From assembly GCA_019637115.1 (NCBI GenBank), contig JAHBWH010000036.1:1-54250 (forward strand): a stretch of 54,250 nt of DNA. Direction: 5' to 3'. The notes under the pieces are model-generated. The model made no database searches, was not told the DNA's origin, and worked only from the letters and a program-made list of their open reading frames with translations. A program made the translations under genes and the position numbers. This DNA is from Myxococcales bacterium (lineage in GTDB: Bacteria; Myxococcota_A; Polyangia; Polyangiales; Houyiibacteriaceae). This document shows positions 1 to 54,250 of this stretch, piece after piece (the first letter of the stretch is position 1; the number at the start of each line of letters is the position of its first letter).

Positions 1-620
1 AACCCGGCGGCAGCGTCACTGTCCGCCCCGGCCAGCCGGCCACCGCGCAGCCCAACACCACGGTGCGCCCCACCGTCCAAGCCCAGCCGGCGACCGCCCA
101 ACCCAACACCACGGTGCGCCCCACCGTCCAAGCCCAGCCGGCCACCGCGCAGCCCAACACCACGGTGCGCCCCACCGTCCAAGCCCAGCCGGCGACCGCC
201 CAACCCAACACGACGGTCCGCCCCGCTGTCCAGGCCCAGCCCACGCCTACGCAGCCCAACACCACGGTGCAGCCCGCGCAGCCGGTCCAGCCCGCGCAGC
301 CGGTTCAACCGCAACCAGGCACGACGGTTCGTCCGGGCGCCGGGGTCGGGGTGACAGGCATGGGCCCGCAGGTGACCGTGCCGGTGCAGTGTCGGCCGAC
401 CATCGCCCGCGTCCCACAGAACGGCTTCCTCGTCCTCGAGGGCTCCGGCCTCGCGGGCGCCAACGCCGTCACGCTCGCGGGTCGCGCGGTGCCCATCGCG
501 TCCAGCCAGGACAACCAGATCCGCGCCCGCCTCACGGGCGTCACGTCGGGTGGTCCCGTTCAGATCCGGATCCGCAACCAGACCTACGAGTGCGGCACGG
601 TCGACGTCGTCGGTCGCTGA
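1..620 (+). CDS. 5'-truncated repeat protein with C-terminal IPT/TIG-like domain
   Basis: The reading frame is already open at base 3 and ends at TGA 618-620, so the N-terminus, and any signal peptide, lies outside the window. The visible part starts with a Pro/Gln/Thr-rich stretch made of 17-residue repeats (core TVRPTVQAQPATAQPN), then shorter Gln-Pro repeats. The last ~75 residues look like a compact beta domain: a Cys, a 'GFLVLEGSGLAGA' strand-turn, 'SGGPVQIRI', and a second Cys near the end. This spacing resembles IPT/TIG Ig-like domains of secreted or surface proteins. The Pro-rich part is probably an extended, unstructured linker. Function is unknown; an extracytoplasmic location is an inference from the domain type. 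A strong terminator follows. Confidence 0.7.
   Translation, partial: PGGSVTVRPGQPATAQPNTTVRPTVQAQPATAQPNTTVRPTVQAQPATAQPNTTVRPTVQAQPATAQPNTTVRPAVQAQPTPTQPNTTVQPAQPVQPAQPVQPQPGTTVRPGAGVGVTGMGPQVTVPVQCRPTIARVPQNGFLVLEGSGLAGANAVTLAGRAVPIASSQDNQIRARLTGVTSGGPVQIRIRNQTYECGTVDVVGR
63..266 (+). repeat. four in-frame 51-bp tandem repeats
   Basis: Four consecutive 51-bp units (63-113, 114-164, 165-215, 216-266) encode 17-residue Pro/Gln/Thr repeats. The first three differ at only a few third positions and the fourth is more diverged. A partial unit precedes them at about 33-62. Since 51 is divisible by 3, gain or loss of units keeps the frame. Confidence 0.9.
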
Positions 621-641
621 CGCGGGCGGACGATCCAACGA

Positions 642-677
642 GAAGCCCTGGCGCTCCCGCGCGCCAGGGCTTCTTCG
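642..677 (+). terminator. Rho-independent-type terminator
   Basis: A perfect 13-bp stem (642-654 pairs with 661-673) with a 6-nt loop lies 21 bp after the stop codon of the TIG-domain gene and is followed by TTCGT. The downstream T-tract is short, as is common in GC-rich genomes. Confidence 0.8.
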
Positions 678-708
678 TGCGAGACCGCCCCGGCCCCGGC
701 TCGGCGCC

Positions 709-740
709 GGACTCGGACGGACTCGGACCCGGACTCGGCC
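709..740. repeat. short GGACTCGGAC tandem repeat
   Basis: Three near-identical units of 10-12 bp (709-718, 719-728, 731-740) lie between the terminator and the kinase gene. Similar GC-rich short repeats recur in other gaps of this window. Confidence 0.6.
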
Positions 741-820
741 GCAGGTCGGCGTCAGCCGCGCCCGCCGTCGGATTTTCCCGACTCGGACGGAAGGGGTCGG
801 AGGTGGGCTCGGTGGCCTGC

Positions 821-826
821 TACCCT
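821..826 (+). promoter_or_regulatory. putative -10 box of a leaderless kinase mRNA
   Basis: TACCCT sits 8 nt before the GTG at 835, preceded by TGC (extended -10 style). A transcript starting about 7 nt after the box would begin at or next to the start codon. There is no Shine-Dalgarno sequence in the gap. The same arrangement recurs at about ten genes here. Confidence 0.45.
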
Positions 827-834
827 GGCGCTCC

Positions 835-2355
835 GTGGTTACTCCGGCGCGCCCCTCGTACCGCCCCTCGCGATACCGCCAAGTCGGGACGGTCGTCGCG
901 GGCAAATACCGCGTGCGCCGCGTGCTCGGCGTCGGCGGCATGGGCACGGTCTACAAGGCCGAGAACATGACGGTGGGGCGGACCGTCGCGCTCAAGCTCC
1001 TGCACCCACACCTGGCGGACGACGGCGTCGCGCTCGCGCGATTCCAGCGGGAGGCGCGGGTGGCCGCGTCGGTCGACCACCCTCACGTCGTGGAGGTCCT
1101 CGACCTCGGCATCGACGAGCTCGGCGCCCCGTATTTCGTGATGGAGTACGTCCGCGGCAAGAGCGTCGCGCAGGTGCTCGCGGCCTCCGGCCCGATGCCC
1201 TGGGAGCGCGCGAGCCGCATCATCGGTCAGGTGCTCGCGGCGCTGCACGCCGTCCACCTGCGCGGGGTCGTCCACCGCGACTTGAAGCCGGAGAACGTCC
1301 TCCTGACCACGGTCGACGGCCGCGAGGACTTCGTGAAGGTCCTCGACTTCGGCATCGCGGCGTTCGTCGAGAGCGTCATGGAGTCCGGCGCGAGCTCGGA
1401 GCTCACCCCGACTGGGCGCACCATGACGACTCCACAATACGCGAGCCCCGAGCAGCTCCTCGGCGGCCGCGGCCGTGACGCCCGCGTCGACGTGTACGCC
1501 GCCGGGGTCTTGCTCTACGAGCTCCTCGCGGCGTACCGCCCGTTCGTCGCCGACAGCCTCGTGGCCCTCTGCGAGCTGGTGACCAACGCGCCGCCGACGC
1601 CCCTGCGCGCGTTCCGGCGCGACGTGCCGCCCGCGCTCGAGGCGGTCATCCACCGCGCCCTCGCAAAGGCTCCGGACGACCGCTGGCCGACCGCCCAAGC
1701 GATGCAGGAGGCGCTCGTCCCCTTCGGCGCCGTCCTCGAGGCCGAGGTCCCCGAGCCGACCGACACGTTCACGATCGATCTCCGCGCCCTCCTCGCCCGC
1801 GAAGGCGACGCGCCCGAGCCCACGCAGGGGCACGGCGTCATCTCGCCCGACGTGGCCGCCGCCATCGCGCGGCAGGGAGAGCTCCTCGGCAGCGGGGCGT
1901 GCGTCACGGCTTGTCGCGCGAGGGGGCTCTCGTGGCCCCCACCGAGCACGGGCTGGATCGACGACCGATACCTGGACGCGCTCGAAGACGTCGATCGCCT
2001 CCTCGCGGCGGGCGATCGCCGCAGCATCGCGGACGCCGGCCGTGCGCTCGGCGACCGCTGGCTCGACCAGAGCCCGTTCACAGCGCCCCCCGAGGCCTTC
2101 TTCGCGACCGCGCCCGCCCTCTGGCAGCGGTGCTTCCGCGACGGCGGCGCGACCGTGAAGGCCGTCGGGCGCGGCTATGGCTTGGTGGTCATCACGGGCC
2201 ACCCCCGCCCCTCGGTCGCGCGCGCGATCTTCTTCGTCGGCCTGCTCGATCGGGCGCTGACTCGCGTCGGCGCGCGCAGCGTCGAGGTCCGCCTGGCCCG
2301 CTCGGCCGCCCTCGGCGACCCGCGCGACGAGATCGAGACGAGCTGGTCGGTTTAG
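835..2355 (+). CDS. Hanks-type Ser/Thr protein kinase with V4R/DUF2378-like C-terminal domain
   Basis: A 506-aa cytoplasmic kinase. The GTG at 835 was chosen because it directly precedes the kinase fold and follows a -10-like box; the upstream frame is low-complexity. Visible motifs: glycine loop GVGGMG (32-37), catalytic Lys54 in VALK, HRDLKPEN (147-154), DFG Asp171, and a TPQYASPEQ activation-segment end (from 199). All key residues are present, so it should be active. There is no transmembrane segment or PASTA repeat. After a linker at about 305-345, the last ~160 residues (TPPEAFF-type helix, ATAPALWQRCFRDGG, a final EIETSW strand) resemble the V4R/DUF2378 (TIGR02265-like) sensory domain common in myxobacteria; this second assignment is from memory of the pattern. 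Substrate unknown. Confidence 0.88.
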   Translation: MVTPARPSYRPSRYRQVGTVVAGKYRVRRVLGVGGMGTVYKAENMTVGRTVALKLLHPHLADDGVALARFQREARVAASVDHPHVVEVLDLGIDELGAPYFVMEYVRGKSVAQVLAASGPMPWERASRIIGQVLAALHAVHLRGVVHRDLKPENVLLTTVDGREDFVKVLDFGIAAFVESVMESGASSELTPTGRTMTTPQYASPEQLLGGRGRDARVDVYAAGVLLYELLAAYRPFVADSLVALCELVTNAPPTPLRAFRRDVPPALEAVIHRALAKAPDDRWPTAQAMQEALVPFGAVLEAEVPEPTDTFTIDLRALLAREGDAPEPTQGHGVISPDVAAAIARQGELLGSGACVTACRARGLSWPPPSTGWIDDRYLDALEDVDRLLAAGDRRSIADAGRALGDRWLDQSPFTAPPEAFFATAPALWQRCFRDGGATVKAVGRGYGLVVITGHPRPSVARAIFFVGLLDRALTRVGARSVEVRLARSAALGDPRDEIETSWSV

Positions 2356-2505
2356 CAGCCCGTTGAAGAACCTAGTTCTTCAACGGAGCCGCGTGTTTCG
2401 GGGGGAGGCTCCGGTGGGCTTTGCCCACTGGAGGGGGTCTTTTCGAAAGACCCCAGAAAGAAGAGGCAGTCCGTTGAGGGACTCGAAGAGTTCTTCAACG
2501 GGCTG
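2356..2505. mobile_element. 150-bp MITE-like element with 16-bp terminal inverted repeats
   Basis: CAGCCCGTTGAAGAAC (2356-2371) and its exact reverse complement (2490-2505) bound a 150-bp segment that begins right after the kinase stop codon. Inside are a second copy of the right-arm sequence (2375-2386, making a perfect 12-bp hairpin with the left end), a GTGGGC/GCCCAC hairpin and a GGGTCTTT/AAAGACCC hairpin. It has no open reading frame of interest. This is the structure of a non-autonomous miniature element or a REP/BIME-like repeat. The terminal hairpin may also act as the kinase terminator. No target-site duplication is obvious. Confidence 0.55.
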
Positions 2506-2602
2506 TGAGGCTTCAGCCCCTCCGAGAGAGAAGCTGACCGAACGGCGCGACGATCGCGCCCCCCGTTGGCGACGGCCCTCCGTGCCCTTACGCTGTGCGG
2601 CG

Positions 2603-3202
2603 GTGTCCGCTCCCCCTCAGCCTCGCGATGTCCTCCAGCACCCCGTGCTCGTGCTGAATCGCAGCTATCACCCCGTCCGCATCACGACGGTCCGCGAGGC
2701 GTTCTCCCTGCTCTTCTGCGGGCGCGCCGACGCCCTCGACGCCGCCTACGAGCCCCACTGCTTCGAGCGGTGGGCCGGGCTCCGCGTCGAAGCACACGAG
2801 CCGAGCGTGCGCACGCCGCGCGGGGCCCTGCGCGCGCCCCGCTTGCTCCTCCTCCGCGGCTACAACCGCGTGCCTCGCACGCCCTTGCGCCTCTCTCGCC
2901 GGAACGTCTTCCTCCGCGACGGGCACGCCTGCATGTACTGCGGAGACGACGAAGACGAGCTCACGATCGACCACGTCCTGCCCCGATCGCGCGGCGGTCG
3001 GTCGTCGTGGGAGAACCTCGTGGCCTGCTGTCGCCGCTGCAACCTCGACAAGGGGCACCGCACCCCCGAGGAGGCCGGCATGACGCTGCGCGTCCGCCCC
3101 GCGCGGCCGACCTGGACGGTCGTCGTGCAGCTCGACGGCCTGAAGCACCCGCTTCCCGATTGGGAGCCCTTCCTCGAAGGCGTCCTCCCCCGCGCGTCCT
3201 GA
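2603..3202 (+). CDS. HNH endonuclease family protein
   Basis: A 199-aa protein with a C-terminal HNH nuclease domain. The zinc-finger HNH signature is complete: Cys110-x2-Cys113, Asp123-His124 in TIDHVLPRSRGG, Asn138 in ENLVACC, Cys143-x2-Cys146, and His152. The N-terminal ~95 residues (PVLVLNRSYHPVRITT, then a LLLLRGYNRVPR strand) are typical of stand-alone HNH proteins of the McrA-like group found in many bacteria, where the role in DNA cleavage or repair is not settled. The GTG at 2603 was chosen because a TACGCT box ends 8 nt before it; GTG 2582 is an alternative. It is preceded by the MITE-like element and followed by 21-bp repeats that copy its 3' end. Confidence 0.85.
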   Translation: MSAPPQPRDVLQHPVLVLNRSYHPVRITTVREAFSLLFCGRADALDAAYEPHCFERWAGLRVEAHEPSVRTPRGALRAPRLLLLRGYNRVPRTPLRLSRRNVFLRDGHACMYCGDDEDELTIDHVLPRSRGGRSSWENLVACCRRCNLDKGHRTPEEAGMTLRVRPARPTWTVVVQLDGLKHPLPDWEPFLEGVLPRAS

Positions 3203-3317
3203 GGGCGCCACCTCTCCCTCGATGCGCTCGAAGGCGTCCTCCCCCGCGCGTCCTGACGGCGCGGGGTCGCCGCCAGCTCTGCGCCGCTCATCCGCCGTCC
3301 TCCCCCGCGCGTCCTGA
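3182..3317. repeat. three 21-bp direct repeats derived from the HNH gene 3' end
   Basis: The segment encoding the last residues and stop codon of the HNH gene (3182-3202) recurs at 3236-3256 and 3297-3317, identical over 21 bp. The second copy also keeps upstream bases (CTCGAAGGC). The spacing is 54 and 61 bp. Confidence 0.85.
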
Positions 3318-3458
3318 CGGCGCTCCACCTCGAGCTCGAGCCGCTGGGGGCCCTCGACGTGCTCCCCGTGCTCCCGTCCGCGGGTCGGGCCCGAGTTCTC
3401 GCCCGGAGGCGCGCGAAGTTGCGCGCAACCGCCGCCGATCGGACGCCGAGGAGGGGGC

Positions 3459-5054
3459 ATGCTCCGCCTGCTCTCGCCGCTCGCCTTCGGCTGGACGCTG
3501 CTCGCTCACGGCTGCTTCCAGCCGTTGGGCGTCGAGCCCGACGCCGCCCAGCATCCCCACGACGCCGAGGTCGACGCGGGACCGCCCACCCCCGCCATCC
3601 TCGCGCTGCGCGTGCTCGATCACGACGGCGCCGAGTGGCCGCTCGACGCCGCGCCCCGGCGACCGGTGCTCGAGCTCGAGACCAGCCGGCCCCTCGCGAA
3701 CGCCGACGCCGTCCTGCTCTTCGACGAGGTCGCGCTGCCGAGGCTGCTCGAGGACCTGCGCCGCATGCCGCTGCTCGTCCGTCACCGTGACGCCCTTCGT
3801 CCCGCGCGGATCGAGCGGGGCCCGCGCTCGATCCGCGTCCAGCCGCGCGAGCCGCTCGAGCTCGGCGCGCGATACGTCGTCGCCGTCGCGGGGTGGGGTC
3901 GCGCCGCCGAGGACGAAGCGCCGTTTCCGCCCTTCGCGGCGACCTTCGAGGTCGCGCGCGAGCGGGCCGGCGCCGTCGTCGACGGGACCTGGCCGCCCGC
4001 TGGGGCGGCGGGCGTGCCGCCCGAGCTCGAGGTGGCCGTCGTGCGCTTCGACGACGACGTCCGTCCACGCGGCGGCGTGAGGCTCGTCGGCCCCGGAGGC
4101 GTCGCCGCCACGCGCGCGAGCGAGCTCTCGTGCGCCGCCTTCGGGTGGCCAGACGGCGCGTGCGTGATGCTGCGCTGGGAGGGGGTGCTTCGCCCGCTCT
4201 CGCGCTACACCCTCGAGGTGAACGATCGGGTCCAGGATCGAGGCGGTGCCCCCGTCGGGCCGTGGCTCGCGTCGTTCGAGACGGGCGACTTCGGCGAGAT
4301 CGGGCTGTCGTTCCTCGACGTGGCGTGCGCGCCCGATGAAGTCGAGCTCGGCCGGGGCTGCATGCTCTCCGACGACGAGAGCGTGCGCGTCCGCCTCGCG
4401 GTCGACGGCCCCGCGCGCGCCTTCCTCGACTCCGATCGTGGCTCGACGCGCGAGGTCGCCTCCCGCGGCGAGATCGCGCTCGAGCTCCGGAATCTCCGCG
4501 CGAGCGATCACTTCGAGGCCGACCTCCGCCTCGTGGGGCTCGACGGCTCGACGCACACCGAGCGCCTCGCCCTCGCGACCACGCCTCCCCTCGCGGCGCT
4601 CACCATCTCGGAGACGTGCGCGGACCCTCGCGGCCCCGAGCCCCGTCAGGAGTACGTCGAGCTGCTAAACTACGGCGCCGTGCCCATCGAGCTACGAGGC
4701 ATCACGCTCGCCGACCGCGTCGATCGGCTCGGCAGCGAGGTCCAGGTCCCCGTCAGCCTCGCGCCCGGCGGCCGCGCGCTGCTCGTCGCCGACGCCTTCG
4801 ATCCGAACCACCCGCTCGACCCCCCCGTGCCGCCGGGCGTCCCCCTCGTCCGGGTCGGCACCTCGCTCGCCTCCGGCGGCCTCGCCAACGCGGGCGAGCC
4901 GCTCTACCTGCGGGACGCCGAGCGCCGTCGGCTCTCGACCGTGCCGTCGATCCGCGCGCCCGGGCCGGGCATCTGCCTCGTCCGCACCGGCCCCCCACGC
5001 GGCCGCTCGGTCGGCCATTTCGCGGCGGCGCCCTGCCGCCCCGGGGAGCCGTGA
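3459..5054 (+). CDS. predicted lipoprotein with Ig-like and lamin-tail domains
   Basis: A 531-aa protein starting at ATG after a very strong ribosome site (GAGGAGGGGGC). Residues 1-19 form a short signal peptide ending in LLAHGC, a plausible but imperfect lipobox with Cys19 as the lipidated residue. An Asp/His/Pro-rich linker follows. The middle holds beta-rich segments; 'LSRYTLEVNDRVQDRGG...FETGD' is typical of a bacterial Ig-like (Big_5/SbsA) domain. Residues ~382-500 match the lamin-tail domain pattern (ISETCADP, EYVELLNYG, PIELRGITLAD, LAPGGRALLV, NAGEPLYL). Lamin-tail domains occur in secreted bacterial proteins, often beside nucleases or hydrolases, but no catalytic domain is visible here. 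The stop codon is 7 bp before recD2, so the two may be co-transcribed. Exact role unknown. Confidence 0.78.
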   Translation: MLRLLSPLAFGWTLLAHGCFQPLGVEPDAAQHPHDAEVDAGPPTPAILALRVLDHDGAEWPLDAAPRRPVLELETSRPLANADAVLLFDEVALPRLLEDLRRMPLLVRHRDALRPARIERGPRSIRVQPREPLELGARYVVAVAGWGRAAEDEAPFPPFAATFEVARERAGAVVDGTWPPAGAAGVPPELEVAVVRFDDDVRPRGGVRLVGPGGVAATRASELSCAAFGWPDGACVMLRWEGVLRPLSRYTLEVNDRVQDRGGAPVGPWLASFETGDFGEIGLSFLDVACAPDEVELGRGCMLSDDESVRVRLAVDGPARAFLDSDRGSTREVASRGEIALELRNLRASDHFEADLRLVGLDGSTHTERLALATTPPLAALTISETCADPRGPEPRQEYVELLNYGAVPIELRGITLADRVDRLGSEVQVPVSLAPGGRALLVADAFDPNHPLDPPVPPGVPLVRVGTSLASGGLANAGEPLYLRDAERRRLSTVPSIRAPGPGICLVRTGPPRGRSVGHFAAAPCRPGEP

Positions 5055-5061
5055 CGGGCCG

Positions 5062-7236
5062 ATGAGGGCGACGTCCGAGCTCCCCGCGCTCCGAGAGGAG
5101 GTCGTGGACGGCGTCGTCGAGGAGGTGATGTACCGCAGCAAGGACGGTCGCTTCACGGTCGCCGTCTTCTCGCCGCAGAGCCGCGCGCGCGAGCAGCCCT
5201 TCGTGGCCGTCGGCGATCTCGGCGAGCTCGCGCTCGGAGAGACGCTCCGCCTGCACGGGCGCTGGTCCAAGCACGCGGTCCACGGCGAGCGCTTCCGCGT
5301 GTCGAGCTTCACGCCCATCGTCCCGACGACCAAGGCGGGCATCGTCCGCTACCTCGGGTCGGGCCTGATCGACGGCATCGGCAAGCGGCTCGCCGAGCGC
5401 CTGGTCGCCCGCTTCGGCGACGAGACGCTCGACGTCATCGCGACGCAATCGGGTCGCCTCCGCGAGGTCGAGGGCATCGGCAAGCGCCGCGCGACGGCGA
5501 TCTCGGAGGCGGTCCGCTCGCGCCGTGACGAGGCCGAGCAGCTCTCGTTCTTGCACGGCCTCGGGCTCGGGCCCGCGCTCGCCCGCAAGATCCGCGAGCG
5601 CTACCGCGACGCCGCGACGCGAGTGCTGCGCGACGATCCTTATCTGGTCGCCGAAGAGGTCGCCGGCATCGGCTTCCGCACGGCCGACCGCATCGGCGAG
5701 GCCGTCGGCATCAGCCGCGACGATCCCCGACGGGCCGCGGGCGCCGTCCTGCACCTGCTCGCGCGCGCCGCCGATGACGGCCACGTCTTCCTCGAGCGCA
5801 GCACGCTCCGCGAGGCCGCCGAGCGCCTCGACGTCCCCCCCGCGCGCGCCGAGGAGGCCGTCGACACGCTCGCCGGGCGCGGCATGGTCCAGCTCGACGA
5901 GGACGCCGTCTACGCCCCGCCGCTCTTCACGGCCGAGCGAGCGGTCGCGCGCCGCCTCGCCGCGCTGGCGCGTCCACGAACGCCCGAGCGGCACGCCGAT
6001 CGCGCGATGGCGCTCGCCACGCGCGGCGCCGAGGCGCTCAGCGAGGAGCAGCGCGCCGCCGTGCGCTGCTCGCTCGACGAAGGCCTGCTCGTGCTGACGG
6101 GCGGTCCGGGCACGGGCAAGACCACGACCGTGCGAACGCTCGTCCGAGCGCAGCTCGCGCTCGAGCGCCGCGTGCTCCTCTGCGCGCCGACCGGCCGCGC
6201 CGCCAAGCGCCTCGCGGAGGCGACGGGCGCCGAGGCCAAGACGATCCATCGCCTGCTCGAGTGGAACCCGATGACCGGCCGCTTCATGCGCGACGAGGGC
6301 GCCCCCCTCGACGCCGACGTGATCCTGGTCGACGAGGCCTCGATGCTGAACCTCCAGCTCGCCGCGTCGCTGACGGCGGCCATCGCGCCTTCGTCGCGGC
6401 TCGTGCTCGTCGGCGACGTCGATCAGCTCCCGCCGGTCGGCGCGGGGCAGGTCCTGCGCGAGGTGATCGCCAGCGAGATCGGGCGCACGGTGCGGCTCAC
6501 GGAGGTCTTCCGGCAGGCCCAGAAGAGCGCCATCGTCCGGGGCGCGCACGCCGTGCTGCGCGGCGAGGTCCCCGAGCCCTCGCCTCCTGGCGAGCCGGGC
6601 GAGGGCGACCTCTTCATCATCAAGGCCCCAGACGCCCAGCGGATCGGCGACGTGGTCGTCCAGCTTCTGGAGCGCATGGCCGTCCGCTACGGCGTCGATC
6701 CGCGCCGCGACGTGATGGTGCTCGCGCCGACCCGCCGTGGCGTGGTCGGCGCCGAAGGTCTCAACGAGCGCCTTCAGCGCGCGCTCAACGCCGAGGTCGA
6801 TCCGAGCCGCCTCGGGAGCCTCTTCCCCGGCGACAAGGTCATGCAGCTCTCGAACGACTACGAGCGGGACGTCTACAACGGCGACCTCGGGCTCGTGACG
6901 CGCGTCGAGGGCGGCATGACCTTCATCGACGTCGACGGCCGCGAGCTGCAGTACCGCGTGACGGATCTCGACGCGCTGACGCTCGCGTACGCCAGCACCA
7001 TCCACAAAGTGCAAGGGAGCGAGTTCCCGGCCGTCGTCGTGGTGCTCCATCCCTCGCATCACCTCCTCTTGAGCCGCGCGCTGCTCTACACCGCGCTCAC
7101 CCGCGCCAAGCGCCTCGCGGTGATCGTCGGCGATCCGCGCGCCATCGCGCGCGCCGCCCGAAACGCCGACGCCTACGAGAGCAACTCGCGCCTCGCCCGC
7201 CGGCTCCGCCAGGCCTCGAGCGAGTCCGGGACGTAG
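5062..7236 (+). CDS. recD2: RecD2-type ATP-dependent DNA helicase
   Basis: A 724-aa SF1B 5'-3' helicase of the RecD2/TraA-like group, which acts without RecBC in DNA repair. N-terminal OB-like region (VVDGVVEEVMYRSKDGRFTVAVF), helix-hairpin-helix repeats at ~93-210 (GSGLIDGIGKRLAERL, VEGIGKRRATAI, VAGIGFRTADRI), Walker A GGPGTGKT (347-354), Walker B-type ILVDEASM, motif III VGDVDQLPPVGAG, and a C-terminal UvrD_C_2 region with YASTIHKVQGSEFP and YTALTRAKR. All helicase motifs are intact and the length is normal for the family. The ATG is 7 bp after the preceding lipoprotein gene. It converges on the serine hydrolase gene. Confidence 0.95.
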   Translation: MRATSELPALREEVVDGVVEEVMYRSKDGRFTVAVFSPQSRAREQPFVAVGDLGELALGETLRLHGRWSKHAVHGERFRVSSFTPIVPTTKAGIVRYLGSGLIDGIGKRLAERLVARFGDETLDVIATQSGRLREVEGIGKRRATAISEAVRSRRDEAEQLSFLHGLGLGPALARKIRERYRDAATRVLRDDPYLVAEEVAGIGFRTADRIGEAVGISRDDPRRAAGAVLHLLARAADDGHVFLERSTLREAAERLDVPPARAEEAVDTLAGRGMVQLDEDAVYAPPLFTAERAVARRLAALARPRTPERHADRAMALATRGAEALSEEQRAAVRCSLDEGLLVLTGGPGTGKTTTVRTLVRAQLALERRVLLCAPTGRAAKRLAEATGAEAKTIHRLLEWNPMTGRFMRDEGAPLDADVILVDEASMLNLQLAASLTAAIAPSSRLVLVGDVDQLPPVGAGQVLREVIASEIGRTVRLTEVFRQAQKSAIVRGAHAVLRGEVPEPSPPGEPGEGDLFIIKAPDAQRIGDVVVQLLERMAVRYGVDPRRDVMVLAPTRRGVVGAEGLNERLQRALNAEVDPSRLGSLFPGDKVMQLSNDYERDVYNGDLGLVTRVEGGMTFIDVDGRELQYRVTDLDALTLAYASTIHKVQGSEFPAVVVVLHPSHHLLLSRALLYTALTRAKRLAVIVGDPRAIARAARNADAYESNSRLARRLRQASSESGT

Positions 7237-7264
7237 GCGGTCCAGGACGTACGAGTCGCGCGCT

Positions 7265-8374
7265 TCAGGCGAGGAACGCGGCGAGGACCCCGTCGTGGAA
7301 CGCGGGGCGGAACGCCTTGATCTTCTCGTTCGCGCGGCTCGGATGGACGCGGTTCGTGAGCAAGACCGTCACGACCTCGCGCTCGGGATCGCACCAGACG
7401 CTCGTCCCCGTGAAGCCCAGATGCCCAAAGGTCCGGTCGGAGGCCCGCTTGCCCGCCGCCGACGCGTCACCCGTCTTCACGTCGAAGCCGAGCCGGTAGC
7501 TCCCGCCGGGGCGGGCGCGGAGCGCGTCCTCGAGCGTCGCCTTCTTCAAGAAGGTCGAGCGCTCGGCGAGCACGTCGACGAGCTCGACGCCGAAGCGCGC
7601 CACGCCTCGAGCGGTGCCGAAGAGCCCCGCGTGGCCCGCGACGCCGCCGAGCGCGCTGCAGTTCTCGTCATGCACCTCGCCGCGGATGATGCGCCCGCGC
7701 CACAGGCAGCGTTCGGTCGGCGCGGCGACGCGCACGAGCGCCGCGCGTCGCTCGCTCGTCAGCGCGCCCGCGTAGTAGACGGCGTCTTGCAGGCCGAGCG
7801 GCTGCGTCACGTATTGCGCGACGGTCTCGGCGAGGTCGCGCCCCGCCGACCGGGCGAGCATCTCACCCGCGAGCATGTAGCCGAGGTCCGAGTAGACGCA
7901 GCGCCCCGGCGCGCCCTCTTCCGGTCGCCGCGCCGCCTCCGCGAGGATCCAGCGGCGCGCGGCGGACGTCCCAGGCTCGTGGGGCACGTCGAGGTAGAGC
8001 CCGCCCCACGCCGCGAGGCCCGACCTGTGCGTGAGGAGCGCCTCGAGCGTCGCCTGGTCCGCCGCGCCGCCTCGTGCGTCGGAGAGGCAGGCGTGGACGG
8101 TCTGGTCGAGCGCGATGCGCCCGGCCTCCACCATGCGCAGGGCCGCCGTCGCCACGAAGGGCTTCGTGATGGACGCGAGGTCGTATGGGGTCTTCGGCTC
8201 GGCCTTCGGCCCCTGGTAGGCCAGCCGACCGCCGGCCGCTTCGGCGTACGTCCACCCCGCCCCTTCGCGGAAGGCGAAGCAGGCAACCGCACCAGGGAAG
8301 ACCGCACCCGAGACCCCGGCCTCGATCAGCCGGACTGCCTCGCGGACCACCCGCGCCGTTCGCCCCGAGCCCAC
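7265..8374 (-). CDS. serine hydrolase, beta-lactamase/PBP-like (class C family)
   Basis: A 369-aa member of the beta-lactamase-related serine hydrolases. The nucleophile motif is Ser68-x-x-Lys71 in DLASITKPF; Tyr161-Ser162-Asp163 (YSDLGY) is the second catalytic element; HLGFTGTS near the C-terminus takes the place of the KTG motif. No signal peptide is evident, so it is probably cytoplasmic and more likely an esterase or peptidase than a true beta-lactamase. The GTG start at 8374 is preceded by a TAAACT box (8381-8386) with a 6-nt gap and no Shine-Dalgarno sequence, suggesting a leaderless mRNA. Its 3' end faces recD2 with 28 bp between the stop codons and no clear terminator. Confidence 0.87.
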   Translation of the reverse strand: MGSGRTARVVREAVRLIEAGVSGAVFPGAVACFAFREGAGWTYAEAAGGRLAYQGPKAEPKTPYDLASITKPFVATAALRMVEAGRIALDQTVHACLSDARGGAADQATLEALLTHRSGLAAWGGLYLDVPHEPGTSAARRWILAEAARRPEEGAPGRCVYSDLGYMLAGEMLARSAGRDLAETVAQYVTQPLGLQDAVYYAGALTSERRAALVRVAAPTERCLWRGRIIRGEVHDENCSALGGVAGHAGLFGTARGVARFGVELVDVLAERSTFLKKATLEDALRARPGGSYRLGFDVKTGDASAAGKRASDRTFGHLGFTGTSVWCDPEREVVTVLLTNRVHPSRANEKIKAFRPAFHDGVLAAFLA

Positions 8375-8380
8375 CTTGAG

Positions 8381-8386
8381 AGTTTA
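8381..8386 (-). promoter_or_regulatory. putative -10 box of serine hydrolase gene
   Basis: On the minus strand TAAACT lies 6 nt before the GTG start at 8374 and no ribosome site intervenes. It fits the leaderless pattern seen at several other genes here. Confidence 0.45.
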
Positions 8387-8480
8387 GTACCGGACCGGAG
8401 CCCGCTCCGTCCACCACGAAAGACGGTCGGAAGCGGTGAGGGCGCGTTTCCCGACACGGCCCTGATGAAGCGCGGCGCCC

Positions 8481-9131
8481 TCACTCGAAGAGCGGCGTCG
8501 ACATGCGGGTACCCTGGACCCGGTAGCGCACCTCGCAGGGAAGCGTGTCGAAGGGCCCACCGTAGATGGCGAGGAGCGCCTGACAGCTCGAGCCGGCGCT
8601 CGGCCGAAAGCGCACGCTCGTGGTCCCGACGAGCGTCGCGACGTCCGAGGCTCCGGCGTCGCTCGTTCCTGCGTCACTCGGTCCTCCGTCGCTCGCCCCC
8701 CCGTCGCTGGCGTCATTCATGCCACCGTCGTCGACGACGCCTGCGTCTGGGCCCGCCTCGGTCGCGACCTCGACCAGGATGGTCTCGAGCTGGTCGAGCG
8801 AGCACGGCCCGATCCCGAGGTCGGGATCGCCCTCGTAGACCGCGACGGTCGATTGCAGGTTGAAGCGGAAGGTGCCGCGGTCGTGGGTGCCGTGCACGAT
8901 CGCCGCGCCGGGGGCGCGCCACACCGCCAGCGCGCCGTCGGCGCGGAGCTGCACGCGCAGCTCGATCAGGTCTTGCGCGGGGATCGCGGTGGGCCCGCAC
9001 TCGTTCGCCGCGAGCACGCCCGTGATGCGGAAGTCCCCCACGGGATCACCGTCCGGATCGGGCTGGGGCAGGCACGCCAACACCGAGAGCCAGATGGGAA
9101 GGGTCGCGACACCGATCGCCCACACGCGCAT
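8481..9131 (-). CDS. hypothetical lipoprotein with Asp/Gly/Ser-rich linker
   Basis: A 216-aa protein. The internal ATG at 9131 is preferred over an upstream GTG-type start because it directly begins a signal peptide (MRVWAIGVATLPIWLSVLAC) with a good lipobox ending at Cys20. Two beta-rich segments (FRITGVLAANECGP..., and SVRFRPSAGSSCQALLAIYGG) flank a low-complexity stretch of repeated Ser-Asp-Gly/Ala units, a linker style frequent in myxobacterial lipoproteins. No known catalytic domain is recognised. It follows the OmpA/TSP3 gene by about 58 bp on the same strand, so it may be co-transcribed and lie in the same envelope layer. A perfect hairpin sits just before its start codon. Confidence 0.68.
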   Translation of the reverse strand: MRVWAIGVATLPIWLSVLACLPQPDPDGDPVGDFRITGVLAANECGPTAIPAQDLIELRVQLRADGALAVWRAPGAAIVHGTHDRGTFRFNLQSTVAVYEGDPDLGIGPCSLDQLETILVEVATEAGPDAGVVDDGGMNDASDGGASDGGPSDAGTSDAGASDVATLVGTTSVRFRPSAGSSCQALLAIYGGPFDTLPCEVRYRVQGTRMSTPLFE

Positions 9132-9134
9132 GAA

Positions 9135-9154
9135 CCCGAGGGAAGACCCTCGGG
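9135..9154 (-). other. perfect hairpin at the lipoprotein translation start
   Basis: CCCGAGGG (9135-9142) and CCCTCGGG (9147-9154) form an 8-bp stem with a 4-nt loop, ending 3 nt before the ATG at 9131. It could be a weak terminator of the upstream ompA-like gene or a translational control structure. There is no T-tract. Confidence 0.5.
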
Positions 9155-9189
9155 CCCGCGCGGTCAAAGAATCGGCACGCCGCGTGGCG

Positions 9190-11154
9190 CTACTCGGATC
9201 CTGGGGCCGGCCGGGTGGGCGTAGAGGGCTCGATGACGAATTCGACCCGCCGGTTCAGCGCGCGGCCCGCCTCCTCTGCGTTGTCGGCCACCGGCCGCGA
9301 AGGCCCAAAGCCCTGCGCGTTCAGGCGCCCGCCGTCGATGCCGCGCGCGATCAGCGCCTCGCGGACCGCGTCGGCCCGCTGCTGTGAGAGCCGGATGTTC
9401 GCCTCGGCGTTGCCCCGGTCGTCGGTGTGGCCTTCGATGCGCACGCTCCGATGCTGCGGGTTGCGCTGCAGAATGGTCGCCACCGCGCCGAGGATCTGCT
9501 CCGAGACCCGCCCACGGATCCGCGCCCGGTTGTTCGCGAATTGGATCTGCTGGAGGAGGACGATGCGATCCCCGCGCTGCTCGACGAGCGCCTGGCGGCC
9601 ACCGTCCGGGCAGCCATCTTCGTCCTCGATCCCGTTCAGGGTCTCGGGCTCGTTCGGGCAGCGATCGACGGAGTCGGGGATTCCGTCACCGTCGCTGTCG
9701 GGCTCGGGGCAGCCGTCCTCGTCCTCGATCCCGTTGAAGAGCTCGGCCTCCTCTGGGCACTGGTCGCCATCGTCGGGGATGCCGTCGCCGTCCGCGTCGT
9801 CCTCCGGACACCCGTCTGCGTCCTGGATGCCGTCGGCGTCCTCGGGCTCGTTGGGGCACTGATCTTCGGCGTCGGGGATGCCGTCTTGATCCGTGTCGTC
9901 GTCCGGGCAACCGTCGTCGTCGCGGTCGCCGTCGAAGTCCTCGGGCTCGTTCGGGCACGAGTCGTAGCCGTCCGGGATGCCGTCGCCGTCGTTGTCGGGG
10001 TCGGGGCAGCCGTCCGCGTCCTCGAAGCCGTCGAAGTCCTCGGCTTCGTTCGGACATTGATCGACCCCATCGAGGAGGCCGTCGCCGTCGTTGTCGGGGT
10101 CCGGGCAGCCGTCCGCGTCCTGCCAGCCGTCCATGTCCTCGGGCTCGGTCGGGCAAGCGTCGATGGCGTCGTCGATCCCGTCACCGTCCCGATCCCCGCG
10201 GCGCGGCGCGTAGGCGACGGCGCCGATCGCGCGGAAGACCGGCACCCCGACGCCCGCTACGATGCCCGGGCCGCCGGCGAGGGTGAGCTCGACGTCTCCC
10301 ACGCGGAGCCGCGCGCCGAGCCGACCTTCGAGCGGGTTCTGATCGAGGCCGCCCCGGAATCCCGCGGCGCCATCGATCTCGGCGAAGACCATCGCGAGCG
10401 GCGTGACCTCGTAGCCCACCGCGGCGCGGTAGGTGAGCATTGGCCCCGCGGTGGTCGAGAAGAGCGTGCTCTCGGGACGCCAGAAGCCACCGAGGTTGAG
10501 CGAAAGGCGAAAGCCGCTCTGCACGAGCTCGCCGATGAGGTGACCGCCGACCCGCACGCTCTCGTCGCCGTTGAACGCGCCCGCGGTCATGGCGTGCCCG
10601 ACCGGGAAGCTGCCGAAGACGAGGCCGCTCAAGAAGATTCCCTCGTCGCCGTCGCCGAAGAACCGAGCCTTGAGGCTGAGCACCGGGTCGCCGACCGTGA
10701 ACGTGCCGCCGCCGGGGATCGTGGTGGGGCGGCCCTGCACGATCTCGCTGAAGCCGTCGCCGTTCGAGTGCAGGAGCGGGAGGTTCAGGCCGATCTGGAG
10801 GCGCTCGAAGAGCACGAGCGAGCCGTGAAGGTTGAACTGGAGCTGGTGGCTGACGAGGAGCGTCCGCCGCTCCTCGACCATGCAGCTCGTCTCGGACGGG
10901 TCCGTGCAAGAGGCGTTGTAGAGGACGAAGGGCCGGTGCCCGTAGTCGACGCTCAGGCCGAAGGTCGGCACGAGATGACCCGAGAGCCGGCCGCCATCGA
11001 CCTGCAGGAAGTTCCCCGCCCCTGGCGCGGGCGCGAAGCGCTGCACGTTGAAGCGCCCGAGCGGGACGGGATCCTGCGCCTGCGCCCCGACGTGGCCAAG
11101 GGCCAACGCCACCACCATCAGCGCCGAGCGCACCCACCGATGCCGTCGAGTCAT
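9190..11154 (-). CDS. OmpA-family outer membrane protein with thrombospondin type 3 repeats
   Basis: A 654-aa outer membrane protein starting at ATG 11154 after GGGGAGG. Signal peptide ~1-27 (ALMVVALALGHVGAQAQ). Residues ~28-330 are beta-barrel-like (alternating strands, many Gly and aromatic residues). Next come six Asp-rich 33-residue thrombospondin type 3 repeats of the form DGDGIPD-x-x-D-x-CPNEPED, which bind calcium in known homologues. The C-terminal OmpA domain holds IRIEGHTDDRG-type motif (here VRIEGHTDDRG), LSQQRADAVREAL and NRRVEFVI, the peptidoglycan-binding pattern. The repeats likely form a stiff periplasmic stalk between barrel and cell wall. A Pro-rich tail ends the protein. 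Confidence 0.9.
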   Translation of the reverse strand: MTRRHRWVRSALMVVALALGHVGAQAQDPVPLGRFNVQRFAPAPGAGNFLQVDGGRLSGHLVPTFGLSVDYGHRPFVLYNASCTDPSETSCMVEERRTLLVSHQLQFNLHGSLVLFERLQIGLNLPLLHSNGDGFSEIVQGRPTTIPGGGTFTVGDPVLSLKARFFGDGDEGIFLSGLVFGSFPVGHAMTAGAFNGDESVRVGGHLIGELVQSGFRLSLNLGGFWRPESTLFSTTAGPMLTYRAAVGYEVTPLAMVFAEIDGAAGFRGGLDQNPLEGRLGARLRVGDVELTLAGGPGIVAGVGVPVFRAIGAVAYAPRRGDRDGDGIDDAIDACPTEPEDMDGWQDADGCPDPDNDGDGLLDGVDQCPNEAEDFDGFEDADGCPDPDNDGDGIPDGYDSCPNEPEDFDGDRDDDGCPDDDTDQDGIPDAEDQCPNEPEDADGIQDADGCPEDDADGDGIPDDGDQCPEEAELFNGIEDEDGCPEPDSDGDGIPDSVDRCPNEPETLNGIEDEDGCPDGGRQALVEQRGDRIVLLQQIQFANNRARIRGRVSEQILGAVATILQRNPQHRSVRIEGHTDDRGNAEANIRLSQQRADAVREALIARGIDGGRLNAQGFGPSRPVADNAEEAGRALNRRVEFVIEPSTPTRPAPGSE

Positions 11155-11612
11155 GAGCCTCCCCGAGTCGGAGGGAGTATCTTTCACCAGTGCTCTCCCG
11201 CGCAATCGCGAAACGACCTCGGCGGGAAATTCCGGTCACGCAGGAACCACCCTCCATCCTCTCGAAGGCACCGAGGCTGCGCGCTTTTCGGCTCGTTCGA
11301 AGGCCCTCGCGGGGCGTCGCGGACGTGGCGTCGCACGAGGCAAAGGCCCCCTCCTGGACGCAGCAACGGGCGTCCGAGCAACCACGGGACGGTCGCTCCG
11401 CCGCGGCGGGTCGACCTCTCGAGACGCGGCGCTCCCCTCGAGGGGCGCCGAAAGCGCCCAAGGCTCCGGTCACGGAATGCGTCGGAGGGTGCGTTGTTTG
11501 GAGTCGGTTGCAGTAACGCCTGGCCACCCATCGCGACACGAAGCCGCGAGGCGCGCGAAGACCTACCGGGCATCCACGTCGGCTGCTATGGACGGCCCGA
11601 CGGAGAATCGAA
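11155..11612. other. 458-bp intergenic region upstream of exbB and the OmpA gene
   Basis: This gap lies between two divergent operons. Short open frames in it have atypical Arg/Pro composition and look like noise. It contains a near-perfect GC-rich palindrome at about 11428-11449 (arms meeting in CCCCTCGAGGGG) and, near the exbB side, a TATGGA box (11587-11592). Nothing resembling a known RNA family or a Fur-type AT-rich operator was recognised. Confidence 0.5.
11587..11592 (+). promoter_or_regulatory. putative -10 box of exbB-exbD-tonB operon
   Basis: TATGGA, preceded by TGC, lies 20 nt before the exbB ATG. Transcription from about 11599 would leave a short leader containing GGAG (11602-11605), a ribosome site with 7-nt spacing. 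No -35 element is clear. Confidence 0.4.
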
Positions 11613-12275
11613 ATGGACATTCAGGAACGATTGACCGCGTTCGCCATGCTCGGCGCCGGATGGGTGATGTGGCTGCTCGTGGCCCTCTCGGTCATCTGCC
11701 TCGCCATCATCCTCGAGCGCACCTATTACCTCGTGGCCTCGCGCGACGACGCCCGACGGTTGCAAGAGGGTTTGCGCAAGAGCCTCGATGACGGTGACAT
11801 CGACGCCGCGCTGAAGGTGATGGCGAGCTCCAAGTCCTGGGAGGCTCGCATCCTCGCGGCGGGCCTCGGCGAAGCGGGCCGCGGCCCGGGGTCCGTCGAG
11901 GAGAAGCTCGCGGGTGAGCGCGGCATCGCGCGCGCGCGCATGGAGCGCAACCTCGCCTTCCTCGGCACGGTCGGAAACAACGCGCCCTTCGTCGGTCTGC
12001 TCGGAACGGTCATCGGAATCATCCGCTCGTTCCAGGCGCTCAACGAGAGCCAGGGCCAGGTCACCACCGAGCTCATGGCCGAGGTCGGCGAGGCGCTCGT
12101 CGCGACCGCCATCGGGCTGCTCGTCGCGCTCCCCGCCGTCGCTTTCTACAACGCCTTCCAGCGCGCCATCAAATCACGCCTCACGATGGCGGACGCGATG
12201 GGGCGCGACCTCTTGGCTTTCGTGAAGGGCCAGAAGGCCAGCGGCGGCTACCGCAACGCGCCGGAGGCCGACTGA
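11613..12275 (+). CDS. exbB: ExbB/TolQ-type proton channel protein
   Basis: A 220-aa inner-membrane protein of the MotA/TolQ/ExbB family. It has an N-terminal membrane segment (~13-33, WVMWLLVALSVICLAIIL), a cytoplasmic loop, and two C-terminal membrane helices around NNAPFVGLLGTVIGIIRSF and EALVATAIGLLVALPAVAFYN; the GLLGTVIGI and EAL-x-ATAIGL signatures are diagnostic. With ExbD it uses the proton gradient to drive TonB. A GGAG ribosome site precedes the ATG. Its stop overlaps the exbD start by one base, so translation is coupled. ExbB rather than TolQ is chosen because the operon continues with a TonB-like protein and has no tolB or pal. Confidence 0.9.
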   Translation: MDIQERLTAFAMLGAGWVMWLLVALSVICLAIILERTYYLVASRDDARRLQEGLRKSLDDGDIDAALKVMASSKSWEARILAAGLGEAGRGPGSVEEKLAGERGIARARMERNLAFLGTVGNNAPFVGLLGTVIGIIRSFQALNESQGQVTTELMAEVGEALVATAIGLLVALPAVAFYNAFQRAIKSRLTMADAMGRDLLAFVKGQKASGGYRNAPEAD

Positions 12276-12709
12276 TGGCTGGCGGCACGCTCGGCGGCGG
12301 TGACGACGACGAGATCATCACCGACATCAACGTCACGCCGCTCGTCGACGTCGTGCTCGTGCTCCTCATCATCCTGATGGTCACGGCCACCGCGATCGTC
12401 TCGAAGACCATCCCGATGGAGCTCCCGCAAGCCGCGACGGCCGAGACCGCGGGCGACACGCCGACGACCCTCGGCATCTCCATCGACGAAGGTGGCAACC
12501 TCTTCCTGGACCGCGATCCGATGAGCGAGGACGAGCTGCGCGCGCGCGTGCGCGCGGCCCGCGAGGCGTCCGAGGACGTCCGCGCGATCATCGCGGCGGC
12601 CGGCAGCATCCAGCATGGCCGCGTGGTGCAGGTGATCGACCTGCTCCGGCAGGAGCGCGTCACGCGCTTCGCGATCAACGTCCGCCCGAGCGAGCTCGAG
12701 GCGCAGTGA
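12275..12709 (+). CDS. exbD: ExbD/TolR-type biopolymer transport protein
   Basis: A 144-aa protein with one N-terminal membrane helix. The hallmark DINVTPLVDVVLVLLII is present, with the proton-carrying Asp at residue 25. The C-terminal periplasmic domain (ISIDEGGNLFLDRDPMSEDELRARV, VIDLLRQERVTRFAINV) has the normal ExbD fold pattern and length. It starts within the exbB stop codon and is followed 38 bp later by the TonB-like gene. Works as the ExbB partner in energising outer-membrane transport. Confidence 0.92.
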   Translation: MAGGTLGGGDDDEIITDINVTPLVDVVLVLLIILMVTATAIVSKTIPMELPQAATAETAGDTPTTLGISIDEGGNLFLDRDPMSEDELRARVRAAREASEDVRAIIAAAGSIQHGRVVQVIDLLRQERVTRFAINVRPSELEAQ

Positions 12710-12727
12710 CGAGGGAGTGAGCGCGGG

Positions 12728-12763
12728 ATGAAGTACGGCGACTTGCGATGGGGGCCAGCATGA
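12728..12763 (+). CDS. possible 11-residue leader peptide before tonB
   Basis: An ATG preceded by GGGAG (spacing longer than ideal) opens an 11-codon frame (MKYGDLRWGPA) whose TGA overlaps an in-frame tonB ATG at 12760 as ATGA. This is the geometry of translational coupling. It may be chance; no attenuator-like hairpins were seen. Confidence 0.25.
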   Translation: MKYGDLRWGPA

Positions 12764-13659
12764 GCTCCATGCGTCTGTCGCCCCGGCACGAGCAGCTCGA
12801 AGGAGACGGCCTCGTCGTGGTGGGGTTGACCGCGGGTTTGCTCATCTCCGCGCTCATCCACTTCGTCGGCTTCCCCCTCTTCATGGGGATCCTCGGGCTC
12901 TTGGACCTGCTCAACCCGCTCACGCCGCAGCCCTCTCCGCCACGACCGGCGGTGGTCGAAGTCATCGCGCTCCCCGAGCCGGAGCCCGAACCGGAGCCCG
13001 TGGTGGAGGCGGAGCCAGAGCCCGAACCAGAGCCCGTCGCGCCGACGCCGCCCCCGCCGACGCCTCCGCCCCCCCGACCGGAGCCGCGCGAACGACCGGC
13101 GCCCGAACCGCCGCCGCGCGCCGAGGAGCCCCCGCCGCGGCCCGAGCCCCTGGACCTCACGGGGCTCACGCTGACGAGCGAGTCCGGCAGCTTCGCGGTC
13201 GCCGGCGGAGACGGCACCGACCGGGAAGGTCCCATCGGGCCACCCCCGAGCCGCACCGTCCCGCGCGGCACCCGCGACGGCGTCGAGGGCGGCACGGGTG
13301 GCGGCGGCGACGCCGAGGGGACCGGCCCTCCGCGGATCTACGCGCCCGAGAGCCTCGCGCGCGCCCCCCAGGCGCCGCGTGACGCGATCGACCGGCTCCG
13401 CGCCTGCCAGCAGCAGAACTACCCGAGCGAGGCGCGCGCGCAGGGCATCTCGCACACGGTGCGCGGCCGCATGGTCGTCGAGGCCGACGGCAGCCTCAGC
13501 GCGATCCGGATTGGGCGGGACCGGACGGGGCTGGGCTTCGACGAGGTCTGCCGACGTTGCCTCGGTGAGCAGCGCGGCTGGGAGGCCGGTCGTGACCGAC
13601 AGGGCAACGCCGTGCGCAGCTACCAGCCCGTCTTCTGCGAGTTCAGCGTCCGCAACTGA
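12748..13659 (+). CDS. TonB-like energy transducer
   Basis: A 303-aa protein (299 aa if translation starts at ATG 12760). One membrane helix at ~25-47 is followed by a long periplasmic Pro/Glu-Pro linker (repeated PEPEPEP and PPPPTPPP) that can span the periplasm, a Gly-rich stretch, and a C-terminal domain with the TonB_C pattern: NYPSEARAQGISHTVRGRM, VEADGSLSAIRI, and a final SYQPVFCEFSV strand. Extra Cys residues in this domain (RACQQQ, EVCRRC, VFCEF) are unusual and could form disulphides. It is encoded with exbB and exbD, consistent with a complete TonB system; the outer-membrane receptor it serves is not in this window. Confidence 0.82.
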   Translation: MGASMSSMRLSPRHEQLEGDGLVVVGLTAGLLISALIHFVGFPLFMGILGLLDLLNPLTPQPSPPRPAVVEVIALPEPEPEPEPVVEAEPEPEPEPVAPTPPPPTPPPPRPEPRERPAPEPPPRAEEPPPRPEPLDLTGLTLTSESGSFAVAGGDGTDREGPIGPPPSRTVPRGTRDGVEGGTGGGGDAEGTGPPRIYAPESLARAPQAPRDAIDRLRACQQQNYPSEARAQGISHTVRGRMVVEADGSLSAIRIGRDRTGLGFDEVCRRCLGEQRGWEAGRDRQGNAVRSYQPVFCEFSVRN

Positions 13660-13860
13660 TCCGCCATCCGCCTCACGGTCGTTGAACGCGAGCCACCGTC
13701 GGCGCCGGCTCCCCTCCACCAGCCGCGCACCTTGGATCTGCCTGTTCGTCTGGGCTCCTGCGACGAGCTACCGTCGGTGCCATCGCTCCCATGCGAGCCC
13801 ACGTCGTCGGCTCACGACCGCCGCCTCTCGCGACCAGCACGCCCGAGCCGAGAGATCCCA

Positions 13861-14949
13861 ATGCTCCCCACCCTGACCTCCACGCCGTCCATCGCGGGTC
13901 GCTTCCGCTCCACCCCCGAAGACTTCCTCGTCGACGAGCTGCCGGCGTTTCTCCCGAGCGGCGAAGGGGATCACGTCTACGTCAAGATCCGGAAGCGGGG
14001 CCTGACGACGCCAGAGGCCCTCCGACGCCTCGCCAGCGCGCTCGGCGCGCGGCACGAGGACGCGGGCCACGCAGGCCTCAAGGACCGCCACGCCATCACC
14101 ACCCAGTGGGTGAGCCTCTTCGGCACCACTCCCGAGGCGGCGCGCGAGGTGCAGGTCGAGGACCTCGAGGTGCTCGAGGCGGCGCGCCACCGCCACAAAC
14201 TGCGCGCGGGCAAGCTGCGCGGCAATCGCTTCACGCTCCGCGTGCGAGGCGTACCTGCGGCGGCGACGTCGGAGCTGCGCGAGGCCCTCGACCAGCTGGC
14301 CGCGCGCGGTGTGCCTGCGTATTTCGGCACCCAACGCTTCGGTCGCGAGGGCCAGAACCGCGAGCGCGCGCGCCGCTGGCTCGTCGAGGGGGGCCGCGCA
14401 CCGCGCGATCGCTTCGCGCGAAAGATGATGGTGTCGACGCTGCAGTCGCAGGTCTTCAACGGCGTGCTCGCCGCCCGCCTCGAGCGCGGGCTCTTCGACC
14501 GAGTCCTCGCGGGCGACGTGCTTCGCAAAGAAGAGACGGGCGGGATCTTCGTGGCCGAGGACGTCGCCGCCGAGCAGGCGCGGGTGGACCGCTGGGAGAC
14601 GAGCCCGACCGGCCCGCTCCCCGGGCTCGACGCGGCGACCCCGACCGGCGAGGCCGCGACCCTCGAGGCCGAGGTGGCGGCGTCGTTCGACGTGGGGCCG
14701 GAGGTGCTCGCGCGCTTCGGGAAGCTCGGCCCGGGCGCGCGACGGCCCCTGCGGCTCCGCCTGGGAGACGCCACGCTCGAGGTCGGCGCGCCTGACGAGC
14801 TCGGCGCGACGACGGTGACGCTCGCGTTCGATCTGCCCGCGGGCGGCTACGCGACCGAGGTCCTCCGCGAGCTCTTCAAGGATGGCCTCGAGGAGGCGCG
14901 TCCAGCGCCAGCGGACGACGCTCGCGAGCACGCCGCAGCGCCCCGCTGA
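13861..14949 (+). CDS. truD: tRNA pseudouridine(13) synthase TruD
   Basis: A 362-aa TruD-family enzyme that converts U13 of certain tRNAs to pseudouridine. The signature GHAGLKDRHAITTQWVS is present, with catalytic Asp75. The N-terminal RFRSTPEDFLVDELP, the RGNRFTLRVR core strand (here LRGNRFTLRVRG) and ALAFDLPAGGYATEVLRE (here LAFDLPAGGYATEVLRE) at the C-terminus are family hallmarks. The internal ATG at 13861 was chosen over an upstream TTG because homology starts right after it and GAGAGAT precedes it. The C-terminal ~25 residues are Ala/Asp/Arg-rich and dispensable-looking. It converges on the methyltransferase gene. Confidence 0.94.
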   Translation: MLPTLTSTPSIAGRFRSTPEDFLVDELPAFLPSGEGDHVYVKIRKRGLTTPEALRRLASALGARHEDAGHAGLKDRHAITTQWVSLFGTTPEAAREVQVEDLEVLEAARHRHKLRAGKLRGNRFTLRVRGVPAAATSELREALDQLAARGVPAYFGTQRFGREGQNRERARRWLVEGGRAPRDRFARKMMVSTLQSQVFNGVLAARLERGLFDRVLAGDVLRKEETGGIFVAEDVAAEQARVDRWETSPTGPLPGLDAATPTGEAATLEAEVAASFDVGPEVLARFGKLGPGARRPLRLRLGDATLEVGAPDELGATTVTLAFDLPAGGYATEVLRELFKDGLEEARPAPADDAREHAAAPR

Positions 14950-15062
14950 GCTCCGTAGACCCCGGCTGAGCTCCGCCCTTCGACGGTCTTCGAGGGTCGC
15001 CAGGCCCCATGGACGCGAACCCGTCGAGCTCTCCGCTCGCGGCGCGCCCTCCGCCCTGCCGC

Positions 15063-17063
15063 TCAGTCGTCGGTCGGCGGCACGCCGGGCGCGGGCGGGG
15101 GCCTGGACGGCGCGTCGTCGGACTTCTTCGCGCGGTCGCCGTCCACACGCCGCTCGGCGAGGATCAAGATCCGCGGCGAGTCGGCCCCGAAGAAGACGCC
15201 CGGGGTGGCCATCCACCCGCTCACCTCGGCGACCCGGAACCCCTGCTGGTGCAGGAGGAGGCCGAGCTCGTGGAGCGCGTAGAGTCGGAGCGTGTAGACG
15301 CCCTCGCGCTGCCGACCGTCGTCGAGCATGACGGTGCGCTTCACCTCGAGGCGGGAGAGGAAGTAGTTGAACTTCGACTCCTCCATACACAGGCAGCCGT
15401 CGCCCTCGAACCAGATCAGGTTCGGCTGAGAGCGGATGACGTAGTCGCGGTTGACGACGTCGAGGAGCAGGACGCCGCGCGGTTTGAGCGCGCGATGCAG
15501 CCGTTCGACGACCCGCTTGTTCGTCTCGTCGTCGAAATAGCCGAAGGTCGTCCCCCAGCAGAGCACGGCGTCGAAGGCGCCGTCGAAGGTCATCTCCCGC
15601 ATGTCGCCGTGGAGGAAGTTGATCTTGACGCCCTCGTCCTGGGCCTCGTCCCCCGCGCGGCTCAGCATCGGCAACGAGAGGTCGAGGCCGACGACGAGGA
15701 AGCCGCGCCGGGTCAGCTCGATCGCGTGCAGCCCGAGCCCACACCCGACGTCGAGGATCGTCGCGCCCGCCGCCAGCCCGAGCCGGGCCTCGATGAAGTC
15801 GCAATCGCGGATGATGTCCTTCCGCGTCGGAGGCCGCACCGTCCGGAGGTAGTCGTCGCTGAAGAACGTCTCGAACCACGGTCGCCGGCGCGGCTTCGCC
15901 TCGCGGGGGCGCTGGGGCGGTGGGGGGGAAGGCTCCGCCCCTACGGGCTCGGGGGTGTCTGCGCCCTCCTCGGGCGGCGGGGGTGGCTCGACCTCGTGAA
16001 GCTCGAGCTCCTCCGCGTCGTCGTCGAGCTCGAGCTCGTCGTCCTCGTCGAGCGGCTCCTCCTCGAGCGCGTCATCGTCGATGGTGAGCTCAGGCTCGTC
16101 GTCGTCGGTCGCGCGGAGCGAGACACGTGGGAGCGTCGGTTCGCTCTCGAGCGGCGCGAGCTCATCGTCGTCGAGCGCGCTCTCTCCAGACTCCGGGTGG
16201 AGCAGCAGCAACGGCTCGGCTGCGGCGTCCGGGTCGGGCGGGGGCGGGATCGTGCTGACGCGTACCATCCCATGCACGATGACGGGATCGGAGTCCGCCG
16301 CATCGGCGTTGGGCTCGCTCGCGGCGGTGAGCTCCGAGCCGGCTTTAGCGCCGGCCCCTTCTCCCGCCTCGACCTCGGGCGCGCGCTCGGACTCGTCCGG
16401 AACGACCGCCTCGCTCATGGGCGGGGCTGGAACGTCCGCGTCGGCCGTGTGTCCCGCGTCGACCGTACCCCCGGGATCGACCGATGCATCCGCGTCGACG
16501 TCGACCGGTGGGTTTGCGTCCACCTTCGCATCCGCAGCCGAGACCGGAGCGTCCGCGCCCACCTCCTCGTCCACCCGCGCGTCCGGGTCGACTGACGCCG
16601 CAGCGTCCGCCTCGACGGGGTTGGCCGCGACCAGTGACTCCCCAAGAGCGTTGCCCTCGGTGGCGGTCTCGAGCCCAACGGGAGCAGCCGGGACGGGAGG
16701 AGGCTCACTCGGGATCGCCGGCGCGCGCTCGCTGGAGGCGACGCGCGTCGGCTCCGCTTCGAGCGGCTCGACCTCTGGCGCGTCCAGGTCCAGCTCGTCG
16801 GTAGGCTCGACCACCGAGAGCTCGGCGTGCTCGTCCGACACGAGCTCGAGCTCCGTGTCGGTGTCGAGGGGGATGTCGTCGAGCGCGCGCGCTGCCACTG
16901 GCCTCGGGGCGGCGGACGTGATCCCAGGGGCCGATGCGATCGCCGGCGGAGGCGCGGGAGGGATGCCGCTGACGGCGCTGCGTCGCGGGACCTCGTCGAC
17001 CGGCACGCGGAGCGCACGGCGCTTCTTCCGACGAGCGCGGAGCTGCTCGTCGTCTGCGCTCAT
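15063..17063 (-). CDS. class I SAM-dependent methyltransferase with ~400-residue acidic disordered N-terminus
   Basis: A 666-aa protein. Residues 1-30 are basic (RARRKKRRALR). Residues ~31-400 are low-complexity: Ala/Pro/Glu/Asp-rich, with runs such as VDADASVDPGG and DEDDELELDDD. A Rossmann methyltransferase domain follows: motif I ILDVGCGLGLHA (436-447), motif II GLDLSLPML, then LHGDMREM and DAVLCWGTTFGYFDD. Family hits would place it with generic methyltransferase_11/25 domains; the substrate cannot be read. It is translationally coupled to psd: its ATG overlaps the psd stop as ATGA, so a role near phospholipid or envelope metabolism is possible but only inferred. The acidic arm has no coiled-coil heptads that I can see. 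Confidence 0.85.
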   Translation of the reverse strand: MSADDEQLRARRKKRRALRVPVDEVPRRSAVSGIPPAPPPAIASAPGITSAAPRPVAARALDDIPLDTDTELELVSDEHAELSVVEPTDELDLDAPEVEPLEAEPTRVASSERAPAIPSEPPPVPAAPVGLETATEGNALGESLVAANPVEADAAASVDPDARVDEEVGADAPVSAADAKVDANPPVDVDADASVDPGGTVDAGHTADADVPAPPMSEAVVPDESERAPEVEAGEGAGAKAGSELTAASEPNADAADSDPVIVHGMVRVSTIPPPPDPDAAAEPLLLLHPESGESALDDDELAPLESEPTLPRVSLRATDDDEPELTIDDDALEEEPLDEDDELELDDDAEELELHEVEPPPPPEEGADTPEPVGAEPSPPPPQRPREAKPRRRPWFETFFSDDYLRTVRPPTRKDIIRDCDFIEARLGLAAGATILDVGCGLGLHAIELTRRGFLVVGLDLSLPMLSRAGDEAQDEGVKINFLHGDMREMTFDGAFDAVLCWGTTFGYFDDETNKRVVERLHRALKPRGVLLLDVVNRDYVIRSQPNLIWFEGDGCLCMEESKFNYFLSRLEVKRTVMLDDGRQREGVYTLRLYALHELGLLLHQQGFRVAEVSGWMATPGVFFGADSPRILILAERRVDGDRAKKSDDAPSRPPPAPGVPPTDD

Positions 17064-17932
17064 CGCGCGCCCTCCCGGGCCCGCGCCACGGCCTCGCCCA
17101 TCCGGACCGAGGCCCCGGGCGACGGAACGAACACGAGCGAGTCCCCTGCCGGCGGGGGCAAGAAGACGATCGCGGTAGAGCCCAGGTGGAAGGTGCCGAG
17201 CTCTTCGCCTCGGTCGAGCGGCGGACCGTCGGGGCCATACTCACGGACACCGCCGGAAGACTGGCCGACGTTCGTGCGAAGATCGTCGAACGAGACCGAG
17301 ATGCTCCCGACGCCGATCGCGCCGACCATGACGGTCACGACCTCGCCGTGGATCGGGCACGCCTGCGTGATGGCGACCCGCTCGTTGACCGCGAAGAGCT
17401 TCGGCACGTGCTCGAGCCCGATCGCGTTCACGGGGAAGAGCGTCCCTGGGACGTGCCGCGCCTGGGTCACGACCCCCCCGACCGGCGCGTGTACGCGGTG
17501 GTAGTCGCGCGGCGAGAGGTAGACGATGAAGTAGAGCCCGCCCGCGAAGCGCTGGGCGGCGGTCTCGTCGCCGAGGAGCTCGGCGACCCCGTAGGGCTTC
17601 CCCTTCACCTGCAGGGTCCCGCTCGGGTCGATGGGGCCGAGGTCTTCGACTCGGCCATCGGCGGGAGAGAGCACCGCCTGCGGATCTGGGTCGAGGGGTC
17701 GTGCGCCGGGCTTCAAGTGGCGCGTGAAGAAGTCATCGAAGCTCCGATACCCGCCGCGAGGGACGATCGCTTCGTCGAGGTCGATGTCGTACGCCTTGAT
17801 GAACGCGCGAATCGCGGGCTCGAGCATCAATCGAGGCGCTCGAAGGCCTGCGAGGCCGCCCATGGCGCGGCTGATCTGCTTGCGCGGGAGGAGATCGAGG
17901 ACGTCGGCGGTGAGGCGAGCGGGGTCGAGCAT
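17060..17932 (-). CDS. psd: phosphatidylserine decarboxylase proenzyme
   Basis: A 290-aa enzyme that makes phosphatidylethanolamine from phosphatidylserine at the inner membrane. It cleaves itself before Ser252 in the LGST motif to create the pyruvoyl cofactor. Other conserved segments: FFTRHLKPGARP, LSPADGRV with the catalytic Asp, and YLSPRDYHRVHAPVGG with catalytic His residues. Length is normal. The ATG at 17932 has no clear ribosome site. The stop overlaps the start of the methyltransferase gene. No pssA lies nearby, but plsB, pgsA and lnt elsewhere in the window form a wider phospholipid set. Confidence 0.95.
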   Translation of the reverse strand: MLDPARLTADVLDLLPRKQISRAMGGLAGLRAPRLMLEPAIRAFIKAYDIDLDEAIVPRGGYRSFDDFFTRHLKPGARPLDPDPQAVLSPADGRVEDLGPIDPSGTLQVKGKPYGVAELLGDETAAQRFAGGLYFIVYLSPRDYHRVHAPVGGVVTQARHVPGTLFPVNAIGLEHVPKLFAVNERVAITQACPIHGEVVTVMVGAIGVGSISVSFDDLRTNVGQSSGGVREYGPDGPPLDRGEELGTFHLGSTAIVFLPPPAGDSLVFVPSPGASVRMGEAVARAREGAR

Positions 17933-18289
17933 GCGGCAGGTCGGGACCCGTCCGACCCTCAGCGAGCGGGCCTCGCCTCGAACCTACGGGAAGCGCAACG
18001 GAAATCCTGTTGGGGATGCTATCCGAGCGGCGGTTTCCTCGTCAACGAACGACGTAACCCCCGTCGATGAGCGCGTGCCATCTCGGCCCGTCGTCCCGGT
18101 CCCGGTTTCCCGTCCCCTCGTCCCCGAGTCGCGGTGACGCTACCCGAGTCGCCGTGACGGACTGCCCCCGTCCCGTCCCCGTCGCCCGGCGTCCACTCGC
18201 ACCGGCTCGATGCGGCCAGTCCCCCAACGGCAAAGACCCCACCCGAGTCGTCGGATGGGGCCTTGCACGTTGAGCGCGGGGCTCGGAGC
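17933..18289. other. intergenic region between glnA and psd
   Basis: A 357-bp gap on the minus strand between glnA and psd. It contains the glnA terminator (18233-18264) and a GC-rich stretch of GTCCCGGTCCCGGT-like and GACGCTACCCGAGTCGCCGTGACG-like short repeats (about 18092-18170). No open frame or RNA gene was recognised. Confidence 0.5.
18233..18264 (-). terminator. glnA transcription terminator
   Basis: On the minus strand, AAGGCCCCATCCG and CGGGTGGGGTCTT form a long GC-rich stem with a 6-nt loop, beginning 25 nt after the glnA stop and ending in CTTTG. Confidence 0.7.
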
Positions 18290-19729
18290 TCAGATGGAGA
18301 AGTAGAGCTCGTACTCCAGCGGGGTCGGGCGGAGGCGGAAGGGATCGATCTCCGCCGAGCGCTTCAGCGACGTCCACTCGTCGAGGATGTCCTTCGTGAA
18401 GACATCCCCCTTGAGCAGGAACTCGTGGTCGGCCTCGAGGGCCTCGAGCGCGCCCTCGAGCGAGTGCGGGACCGTCGGGACGCCGCTGAGCTCCTCGGGG
18501 CTGAGCGAGTAGAGATCCTTGTCGAAGGGATCACCCGGGTCGATCTTGTTCTGGATGCCGTCGAGGCCAGCCATGAGCATCGCCGCGAACGCGAGGTAGG
18601 GGTTGCCCGACGAGTCGGGGAAGCGCGCCTCGATGCGCTTGGACTTCGGCGACTGCGAGTACGTCGGGATGCGGATCGACGCCGAGCGGTTGCGCGAGCT
18701 GTAGGCGAGGTTGACCGGCGCCTCGTAGCCGGGGACGAGCCGACGGTAGCTATTGATCGTCGGGTTGGTCAGCGCGCAGATGGCGGGGGCGTGCTTGAGG
18801 ATGCCGCCCATGTAGTGGAGCGCCATCTCGCTCATGCCGGCGTAACCCGAGCCCGCGAAGAGGGGCTTGCCGTCCTTCCACAGCGACTGGTGCACGTGCA
18901 TGCCGCTGCCGTTGTCGCCGTACATCGGCTTGGGCATGAAGGTCGCGACCTTGTCGTTCTGGCGTGCGACGTTCTTGACGACGTACTTGAACCACATCAG
19001 CTGGTCGGCGGTGACGAGCAGCTTGTCGAAGGCGACGTCGATCTCGCACTGGCCCGCGGTCGCGACCTCGTGGTGCTGGACCTCGACCTCGTAGCCGAGC
19101 TCCATCAGGATCAGCGAGATGTCCGTGCGCAGATCCATCAGGGTGTCGGTCGGCATGACCGGGAAGTAGCCACCCTTGAACGGGATCTTGTAGCCGAGGT
19201 TGCGACCCGAGCCGTCCGGCCCCGAGCCCTCGCCGGTGTTCCAGACGGCCTCGACCGAGTCGACCTGGTAGAACTGCGCATGCGGCGCCGAGCTGTAGCG
19301 GACGTCGTCGAAGACGAAGAACTCGGCCTCGGGGCCGACGTAGCAGGTGTCCGCGATGCCCGTCTGCTTGAGGTACGCCTCCGCCTTCTTGGCGATGTAG
19401 CGCGGGTCGCGGGCGTAGGGCTCGCGCGTGATGGGGTCGACGATGTCACAGATGAGCACGAGCGTCGGATGCTTCGTGAACGGATCCATCTTGGCCGTCG
19501 TCGCGTCCGGGACGATGAGCATGTCGCTCGCGTTGATCGGCTGATACCCGCGGATCGACGAGCCATCGAAGCCGAAGCCGTCCTCGAACGAGTCCACCTC
19601 GAGGCGGTGGATCGGCACCGAGGTGTGCTGCCAGACGCCAGGCAGATCGATGAAGCGCAGGTCGACCATGACCGCGCCCTTCGCCTTCGCGAGCTCGAGG
19701 ACGTCCTTCGGAGTTTTGATGTCGCTCAT
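18290..19729 (-). CDS. glnA: glutamine synthetase type I
   Basis: A 479-aa type I glutamine synthetase that makes glutamine from glutamate, ammonia and ATP. Conserved segments: [32 protein letters not shown], the [12 protein letters not shown] loop, and [24 protein letters not shown]. Tyr407 in [12 protein letters not shown] is the adenylylation site of the GSI-beta class, so activity is probably controlled by GlnE (not in this window). GAGGGAG precedes the ATG. It lies 128 bp downstream of glnB on the same strand, a classic arrangement in which the PII protein reports nitrogen and carbon status. Confidence 0.97.
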
Positions 19730-19857
19730 GCTCCCTCGCTTTCCGTACGGCTCGCATGGCCGTGCCTTGCGCCCTCCCCGATCGGCGGAGGACGTGTCGT
19801 CTTCTTCGGCGCGCGGTCATCCGCGCGCGTCGTCGTCAGCGAGCCGAGCGCGAACGC

Positions 19858-20223
<366 letters not shown>

Positions 20224-20308
20224 TTAGCCCCGAATTGTTTCCGGCTGGTTTCCCGGCGGTTAAATGCCAGCCGCGCCTTCCGATTTACTCGGTCCCGCCC
20301 GAGTCTGC

Positions 20309-20314
20309 TAGCGT
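20309..20314 (+). promoter_or_regulatory. putative -10 box, leaderless orphan gene
   Basis: TAGCGT, preceded by TGC, lies 7 nt before the ATG at 20322, with no ribosome site in the gap. TTACTC (20285-20290) sits 18 bp upstream as a weak -35 candidate. Confidence 0.45.
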
Positions 20315-20321
20315 CGCGACC

Positions 20322-20774
20322 ATGGCCGTCGGCTTCCGATTTCGCCAGACCCTCCGTGGGACGTACCACCGCCTCGCCGACCCCGGCGTCGAGCGCCCAG
20401 CGATGCTGGAGATGGAGATCGAGCTGCCTCTGCGTCGCCTCGTCCGACGCGATCTGGGCAGCCTCCGAGGCACCCTGCACGCGGACGGGCTCGCCGCCTC
20501 GGCCCAAGTCGAGGGCACCTTCCAGCTCGATCTCTTCGACGGGAAGATCGTGTACGACCTGCACTTCGAGGCCGAGGACGGCCGCGAGCGACGTTTCCAC
20601 GGCGAGACGGAGTTCGAGCTGCGACATCCCATCCGCACCCTCGAGGACGTCGTCGGCCGCGTCTGGGACGAGGGCAACGAAGAGGCGCGCGTGCTCCTCA
20701 CCGTCCCCGTCGTCGACGGCACGTGGCGCCTGCTGCGCACCCTGCAGGCCAGCTTCTCGACTCACCTCCCCTGA
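20322..20774 (+). CDS. conserved-looking hypothetical protein, beta-rich
   Basis: A 150-aa protein without signal peptide or membrane helix. Alternating strands (MLEMEIELPL, ASAQVEGTFQLDLF, KIVYDLHFEAEDGRERRFHGETEFEL) suggest an antiparallel beta-sandwich, followed by a short helix (TLEDVVGRVWDEG) and a terminal strand-helix. The pattern 'F-x-L-x-x-x-x-x-x-YDLHFE-x-EDGRE-x-x-F-x-G' resembles the lipid-binding-like beta domain found at the N-terminus of some GMC oxidoreductases, but I cannot confirm that. The ATG at 20322 follows a -10-like box with no ribosome site. It is divergent from glnB and is followed by a repeat-filled gap. Function unknown. Confidence 0.65.
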   Translation: MAVGFRFRQTLRGTYHRLADPGVERPAMLEMEIELPLRRLVRRDLGSLRGTLHADGLAASAQVEGTFQLDLFDGKIVYDLHFEAEDGRERRFHGETEFELRHPIRTLEDVVGRVWDEGNEEARVLLTVPVVDGTWRLLRTLQASFSTHLP

Positions 20775-20776
20775 CC

Positions 20777-21055
20777 CGGCCCCGGAAGGTGCGACCAACT
20801 ACCAACCCCAACCACGGCACGCGAACGGCGGCACCACCGGGTACGACAGCGTGGGGACCCCACCGCGGCCGCGGTCCCGGTCCCCGTCGCGGCCCGGCCC
20901 CGGAAGGTGCGACCGCCATCCAACCCCAACCACCGCACGCCACGCGAACGCCTCCCGCAGGTACGCGCGCGCTGGGCCCCAACCACCGCACGCCATGCGA
21001 ATGGCGCGCTTGCAGGTACGACAGCGTCGGACCCCCACGTGGCCGCGGTCCCAGC
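20777..21055. repeat. diverged intergenic repeats, three partial units
   Basis: CGGCCCCGGAAGGTGCGACC recurs at about 20777 and 20894; CCCCAACCACCGCACGCCA recurs at about 20930 and 20978; GGTACGACAGCGT recurs at about 20840 and 21016, each followed by a GGCCGCGGTCCC-like block. Together they describe three decayed copies of an 80-115 bp unit. An inverted repeat CGCCAT/ATGGCG (20991-21006) lies inside. This fills the 383-bp gap before the radical SAM gene; no open frame here is convincing. Confidence 0.65.
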
Positions 21056-21157
21056 AAGACGCTCCCACGATGGCATCGGACCGCGCGAACCGCGCCCCCC
21101 CGCGTTGACACTCGCCTCGCCGCCCCCCAGATACGTCGGTCCAAGCGAGGCCAGCCC

Positions 21158-24001
<2,844 letters not shown>

Positions 24002-24020
24002 CCCGCTCGCGAGAGAGGCC

Positions 24021-24080
24021 GTATCCGGGGCCGTGTCCGAGGCCATGTCCGAGGCCGTGTCCGAGGCCGTGTCCGAGGGC
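24021..24080. repeat. five 12-bp tandem repeats
   Basis: Five adjoining units (consensus GTGTCCGAGGCC) start 20 bp after the radical SAM stop codon. Units 2 and 4 are identical; the others differ by one to three bases. They are close in sequence to the 12-bp units at 29107-29207. Confidence 0.85.
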
Positions 24081-24163
24081 CCGTTTCGCCTCGGGCTGCC
24101 GTCGAGGGGCTGCGCCCGAGGAGTCCCTTCGCGCCTGGCGTCCCCGCCTGCTACGAGACGCAC

Positions 24164-24784
24164 ATGGCTCGCTTCGACGTCCTCCGCAGCATGCTCCGGG
24201 CAGGCGCCGACCGTGCCCGCGAGACGCTCGGCGACGTGGCCCCGCTCGCGGCGGCGCGCAAGGCCCTCGCCGAGCTGCGGCGCCAACGACTGACGCTCTC
24301 CGAGCGGGCGCTTACGGGTGCGCTCGCCCACATGCCCGGCGTGCGCGCCGCGACCGTCGTCGCCAGGCGCGGAGGCCTCTCGGTCGACGTGAGCTTTCAC
24401 GACGGTGACGCGGTCGCGTGCCGCTTCGAGCCCGTCGCCGCGCGCTTCGCGCCGCGGGGGGCCAAAGAGCTCGTCTTCCGTGTCGACCCCGCCGAGGCCG
24501 TCCGCAACGCGCGGACGCGCGAGGTCGGCGGCGCGCTCGCCGGCGCCATCGCGCACACGCTCTGGGCGTTCGCGCTCGACCGTCGCGCCGACGTCTCCGG
24601 CGCGATCGTCGATCGCGACGGAGACGAGCAGATCCGCGTCGACCTCCGGACCGTCCCGGCGGTGCGCGAGGCGCAGAAGAAGAGCGGCGTCGCGATGGTG
24701 CTCGAGATGATGGAGCTTCAGGGCGTCGAGGTCGGCGAGGGCGAGCTCTGGCTGCGCATCAAGCTGCCGACCGTGATCGGCTGA
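24164..24784 (+). CDS. hypothetical protein, alpha/beta
   Basis: A 206-aa protein with a basic, helical N-terminus (ARKALAELRRQRLTLSERALTGAL), then strands (RAATVVARRGGLSVDVSFHDGD) and a central AVRNARTREVGGALAGAIAHTLWAF helix, ending in VEVGEGELWLRIKLPTVIG. No signal peptide and no catalytic motif recognised. The final 'acidic-Leu-Trp-Leu-Arg-Ile' strand and GGALAGAIAHTLW helix suggest a conserved lineage protein rather than noise, and its codon use matches its neighbours. The ATG is preceded by TGCTACGAG with a 6-nt gap and no ribosome site. Function unknown. Confidence 0.62.
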   Translation: MARFDVLRSMLRAGADRARETLGDVAPLAAARKALAELRRQRLTLSERALTGALAHMPGVRAATVVARRGGLSVDVSFHDGDAVACRFEPVAARFAPRGAKELVFRVDPAEAVRNARTREVGGALAGAIAHTLWAFALDRRADVSGAIVDRDGDEQIRVDLRTVPAVREAQKKSGVAMVLEMMELQGVEVGEGELWLRIKLPTVIG

Positions 24785-24793
24785 ACGCGGCGC

Positions 24794-24815
24794 CCCGCGC
24801 TCGACGAGGCGCGGG
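24794..24815. terminator. candidate bidirectional terminator hairpin
   Basis: CCCGCGC (24794-24800) pairs with GCGCGGG (24809-24815) across an 8-nt loop, between the convergent ends of the 206-aa gene and glpD. No T-tract. Confidence 0.4.
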
Positions 24816-24856
24816 TCGAGCATGCCCGCGTCCGGGGACGCCGCCCCGCCCGTCGC

Positions 24857-26539
24857 TCAGCGCTCCAGCTTCCAACGGCGTGAGAGGGCGACCTCTGCTC
24901 GGTAGGCGTCAATGCTCTCTTGGCGCGCTCGCGCGTCCCAGCCGAGCGCCCGGGCGAGCTCGTCGGCGACGACGTCCACGCAGCCGAGGCCCTGATCGAA
25001 GTCGCGATAGAAGAGCTGCGTCCGGCGGACCATCACGTCGCTCACGCTGGCGGCGAGCTCCTGCTCGGCGCCGAAGCGCACCTGCGCGAGGATCTCGGGG
25101 CGCCCCTCGACGAGCGGCGCAGCGAGCGCGGGCTCGGCCTTCACCATCGCCGCGAGCTCGAGCGCGCGCATGCCGTAGTTGTCGGCGAGGTGGCGCGCGA
25201 CGTCGGCCTCGAGCAGCTCACCGCTGGCCTGGCGCACCTTGGCGGCGACGGCGTCGTGATCGTCGTCCTCGGGCCAGCCTCGACCGCCCAGCAGCGGCAC
25301 CTCGTCGGTGCGCGCCGGTTGAAGAGTTGGCGTCTTCTGGCCGGTAAGCTTGAGGAGCTTCAGCGCGGAGTCGACGACCTCGGCCGCCATCCTTCGGTAG
25401 GTCGTCAGCTTGCCGCCCGCGATGGTGAGCAACCCGTCGCGCCCGACGAGGATCTCGTGCTCTCGGCTGACGTCGCTCTCGCTCATGCCGGCCTTCTGCG
25501 GTGGCGCGATCAGGGGACGCAGGCCCGCCCACGTCGCGATGACATCCGCCGCCTCGAGCTGGTGGCCTGGGAAGTACCGGTTGGCCGCGTCGACGAGGTA
25601 GTCCACGTCTGCGCGCGTCGCGGCGACGTCCTTCGGATCGCCGTCGAAGTCGGTGTCGGTCGTGCCGATGTACGTCCGGTCGCCCCACGGGATGGCGAAG
25701 AGCACGCGCTCGTCCTTCGGGTGGAAGCAGACGATCGCGTGCTGCACGGGGAGCTTCGCCGCGTCCACGACGATGTGGATCCCCTTCGTCGGGCGGAGCA
25801 CCCGTCGATGCTCCTGGCCCGGGATCGAGCTGAGCGCACGCGTCGCGTCGGTCCACGGTCCCGTCGCGTTGATGACGACCCGCGCGCGCACCTCCTTGGT
25901 GCCCGCGCCGTGCAGCGTGTCCTCGACCACGGCGCCGGAGATGCGGCCGTCCTCGCCTTTGAGGAAGCGGCGCACCTTGGCGCCGGTGCAGACGATCGCG
26001 CCCTCGGCGGCGGCGTCGAGCGCCGTCTCGAGCGTCAGGCGCGCGTCGTCGGTCGAGCAATCGTAGTAGAGCGGGGCGCCCTTGAGCCCGCGGCGGTCGA
26101 GCGCGGGCTCGATCTCGGCGACCTCGCTCGGCTTGAGCTTTCGGTGAATCTTCGGCGAGCGGAAGAGCGAGAGCCCGTCGTAGATCCACATGCCCGCGTT
26201 GATGACGAAGAGGTTGTGCCGCGATCCGTCGTAGACCGGGAAGAGGAAGCCCAGCGGGTTCACGAGGTGCGGCGCGAGGTCCATCAAGGTGCGGCGCTCG
26301 CTGACGGACTCGAAGACCATCCCGATCTCGCCCTGCTCGAGGTAGCGCAGGCCGCCGTGCACGAGCTTCGACGATCGCGAGCTCGTCCCGAAGGCGAGGT
26401 CGTTCATCTCGACGAGCGCGACGCTCAGCCCCCGCCGCACCGCGTCGCGCGCGATGCCCGCGCCCGTGATCCCGCCCCCGACGACCAGCACGTCCACGTC
26501 CGCCCCGAGGCGCTCCCACATCTCACGTCGCGTCGGCAT
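24857..26539 (-). CDS. glpD: FAD-dependent aerobic glycerol-3-phosphate dehydrogenase
   Basis: A 560-aa membrane-associated flavoenzyme oxidising glycerol-3-phosphate to dihydroxyacetone phosphate. The FAD-binding GGGITG (21-26) and ARDAVRRGLSVALVE follow at once, then the family segment FGTSSRSSKLVHGGLRYLEQ, NATGPWTD and RPTKGIHIV. TIGTTDTDFDGDP (here YIGTTDTDFDGDP) and IAGGKLTTYRRMAAEVVD confirm GlpD rather than a generic DAO oxidase. ATG 26539 was chosen for its GAGAGGAT ribosome site. It is divergent from the acyl-CoA dehydrogenase pair, and links to phospholipid precursor supply with plsB, also in this window. No glpK or glpF is adjacent. Confidence 0.95.
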   Translation of the reverse strand: MPTRREMWERLGADVDVLVVGGGITGAGIARDAVRRGLSVALVEMNDLAFGTSSRSSKLVHGGLRYLEQGEIGMVFESVSERRTLMDLAPHLVNPLGFLFPVYDGSRHNLFVINAGMWIYDGLSLFRSPKIHRKLKPSEVAEIEPALDRRGLKGAPLYYDCSTDDARLTLETALDAAAEGAIVCTGAKVRRFLKGEDGRISGAVVEDTLHGAGTKEVRARVVINATGPWTDATRALSSIPGQEHRRVLRPTKGIHIVVDAAKLPVQHAIVCFHPKDERVLFAIPWGDRTYIGTTDTDFDGDPKDVAATRADVDYLVDAANRYFPGHQLEAADVIATWAGLRPLIAPPQKAGMSESDVSREHEILVGRDGLLTIAGGKLTTYRRMAAEVVDSALKLLKLTGQKTPTLQPARTDEVPLLGGRGWPEDDDHDAVAAKVRQASGELLEADVARHLADNYGMRALELAAMVKAEPALAAPLVEGRPEILAQVRFGAEQELAASVSDVMVRRTQLFYRDFDQGLGCVDVVADELARALGWDARARQESIDAYRAEVALSRRWKLER

Positions 26540-26710
26540 CCAACATCCTCTCGGTTCACGGGGCCGAGCCCGCCGCCGGAGTCTGCGTCTGACGCACCGC
26601 GTCGTCGAGCGGCTCGTGAACCCTGCCCGCGGATTCCACGCCTCAACACCGACTCGGACACCGACCCACGAACGGGTTGAACGGCTATTCACTCTCCGAG
26701 CCGTTGACGC

Positions 26711-26716
26711 TATGGT
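26711..26716 (+). promoter_or_regulatory. putative -10 box of acyl-CoA dehydrogenase operon
   Basis: TATGGT lies 8 nt before the ATG at 26725 with no ribosome site between them, again the leaderless arrangement. Confidence 0.45.
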
Positions 26717-26724
26717 CCCGCGCC

Positions 26725-27906
26725 ATGGATCTGTCGTTCAGCGCCGAGGACGAGGCGTTCCGCACCGAGGTGCGCACCTGGATCGCCGACAACATGCCCC
26801 CCCACCTCGCCGCCAAGGCGGAGGCGGCGGGCCACTTCGAGATGCCGGAGATCATGGAGTGGCATCGCCTGCTCTACTCCAAGGGGTGGGTCGCGCCGCA
26901 CTGGCCGAAGGAGTTCGGAGGCCCCGGCCTCTCCGCGACGCAGCGCTTCATCTTGAGCGAGGAGCAGGAGCTCGCCGGCGCCCCGCCGCTGAGCCCCTTC
27001 GGCCTCGTGATGGTGGCGCCGCTCATCATGCGCTTCGGCACCGACGAGCAGAAGCAGCGCTTCCTGCCGAAGATCCTCAGCGGTGAGGAGGTCTGGTGCC
27101 AGGGCTACTCCGAGCCTGGCGCGGGCAGCGACCTGGCGTCGCTGCGCACCTCTGCCGTCCTCGACGGGGACCACTTCGTGCTCAACGGCCAGAAGACCTG
27201 GACCACCTACGCGCAGTACGCCGACTGGATCTTCTGCCTCGTGCGGACGAGCGCCGAAGGCAAGAAGCAGCAAGGCATCTCGTTCTTGCTCATCGACATG
27301 AAGACGCCCGGCGTCGAGGTGAAGCCGATGCAGACGCTCGGCCACACGCCGGCGTTCTGCGACACCTTCTTCGAGAACGCCCGGGTCCCCAAGGAGAACC
27401 TCCTCGGGCCGCTCAACGGCGGGTGGTCCCTCGCGAAGGCGCTCCTCGGTCACGAGCGCACGCTGGTCGCCGCGGTCGGGCAGACGCGCCGCACGCTCCG
27501 TCTCGCGCGACGCATCGCGGAGCACCAGCGCGGCGCCGACGGCAAGCCGCTGATCGAGGCGCCCCATTGGCGCGAGAAGCTCGCGCGCCTCGAGATGCGG
27601 CTGCGTGCGCACCAGATGACGAACTACCGCGCGCTCGTCGAGCAGCAGAAGGGTCACCACCCCGGCCCCGAGTCGTCGATCCTCAAGCTCGTGGGCTCTA
27701 TCCTCGTCCAAGAGGCGGACGAGCTCTGCATGGAGCTCATGGGGGAGGCCTCGCTGAGCTGGCACGACGAGGGCGCGGTCGCGCCCTTCGAGCAGTGGGT
27801 CGGTCCGGCGTTCTGCTACGACCGCGCCACCACCATCTACGCCGGGTCCAACGAGATCCAGAAGAACATCATCGCCAAGCTCATCCTCGGCCTGCCGAGC
27901 AGCTGA
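26725..27906 (+). CDS. acyl-CoA dehydrogenase, subunit 1 of a probable heteromeric pair
   Basis: A 393-aa flavoprotein of the acyl-CoA dehydrogenase family, catalysing alpha-beta desaturation of acyl-CoA. N-terminal helical domain (MDLSFSAEDEAFRTEVRTWI), the flavin-site segments WCQGYSEPGAGSDLASLRT and GQKTWTTYAQYADW, and the C-terminal TTIYAGSNEIQKNIIAKLILG all match the branch that includes mycobacterial FadE26-like proteins. The second gene follows 19 bp downstream, and the two differ in their C-terminal active-site segments. Such tandem pairs form alpha2-beta2 heterotetramers in steroid side-chain degradation of actinobacteria; that role here is inferred. Its 27906-29032 neighbour faces the GMC oxidoreductase. 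Confidence 0.93.
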   Translation: MDLSFSAEDEAFRTEVRTWIADNMPPHLAAKAEAAGHFEMPEIMEWHRLLYSKGWVAPHWPKEFGGPGLSATQRFILSEEQELAGAPPLSPFGLVMVAPLIMRFGTDEQKQRFLPKILSGEEVWCQGYSEPGAGSDLASLRTSAVLDGDHFVLNGQKTWTTYAQYADWIFCLVRTSAEGKKQQGISFLLIDMKTPGVEVKPMQTLGHTPAFCDTFFENARVPKENLLGPLNGGWSLAKALLGHERTLVAAVGQTRRTLRLARRIAEHQRGADGKPLIEAPHWREKLARLEMRLRAHQMTNYRALVEQQKGHHPGPESSILKLVGSILVQEADELCMELMGEASLSWHDEGAVAPFEQWVGPAFCYDRATTIYAGSNEIQKNIIAKLILGLPSS

Positions 27907-27925
27907 AGACCGTAGGAGACCCACG

Positions 27926-29032
27926 ATGGATTTCGATCTCAGCGACGACCAGAAGATGCTGGTCAAGACCGTGAGCGACTTCGGCAAGAAGGAGTCGACG
28001 GTCGAGCGCTTCCGCAAGCTCCGCGACGACGCCGAGGGGATCGGCTGGGACCGCGCGACCTGGAAGAAGATGGGCGAGCTCGGCTGGCTCTCCATCCCCT
28101 TCCCCGAAGAGGCCGGCGGCCTCGGCGGCAGCTTCGTCGACGCGGCGCTCATCCTCGAGCAGCTCGGCAAGACGCTCGTCCCCGAGCCTTACCTCGCGAG
28201 CGTCGTGCTCGGCGGGCACGCGCTCTGGCTCGGCGGATCGGCGGAGCAGCACGAGCAGCTCCTCCAGCCGATGATGGAGGGCGACACGACGCTCGCCCTC
28301 GCGTACGCCGAGCCGGGGATCCGCTTCGATCCACGCTGCTGCGCCACCACCGCCAAGCGCGAGGGAGATGGCTGGCGCCTCGAGGGCGAGAAGGCGTTCG
28401 TGCAGAACGGGCACGCGGCCGACCACCTCGTGATCGCCGCGATGAGCGACGAGGGCATGCAGCTCTTCGTCGTCGACGGAGCGGACGTGAAGCGCCGCAC
28501 CACCAAGCACATCGACGGGCACCGCGGCGCGCACGTCGACCTCGCGGGGGTCGTCGTGCCCGAATCCCGGCGCCTCGTCGCGCGGCCGGCGACCGAGGTC
28601 CTCGAGCGTGTGCTCGACTTCGGCGCGGCGGCGACGGTCGCCGAAGGGCTCGGGGTCGCGTTCTCGATGCTGTGGATGACGGTCGAGTACCTCAAGACCC
28701 GCGAGCAGTTCGACGTGAAGATTGGGACCTTCCAGGCGCTCCAACATCGGGCCGTCGAGATGTTCGTCGAGGTGGAGCTGCTCAAGTCGATCAACGTCGA
28801 GTCGATGATCCGAGCGAGCGAGGAGGGCCCTGAGCGCCCCGCCGCCATCTCGGCCGCGAAGCTCCAGCTCGCGCAGGGCGGTCAGCTCGTCAGCCGGCAG
28901 GCGATCCAGCTCCACGGCGGCGTCGGCGTGACCGACGAGCACGACGTCGGCCTCTACTTCAAGCGGATGCACGCGCTCGTCACCCTCTGCGGCGACGAGG
29001 CGGCGCACGTGGCGCGGTACGCCGAATCCTGA
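27926..29032 (+). CDS. acyl-CoA dehydrogenase, subunit 2 of a probable heteromeric pair
   Basis: A 368-aa acyl-CoA dehydrogenase family protein with GGAG 8 nt before its ATG. N-terminus MDFDLSDDQKMLVKTVSDFGKK, PEEAGGLGG substrate-side loop (here FPEEAGGLGG) and C-terminal IQLHGGVGVTDEHDVGLYFKR are clear. Compared with canonical family members the mid-protein flavin-site sequence is weaker: the first subunit's EPGAGSD becomes AEPGIRFD here. This suggests the flavin or catalytic site is shared with, or supplied by, the first subunit, as known for heteromeric enzymes of this type. A GC hairpin and a 12-bp minisatellite follow its stop. Confidence 0.92.
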   Translation: MDFDLSDDQKMLVKTVSDFGKKESTVERFRKLRDDAEGIGWDRATWKKMGELGWLSIPFPEEAGGLGGSFVDAALILEQLGKTLVPEPYLASVVLGGHALWLGGSAEQHEQLLQPMMEGDTTLALAYAEPGIRFDPRCCATTAKREGDGWRLEGEKAFVQNGHAADHLVIAAMSDEGMQLFVVDGADVKRRTTKHIDGHRGAHVDLAGVVVPESRRLVARPATEVLERVLDFGAAATVAEGLGVAFSMLWMTVEYLKTREQFDVKIGTFQALQHRAVEMFVEVELLKSINVESMIRASEEGPERPAAISAAKLQLAQGGQLVSRQAIQLHGGVGVTDEHDVGLYFKRMHALVTLCGDEAAHVARYAES

Positions 29033-29050
29033 GTCGAGAAGTCCCCTGGC

Positions 29051-29080
29051 CCTGCCCTTGCCCCAAGAGGCGGGGCAGGT
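29051..29080. terminator. candidate terminator between convergent genes
   Basis: TGCCCC (29059-29064) and GGGGCA (29072-29077) form a stem with a 7-nt loop; CCTG/CAGG can extend it with a bulge. It lies about 20 bp after the acyl-CoA dehydrogenase stop. Confidence 0.4.
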
Positions 29081-29106
29081 CAGGTCTCCTCCGACCAGTC
29101 CTCACC

Positions 29107-29207
29107 GCGTTCGGGACCGTGTCCGGGACCGCGTTCGGGACCGCGTGCGTTCGGGACCGCGTGCGTTCGGGACCGCGTGCGTCCGGGACCGGACCGCGTC
29201 TGGGACC
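29107..29207. repeat. 12-bp minisatellite with 16-bp variants
   Basis: Units of consensus GYGTYCGGGACC: three 12-bp copies (29107-29142), three with a 4-bp GCGT insertion (29143-29190), a GGACC fragment, and a final 12-bp copy (29196-29207). The unit differs at only a few positions from the 24021-24080 array. It fills the gap between the convergent acyl-CoA dehydrogenase and GMC genes. Confidence 0.85.
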
Positions 29208-29230
29208 GCGCCCCGTGCCGAGCGCCGCTC

Positions 29231-30748
29231 TCAGGCCGCCGCGCGCTGGTCGATGCGCGCCGCGAGCGCCTCCGCCGCGCGCCACACGACCGCCATGATC
29301 GAGTGCTGCGGGTTCACGCCCATGTTCGTCGGGAAGACGCTCGCGTCCATCACGTAGAGCCCCGACACCCCGTGCGCGCGGAGCTGGTCGTCGACCACGC
29401 TCGTGCTCGGATCCGCGCCGGCGACCGCGGTGCCGAAGAGGTGCGACGCGACCAGGTGGACCTGGCCGGTCTGCCACGCCTTCTCGCGGAGCGTGGCGAC
29501 CTCGGCCCTCGAGCGGAGCACCTCGGGCACACCGTCGATGCCAGGGTAGACCTCCACCGCGCCCGCCTCGAACATCATGTCGCAGATGAGCGTCAGGGCG
29601 TCCTGCACCTTCGCGAGGTCGCGCTCGGTCGGCTCGTAGAAAGCGAGCGGCCCGAGCGGCCCGGCCGTGATGCGCCCCTTCGCCTCCATCCGCACCTGCG
29701 CGCACCACTGCGCGTAGTGGTCGAGGTTCGCGATGCGCTCCTGCCACTCCGCGCCCGCACCAGGGAGGCGCGCGGCGAGCATCTCGGGCGGCAACGAGAG
29801 CGACTCGAGCTTGAAGCCCCGGTCGCGCATCGGCACCTCGTAGCCCTGGGTCGCGCCGTAGCTCATGCGCACGGGCTCGGGGAAACGCCCGACGATCGCA
29901 GCGCCCGGGTGCGCCTGAAAGCGGTGTCCCACCATGCCCCGCAGGCCACTGCGCTGCAGGACGAGCGGCGTGTGCACGACGCCGGCCGCGACGACGACGT
30001 GCTGCGCCCGCACGCGGAAGCGGCCGAGGACCTCGCGACTGACGGGATCCACCTTCAGGCCCGACACGCCGACCGCGCGACCGCCCTCGATGTCCACCCG
30101 CTCGACGCGACAGCCCGTCTCGAGACGCGCGCCGTCGCGGATCGAGCGCGGCACGTAGGAGACGTCCATGCTCTGCCGACGCTCCCCCGGGCAGCCCTGC
30201 AGGCACTCGCCCTTCCCCTCGCAGCGCCGCGCGTTGCGCGACATCGCCTTGCCCGGCAGCCCGAGCGCCTCGGACGCCATGCGCATCAGCGTCGCGTTGC
30301 CACCGAGCACCTCGTCGCTGGTCTCCGCGACCTCGAGCTCCTCCTCGATGACGGCGTAGATGCGCTCCAGCGCCTCGGCGTCTACGAGCGAGGCGAGGCC
30401 GTGCTCTGCGATCCACGTCTGCCGCACGTCCTCGGGCATCCGCCAGATGATCCCGGAGTTCATCGCCGTGCTGCCCCCGACGCAGAGGCCCTGCAAGAGC
30501 GGGATCGGCGCCATGCCCGTCGTCGTCTGCGAGCCCGCTGCGCGCAGCGAGCCCGAGAGCGCACCGACCGCCGCCCGCGGTCGCTTCGCGGTCTGAAGCC
30601 GCGGCCCCTCCTCGAGCATGAGCACGTCCACGCCCGCGGCGGCGAGCACGCGCGCCGCGGTGGCGCCGCCTGCGCCAGTGCCGACGATCACGACCTCGGC
30701 GGAGTCTTCGTAGACGGTCTTCGTCAGACCGAGCATCGCGCGCAGCAT
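29231..30748 (-). CDS. GMC-family FAD-dependent oxidoreductase
   Basis: A 505-aa flavoenzyme oxidising an alcohol group. The N-terminal EVVIVGTGAGGATAARVLA is the FAD dinucleotide fold; GLCVGGSTAMNSGIIWR is the second GMC signature; a Cys cluster RRCEGKGECLQGCPGERR resembles that of long-chain-alcohol or sterol-oxidising members; the C-terminal TNMGVNPQHSIMAVVWR carries the active-site Asn/His region. No signal peptide. The ATG at 30748 overlaps the stop of the preceding small gene by one base and has GAGGAGG upstream. The operon is headed by a GntR regulator. Convergent placement next to two acyl-CoA dehydrogenases suggests lipid or steroid catabolism, but the substrate is unproven. Confidence 0.9.
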   Translation of the reverse strand: MLRAMLGLTKTVYEDSAEVVIVGTGAGGATAARVLAAAGVDVLMLEEGPRLQTAKRPRAAVGALSGSLRAAGSQTTTGMAPIPLLQGLCVGGSTAMNSGIIWRMPEDVRQTWIAEHGLASLVDAEALERIYAVIEEELEVAETSDEVLGGNATLMRMASEALGLPGKAMSRNARRCEGKGECLQGCPGERRQSMDVSYVPRSIRDGARLETGCRVERVDIEGGRAVGVSGLKVDPVSREVLGRFRVRAQHVVVAAGVVHTPLVLQRSGLRGMVGHRFQAHPGAAIVGRFPEPVRMSYGATQGYEVPMRDRGFKLESLSLPPEMLAARLPGAGAEWQERIANLDHYAQWCAQVRMEAKGRITAGPLGPLAFYEPTERDLAKVQDALTLICDMMFEAGAVEVYPGIDGVPEVLRSRAEVATLREKAWQTGQVHLVASHLFGTAVAGADPSTSVVDDQLRAHGVSGLYVMDASVFPTNMGVNPQHSIMAVVWRAAEALAARIDQRAAA

Positions 30749-31215
30749 CACACCACCTCCTCGCGCGGGAGCTCGCGCTTGGTCCTGAGACGAACCGGGG
30801 TCTTCTCCGCCCTGTCGCGGTCGTAGCCGGAGCGAGCGCGCACGCTGGGCGTGCCGAAGAGCGCCATGCTCGCCTGGACCTTCATGAGCCACGTGAGCTC
30901 GCGGACGAGCCGGAGCGGGTGCTGCGCGAGCCGCTCGAGGAGCGCCGCGCGCGCCTCGACCGCGAGGCCCTCCATGCTGGCCGCCCCGGCGCCCATCCAT
31001 GCGGGCGAGGTGCCGATGAGGTGGATCGCCGCGCGCAGGCCCGCCTGCGCGATGGGCGACCCGCCCTCGTTGAGCTGCACGAAGGCGCCCGCCCAGTCGA
31101 CCTCACCGGGCCGCGGCTGAAGGCGCCGTGCATCCGCGTCTGCGGCGCTGGCCGGCGGCGCGAAGCCTTCGAAGATGGCCGTGAGCCATCGCTTCTCCCA
31201 GGGCGTCAGTTGCAT
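30748..31215 (-). CDS. small helical protein coupled to the GMC oxidoreductase
   Basis: A 155-aa protein, mostly helical (TPWEKRWLTAIFEGF, VEARAALLERLAQHPLRLVRELTWLMKVQASMALFG) with a very basic C-terminal tail. GAGGAG precedes the ATG. Its stop codon overlaps the GMC start, so the two are translationally coupled. Small partner proteins are commonly encoded beside GMC enzymes (for example the gluconate dehydrogenase subunit 3 family), and the 'W-x-x-F-x-x-F-x-P-x-D/A' start is compatible with that, but no Tat signal is present. It may be an assembly factor or subunit. Assignment is mainly from context. Confidence 0.65.
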   Translation of the reverse strand: MQLTPWEKRWLTAIFEGFAPPASAADADARRLQPRPGEVDWAGAFVQLNEGGSPIAQAGLRAAIHLIGTSPAWMGAGAASMEGLAVEARAALLERLAQHPLRLVRELTWLMKVQASMALFGTPSVRARSGYDRDRAEKTPVRLRTKRELPREEVV

Positions 31216-31303
31216 GGTCGTTCTCCTCAGTCGGTCGGTCGGTGAAGCAGCGGTGGTCCGGGCAGGGCGCAGCGCGCCATCGGTCGTGCGCGAGAGTCGG
31301 GGC

Positions 31304-32101
31304 TCACCGAGGCTCGAGCGCCTCGGCGTCTCCGATGGCGGGCGCGCGCTCGGACGGTCGTCGCGCGTCCGCCGCGAGCGCGGTCGCCTCGGCGAGGCGG
31401 TCGAGCGTGCGGCGATCGAGCGGCTCGAGGACCCGCTTCGCGAGCTCGCGGATCTTTGCCGGGTCCCGCTCCTCGAGCAGGTCGAGCAAGCGATCGTAGA
31501 CGAGCAGGGTGGCGCGCGCGTTCACCGTGAACGCCGCCTCGAAGCCCGGGTGCTCGGAGACGAGCCGCGCGAGCGTGTTGCCGAGCAGCTCGAGCATGAG
31601 GTTGTGCCCCGCGCGCACCAAGAGGCGCGCGAACTGGAGGTCGGCGGCGACGAAAGCCTGCGGCTCGTCGAGGACCTCCTCCATGGCGCGGCGGTGCGCG
31701 CGGAGACCGCGCAGCTCCTCGGGGGTCGCGCGCTCGGCGACGAGCCCGAGCAGCTCGACCGCGACCATGCGCCGGAGCTCGAGGAGCTCGCCGAGCAAGC
31801 GCAGCGGGACGGTGCCGCCCTCGATGGCATGGCGGGCGAGGTGCGCGACGAGCTCGACGCCTCCGCTCTCGCGGTAGTCGAGCACCCGGTTGCCCGCGCC
31901 ATGCACCTTCGCGATCAGCCCCTGCGCCTGCAGCTCGGCGAGCGCCGCGCGCAAGGTCAGCCGGCTGATTCCGAGCTGCTCGGAGAGCTCACGCTCGCCA
32001 GGGAGCATGGTCCCCGGCGCCAGCTCGCCGCCGAGGATCGAGCGGCGGAGCCGGTCGGCGGCGTCATGGGTGGCGGAGGTCTTCTGGTTCGGCTGGCTCA
32101 T
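31304..32101 (-). CDS. GntR-family regulator, FadR/FCD subgroup
   Basis: A 265-aa transcription factor. Residues ~8-75 form the GntR winged helix (DRLRRSILGGELAPGTMLPGERELSEQLGISRLTLRAALAELQAQGLI in outline), and the rest is an all-helical FCD ligand domain (LGELLELRRMVAVELLGLVAE, FVAADLQFARLLVRAGHN with metal-type Asp/His positions). ATG 32101 was chosen because the domain begins right after it; the longer upstream frame crosses the operators. It is the first gene of the operon with the small protein and GMC oxidoreductase. Two perfect FadR-type palindromes lie 15-41 bp upstream, so autoregulation and control of the whole operon by a small acid or acyl-CoA effector is likely. Confidence 0.88.
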   Translation of the reverse strand: MSQPNQKTSATHDAADRLRRSILGGELAPGTMLPGERELSEQLGISRLTLRAALAELQAQGLIAKVHGAGNRVLDYRESGGVELVAHLARHAIEGGTVPLRLLGELLELRRMVAVELLGLVAERATPEELRGLRAHRRAMEEVLDEPQAFVAADLQFARLLVRAGHNLMLELLGNTLARLVSEHPGFEAAFTVNARATLLVYDRLLDLLEERDPAKIRELAKRVLEPLDRRTLDRLAEATALAADARRPSERAPAIGDAEALEPR

Positions 32102-32115
32102 CGCGTGACCCGGAT

Positions 32116-32142
32116 TGGTATTACCACTTATTGGTATTACCA
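32116..32142. promoter_or_regulatory. twin GntR/FadR-type operators overlapping the gntR promoter
   Basis: TGGTATTACCA occurs twice, at 32116-32126 and 32132-32142, each a perfect palindrome about a central T and matching the FadR-subfamily consensus (TGGT-N3-ACCA). The repeats are 16 bp apart, about one and a half helical turns. On the minus strand each contains TAATAC, a usable -10 box, the nearer one 16 nt before the gntR ATG, so bound repressor would block RNA polymerase. This AT-rich patch stands out in its GC-rich setting. Confidence 0.85.
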
Positions 32143-32476
32143 GTTCGGGGGCGGCGCAAACGAAATCGGACGCTTCGACGAAGTTTCGTTCGGGCGCCTG
32201 GATACGCAGCCTCGAAGGGGCATCGATGTTCCTGCCGGGGCGGACAGCGCGCTTACCCACAAAGCGGGTGTGACCACGCTCCCCATCTGGCGTCCGCCAG
32301 AGATTGAGGGGCATCGCATCCAAGTGGTCGAGATCATTCGAGCGCGATCCCGGAACGGAAGTTGATCCGCGCCAGACCAACTGGACCACCTGCATCGAGG
32401 CCGAGATCGAACGTCTCCTCTACGACGCGATGAACGTCGTCGCCGTGGGGCGCGTGGAGCGGCCCGAGCAGATGCC
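32143..32476. other. intergenic region between gntR and the histidine kinase
   Basis: The gap holds no convincing gene. A plus-strand open frame from 32304 starts plausibly but runs into the kinase region in a different frame with Ser/Ala/Arg noise composition. GACCAACTGGACCACC (about 32375) and GACCAGTTGGATCACC (about 32499) are similar 16-mers that might be regulatory. A TACGCT box at 32558-32563 probably drives the kinase gene. Confidence 0.4.
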
Positions 32477-34759
32477 GTGGGGCCACGACTTCGGGTTCGA
32501 CCAGTTGGATCACCCGAGCCGGCCCTCGATCGACCAGATGCGGGCAGAGGCCGGTGGTACGCTGACGGCATCGACCTCCGCGTCCAGACCTCGCTCATCG
32601 CGGCCATCGTCAGCGGCGCCCTCGCCGGCAGCGTGCTCCTGCGCTCTCGCAAGCGCCGCGACCACTGGCTCTTCGCGCTCTTCACGGGCGCTGTCTCGGT
32701 CTGGTACCTGACCGCCTTCCTCACGAACGTGCTCGGCGAGAGCCCCTGGGCGCGCCTGAACGTCGCCGTCGGCGTGCTGCTGCCCCTCGCCGCGATGGAG
32801 CTCTTCCGCACCTTCATCCCCGAGGAGCCTCCGCGCCTGCGCGCCGTCCGCCGGGTCGCCATCGTCAGCGCCGGCCTGCTCCTCGCGACCACCGCGACCC
32901 AGCTCTACGGGCACCTCGCCGTCCGCGCGCTCCTCCTCACCTACGTCTCGGTCCTCCTCCTCGCGTCACTCGCGATGCTGCGCGGGCGCGCGCGCCGCGC
33001 GACCTCGAAATTCGAGGCCGCGCGTCTCGTCTTCCTCACCGTCGTTGGCGGCCTCGCGGCGGCCTTCACGCTGCTCGAGTACCTCCCGCTGCTCGGCCTC
33101 GAGCTTCCGCCCGTCGGGACGATCCTCGTCCTCGTCTTCCTCTACATGCTCTACCAGGCGGTCCTCCGATACCGCCTGCTCGACCTCTACGAGCTGGCCT
33201 TCCGCCTCGGCATCCTCACCCTGCTCTCCTTCGTGCTCGCCGGGCTGCTCTGGCTCCTCGTGACCCTCGGCGGCGAGCGCTACTTCCTGCACGCCGTCGT
33301 CGCGTCGCTCGTCGTGCTCGTCCTCTTCGATCCCCTCCGCGCGCGCGTCCGCGAGAAGCTCGGTCAGCTGCTCTTCCGCGAGCGCTTCGACCTCGAGCGC
33401 CACGTCCTCGCGCTCCGCCGCCAGGTCGCGCACGCGCTCGATCCGCGCCAACTCGGCCCGCTCTTGGTCGACGGCCTCGAGAGCTCGCGCCGCGTCACCC
33501 ACGTCAGCCTCTACCTCGCCGAAGAAGGCCGGCGTCACTACGAGCTCGCGACGCACCTCGGCCCCGAGCCGCCGCGCCGCCTCGAGATGGCCCCGGCCGG
33601 CCCGCTCCTCGAGCGCCTGCGTCGCGACGGCTTCCTCGTCCTCGAGAACGTCGAGCGCGCGCTCCACGAGCAGCGCGAGCTCGGCGAGGACCGCGAGGCC
33701 GAGACGCTCTACGAGATCGCGCAGTCGATGGACGCCATCCACGGATCGCTCGTGCTCGCGCTCTCGTCGGCGGATGGCGACCTCTACGGCCTGCTCTCGA
33801 TCCGCGACGAGCGCATGCGCGACGCCTTCTCTCCCGAGGAGGTCCAGCTCCTCGCCGGCCTCGCGGCGCAGGCAGCAATCGCGCTCGAGAACTCTCGCGC
33901 CTACCAGCGCCTCAAGGAGCGCGATCGCCTCGCGGCGCTCGGCGAGATGGCCGCCGGCCTCGCGCACGAGATCCGAAACCCCCTCGGCGCGATCAAGGCG
34001 AGCGCTCAGCTCCTCGTCGACGAGGCGGACGAGAGCGACGCGGAGTTCCTCGCGATCATCGTCGAGGAGACCGACCGCCTGAACCGCGTCGTCGGGTCCT
34101 TCCTCGACTACGCGCGCCCCGCGCGGGGCAACCCCGCCCCCACCGACGTGAGCGCCGCGATCGAGCGCACGCTGCAGCTCTTGCGGCCCGAGTGTCAGCG
34201 CACCGGCACCGAGCTCGTCGCCGAGCTGGAGGAGGGGCTGCCCCCGGTGCGCATCGACGCCGAGCAGCTCCGGCAGGTGGTGCTGAACCTCGTGCAGAAC
34301 GCGCTCCAAGCGCTCGGTGAGGGCGGCGAGATCCACGTCGCGACCTCCGTCGTCGATCGCGGCAAGCGCGAGGTGCCCTGGGTCGAGGTCCGCGTCCACG
34401 ACACGGGGCCGGGGATCCCCGACGACGTGCTCAAGAACCTCTTCGTCCCCTTCGTCACGACGAAGGACCGCGGGACGGGGCTCGGGCTCGCGATCTCGCA
34501 GCGCATCGTCGCCGCAGCGGGCGGCCGCATCCTCGTCCGGACGCGGGAGGGAGAGGGCGCGACCTTCGTGGTCCGCCTGCCTGCGAGCGATGGGCGGACG
34601 TCCAGCCCGAGCGTCGTGCCGTCGGTGAAGGCTCAGCGCTCGGCGGCCGCGTCGACCGAGTCGAGCACGTCGCCCTCCCCGAGCCCGTCCGAGTTGGGCG
34701 GCGGCGCGGAGCGCGCAGGAGCGAACGACGCGCCGAGCGACGTGGTGACGAGCCGATAG
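32477..34759 (+). CDS. membrane sensor histidine kinase with GAF-like domain
   Basis: The frame runs from ATG 32477 (760 aa), but the first ~31 residues look untranslated because a -10-like TACGCT lies inside them; ATC 32570 may be the real start (729 aa). The N-terminal ~240 residues hold about seven to eight hydrophobic helices. A GAF-like domain follows (VTHVSLYLAEEGRRHYELATHLG...LLAGLAAQAAIALENSRAY). HisKA: GLAHEIRNPLGAIKASAQLL, with the phospho-acceptor His at 466 counted from 32570. HATPase: NLVQNALQAL, DTGPGIPDD, GTGLGLAISQRI. The Ser/Pro-rich C-terminal tail overlaps the facing gene by 127 bp. No response regulator is adjacent. Ligand unknown. Confidence 0.88.
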   Translation: MGPRLRVRPVGSPEPALDRPDAGRGRWYADGIDLRVQTSLIAAIVSGALAGSVLLRSRKRRDHWLFALFTGAVSVWYLTAFLTNVLGESPWARLNVAVGVLLPLAAMELFRTFIPEEPPRLRAVRRVAIVSAGLLLATTATQLYGHLAVRALLLTYVSVLLLASLAMLRGRARRATSKFEAARLVFLTVVGGLAAAFTLLEYLPLLGLELPPVGTILVLVFLYMLYQAVLRYRLLDLYELAFRLGILTLLSFVLAGLLWLLVTLGGERYFLHAVVASLVVLVLFDPLRARVREKLGQLLFRERFDLERHVLALRRQVAHALDPRQLGPLLVDGLESSRRVTHVSLYLAEEGRRHYELATHLGPEPPRRLEMAPAGPLLERLRRDGFLVLENVERALHEQRELGEDREAETLYEIAQSMDAIHGSLVLALSSADGDLYGLLSIRDERMRDAFSPEEVQLLAGLAAQAAIALENSRAYQRLKERDRLAALGEMAAGLAHEIRNPLGAIKASAQLLVDEADESDAEFLAIIVEETDRLNRVVGSFLDYARPARGNPAPTDVSAAIERTLQLLRPECQRTGTELVAELEEGLPPVRIDAEQLRQVVLNLVQNALQALGEGGEIHVATSVVDRGKREVPWVEVRVHDTGPGIPDDVLKNLFVPFVTTKDRGTGLGLAISQRIVAAAGGRILVRTREGEGATFVVRLPASDGRTSSPSVVPSVKAQRSAAASTESSTSPSPSPSELGGGAERAGANDAPSDVVTSR

Positions 34760-35682
34760 AAGCGCATGTCACGGCGCCGGAGGCTGTCGGTGGGCAGCGC
34801 GTTGTCGGCGAAGAGCGACTCATAGGCCTTCACCGCCGACCCCTCCCCGGACGCCTGCGTCGCGTCCGGGAGCTGATAGCGCCAGGCGCCCGGCCGCTCG
34901 TAGGCGACGCCATGGACCGGGTAGAACACTCGCTCGACGAAGGCGGGCGTCGTCACCCCGAGCGTGCCGTCCTCCTCGAGGATCGCGACCTCGACGTCGA
35001 GGTGGGGCAGGCGCCGCGCGAGCGGGCCGCCGAGCGCGTCCTGTCGCTCCGCCCAGCGCTGCCGCGCGACGACCGAGGCCGTGACGAGCGCGCGCGCGAC
35101 CGAGCTGCCGCGGGCCGAGCGCCAGAGGCGCGCCTGACCCCGATCGCGCAGCAGCACCATCACCTCGACGCTCCGAATGCGGCGGATCGGCTCGGGGAAG
35201 CGCGCGATGCGCGGCGGCGGCTGTCCGTCGAGGATCTCGCGCGCGACGCGCGGGAGCGCGGCCGCGGCGTCGCCGAGGTCGGCGCTCACCCCCGGCGCGT
35301 AGAGCGCGTGCGTCGGCGTGAGGTAGACGCCGCGCAGCGAGCGGAGCGAGCGGTATGCCGCCAGCTGCGCGCGGAGCGGCGCGTCCTCTTCGACCCGCGG
35401 CCCCGCGCCGACGAGGAGCGCGTCGACGCCAGCGCCGCGCATCGCCTCGAGGAGCGCCTCCTCGTCGTGCCCATCGAGGGCGGCGCCCAACGACTCGGGG
35501 GCGACGAGCTCCGTCCCTTCGAGCTTCGCCCCGAGCAGCGCGTCATCGCCGAGCACGGCGACGCGCCCCCGTCGCTCGAGCTGCGCCGCGAGGCCCGCGT
35601 CGAGCGAGGGCCCCGCGCGGAGGACGAGCGTCACCCCGATGGCGAGGACACCGACGAGCATGAGCGCGAAGAAGACACGCAC
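34633..35682 (-). CDS. membrane-anchored hypothetical protein
   Basis: A 349-aa protein with one N-terminal membrane helix (VRVFFALMLVGVLAIGVTLVLR) and a long periplasm-side or cytoplasmic domain. The GTG at 35682 was chosen because it starts the helix and follows TATGCG by 6 nt; the upstream frame is Arg/Pro-rich. The domain has alternating alpha/beta segments (RVAVLGDDALLGAKLEG, ALLEAMRGAGVDALLVGAG, VEVMVLLRDRGQARLWRS). 'AYESLFADNALPTDSLRRRDMRFYRLVTTSLG' near the C-terminus suggests a conserved fold, here quoted in two parts by feature: acidic loop then aromatic helix. Its last 42 codons are antisense to the kinase tail. Not recognised as any known family. Confidence 0.65.
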   Translation of the reverse strand: MRVFFALMLVGVLAIGVTLVLRAGPSLDAGLAAQLERRGRVAVLGDDALLGAKLEGTELVAPESLGAALDGHDEEALLEAMRGAGVDALLVGAGPRVEEDAPLRAQLAAYRSLRSLRGVYLTPTHALYAPGVSADLGDAAAALPRVAREILDGQPPPRIARFPEPIRRIRSVEVMVLLRDRGQARLWRSARGSSVARALVTASVVARQRWAERQDALGGPLARRLPHLDVEVAILEEDGTLGVTTPAFVERVFYPVHGVAYERPGAWRYQLPDATQASGEGSAVKAYESLFADNALPTDSLRRRDMRFYRLVTTSLGASFAPARSAPPPNSDGLGEGDVLDSVDAAAER

Positions 35683-35941
35683 GCGGGTCGCATAGCAGAA
35701 ATCGACATGTGTGCGCGGCGCGGCGTCCGAGCCACGACCCCGGCTTCGTTCGGTGCACGCTTGAGGGGACCGAAGGACTCGCCGATTCACGCGCGGGCCA
35801 CCCCTCGCCCCTTTGGGGACACCCCCGCGCATCCCCCAAGCCACCGCGAGGACGCGAGATCACTCACGTATCGGCCCATCGGCGCCGCGCTACCGTCGCC
35901 TCCGCGTGGGCGGCGTCGCCCCCGTCGAAGGAGAGAGAACC

Positions 35942-37054
35942 GTGATCATCGGCGTACCGACGGAGATCAAGCCGCGCGAGAACCGCGTGGGCATCAACCC
36001 TGGCGGCGTCCAGAGCCTCGCGCTCGCGGGGCACACCGTGAAGATCCAGGCGGGGGCCGGCGTCGGCTCCGGTTTCTCGGACGACGAGCTGCGGCAGGCG
36101 GGCGCGACCATCGTGCCGACCGCGGCCGACGCCTGGGACGCCGACATGGTGATGAAGGTCAAGGAGCCGCTGCAGCCGGAGTACCAGTACTTCCGTCCGG
36201 GCCTCGTGCTCTTCACCTACCTGCACCTCGCGCCGCTGCCGGAGCTCACGAAGGAGCTGATGGCGAAGAAGGTCCGCGGCATCGCGTACGAGACCATCGA
36301 GGGCGCCGACGGCTCGCTGCCGCTGCTGCGACCGATGAGCGAGGTCGCGGGCCGGATGTCGGTTCAGGTCGGCGCGGCGAGCCTCGAGAAGGAGCGCGGC
36401 GGCAAGGGCATCCTGCTCGGCGGCGTCCCGGGGACGCGGCGCGGTCGCGTCGCGATCCTCGGCGGCGGCATCGTCGGCTCGAACGCGGCCCGCATCGCCG
36501 TCGGCATGGGCGCGCACGTCACGGTGCTCGACGTGAACCACGAGCGGATGGCGTACCTCGAGGACATCTTTCAGGGCGCGATCGAGACCCTCTACTCGAA
36601 CCCCCGCAACATCGCCGAGGTGCTCGGCTGGGCCGACCTCGTGATCGGGGCCGTGCTCGTCGCCGGCGCCCGCGCGCCGCGCCTCATCTCCCGCAAGGAC
36701 CTCGGCCTCATGGAGCCAGGCTCGGTGATCGTCGACGTCGCGGTCGACCAAGGCGGCTGCATCGAGACCTGCCGCCCGACCACCCACGACGCCCCGACCT
36801 TCGTGCTCGACGACATCGTCCACTATTGCGTCGCCAACATGCCGGGCGGCGTGGCGCAGACGAGCACCTTCGCGCTCACGAACGTGACCCTCCGCTACGC
36901 GGAGCGCATCGCCGCGCTCGGCGTCGAGGCCGCGGTGAAGGCCGACCCGATCGGGCTCGGTCGCGGCGTGAACACCTGGGACGGCGCTTGCACGTACGCG
37001 GCCGTCGCGGAGGGCGTGGGCGTCGAGCACACGCCCCTCGACCGCCTCCTCTGA
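35942..37054 (+). CDS. ald: alanine dehydrogenase
   Basis: A 370-aa NAD-dependent enzyme interconverting alanine with pyruvate and ammonia. [20 protein letters not shown] is the family N-terminus with substrate-binding Arg, [12 protein letters not shown] holds catalytic Lys, FTYLHLAPL carries the catalytic His, and [22 protein letters not shown] is the NAD-binding fold. [19 protein letters not shown] is diagnostic. GTG 35942 follows AAGGAGAGAG, an excellent ribosome site; a TACCGT box at 35891-35896 would give a ~40-nt leader. Fits with the glutamine and arginine genes nearby as ammonia-handling metabolism. Confidence 0.96.
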
Positions 37055-37063
37055 CACGGCCGC

Positions 37064-37456
37064 TCAGTCGTTGAGGTACGCGATCGTCCGGACGAGCTCG
37101 ACCAGGCGCTCGCGCACCTCCGGCGTCAGTCCGTCGAAGCGCACGCCCATCCCCGGGTTGAGGTTCTCGCCGTCCGGCCGCACCTCGTTGACCCAGGTCA
37201 CGGTGCCGTCGGCCTCGAAGGGCGCGGAGGCGCCGTTGACACCGGAGGGACAGAGCACGAGCCGGACGATCGTGCCGATCGCGAGAGGCTCGTCCGTGCG
37301 CACGAAGAGCCCCATCTCGCTGATGTTCGCGACGTGCGCGTAGAGGAAGTGATCCCCCGACCGCACGTCGACGGGAAAGCACGCTGGGAACCGCTCGCTC
37401 GTTCGCCGATCGTCCACACCCACGGAGGGAAAAGAGCACGAATCGTCGAGCGCCAC
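37064..37456 (-). CDS. PilZ-domain c-di-GMP-binding protein
   Basis: A 130-aa single-domain PilZ protein. The ligand motif R-x3-R is Arg18-x3-Arg22 (RRTSER), and the second motif N-x-S-x2-G is Asn44-Ile-Ser-Glu-Met-Gly49. Both are intact, so c-di-GMP binding is likely. The beta-barrel pattern continues with GTIVRLVLCPSG and MGVRFDGLTPEVRERLVELV. It is the last gene of the minus-strand set argC - phosphoesterase - PilZ (9-bp gap), and converges on ald with 9 bp between the stop codons. Single-domain PilZ proteins commonly modulate motility or surface behaviour in myxobacteria. Confidence 0.9.
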   Translation of the reverse strand: MALDDSCSFPSVGVDDRRTSERFPACFPVDVRSGDHFLYAHVANISEMGLFVRTDEPLAIGTIVRLVLCPSGVNGASAPFEADGTVTWVNEVRPDGENLNPGMGVRFDGLTPEVRERLVELVRTIAYLND

Positions 37457-37465
37457 AAGCGCCGC

Positions 37466-38344
37466 TCAGATGTCGACCCGCGAGTCCTCGTCGAGCGTCC
37501 ACCGCCCCTCGACGAAGCGGCCGCGGGTCGCCGTCGCCCGCGTCCCGTCCACGTCGTAGACCCACAACCCCTCGCGCCCGGTGAGCGTCGTGCTGCCCGC
37601 GTTGAAGATCGGCAGCGACGTCTCCGGCACGCGCACCACGAAGCAGTGGTGTACGTGGCCATGGATGATCGCGCCGCGGCGCGCCCGCGCGGTCGCGCGG
37701 AGGAAGTCGTCCGCGTTGTCGAGGCCGTGGCTGACGCTGTCGGGGCGCCCGCTCGCGAGCCGCGGCGCGTAGTGGGTCATCACGAAGACGAAGCGATCGG
37801 CGAGCGCCTCGAGCGCGCGCTCGAGCCCCTCGAGCTGGGCGTCGGGGACACGACCGCTCGAGCTGAGGATGGACGGGTTTGGGCGCGAGCTGTCGACGGC
37901 GACCGTCGCGACGTCGTCGCCGAAGAGCCGCACGAGCGGCCAGCGACCGTCGGTCGCGAGCTCGGGCCGGTCGCTCCGCAGCAGATCGCCGAAGTGCGCC
38001 TCGAAGCGCGCGAGCGCGTCCTCGAGGTAGACGTCGTGGTTGCCGGGGATGGTGACGAGGCCGCGCGGCAAGCGCTCGAAGGGACCTAGCGCGGCGCGGG
38101 CCTGCGCGAGCTCGGGCTCGGTGCCGAGGGCCGTGTGGTCGCCCGTGCAGAGCGCGACGTCGACGCCGATCTCGCGCGCGAAGGACTCGAGCGCCTCGAG
38201 GCGCTCGGTCGCGCCCTGATAGTGGCGTCGACGGCGCAGCGCGAGGTTCGCCCAACCCACGAAGCGCTTGTTGAGGAACGCGCGCGCCGGCACGCCGTCG
38301 AAGCCGGACTCGAGGTGAATGTCGCTAAAGTGAACGAAGCGCAT
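37466..38344 (-). CDS. calcineurin-like metallophosphoesterase
   Basis: A 292-aa phosphoesterase. The five metal motifs are in order: FSDIHLESG (Asp-x-His), CTGDHTA (Gly-Asp), IPGNHDVY (Gly-Asn-His-Asp/Glu), MTHYAPR (His) and HGHVHHC (Gly-His-x-His). No signal peptide; the protein is cytoplasmic. The CTGDH motif has the form Gly-Asp-His rather than the common Gly-Asp-x-Val. Substrate cannot be deduced: the family includes cyclic nucleotide and UDP-diacylglucosamine phosphodiesterases. The ATG lies 2 bp after the argC stop, so translation is coupled. Confidence 0.88.
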   Translation of the reverse strand: MRFVHFSDIHLESGFDGVPARAFLNKRFVGWANLALRRRRHYQGATERLEALESFAREIGVDVALCTGDHTALGTEPELAQARAALGPFERLPRGLVTIPGNHDVYLEDALARFEAHFGDLLRSDRPELATDGRWPLVRLFGDDVATVAVDSSRPNPSILSSSGRVPDAQLEGLERALEALADRFVFVMTHYAPRLASGRPDSVSHGLDNADDFLRATARARRGAIIHGHVHHCFVVRVPETSLPIFNAGSTTLTGREGLWVYDVDGTRATATRGRFVEGRWTLDEDSRVDI

Positions 38345-38346
38345 GG

Positions 38347-39396
38347 TCAGGGCCAGGTCGCCGGCGCGCCGAGGCCGAGGCCTTCCTCGAAGCCGAAGCG
38401 CACGTTCGCCGCCTGCACCGCCTGGCCGGCCGCGCCCTTGACGAGGTTGTCGATCGCGCCGATCGCGATCACCCGGCCCGTGCGGGCGTCGTGGTGATAG
38501 GAGAGGTGGACGCGGTTGCTGCCGCGCACCCAGAGCGTGTCCGGCGACCGGCCGTCCGAGAAGACGTGGACGCTCGGGGAGCCCGCGTAGAGCCCGCGCG
38601 CGGCCTCCACGCACGCGTCCGCGGTGACCTCGCCCTTCGCCTGAGCGTACGCGGTCGCGAGGATGCCACGGGTCATCGGCACGAGGTGCGGGGTGAAGGT
38701 CACGCGGAGCGGCGCGCCCGCGACGCGCGAGAGCTCCTGCTCGATCTCGGGCGTGTGCCGGTGGGCGCCGACCTTGTAGGCGCGAAAGCCCTCGGCGGCC
38801 TCGGGCAGGTGCGTCGCTGGGCTCGGCGATCTTCCCGCGCCGCTCACGCCGCTCTTGGCGTCGATGACGAGGCCGTCCGGCTCGACGAGGCCCGCGCGCA
38901 GCAGCGGCGCGAGCGCGAGCACCGAGACGGTCGGATAGCAGCCCGGCACGGCGACGAGGCCCGCGTCGCGCAGATCCTCGCGGTGCAGCTCGACGAGCCC
39001 GTACGCGGCCTTCCCAAAGAGCGCGGGGGCGCCGTGGGCGCCGTACCACGCCTCGTAGGTCGCGGCGTCGGTGAGCCGAAAGTCCGCGCTGAGATCGAAG
39101 ACTACGACGCCGCGCTCGCGCAGCGCGGCGACGGTGGGCGCGCTCGCGCCGTGGGGCAGCGCGCAGAAGGCCGCGTCACAGCTCGCGGCGATCGCGTCCG
39201 GGTCGAAGTCGAGGATCTCGCCAGCGACGAGCCCGGCGAGCGAGGGCAGCACCTCGTCGACCGGGCGCCCTGCCTTCGTGTGCCCGACGAGCTGCGCGAG
39301 CGCCAGCCTCGGATGCGCGAGGAGGAGGCGCGCGAGCTCGGCGCCGGTGTAGCCCGTCGCGCCGACGACGGCGCAGCGCACTTCGGAGGCAGTCAT
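38347..39396 (-). CDS. argC: N-acetyl-gamma-glutamyl-phosphate reductase
   Basis: A 349-aa arginine biosynthesis enzyme reducing N-acetylglutamyl phosphate to the semialdehyde. The NADP-binding VVGATGYTGAELARLL starts at residue 10; the catalytic Cys153 is in AVPGCYPTVS; AKSGVSGAGRSP and HRHTPEIEQEL are family segments with the active-site His. ATG 39396 was preferred to an upstream start as it fits the family N-terminus. It is followed at once by the phosphoesterase; no other arg gene is near, so the arginine pathway is scattered. Confidence 0.95.
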   Translation of the reverse strand: MTASEVRCAVVGATGYTGAELARLLLAHPRLALAQLVGHTKAGRPVDEVLPSLAGLVAGEILDFDPDAIAASCDAAFCALPHGASAPTVAALRERGVVVFDLSADFRLTDAATYEAWYGAHGAPALFGKAAYGLVELHREDLRDAGLVAVPGCYPTVSVLALAPLLRAGLVEPDGLVIDAKSGVSGAGRSPSPATHLPEAAEGFRAYKVGAHRHTPEIEQELSRVAGAPLRVTFTPHLVPMTRGILATAYAQAKGEVTADACVEAARGLYAGSPSVHVFSDGRSPDTLWVRGSNRVHLSYHHDARTGRVIAIGAIDNLVKGAAGQAVQAANVRFGFEEGLGLGAPATWP

Positions 39397-39469
39397 CTCG
39401 GAGGCTTGGCGCGGGGGGGGACGAGTCGCAAGCACACACCGTCGGCGGCTGACCCCGCCGACCCAGAGA

Positions 39470-40003
39470 CTACGGAAAGAAGGGCCGCGTACCGACCGTC
39501 AAGAAGTCGCCGCTGCGCGCGCACGCGAAGGCCTCGTCGAGGGCCGCTTCCGAGAAAATCGCAACGCCCTCGCCGCCAAGCTCGACGAGCTCGTCGACCC
39601 ATACGAAGTCCCGCTCGACCGTCCGCGGACCGCGGGGGATCGCAGGAGGCAAGCCACGGACGCTCTCGCGCAGCGCCTCGAGCTCACGCCATTGCGCCGC
39701 GTCGAGCTCGACCGCGAACCCCGATCGCCGACGCTCCTGGCGGCGACGTCGCAGGATCGAGCGCCGGACCGTCCCGAGCAACGTGAGCGGGCGGGCGGCC
39801 CGTGGCGGGATCAGCTCCACCAGAACCTCGGCGCCCTCCTCGGGCAGCAGGTCGCTCTCGACGAAGAGGCTGCCCGGCCCGAGCTCGCGCAGTCGATGCC
39901 GGATGGGGACGTCCCACGGCTCCGCGACGACCTCGCACGCGAGATCGACGGCGTGGCGGGACGAGCGGCGGCGCTGGACCAAGATCTCGACGGGCTGGAG
40001 CAT
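39470..40003 (-). CDS. PilZ-like protein with degenerate second motif
   Basis: A 177-aa protein. Residues ~10-110 follow the PilZ barrel pattern: Arg12-x3-Arg16 (RRRSSR), a strand HAVDLACEVV, then RELGPGSLFVES, GAEVLVELIPP, LTLLGTVRRSIL and RSGFAVELD. The second binding motif is changed (Glu-Leu-Gly-Pro-Gly instead of Asn/Asp-x-Ser-x2-Gly), so c-di-GMP binding may be lost or weak. The C-terminal ~60 residues (VWVDELVELGGEGVAIFSEAALDEAF) are not PilZ and not recognised. GGAAGG lies before the ATG. A 16-bp palindrome sits 25 bp upstream. Confidence 0.75.
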   Translation of the reverse strand: MLQPVEILVQRRRSSRHAVDLACEVVAEPWDVPIRHRLRELGPGSLFVESDLLPEEGAEVLVELIPPRAARPLTLLGTVRRSILRRRRQERRRSGFAVELDAAQWRELEALRESVRGLPPAIPRGPRTVERDFVWVDELVELGGEGVAIFSEAALDEAFACARSGDFLTVGTRPFFP

Positions 40004-40027
40004 GCGAACGACCTTCCGCCGACGATG

Positions 40028-40043
40028 CTCCTACATGTAGGAG
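40028..40043. promoter_or_regulatory. perfect 16-bp palindrome upstream of PilZ-like gene
   Basis: CTCCTACATGTAGGAG is a perfect inverted repeat lying between the rpsI terminator and the PilZ-like gene, 25 bp from its ATG. Size and symmetry fit an operator for a dimeric regulator; no cognate regulator is evident. Confidence 0.5.
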
Positions 40044-40076
40044 ATCAGCTCCAGAAATCGACACACACGAACGCGA

Positions 40077-40104
40077 AGAGCCGCCCCCTCGCGGGAGCGG
40101 CTCT
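40077..40104 (-). terminator. rplM-rpsI operon terminator
   Basis: AGAGCCGC (40077-40084) pairs with GCGGCTCT (40097-40104), extended inward by CCC/GGG pairing, 49 bp after the rpsI stop codon. On the minus strand it ends in CTCTTCG. Confidence 0.75.
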
Positions 40105-40152
40105 CTGCGTGACTCGTCGAGCGACTCTCTCGAGTCGGCCTCGAGCGCTGGA

Positions 40153-40560
40153 TCAGCGCTTCGAGTACTGGAACTTCTTGCGGGCGCCCGGCTGACCGGG
40201 CTTCTTGCGCTCCTTCTTGCGGGAGTCGCGGGTCATGAAGCCGTGCTTCTTGAGCGTCGGCTTGAGATCCTGGTCGAGCGCGACGAGCGCGCGGCTGATG
40301 CCGTGGCGGACCGCCTCGGCCTGCGCGGCGACACCGCCGCCGGCGACGTTCACCTCGACGTCGAAGGCGCCTCGCTTGTCGATCGCCTCGAAGGGCTGCT
40401 CGATGATCATGCAGAGGACCTCACGGGGGAAGTACTCCGCGAGCGGACGACCGTTCACGATCATCGTGCCCTGGCCCTCACGGAGGAAGACCCGCGCGAC
40501 CGCCGTCTTGCGCTTGCCGGTGCCGTAGTAGCGGCCGTGGATTGGGTTGGACTTCGCCAT
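40153..40560 (-). CDS. rpsI: 30S ribosomal protein S9
   Basis: A 135-aa ribosomal protein. GRYYGTGKRKTAVARVFL and the C-terminal basic tail ending in QYSKR, which reaches the P-site tRNA, are universal S9 features. It follows rplM by 13 bp on the same strand, the conserved L13-S9 operon found in nearly all bacteria. A hairpin terminator follows. Confidence 0.98.
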   Translation of the reverse strand: MAKSNPIHGRYYGTGKRKTAVARVFLREGQGTMIVNGRPLAEYFPREVLCMIIEQPFEAIDKRGAFDVEVNVAGGGVAAQAEAVRHGISRALVALDQDLKPTLKKHGFMTRDSRKKERKKPGQPGARKKFQYSKR

Positions 40561-40573
40561 CGGTGCCGATTCC

Positions 40574-41002
40574 TCAGAAAGAGAACGGCGCGGGTTGCTG
40601 CGCCGAGTGCGGGTGGGTGGCCCCCGCGTAGACCTTGAGCTTCTTGATCTGCTTGCGACCGAGCGAGGTCTTGGGGAGCATCCCCTTGACCGCCTTCTCG
40701 ACCACGAAGGTCGGGCGCCGCTCCAGGAGGTCCTCGTAGGACTCGGCCTTGAGGCCGCCCGGATAGCCGCTGTGGTGGTACCACTTCTTGTCGGTGAGCT
40801 TCTTTCCGGTCAGCTTCACCTTGTCGGCGTTGATGACGACCACGAAGTCGCCCGCGTCCGCGTGCGGGGTGAAGTCCGCGCGGTGCTTACCACGAAGGAC
40901 GGAAGCCACGCGCGACGCGAGTCGGCCGAGCGGGAGATCGGTGGCGTCGAGCACGTACCAATGACGGTCGACTTCGGCAGCTTTGGCGCTGAGCGTGCGC
41001 AT
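40574..41002 (-). CDS. rplM: 50S ribosomal protein L13
   Basis: A 142-aa protein, the standard L13 length. The ATG at 41002 gives [55 protein letters not shown] and [20 protein letters not shown] are family hallmarks. A longer upstream frame to 41059 is excluded because it does not match L13 and lies in the leader. First gene of the rplM-rpsI operon, with a near-consensus promoter upstream. Confidence 0.98.
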
Positions 41003-41071
41003 TCGAAAACCTCGGGTTCCTCGAGCTCGGGACGTGAACGCCAGACGGGCGCCGTCCACGAAGGGGCGCGT

Positions 41072-41100
41072 TGTCTAGCTGGGCCGCCCTGGGGTGTCAA
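41072..41100 (-). promoter_or_regulatory. sigma70-type promoter of rplM-rpsI
   Basis: On the minus strand TTGACA (41100-41095) and TAGACA (41077-41072) are separated by exactly 17 bp. Transcription would begin near 41065, giving a leader of about 63 nt before rplM. This is the best consensus promoter in the window and contrasts with the -10-only boxes elsewhere. Confidence 0.85.
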
Positions 41101-41221
41101 GCGCAGGGGATCGAAAGCGCAACCTTCCCGGTGACCTGAGGTGCGAACGACGGCCGCTCGGAGGCCGGGCGAACCCCAGAAACCCCGCATTCGCACGCCT
41201 GCGCGGATGTCACAGGGCTGG

Positions 41222-41227
41222 TAGGGT
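41222..41227 (+). promoter_or_regulatory. putative -10 box of plsB
   Basis: TAGGGT lies 9 nt before the plsB ATG at 41237, with no ribosome site between them; the upstream promoter region is shared with the divergent rplM operon. Confidence 0.45.
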
Positions 41228-41236
41228 GCGCCGCTC

Positions 41237-43918
41237 ATGGACCCCCAGCGCGAGATCGAAACCCGGCCACCGAGGGGCTCGACCCCCCCCGAGAGCGCCG
41301 AGGCCGGCGCGGGCGCCGCCGAGGGCGAAGCCGCCAAGCCCTACGAGCCGAACGGGCTCCTCCGCTGGCTCTACCGGCGCTTCTTCGCCCACATCGTCGT
41401 CGACGACGCCTGGAGCGGGGTCGTGCGCGAGAGCGCCCGTCGCGGGGTCGTCGTGTACGTCATGCGCTCGCTGTCCTTGCTGGACTTCCTCTGCCTCGAC
41501 TTCCTCCTCAAGCGCTTCGGCTTGCCCCTCGTCCGCTTCGTCAACGACCTCGGCCTGTGGATCCTCGAGCCCTTCGGCCGCGGCGGCCGCCGGCTCCGCT
41601 TCCGCCGGCAGATCCCCGAGGACCGGGCGCTCTCGGACGTCGTCCGCGAGCGCTACAGCGCCCTGCTCTTCTTGCGCCGCCCCCCGAAGATCGGGCGACG
41701 CGCGCGCAAGGGCGCCGCGCTCGAGATCGACCTCATCCGGACCTTGGTCGAGACCCAGCGCGCGATGGACGAGCCCATCCTCCTCGTGCCCCAGACCTTC
41801 GTCTGGTCGAAGCTGCCACCACGCCGCGAGCCCAGCCTCGTCGACCTCTTCTTCGGGCCCGTCGAGTGGCCGGGCCGCGTCCGCGTGTTCTTCCAGTTCC
41901 TCCTGAACTTCCGGAACGCGCTGCTCCGCTCGGGGGAGCCCTTCGATCTCCAGGCCTTCATGGCCGACAACCCACAGCTCGACGACGCCGCGCTCGCCGA
42001 CAAGGTCCGCTACGCGCTGCTGCGGCGGATGGAGCGCGAGCGCACCCTGGTGCTCGGGCCGACGAAGAAGAGCCCGACCCGCATCCAAGACGAGCTGCTG
42101 CGCTCCCCTCGCGTCCGCGCCCACATCGAGAAGGAGGCGCGCACGCGCAAGGTGAGCGTCGCGAAGGTGGAGGCGGGGGCGCGCAAAGAGCTCCGGCGCC
42201 TCTGCGCCAACCAGCTCCCCTACATGCTGCGGATCCTCAGCGGCGCGCTCGGCTGGGTCTTCAACCGGATCTACGACGGCGTGGTCGTCGACAAAGAGGG
42301 CCTCGACCGGGTGCGCGACGCGGCGCGGGACGGGACGCTCGTCTACCTCCCGAGCCACAAGAGCCACGTGGACTACCTCGTGCTCAGCGCGGTGCTCTAC
42401 CGCAACGCCCTGAGCGCGCCCCTCATCGCCGCCGGCGAGAACCTCTCGTTCTGGCCGCTCGGCCCGATCCTCCGGCGCGGCGGCGCGTTCTTCATCAAGC
42501 GCTCCTTCAAGGGCAAGAAGCTCTACTCCGTGCTCGTCGACGCCTACATGCGGCGACTCATCGTCGAGGGCTTCGCGCTCGAGTTCTTCCTCGAAGGTGG
42601 TCGCTCCCGTACGGGCAAGCTCCTCGCGCCGAAATTCGGCCTGCTCACGATGGTCGTCGACGCGGCGCTGAAGCTGCCGATGCGGAAGGTCTATTTCGTC
42701 CCCGTGAGCATCGGCTACGAGCGCATCATCGAGGAGCGCTCGTACGTGCACGAGCTCGGCGGGGGCGAAAAGCAGAAGGAGAACGTCGGCGGGCTCCTCA
42801 AGACCTCGCAGGTCCTCCGCTCGAAGTACGGCCGCCTCTACGTGCAGTTCGGCAAGGTGCTGAGCTTCGACGAGGTCCTCGAGTGGACGGTGCGCGACGA
42901 GCGCGCCCGTCGGCAGGGCGAGGCGCCCGCGCTCCCCGCCGACCCCATCCTCAAAGACGGCTTGAGCCCGGCCGAGCGTCGCGCCGTCGTCCAGCGGGTG
43001 GCCCACCGCGCGAGCTATCAGATCGACCGCGTCACCGTGGTCACGCCCGCGGCGCTCGTCGCCTCGACGCTCCTCGTCCTCCCGCGCCGCGCGATCACGA
43101 GCGAGCTCCTCGTCGAGACCGCGTCGACGCTCGTCGGCGCGCTCCGCCGCTCGAAGGCGCGTGTCGCGGACGCGCTCGTCGCCGAGGACGGCGAGACCGT
43201 CCGCGCCGACACGGTGGAGCAAGCCGTGCAGCTCTTCCTCGACGCCAAGCTCGTGCGCGCCGACACGCGCGAGGGCCGCCGAACCCTCCACGTCCCCGAT
43301 CCCCGGCGGCTCGCGCTCGAGTACTACAAGAACAACATCCTGCACTTCTTCGTCCCGAGCGCGCTCATCGCCGCCTCGCTCGCGCGAGAAGCCGGCGCGC
43401 TCCCCCTCGACGCGCTCCGCGAGCGTGTCCGGTGGCTCTCGCGGCTCTTCAAGTACGAGTTCATGTACCGCGCCGACGCGGCCTTCGAGCGCATCTTCGA
43501 CGAGGCGCTCGCGCTCATGATCGACGGCGGCGAGCTCGTCCGTGACGACACGCAGGAGGAGCACCCGGTGGTGCGCGTAGCAGCGACCGCCGCCGGCCGC
43601 GACACCGCCCTCTACGCGACGATGCTGCGCGCCTACTTCGAGGCCTACCGCTTGGCCGCGCGCTCGATCGGCGCGGTCGAGGGCGAGGTCGAGCGCCGCG
43701 CCTGGCTCAAGCGCACGCTCGCGCTCGGACAGCGCCTCTACCTCGCGGGCGAGATCGAGCACCGCGAGTCGATCTCGAAGGACAAGCTCGAAGGCGCGCT
43801 CGCGTCGTTCAAGGATCTCGGCGTCGTTCGCTTCGACGGCGACGCCATCGTCCGAGGCGAAGCCGACCCGCACGAGATCCACGATCGACTCGCCGACCTC
43901 CTCGCCCGTGACGCGTGA
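41237..43918 (+). CDS. plsB: glycerol-3-phosphate 1-O-acyltransferase, PlsB family
   Basis: An 893-aa membrane-associated enzyme that puts the first acyl chain on glycerol-3-phosphate. Acyltransferase motif I is His374-x4-Asp379 in PSHKSHVDYL; then GAFFIKRSF (motif II), FFLEGGRSRTGKLL (motif III) and VYFVPVSIGYE (motif IV). Length is typical of PlsB; the N-terminal ~40 residues are low-complexity and the C-terminal ~280 residues form the helical PlsB tail. The ATG at 41237 is the first in frame and follows a -10-like box. Together with glpD, psd and pgsA this window carries much of the phospholipid pathway. A weak hairpin (CCGCT/AGCGG) follows the stop. Confidence 0.94.
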   Translation: MDPQREIETRPPRGSTPPESAEAGAGAAEGEAAKPYEPNGLLRWLYRRFFAHIVVDDAWSGVVRESARRGVVVYVMRSLSLLDFLCLDFLLKRFGLPLVRFVNDLGLWILEPFGRGGRRLRFRRQIPEDRALSDVVRERYSALLFLRRPPKIGRRARKGAALEIDLIRTLVETQRAMDEPILLVPQTFVWSKLPPRREPSLVDLFFGPVEWPGRVRVFFQFLLNFRNALLRSGEPFDLQAFMADNPQLDDAALADKVRYALLRRMERERTLVLGPTKKSPTRIQDELLRSPRVRAHIEKEARTRKVSVAKVEAGARKELRRLCANQLPYMLRILSGALGWVFNRIYDGVVVDKEGLDRVRDAARDGTLVYLPSHKSHVDYLVLSAVLYRNALSAPLIAAGENLSFWPLGPILRRGGAFFIKRSFKGKKLYSVLVDAYMRRLIVEGFALEFFLEGGRSRTGKLLAPKFGLLTMVVDAALKLPMRKVYFVPVSIGYERIIEERSYVHELGGGEKQKENVGGLLKTSQVLRSKYGRLYVQFGKVLSFDEVLEWTVRDERARRQGEAPALPADPILKDGLSPAERRAVVQRVAHRASYQIDRVTVVTPAALVASTLLVLPRRAITSELLVETASTLVGALRRSKARVADALVAEDGETVRADTVEQAVQLFLDAKLVRADTREGRRTLHVPDPRRLALEYYKNNILHFFVPSALIAASLAREAGALPLDALRERVRWLSRLFKYEFMYRADAAFERIFDEALALMIDGGELVRDDTQEEHPVVRVAATAAGRDTALYATMLRAYFEAYRLAARSIGAVEGEVERRAWLKRTLALGQRLYLAGEIEHRESISKDKLEGALASFKDLGVVRFDGDAIVRGEADPHEIHDRLADLLARDA

Positions 43919-44025
43919 TCCGCTCTCAGCGGAAGACGCCCTACCCCGTTTGGATGAGGTCACCTGACACCGCCGGATTCATGGCGTGAGGTCGGTGGTG
44001 CAGGGTGTATTCTTACTCGGGGACC

Positions 44026-44793
44026 ATGGCGGGACAGAACTTCGTCGACTGGCTGGCGCGCGCACAGCCTCCGAGACCCGGCTTCCGCGCCACGCGAAGC
44101 CCCTCGCAGATCCCCCGCGTCCTCAGCTCCGGCGACCTCCGCGTCGTCTACCAGCCGATCGTCGATCTGCGCCGTGATCGCATCTACGCTTACGAGGCGC
44201 TCGTGCGAAGCGACGCCCCCGACTACCAAGGGCCGCCGGCGCTCTTCGAGACGGCGATTCGCGCGGAGGTCTGCGGCGCCCTCGGCCGCGTCGTGCGCGA
44301 GCTCGCGACCCTGAGCTGCCCCGACTACCCGCTGTTCCTCAACATCCACCCGAACGAGTTCGACGAGGGCTGGCTCGTCCAGCCCGACGATCCGATCTTC
44401 CTCCACTACCACCCGGTCTACCTCGAGATCACCGAGTCGGTGCCGCTCAGCCACTTCGCGCTCTGCCACTCGGCGCTGCGCGAGATCCGCAGCAAGGGCG
44501 TCTTGCTCGCGGTCGACGACCTCGGCGCGGGCTACTCGAACTTGAAGTACATCGCCGACCTCTCCCCGGAGGTGGTGAAGCTGGATCGGAGCCTGGTGGC
44601 GCGGCTCCAGCACGACGCGCGCATGCAGCTGCTGCTGCGGCACCTCGTGCGGCTCTGCGAGGAGCTCGGCGCGCGTGTCGTCGCCGAGGGCATCGAGACC
44701 GCCGAGGAGCTCGCCGCCGTGCGCGCGGCGGGCGCGCACTACGGACAGGGATACTTCCTCGCGCGACCGAGCTTCCCGCCGCCGATGATCTGA
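44026..44793 (+). CDS. stand-alone EAL-domain c-di-GMP phosphodiesterase
   Basis: A 255-aa cytoplasmic protein consisting of an EAL domain after a ~35-residue N-terminal stretch. The catalytic signature is complete: Tyr-EALVR (57-61), NIHPNEF, LEITES, the DDLGAGYSNL loop, VKLDRSLV with the catalytic Lys, VAEGIET and QGYFLARPS. It should hydrolyse c-di-GMP to pGpG. No GGDEF, PAS or REC domain is attached. A TATTCT box at 44008-44013 lies 12 nt before the ATG; a GTG at 44005 in the same frame overlaps that box and is less likely. Convergent with the Cys-rich microprotein gene. Confidence 0.92.
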   Translation: MAGQNFVDWLARAQPPRPGFRATRSPSQIPRVLSSGDLRVVYQPIVDLRRDRIYAYEALVRSDAPDYQGPPALFETAIRAEVCGALGRVVRELATLSCPDYPLFLNIHPNEFDEGWLVQPDDPIFLHYHPVYLEITESVPLSHFALCHSALREIRSKGVLLAVDDLGAGYSNLKYIADLSPEVVKLDRSLVARLQHDARMQLLLRHLVRLCEELGARVVAEGIETAEELAAVRAAGAHYGQGYFLARPSFPPPMI

Positions 44794-44809
44794 TCGAGCC
44801 GGCGCTCGC

Positions 44810-45028
44810 TCAACGGAGCGCGCGGGCCGCTGCGTGGAGCGTCCGCATGCAAGGCTCGCAGCCCGTCTCACAGCACGCGGGCCAGGTGTTCTCGGGGCGG
44901 TCCAGCAGCGCCAGCACGAGGAAGCGGTCGTCCCCCTCGAGCCCGTGCGCGCGGCAGACCTCGTCCAAACACGCGTCGGCCTCCGAAGTCGGCTCGTCCA
45001 GACGCGCCTCGTCCGGTCCCTCCTTCAT
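44810..45028 (-). CDS. 72-aa Cys-rich microprotein
   Basis: A short frame whose ATG overlaps the stop of the preceding membrane-protein gene (ATGA), a strong coupling signal. It encodes an acidic N-terminus (MKEGPDEARLDEP), a helix, and a C-terminal Cys cluster in WPACCETGCEPCMRTL (four Cys within nine residues), with two more Cys upstream (residues 20 and 25). This looks like a metal-binding or redox-active small protein. Family not recognised. It is the last gene of the lnt-containing set. Confidence 0.6.
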   Translation of the reverse strand: MKEGPDEARLDEPTSEADACLDEVCRAHGLEGDDRFLVLALLDRPENTWPACCETGCEPCMRTLHAAARALR

Positions 45029-45537
45029 CGGCCCCGCTCGCGGGGGGGCCTGACCAGCTCCGCGTCCTCGACGTCGACCACCAGCGCGGCGGCGCGCGCC
45101 TTCGGGGGTGCGGCCTGCTTTCTGGGCGCGCGCGGCGTGTCCGCGCCGCCGCCCGTGTGGTCGAGCTCCACGAGGATCCCGAAGAGCAAGGACACGATCG
45201 TCGACACCACGAGCGGGATCTGCGTCCACGGCGTGCCCGCGTTCACGCCTGGGAGGGCGAAGGGAACGCCAAAGCCAGCCCAGGTCGACGTGATCCAGTA
45301 CAGCAGCGCGCCGAAGCCGAGGCCAGCCACGGCCTTGAGCACGCTCTCGATCCACGCGTCCTGCTGCCACGGCGGCTTGCCGACGAGCACGCCCGACGTG
45401 GCCCCGGCCCCCATCGCGACGAGGTAGAGCAACAGCCCTTCCCCCTGGGTCCAGCCGAGCCCCCAGTGGAACGCCGCGCCGATCGCGCCGCCGAGGAGCG
45501 CGCCCTTCAGGAGCCCGAGAACGAATCGCCTGAGCAC
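45025..45537 (-). CDS. hypothetical inner-membrane protein
   Basis: A 170-aa protein starting at GTG 45537, where the hydrophobic region begins; the longer upstream frame overlaps lnt and is Arg-rich. Four membrane helices are likely: RFVLGLLKGALLGGAIGAAF, GLLLYLVAMGAGATSGVLVG, SVLKAVAGLGFGALLYWI and IPLVVSTIVSLLFGILVE. The C-terminal ~45 residues are cytoplasmic, basic then acidic. Downstream of lnt by about 55 bp and overlapping the Cys-rich gene. Function unknown. Confidence 0.72.
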   Translation of the reverse strand: MLRRFVLGLLKGALLGGAIGAAFHWGLGWTQGEGLLLYLVAMGAGATSGVLVGKPPWQQDAWIESVLKAVAGLGFGALLYWITSTWAGFGVPFALPGVNAGTPWTQIPLVVSTIVSLLFGILVELDHTGGGADTPRAPRKQAAPPKARAAALVVDVEDAELVRPPRERGR

Positions 45538-45592
45538 CCGTCCATCGTGCCCGCATCGGGCCGGCTCCGCCAACGCGAAGACGCTCGGGCGC

Positions 45593-47242
45593 TCACGCCA
45601 GATCGCGGTGGTCGCGACGGCGACGCCCGAACGCCATCCACGCCATCGCCACGAGCGCGGCAAACCCAGGCCAATCCCCCACGTGCGCGTAGAGCGTGGT
45701 GCCCTCGAGGAGCGGGACGCTGCGAACCATCTCGCCCCGCTCGAAGACCCCGATTTGGCCCGTCACGCGGCCCACCGGATCCACGAACGCGCTCACCCCG
45801 CTGTTGGTGGAGCGGACGAGCGCGCGGTGATGCTCGACCGCGCGGAACTTCGCGAGCGCGAGGTGGATCCACGGCTCGTGCGTGTCCCCGAACCAGGCGT
45901 CGTTCGTGATGTTCACGAGCAGGTGCGGGTCCCCCTCGCGGACGGCCTGACGGGTGAAACCGGGCAGCACATCTTCGTAGCAGACCAGGGCGCTCATCCG
46001 GACGTCCCCGTGGTCGGTGGGCAGGACGAGCGGCCGCACGTGCGTCCCCGGCGTGAAGCGCCCACTGTGCGGCGACCAATCGTAGAGGATGGGGAACGTC
46101 TCTCCGAAGGGCAGGTACTCCCCGAACATCAGGAGGTAGGTCTTGTCGTAGAGGCCGAGCACCTCGCCCTCACCGCTCGTGAGGTACGCGGTGTTGTACG
46201 CGTAGGTGCGGTCGGGTCCCTCGCGGCGGCGAAGCCCCCCGAAGAGCAGCGGCGTGTGGACGGGGCCGAGCACGCGGCGGAGGTCGCGCATCCCGTCCGG
46301 GAGGAAGAACGTGTAGGCCGACTCCGGCCAGACCAGCAGATCCATCTCGTGCTCGGCCTCGAGCCGCAGGCTCTGCTCGACGTGCCGCTGGTGCCCTTCG
46401 AAGGGGTCGTCACGCTTCGAGAAGATCCCCATGTTCACCTGGACGACGCCCACGGAGATCGTCCTCGCCTCGGCCACGCGCGCGTCGACCTCGTGGATCC
46501 GCCAAACGCCATAGAGGAGCGTCGCCGCCACGCCGCCGATCGCCAACGCCGGCACGAGGCGCGGGAGCCGCTCGCGGCGCCACGCGGCGCGCGCCACCTC
46601 GTAGAGCGCGCCGTTCACGGCCATCACGACGGCGCTGATGAGCATCGGCCCGCCGAGGTCCGCCGTCTGGATGAAGACCGGGAGGTCGTGGAAACCCGTC
46701 GCCAGGTACGACGGGAAGAGCACCGGGTGGAGCAGCTCCATCGTGAGCAGCGCGGGCACCGCCGCCGTCGTGACGCGGAAGCCGCCCTGCCGCGCGCGCC
46801 GGTAGAGCCAGTAGATCAGCATCTGCTGTGCGCCGTGGTAGGCGAAGAAGACGCTGGCCATCGCCCAGCACGCCCAGCGCGGGAAACCCGAGAAGACCTC
46901 GAGCATCTCGACGAGCCAATAGTAGCCGCCCGTATAACCGACGAACCCGTGCACGAAGCCGAGCGCCAGCACGCGCCGATGGCTCGCGCGGGGCTCTGCG
47001 TCGATCACGTAGAACATCGGCAGGAAACACACGAACGCGAAAGGCCACCAGCTGAACCCCGCAAAACCCAGGCATTGCATCGCCCCGCCGAGCGCGGCGA
47101 GCGCCAGGTGGGCCCGGCGACGCCCCTTCGAGAGCGTGTCGGCGTCCGGCGGGCTCGGGGTGGCCGCGACCGGGGCCGCCCCCCCGCCCTCGCTCTCCTT
47201 CGCCCGCGGTCGAGCGCGCTGCTGCTTGCGCTTGCTACCCAT
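45593..47242 (-). CDS. lnt: apolipoprotein N-acyltransferase
   Basis: A 549-aa inner-membrane enzyme adding the third acyl chain to lipoproteins. After a basic, unstructured N-terminal ~40 residues come several membrane helices (WWPFAFVCFLPMFYVIDAE, ACWAMASVFFAYHGAQQML and others), then the nitrilase-like domain with catalytic Glu307 (VWPES), Lys367 (YDKTYLLMFGEYLPF) and Cys421 (VCYEDVLPG). NDAWFGDTHEPWIHLALAKFRAVE is characteristic. The last helix lies near residues 525-540. The gene sits 6 bp after the response regulator. Many predicted lipoproteins in this window would be its substrates. Confidence 0.95.
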   Translation of the reverse strand: MGSKRKQQRARPRAKESEGGGAAPVAATPSPPDADTLSKGRRRAHLALAALGGAMQCLGFAGFSWWPFAFVCFLPMFYVIDAEPRASHRRVLALGFVHGFVGYTGGYYWLVEMLEVFSGFPRWACWAMASVFFAYHGAQQMLIYWLYRRARQGGFRVTTAAVPALLTMELLHPVLFPSYLATGFHDLPVFIQTADLGGPMLISAVVMAVNGALYEVARAAWRRERLPRLVPALAIGGVAATLLYGVWRIHEVDARVAEARTISVGVVQVNMGIFSKRDDPFEGHQRHVEQSLRLEAEHEMDLLVWPESAYTFFLPDGMRDLRRVLGPVHTPLLFGGLRRREGPDRTYAYNTAYLTSGEGEVLGLYDKTYLLMFGEYLPFGETFPILYDWSPHSGRFTPGTHVRPLVLPTDHGDVRMSALVCYEDVLPGFTRQAVREGDPHLLVNITNDAWFGDTHEPWIHLALAKFRAVEHHRALVRSTNSGVSAFVDPVGRVTGQIGVFERGEMVRSVPLLEGTTLYAHVGDWPGFAALVAMAWMAFGRRRRDHRDLA

Positions 47243-47248
47243 CGACGT

Positions 47249-47635
47249 TCAGCGCTTGAGCCCGAGGACCTTGCTCACCTTCTCGAGCAGCTCCTCGCGC
47301 TGGAAGGGCTTGGTGAGGTAGTGCCGCGCGCCCGCCTGGATCCCGGCGATCACGTCCTTCGGGGTCCCCTTGGCGGTCAGGAAGATCACGGGCACCCGGC
47401 TGAGCTTCGGATCCTGCTTGAGCCGCTGCGCGAGCGCGAGCCCGTCGAGGCGCGGCATCATGACGTCGCTGAGCACGAGGTCGGGGACGGTCCCCGAGTC
47501 GCGCAGCCAGACCAAGGCCTCCATGCCGTCGATGGCGAGGTGCACGTCGGCGATCCCTGCCAGCATGTGCCCGAGCATCTTCCGGAGCGCGTCGTCGTCT
47601 TCGACCACGAGCACTTGAACGCGGCGTTCGGCCAT
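47249..47635 (-). CDS. single-domain response regulator
   Basis: A 128-aa receiver-only protein (CheY-like). Acidic pocket Glu12-Asp13-Asp14, phospho-acceptor Asp57 in LVLSDVMMPRLDG, Thr in VIFLTAKG, and Lys in YLTKPFQREELL are all present. ATG 47635 was chosen because it begins the receiver fold and follows TACATC (47645-47650) by 9 nt; an earlier GTG-like start is unlikely. No output domain, so it probably acts by protein contact. It lies between a Ser/Thr kinase and lnt on the same strand; the partner histidine kinase is unknown. Confidence 0.93.
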   Translation of the reverse strand: MAERRVQVLVVEDDDALRKMLGHMLAGIADVHLAIDGMEALVWLRDSGTVPDLVLSDVMMPRLDGLALAQRLKQDPKLSRVPVIFLTAKGTPKDVIAGIQAGARHYLTKPFQREELLEKVSKVLGLKR

Positions 47636-47644
47636 GAGGCCCGA

Positions 47645-47650
47645 GATGTA
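47645..47650 (-). promoter_or_regulatory. putative -10 box of the response regulator gene
   Basis: On the minus strand TACATC, preceded by TGC, lies 9 nt before the ATG at 47635 with no ribosome site in the gap. Confidence 0.4.
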
Positions 47651-47667
47651 GCAGCCCACCCGCCGGT

Positions 47668-47760
47668 GTGCTCGTGAGCGCCGTGCTCGTGGGCGCCGTG
47701 CTCGTGAGCGCCCTGCTCGTGAGCGCCCTGCTCGTGAGCGTCCGTGTGCTCGTGAGCGTC
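47668..47760. repeat. six 15-bp tandem repeats at the kinase 3' end
   Basis: Five adjoining 15-bp units (consensus GTGCTCGTGAGCGCC) cover 47668-47742, and a sixth, 18-bp unit covers 47743-47760, touching the stop codon of the Ser/Thr kinase gene (47759-47761). The core CTCGTGAG is itself nearly palindromic. Confidence 0.85.
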
Positions 47761-48727
47761 AAGCCGCGTCGTGGTGGACGGTCGTCGTCGCCATATCGAG
47801 GCCCCGCCCGTGGCGGAGGCTCGCCGCGAGCCGGCGCTCGATCTCCCGCGGGCTCGCGAGCATCGGCGCGATGGCCCGGGAGAGCGCCCGCGCGGACGGG
47901 ATCCGATCCTCGCGGCGGCGCGCGAGCATGCGCGCGACCAGGGCGTCGACCCCCTCGGGCACCGCGGGCGCGTTGAGGCCGACGCGCGGGGCGTCCTCTC
48001 GGATGATGCGGCGCAGGAGGTTCGTGACGGTGCTGCCCGTGAAGGGCAGCCGCCCCGCGAGCGCCTCGTAGACCACGACGCCGAGACCGAAGATGTCGGC
48101 GCGCGCGTCGACGTCGGGGTCGCCGCTCGCTTGCTCGGGGGAGACGTAGCTCGGCGTGCCGAAGACCCGCCCGCGCTCGCGCTCACGCTCGTCGGTCGGC
48201 GCCGTCTCGGCGGCGCAGACGCCGAAGTCCAGCAGACGGACCACGAGCTCGCCGTCGGGGGAGCGGTCGAGCACGATGTGCTCGGGCTTGACGTCGCGGT
48301 GCACGTAGCCGAACGCGTGGGCGCGGTGGAGCACGTCGCAGACGCGGCGGACGATGGCCAGGGTCGACGGCACGTCGAGGATCCCGACGCGGCGCAGCAG
48401 TCGGTTCATCGACTCGCCGCCGATGCGCTCGAGCACCAGGTAGGGCGAGCCGTCCGGCAGCAGCCCCTCGTCGAGCACCGGCACGATCGCGGGGTGCGCC
48501 ACGCGACGCGCGACCTCTCCCTCTCGCCGCAGGCGCCGCACGAGGTCGGCGTTGTACGCAAAGACCGGGCGCAGCGTCTTGACGACGAGCGGCCGGTCTT
48601 CTCGGTTGGGGCCGAGGGGCGTGGCCTCGAAGACGACGCCGGTCCCTCCGACTCCGATGCAAGCGCCGACGCGATACCGACCCTCCAGGATCGTGCCGCG
48701 AAGCTCTGCGCGTTCGTCCGATGCCAT
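47759..48727 (-). CDS. Hanks-type Ser/Thr protein kinase
   Basis: A 322-aa soluble kinase from ATG 48727. Glycine loop GVGGTG (25-30), catalytic Lys50 in LVVK, His143-Arg-Asp145 in VHRDVKPEHIVLD, DFG in RLLDFGVC, and GTPSYVSPEQ as the activation-segment end. The catalytic set is complete. No transmembrane helix; the ~45-residue C-terminal tail (REIERRLAASLRHGRGLDMATTTVHH) has no known domain. The kinase stop lies inside a 15-bp repeat array, so the tail end may vary between strains. Followed by the response regulator gene, which raises possible cross-talk, though this is only positional. Confidence 0.92.
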   Translation of the reverse strand: MASDERAELRGTILEGRYRVGACIGVGGTGVVFEATPLGPNREDRPLVVKTLRPVFAYNADLVRRLRREGEVARRVAHPAIVPVLDEGLLPDGSPYLVLERIGGESMNRLLRRVGILDVPSTLAIVRRVCDVLHRAHAFGYVHRDVKPEHIVLDRSPDGELVVRLLDFGVCAAETAPTDERERERGRVFGTPSYVSPEQASGDPDVDARADIFGLGVVVYEALAGRLPFTGSTVTNLLRRIIREDAPRVGLNAPAVPEGVDALVARMLARRREDRIPSARALSRAIAPMLASPREIERRLAASLRHGRGLDMATTTVHHDAA

Positions 48728-48794
48728 GGCCCGGAAAATCGGGCACTCGGATCGAAGGGTCAAAAAAGCGACGCGCGAGCGCCGCTCGCGCGCA

Positions 48795-49619
48795 TCAGGC
48801 CTTGCGGCGCGGCTCGAGATCGAACACGCGGCGCCCCTGACCATCGAGCCGCGGACCGCGGACCACGAAGGGGTCGAGCTTGATGAGCTTTCGCCGAGCG
48901 GTCGGGAGCTTCACGAGCAGGCCGCCGTCTTCGTGGACGCGCTCCACCTTGCAGAGCCCGAACTGACGGTGGCTCACCCAATCGTTGCGCTCGGGCGTGG
49001 GCTCGTCGAGGTCGACGACGGCCTTCGAGGGCCGCGCGCGAACCCCGGGCAGCGGCTCCTTCGGCAGCAAGGGCACCGTCGGCGTCGGCTTGGCGCGACC
49101 TCGCGGCGCGGGGCGCGCGGGGACGCGGCTGGCCGCGTCGGAGACCGCGGCGACCTGCGCCCACCCGAGCGCGCCTTCGTCGCTCGAGCCCGTCGAGGCA
49201 GTCGAGGCCGTCGAGGCCGCCACGACGCTCGCCCACGCGAGCGGCTCATCCGTATCGCCGACCTCGTCGCCGACCTCGTCGCCGTCGCTCACCTCGTCGA
49301 AGAGGACGGCGGACATCGCGCCGCTCACGACGATCGCCGAGGCCAAGCGACCGCCGCGCGTCACGCCATCGGCGACCAGCGTCGCGTGCACCACGACCTC
49401 GTCTCCGCGCACGGTCGCCGTGAGCCGCAGCGCCTCCGCGAAGGGGAGGCGCTTTTGCCCACCTGCGGCGTCGATCAACGTCACCTCGGCGAGGGTCGCC
49501 GCGCCCTCGACGAAGCCCCCGGCGCCCCGGCCGGCGAGCACCGTGAGCACGTCGGGGAGTCGATCCCCTGCGCCGAGCTGGAGCGCGAGGCGCTCGGACT
49601 CACCTTCGAGAACGAACAT
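48795..49619 (-). CDS. PPC/DUF296-like protein with AT-hook-like motif and SH3-like C-terminus
   Basis: A 274-aa protein from ATG 49619. Residues ~10-110 follow the PPC (DUF296) pattern: ALQLGAGDRLPDVL, GFVEGAATLAEVTLID, EVVVHATLVADG and TRGGRLASAIVV. Next is an acidic stretch, then two copies of a short L-x-W-A-x-V-x-A-x-S motif (127-137 and 151-161). A basic Pro-rich linker contains APRGRAKP (171-178), close to an AT-hook core. Residues ~213-252 (WVSHRQFGLCKVERV...RKLIKLDPF) look like a small SH3/Tudor-like barrel. In plants PPC joins AT-hooks in DNA-binding AHL proteins. All domain calls are from pattern recall, so the DNA-binding idea is inference. No ribosome site is evident. Confidence 0.6.
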   Translation of the reverse strand: MFVLEGESERLALQLGAGDRLPDVLTVLAGRGAGGFVEGAATLAEVTLIDAAGGQKRLPFAEALRLTATVRGDEVVVHATLVADGVTRGGRLASAIVVSGAMSAVLFDEVSDGDEVGDEVGDTDEPLAWASVVAASTASTASTGSSDEGALGWAQVAAVSDAASRVPARPAPRGRAKPTPTVPLLPKEPLPGVRARPSKAVVDLDEPTPERNDWVSHRQFGLCKVERVHEDGGLLVKLPTARRKLIKLDPFVVRGPRLDGQGRRVFDLEPRRKA

Positions 49620-49765
49620 GGCGCCGAACGTGACCCGCGGGACGGCGACCCGCAACGAGCACGTCGTCCAGTCCCTCGCCGCAGGACCGGCCGAAGCCAA
49701 TTCGAGGAGGCGGCCCATTCGGGGAGGTAGGGCCGAGATCGAGGTCGAGGACCGCGATCAACCAG

Positions 49766-50434
49766 TCAAGACGCCTGTGGCGAGGTACTAGCCGTCGCGG
49801 CCTCGTCTTCTTCCGCGAGGCGTTTCTCCTTCGCCTCGACCGCCTCGACGAAGAGCTTGATGTACTCGCCCGCGCTGGTGATCGCGAAGAAGACGCTCAT
49901 GTAGAGGATGACGAGCCCCACCTCGGCCAGGTCCACCGTCGTCTGGTAGACGAAGAAGTCGACCTCGTAGGGGTGGTAGACGATCAACATCAGGATCGCG
50001 ACCATCTGGAGCGCGGTCTTGTCCTTGCCGCCCTGCCCGGCCGCCATGACCACCCCCTCGCTCATCGCGATGGTGCGCAGCGCGGTGATGCTGAGCTCGC
50101 GCCCGACCATGACGATCACGGCGACGACGCCGAGGAGCGGCAGCCGCCCGAGGTAGGCGAGGAAGACCAAGGTCGCCATCACGAGCAGCTTGTCGGCGAG
50201 CGGGTCGAGGAACTTCCCGAGCACGCTGATGAGCCCCATTCGGCGGGCGAGCCAACCGTCGAGGAAGTCGGTGACGGCGGTGCCGATGTAGAGCATCGCG
50301 GCCCAGAAATTGGCCTTCGGCGTGCCATCCGCCATCAGCCAGAGGACGGCCGGGATCATCACGATGCGGGCCATCGTGAGGAGGTTCGGGAGGTTGATGG
50401 CGTCCTCGCGGATGGTCCGCCGCTTCGTGGCCAT
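49766..50434 (-). CDS. pgsA: CDP-diacylglycerol-glycerol-3-phosphate 3-phosphatidyltransferase
   Basis: A 222-aa inner-membrane enzyme making phosphatidylglycerol phosphate. The CDP-alcohol phosphatidyltransferase motif is exact: Asp59-Gly60-x2-Ala63-Arg64-x8-Gly73-x3-Asp77-x3-Asp81. NLPNLLTMARIVMIPAVL at the N-terminus and four to five membrane helices fit the family. An acidic C-terminal tail (EAKEKRLAEEDEAATAS) is longer than usual. It starts 9 bp after the TPR-AIM24 gene on the same strand. Confidence 0.95.
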   Translation of the reverse strand: MATKRRTIREDAINLPNLLTMARIVMIPAVLWLMADGTPKANFWAAMLYIGTAVTDFLDGWLARRMGLISVLGKFLDPLADKLLVMATLVFLAYLGRLPLLGVVAVIVMVGRELSITALRTIAMSEGVVMAAGQGGKDKTALQMVAILMLIVYHPYEVDFFVYQTTVDLAEVGLVILYMSVFFAITSAGEYIKLFVEAVEAKEKRLAEEDEAATASTSPQAS

Positions 50435-50443
50435 GCCGCGTCC

Positions 50444-51841
50444 TTACCGCACTTCGGGCGCCGCGCCGAGCAGGACGAGGCCGTCCCCCCGAAAACCGAG
50501 CGCTGGGGCCTGCGCCGAATAGGGCGCGGTCCCGCGTCGAGCGTTCGGGAAGAGCCGCCCCGACCACCCGACCAGGCGCTCGGGGTCGACCCGCAGCTCC
50601 TCGCCCTCCCGCACGCGCATCGCGAAGGGAGCCCCTGGCAGCGCGAGGATCACGACGCCGTCTCCATGAAGCTGGGTGATGGTCACCGGCTGACCCGCGA
50701 GCGGGAGACTCGCGGTCTCGAACGAGACCCGATCGTCGAACGCGAAGAGGAACGACTCACGCACGAAGAGCGCGCCCTCCCCGAGGCGCGCGGCGACGAA
50801 GCGTTGCCCCGGAGGCGCGTGGATCGCGGCCGCCACGGGGCCGCGCCACCGCATCAGGGGGTCGCGATCGCCGAGCGGCGTCTCGTGCTCGCGCCCCCTC
50901 GTTCGACGCAGGACGAGCGTGGCGCGGAGCTCGCCGCGGACGGCGACGAGGCCGCTGAAGCGCGCGCAGACCTCGGTCTCGGTGCTCAGCAGCAGCGTCC
51001 CGTCCTCGGTCAGGCTGAGCGGCACCTCGGGCGGGGGGCTCACCGTCCAATCGTCCAGCAGGCTCGAGAGCACGCGCGGCTCGAAGGTGGGCCGCGCGAT
51101 GGGAGGCGGAGGTTTGGGGGGGACGAAGAGGCTCCCGGGCTCGGCGAGCTGCCACGCGCCGCTGGGCTTGCGCCGATCGACGCCGGCCTCGACGGCGAGC
51201 TGGGGTCGTTCAGAGTCGAGGCGCTCGATCGCCTCCTCGGCGGCGGAGCGCATCGCCGCGCGATCGCGCGCCGCGAGGCTCTCCTCGGCCTCGCGAGACG
51301 CCAACGTCACGGCGTCATCCGCGTCGCTGGAGCGACCGAGCTCCTCCTCCATACGGCGCGCCATCGACGCCTGGCCCCCACGGAGGAAGGCCTCGCGCGC
51401 CTCCGCCACGCGCCCGAGGCGCCACTGCACGAGGCCGAGGTATCCCCACGCGCGCTCGTGGTCGGGCTGGACCCGCAGCGCCTCGTGCAGATGACCGAGC
51501 GCTTCGTCGGCTTGGCCGGTCTTGAAGAGCGCGAGCCCGAGGTTCACGCGCAAGGTGCTCTCGCGCGGGAACGCCTCGACGAGGCGTCGCCAGATCTCAA
51601 TCGCCCGCGGGTAGACGCCGAGGCGGAAGTACACGCCAGCGAGCAGATCTTGGGACTTCGCGTCCTGAGGTTGAAGGGAGAGCGCGCGCTCGAGCTCCTC
51701 CTTCGCCTCGACGATCTGATCCTGGAGGAGCATCGTGCTCCCCCGATAGAGGTGATATAGAAAGTCGTCGCTGCGCTCGGTCTCCCCGCCGCCAGGCGAA
51801 ACCGCGACCCGTTCCGACCCATCACCGTTCGGAGACTCCAT
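50444..51841 (-). CDS. TPR protein with AIM24-like C-terminal domain
   Basis: A 465-aa soluble protein. Residues ~26-170 contain four tetratricopeptide repeats (LYRGSTMLLQDQIVEAKEEL, AGVYFRLGVYPRAIEIWRRL, LGLALFKTGQADEALGHLHEAL, LGLVQWRLGRVAEAREAFL). A Pro-rich linker (PPKPPPPIARP) leads to residues ~265-460, where strands such as LFVRESFLFAFDD, LHGDGVVILALPG and LRVDPERLVGWSGRLFP follow the AIM24 (TerD-fold-like) pattern. TPRs mediate protein contacts; AIM24 proteins have no settled bacterial function. A weak AAGG lies before the ATG. Co-directional with pgsA downstream. Confidence 0.78.
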   Translation of the reverse strand: MESPNGDGSERVAVSPGGGETERSDDFLYHLYRGSTMLLQDQIVEAKEELERALSLQPQDAKSQDLLAGVYFRLGVYPRAIEIWRRLVEAFPRESTLRVNLGLALFKTGQADEALGHLHEALRVQPDHERAWGYLGLVQWRLGRVAEAREAFLRGGQASMARRMEEELGRSSDADDAVTLASREAEESLAARDRAAMRSAAEEAIERLDSERPQLAVEAGVDRRKPSGAWQLAEPGSLFVPPKPPPPIARPTFEPRVLSSLLDDWTVSPPPEVPLSLTEDGTLLLSTETEVCARFSGLVAVRGELRATLVLRRTRGREHETPLGDRDPLMRWRGPVAAAIHAPPGQRFVAARLGEGALFVRESFLFAFDDRVSFETASLPLAGQPVTITQLHGDGVVILALPGAPFAMRVREGEELRVDPERLVGWSGRLFPNARRGTAPYSAQAPALGFRGDGLVLLGAAPEVR

Positions 51842-51944
51842 AGCTGCCTTGCCCGAGGGCAGCCGCAGCGTAGGGGAGCGCGGGGACGCGGGTCAACCGT
51901 CACCGCTGGCCGGCCTCGTGAGACCGTGCCAGGCTCGCCGCGCT

Positions 51945-52088
51945 GTGGTCCCTTGCGCCTCGAGCCTCCTCTTGCAGCCCGCTCCGACCTCCGGCGTCGT
52001 CGTCCCGGCTTGGCTCATCCTGGTCGGGGGCGGGGTCATCGCGCTGGCGGCGGCCATCGTGTTGATTCGCCGCGCGCGAAAGCGCTGA
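51945..52088 (+). CDS. possible small single-helix membrane peptide
   Basis: A frame ending 3 bp before the next ATG encodes VVVPAWLILVGGGVIALAAA as a clear membrane helix followed by the basic end RRARKR. The GTG at 51945 gives 47 residues; a TTG at 51849 would give 79, but that extension is low-complexity. The close link to the downstream YbhN-like gene supports translation, but a chance frame is possible. Confidence 0.4.
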   Translation: MVPCASSLLLQPAPTSGVVVPAWLILVGGGVIALAAAIVLIRRARKR

Positions 52089-52091
52089 CCC

Positions 52092-53081
52092 ATGACGGCT
52101 GAGCCCACGCCGCCGACCACGGCGACCGTCTCGCGAGGCCTCGGGCGTCAGCTGACGATCGCGACGCTCATCGGCGTGCTGGTCTTCGCGGCGCTCTCGC
52201 TCTATGGCGACGTGCGGGCGCTCGCGGCGAGCCTCGGGCGATACCACTGGCTCTCCTTCGTCGGCGGCCTCGCGCTCGCGACGGCGAACTACGCGATCCG
52301 CTTCCTCCGGTGGGAGGCGTATCTCTCGCTGCTCGAGGTCCGAATCGGGCGCCTCGAGAGCGCGCGCATCTTCCTCGCGGGCTTCGTGATGAGCATCACG
52401 CCGGGCAAGGTGGGTGAGGTCTTCAAGTCGGTGCTCCTGCACGAGTCTCGCGGGGTCCCGATCGCACGGACCGCGCCGATCGTGGTCGCCGAGCGCCTGA
52501 CGGACCTCTTCGCCCTCGTGCTGCTCACCGCCCTCGGCGCGCTCGCGTTGCCGAGCGGCGCGCTCGTCGCGGCGGGCGGCGCCGCCGTGGTCGGCGTGCT
52601 CTGGCTCGCGTGCGCGTGGCGCCCGCTCGGCGAGCTCGGGCTCCGGGTCGCGGCCCGTCTCCCGCTCATTCGGAAGATCGCGCCGAAGCTTCGCGAGGCG
52701 TACGACGCGCTGCAGGTGCTCGTCCGCCCGCGCGCGCTCGGCGTCGCGACGGTCCTCGCGCTCGCCTCGTGGTTCACCGAGTGTGTCGCGCTCCTCCTGA
52801 TCGCGCGTGGCTTCGGCGCAGACATCGGCTGGCTCGAGTCGACCTTCGCCTACGCCGCGCCGACCATCGTCGGCGCGCTCGCGATGATGCCGGGGGGCCT
52901 CGGCGTCACCGAGGCCGGCATGACGGGGATCCTGGAGGAGGTCGCGCACATGAGCACCGCCGACGCGACGGCGACGACGCTGCTCGTCCGCCTCGCGACC
53001 CTGTGGTGGGCGGTGTTGCTCGGGGTCATCGCGCTCGGCGCGCAACGTCGCGCGCTCCACCGCCGCGCGATCACCGACTGA
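52092..53081 (+). CDS. YbhN/UPF0104-type membrane protein (LPG synthase TM-like)
   Basis: A 329-aa polytopic inner-membrane protein with about eight helices. Family segments: LALATANYAIRFLRWEAYL, FLAGFVMSITPGKVGEVFKSVLL with the typical TPGKxGE loop, ERLTDLFALVLL, and MMPGGLGVTEAGMTG. This family includes the flippase-like membrane part of MprF and several lipid or isoprenoid carriers. There is no soluble synthetase domain, so it probably moves or protects a lipid rather than aminoacylating it. Starts 3 bp after the small membrane peptide. Confidence 0.88.
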   Translation: MTAEPTPPTTATVSRGLGRQLTIATLIGVLVFAALSLYGDVRALAASLGRYHWLSFVGGLALATANYAIRFLRWEAYLSLLEVRIGRLESARIFLAGFVMSITPGKVGEVFKSVLLHESRGVPIARTAPIVVAERLTDLFALVLLTALGALALPSGALVAAGGAAVVGVLWLACAWRPLGELGLRVAARLPLIRKIAPKLREAYDALQVLVRPRALGVATVLALASWFTECVALLLIARGFGADIGWLESTFAYAAPTIVGALAMMPGGLGVTEAGMTGILEEVAHMSTADATATTLLVRLATLWWAVLLGVIALGAQRRALHRRAITD

Positions 53082-53344
53082 TCGAGGCCGCGGCCCGCGC
53101 ACCTCGCCACGGGAGGCTCGACGAGGCTCGACCGGTCGTTCGCGGTCCTCGACCTCGTTCTCGACCCCGCGACTCCTCGAATTGGCCTCGGCCTGTCCTT
53201 CGCCGCGGAACCAACCTCGAGGTCGATCACGCTGAGCCGATCAAGACTCCTGGTACGCCCGGCTTCCGCTCGAAGCGGGCCGATTTCGCTGCTACGAGAC
53301 TCGCTCGCTCGGAAGGCTCGGCGCCGAGCGTCGTAGAACGCCAC

Positions 53345-54250
53345 ATGTCTCGTCAGAGCCTCACCCACTCTCGCGGACCCGGGATGGTCCTTCAGACGAC
53401 CCTCGCGAACCTCGCGTTCCAGGATGTCGCGGCCATGGCGTTTCATGCCTTCATGCTGGTCCGCGTCAGCCTCGCGCCCACGTCGCCCGACGGCCGGATG
53501 GCCCAGCAGATCGGCCTCGCGCTGCTGAGCCTCACCGCGACCTCCATCCTGCTCACGCGCGGCGAGCTCCTCCCCGCGGGGCGTGCGCGCGGTGTCATCT
53601 ACCGCCTCGGCACCGTGACCCCTGTCGTCCTCAGCTACTTCCAGCTCCACTATTTGCTCCCGGCGCTGGAGCCGGTGCTCGTCGACGACTTGCTCCGGCG
53701 CGTCGACGAGGCGCTCGTCGGCGTCACCCCCGCCGCCTGGTTCGAGCGCTTCAACGAGCCCCCAATCGTCGAGTGGTTCGCCTTCTTCTACTACTCGTAC
53801 TTCTTCGTGATGGCCGCGGTGCTCGTGCCCTCGCTCTTCCTCGATCGGGGCCTTCGGCTCGGTGAGGTGATGATCGGCGCCGTGATCATCGGCGCGACTG
53901 GCCACATCCTCTACACCTTCGTGCCGGGCGTCGGCCCCTACGGCGCCATGGACTTCGAGGGCCCGCTGCGCGGAGGGATGTTCTGGCGACAGGTGCTCTA
54001 CGCGGTGGAGAACGCTGGCGCGCAGCTCGACATCTTCCCCTCCCTCCACACGGCGTACCCGAGCTTCTTCGCGCTGCACGCCATCCGCTGGCGTCGGACG
54101 CGTCCCTTCCGGATCGCCTGGCCCGCGCTCGCGTTCATCGCCGCCAACATCATCGTCGCGACGATGTTCCTCCGCTGGCATTGGCTCATCGACGTCCTCG
54201 TCGGCTTCACGCTCGCGGTGGTCGCCCAGCGGATCGCCGTCCGAGTCGCC
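53345..54250 (+). CDS. 3'-truncated PAP2-superfamily membrane protein
   Basis: The frame opens at ATG 53345 and runs to the window edge (302 codons, no stop), so the C-terminus is missing. Several membrane helices occur (QIGLALLSLTATSILLT, WFAFFYYSYFFVMAAVLVPSL, VMIGAVIIGATGHILYTF, IAWPALAFIAANIIVATMF). The phosphatase motifs are FPSLHTAYP (Ser-x-His) and RWHWLIDVLVG (His-x3-Asp), as in PAP2_3/inositolphosphotransferase-type enzymes. It likely cleaves or exchanges a phospholipid headgroup at the membrane surface. The preceding 263-bp gap has no gene; it holds a TAGAAC box 5 nt before the ATG and a TGCTACGAG element at about 53288. Confidence 0.85.
   Translation, partial: MSRQSLTHSRGPGMVLQTTLANLAFQDVAAMAFHAFMLVRVSLAPTSPDGRMAQQIGLALLSLTATSILLTRGELLPAGRARGVIYRLGTVTPVVLSYFQLHYLLPALEPVLVDDLLRRVDEALVGVTPAAWFERFNEPPIVEWFAFFYYSYFFVMAAVLVPSLFLDRGLRLGEVMIGAVIIGATGHILYTFVPGVGPYGAMDFEGPLRGGMFWRQVLYAVENAGAQLDIFPSLHTAYPSFFALHAIRWRRTRPFRIAWPALAFIAANIIVATMFLRWHWLIDVLVGFTLAVVAQRIAVRVA

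Follow-up and report, generated by a model that had tools for sequence, protein, structure and literature searches.

A PPC domain fused to a predicted PcrA/UvrD-type Tudor domain in Myxococcota: a putative scaffold at RNA polymerase

Results

The locus and its product

The whole stretch of DNA considered here (the window) comprises 54,250 nucleotides of a contig of a Myxococcales bacterium (JAHBWH010000036.1). It carries a minus-strand open reading frame, starting with the ATG at 49619 and ending with a stop codon at 48795, that encodes a protein of 274 amino acids with two predicted domains joined by a long linker. The features are as follows.

48795..49619, minus strand: whole gene of the PPC-linker-Tudor protein, 274 aa; stop codon at 48795-48797
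49290..49619, minus strand: N-terminal PPC/PCC (PF03479-type) domain, residues 1-110 (AlphaFold2, Foldseek, VIA; Pfam in relatives)
49011..49289, minus strand: disordered, mildly acidic linker, residues 111-203 (pLDDT about 43-70)
49212..49241, minus strand: Trp-Ala motif copy 1, LAWASVVAAS, residues 127-136 (W129, A133, and S136 conserved in at least 90% of the alignment)
49140..49169, minus strand: Trp-Ala motif copy 2, LGWAQVAAVS, residues 151-160 (predicted helix 153-163)
49086..49109, minus strand: APRGRAKP basic patch, residues 171-178 (not conserved)
48798..49010, minus strand: C-terminal PcrA/UvrD-type Tudor domain, residues 204-274 (structure prediction, HHalign, VIA)
49766..50434, minus strand: pgsA-type gene (CDP-alcohol phosphatidyltransferase), co-directional and directly upstream, 146 bases away

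The protein begins with MFVLEG, and the first residue of its relatives lies at the same place in the alignment, which makes a longer frame from the ATG at 49718 unlikely. A plus-strand reading of 48795-49619 was rejected as a shadow frame. All elements listed by the first-pass annotation, namely a PPC-like region, two motif copies, APRGRAKP, and a C-terminal barrel, lie within the 274-aa product.

By itself, the window protein matched nothing in Pfam, NCBIfam, or PDB sequences, and it gave no match as a single query in the contig scan; the assignments draw on its relatives or on structure prediction. A search of 317 genomes of the same class yielded matches in 90 at E <=0.01, and 30 of them form the alignment used below (A1). 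AlphaFold2 predicts two regions with confidence, residues 8-108 and 213-270 (pLDDT mostly 91-98 in both), separated by a low-confidence linker. The PPC and Tudor domain assignments are well supported.

The N-terminal PPC domain

The PPC-like region comprises residues 8-108, and the fold claimed for residues 10-110 was borne out. With the AlphaFold2 model, the eight Foldseek matches below 0.001 were all PPC proteins, and VIA-align gave Z values of 13.8-15.5 against seven PPC structures, followed by acetolactate decarboxylases at ~10. PF03479 (PCC) was matched by 22 of the 30 aligned relatives (best 3.4e-20), while the A1 profile found seven PPC structures in the PDB, including 2h6l at 3.9e-27. 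The N-terminal domain shares its predicted fold (VIA Z 14-15.5) and family profile with the single-domain PF03479 proteins AF0104 (2h6l), PH0802 (2dt4), and VCA0587 (2p6y).

The HxH and GGH histidines are what we take to be the metal-type site of PPC proteins, although PF03479 membership does not require them. Both HxH and GGH occur in 12/67 PPC domains, and the window protein has VVH and GGR, so that, in contrast to the single-domain prokaryotic proteins, it keeps only one of the three histidines. The loss of most of these histidines in this lineage argues against a metal-dependent enzymatic role. Solved prokaryotic PPC proteins form trimers, and by analogy the window domain, modeled here as a single chain, probably does so too.

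The linker

The linker (92 aa as delimited for the count) carries 12 acidic and 9 basic residues. Both Trp-Ala copies fit L-x-W-A-x-V-x-A-x-S exactly, and the one short helix that AlphaFold2 predicts in the linker, residues 153-163, covers the second copy. Conservation in homologs had been expected of both this motif and the PRGR patch, and it was found for the motif. The pattern W-x-x-[AVILM]-[AVILM]-x-x-[ST], composed after the motif had been seen, occurs in 48 of 72 distinct linkers, whereas 500 shuffles averaged 1.55 and never exceeded 7, which supports a conserved linear motif; as written, the pattern is absent from the other 24. Two or three copies are found mainly in the window's own family. 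The Trp-Ala helix presumably has a binding partner.

One relative (L003:1021-1938) has three tandem motifs in its linker, WGDVAAAS, WADVAVAS, and WAQVAKAS, which suggests that the copy number changes within the clade.

The basic patch had been read as AT-hook-like. PRGR or RGRP occurs in 3/72 linkers and is missing in the same-genus relative (L002); given this rarity, the AT-hook reading was rejected, and APRGRAKP is probably not an AT-hook.

The C-terminal Tudor domain

The SH3/Tudor-like end proposed in the first-pass annotation proved to be a predicted six-stranded barrel at residues 213-270, which kept its six strands when the C-terminal domain (CTD) was folded alone (mean pLDDT 89). Foldseek with the CTD alone returned nothing below 0.001 (best 0.04). 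The first VIA rows were the Tudor domains of PcrA (5dma, Z 5.7) and UvrD1 (9dqs, Z 5.6), and the UvrD CTD on an RNA polymerase lobe (7egs) gave Z 5.3; all three scores are low, on a par with those of other Tudor folds, and a Z below 8 may reflect a common arrangement only. Profile comparison was more discriminating: HHalign of 70 family CTDs with 29 PcrA/UvrD Tudor domains found in genomes of this class gave 96.4% (score 43.3, 44 columns), compared with at most 0.85% (score 11.2) in 30 column-shuffled controls. A single-sequence match to PF21196, the PcrA/UvrD Tudor family, was obtained for 1/20 CTDs (E 0.16).

The first-pass annotation had drawn a parallel with CarD, and a CarD-like regulator, combining a domain that binds the beta1 lobe of RNA polymerase with an AT-hook, has some evidence in its favor: CarD_TRCF_RID Pfam matches, albeit weak, occur in 15/20 CTDs (best 5e-4), and CarD itself (4kbm) gives a VIA Z of 4.8. 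Myxococcus xanthus CarD also combines a Tudor-like domain with a disordered region in a myxobacterial protein. However, HHalign against 17 CarD and Mfd RIDs gave 74% over only 23 columns, so the similarity to the CarD_CdnL_TRCF RID does not extend over the whole domain, and the profile comparison prefers the PcrA Tudor domain. CarD was therefore rejected as the nearest relative of the tail, which, on the sequence profiles, is closer to the PcrA/UvrD CTD. Moreover, the family has no conserved AT-hook, and the domain order is reversed, since in CarD the Tudor domain comes at the start and an HMGA-like DNA-binding tail at the end (PMC4374960). We regard a CarD-like regulator as very improbable, and the parallel as functional at most. 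As the Tudor end is closer to a bacterial CTD, it is not best described as "eukaryote-like" either.

The family CTD shares with the PcrA/UvrD Tudor domain (PF21196; 5dma, 9dqs, 7egs), its best profile match, a GDxVxHxxFG core, counterparts of the RNA polymerase-binding residues, and a tail position after a disordered linker. It differs in being attached to a PPC domain instead of a DNA-repair helicase, in an extra C-terminal strand and a basic end, and in the replacement of the second glycine of FGxG by cysteine (FGxC) in 66/70 CTDs.

Distribution of the architecture

The CTD profile matched 171/307 genomes of the class and 136/377 sampled genomes of the phylum, usually once per genome. These searches were a fast first look at Myxococcota, with many draft genomes, in which absences are not firm. 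Among 83 CTD-bearing frames across Myxococcota, 77 have a PPC domain by profile; in two others (L086 and L091) the N-terminus is PPC-like by eye, and one (L093) is cut by its contig. The carriers include Sandaracinaceae and Myxococcales genomes, and the combination of PPC and Tudor domains is recurrent in the sampled Myxococcota genomes.

A frame of 160 aa (L076) pairs the Tudor domain with the Trp-Ala motif and has no PPC domain by profile; it may represent PPC loss or a separate gene form.

Correspondence with RNA polymerase-binding residues

In PcrA, single alanine changes of H681, W684, K712, and L714 strongly reduce the pulldown of RNA polymerase (PMC5397179). According to the HHalign pairing and our reading of the published numbering, these positions correspond to H217, F220, K244, and I246 of the window protein. 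Across the family, the counterparts are H in 70/70 CTDs, F, L, or W in 70/70, K or R in 48/70, and hydrophobic in 70/70; in about 22/70 distant members, the K712-equivalent lysine is V, A, I, or C. The PcrA CTD docks on a hairpin of RpoB, the helicase interaction motif [VIL]DxxTGE[VIL][VILT] (PMC8318588). In the window's own genome, the RpoB sequence includes IDEETGEIL, in agreement with this motif. Since bacterial RpoB conserves the motif well, finding it here allows for an interaction without showing one. From these correspondences we infer that the CTD binds RNA polymerase.

Discussion

Prokaryotic PPC proteins have been described as stand-alone, single-domain proteins (PMC4209074). Compared with them, the protein described here adds a linker and a PcrA-type Tudor tail to the PPC domain. 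This domain is most familiar from DNA-associated proteins of plants. Plant AHL proteins share the PPC domain and carry an AT-hook in front of it (PMC4209074), whereas the window protein has no conserved AT-hook and gains a Tudor tail. The earlier claim that the architecture is unlike both groups therefore stands. A full-text search, covering few subscription journals, found no relevant paper on PPC or DUF296 with Tudor.

Taking together what was computed (the open reading frame, the predicted PPC fold, the PcrA-type Tudor kinship, the conserved residues, the linker motif, and the recurrent architecture), we propose, with a probability of roughly 0.5, that the protein is a cytoplasmic PPC scaffold, probably trimeric, whose Tudor tail links its partners to RNA polymerase. 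The PPC domain would trimerize like the solved prokaryotic PPC proteins, the long disordered linker would bind a partner through its short amphipathic Trp-Ala helices, of which there are one to three, and the Tudor domain would dock on the RNA polymerase beta subunit at its helicase interaction motif, so that one trimer would present three polymerase-docking tails. These tails might compete with PcrA/UvrD for the same RpoB hairpin. The window's own genome also has an 825-codon open frame with a PF21196 match, presumably UvrD/PcrA. The more specific picture of a trimeric hub that gathers as many as three RNA polymerases, or a single polymerase along with Trp-Ala-motif partners, and acts as a myxobacterial transcription-organizing factor in competition with PcrA/UvrD is, in our estimate, rather unlikely.

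Proteins with a Tudor-like fold have partners of other kinds too, as in NusG-S10 and histone readers (PMC5397179), and the tail could instead bind UvrB, another hairpin protein, or a modified lysine, which would place the protein in repair or another pathway. Besides RpoB, UvrB and further proteins carry this motif and are bound through it by the PcrA CTD (PMC8318588), and Tudor folds are general peptide binders (PMC5397179). Nevertheless, the genome possesses the RpoB receptor motif, and among the partners of such bacterial Tudor domains, RNA polymerase is the one best documented in the literature examined; we consider this alternative doubtful.

A similarly doubtful alternative is a DNA- or RNA-binding, nucleoid-type protein with a trimeric PPC core and basic tails, in which the Tudor domain and the RRK end would touch nucleic acid and not RNA polymerase. 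The PDB entries of several PPC proteins bear titles that call them putative DNA-binding, members throughout the family have a basic C-terminal end, and the UvrD CTD was reported as a non-specific DNA binder (PMC7585439). In contrast, no detectable DNA binding was found for the PcrA CTD (PMC8318588), the conserved face of the family CTD corresponds to the protein-binding face of PcrA (PMC5397179), and the PRGR patch is not conserved.

Our literature search found no tested function for a bacterial PPC protein. The recurrent fusion of PPC to an RNA polymerase-type Tudor domain offers a concrete hint of a possible role for such a protein at the transcription machinery, with residues and a receptor that can both be tested.

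Gene neighborhood

The pgsA gene lies in the short flank at 15 of the 30 loci, the window's own included; because it is adjacent in these and not in all, no function was drawn from the neighborhood. At one locus (L153), the predicted pgsA and PPC-Tudor genes overlap by four bases, which suggests co-transcription there. Downstream in the window lie genes for a kinase and a response regulator, neither of which had a BLAST match at 1e-5 in other near relatives, and lnt.

Directly upstream of pgsA, a minus-strand gene (50444-51841) encodes a TPR protein with an AIM24 (PF01987) match in its C-terminal part, and a similar gene stands beside pgsA in three relatives (L002, L009, and L029). Several lipid-related genes surround the PPC-Tudor gene, at 41237-53081 of the window, and encode a GPAT-like acyltransferase, Lnt, PgsA, and an LPG_synthase_TM protein.
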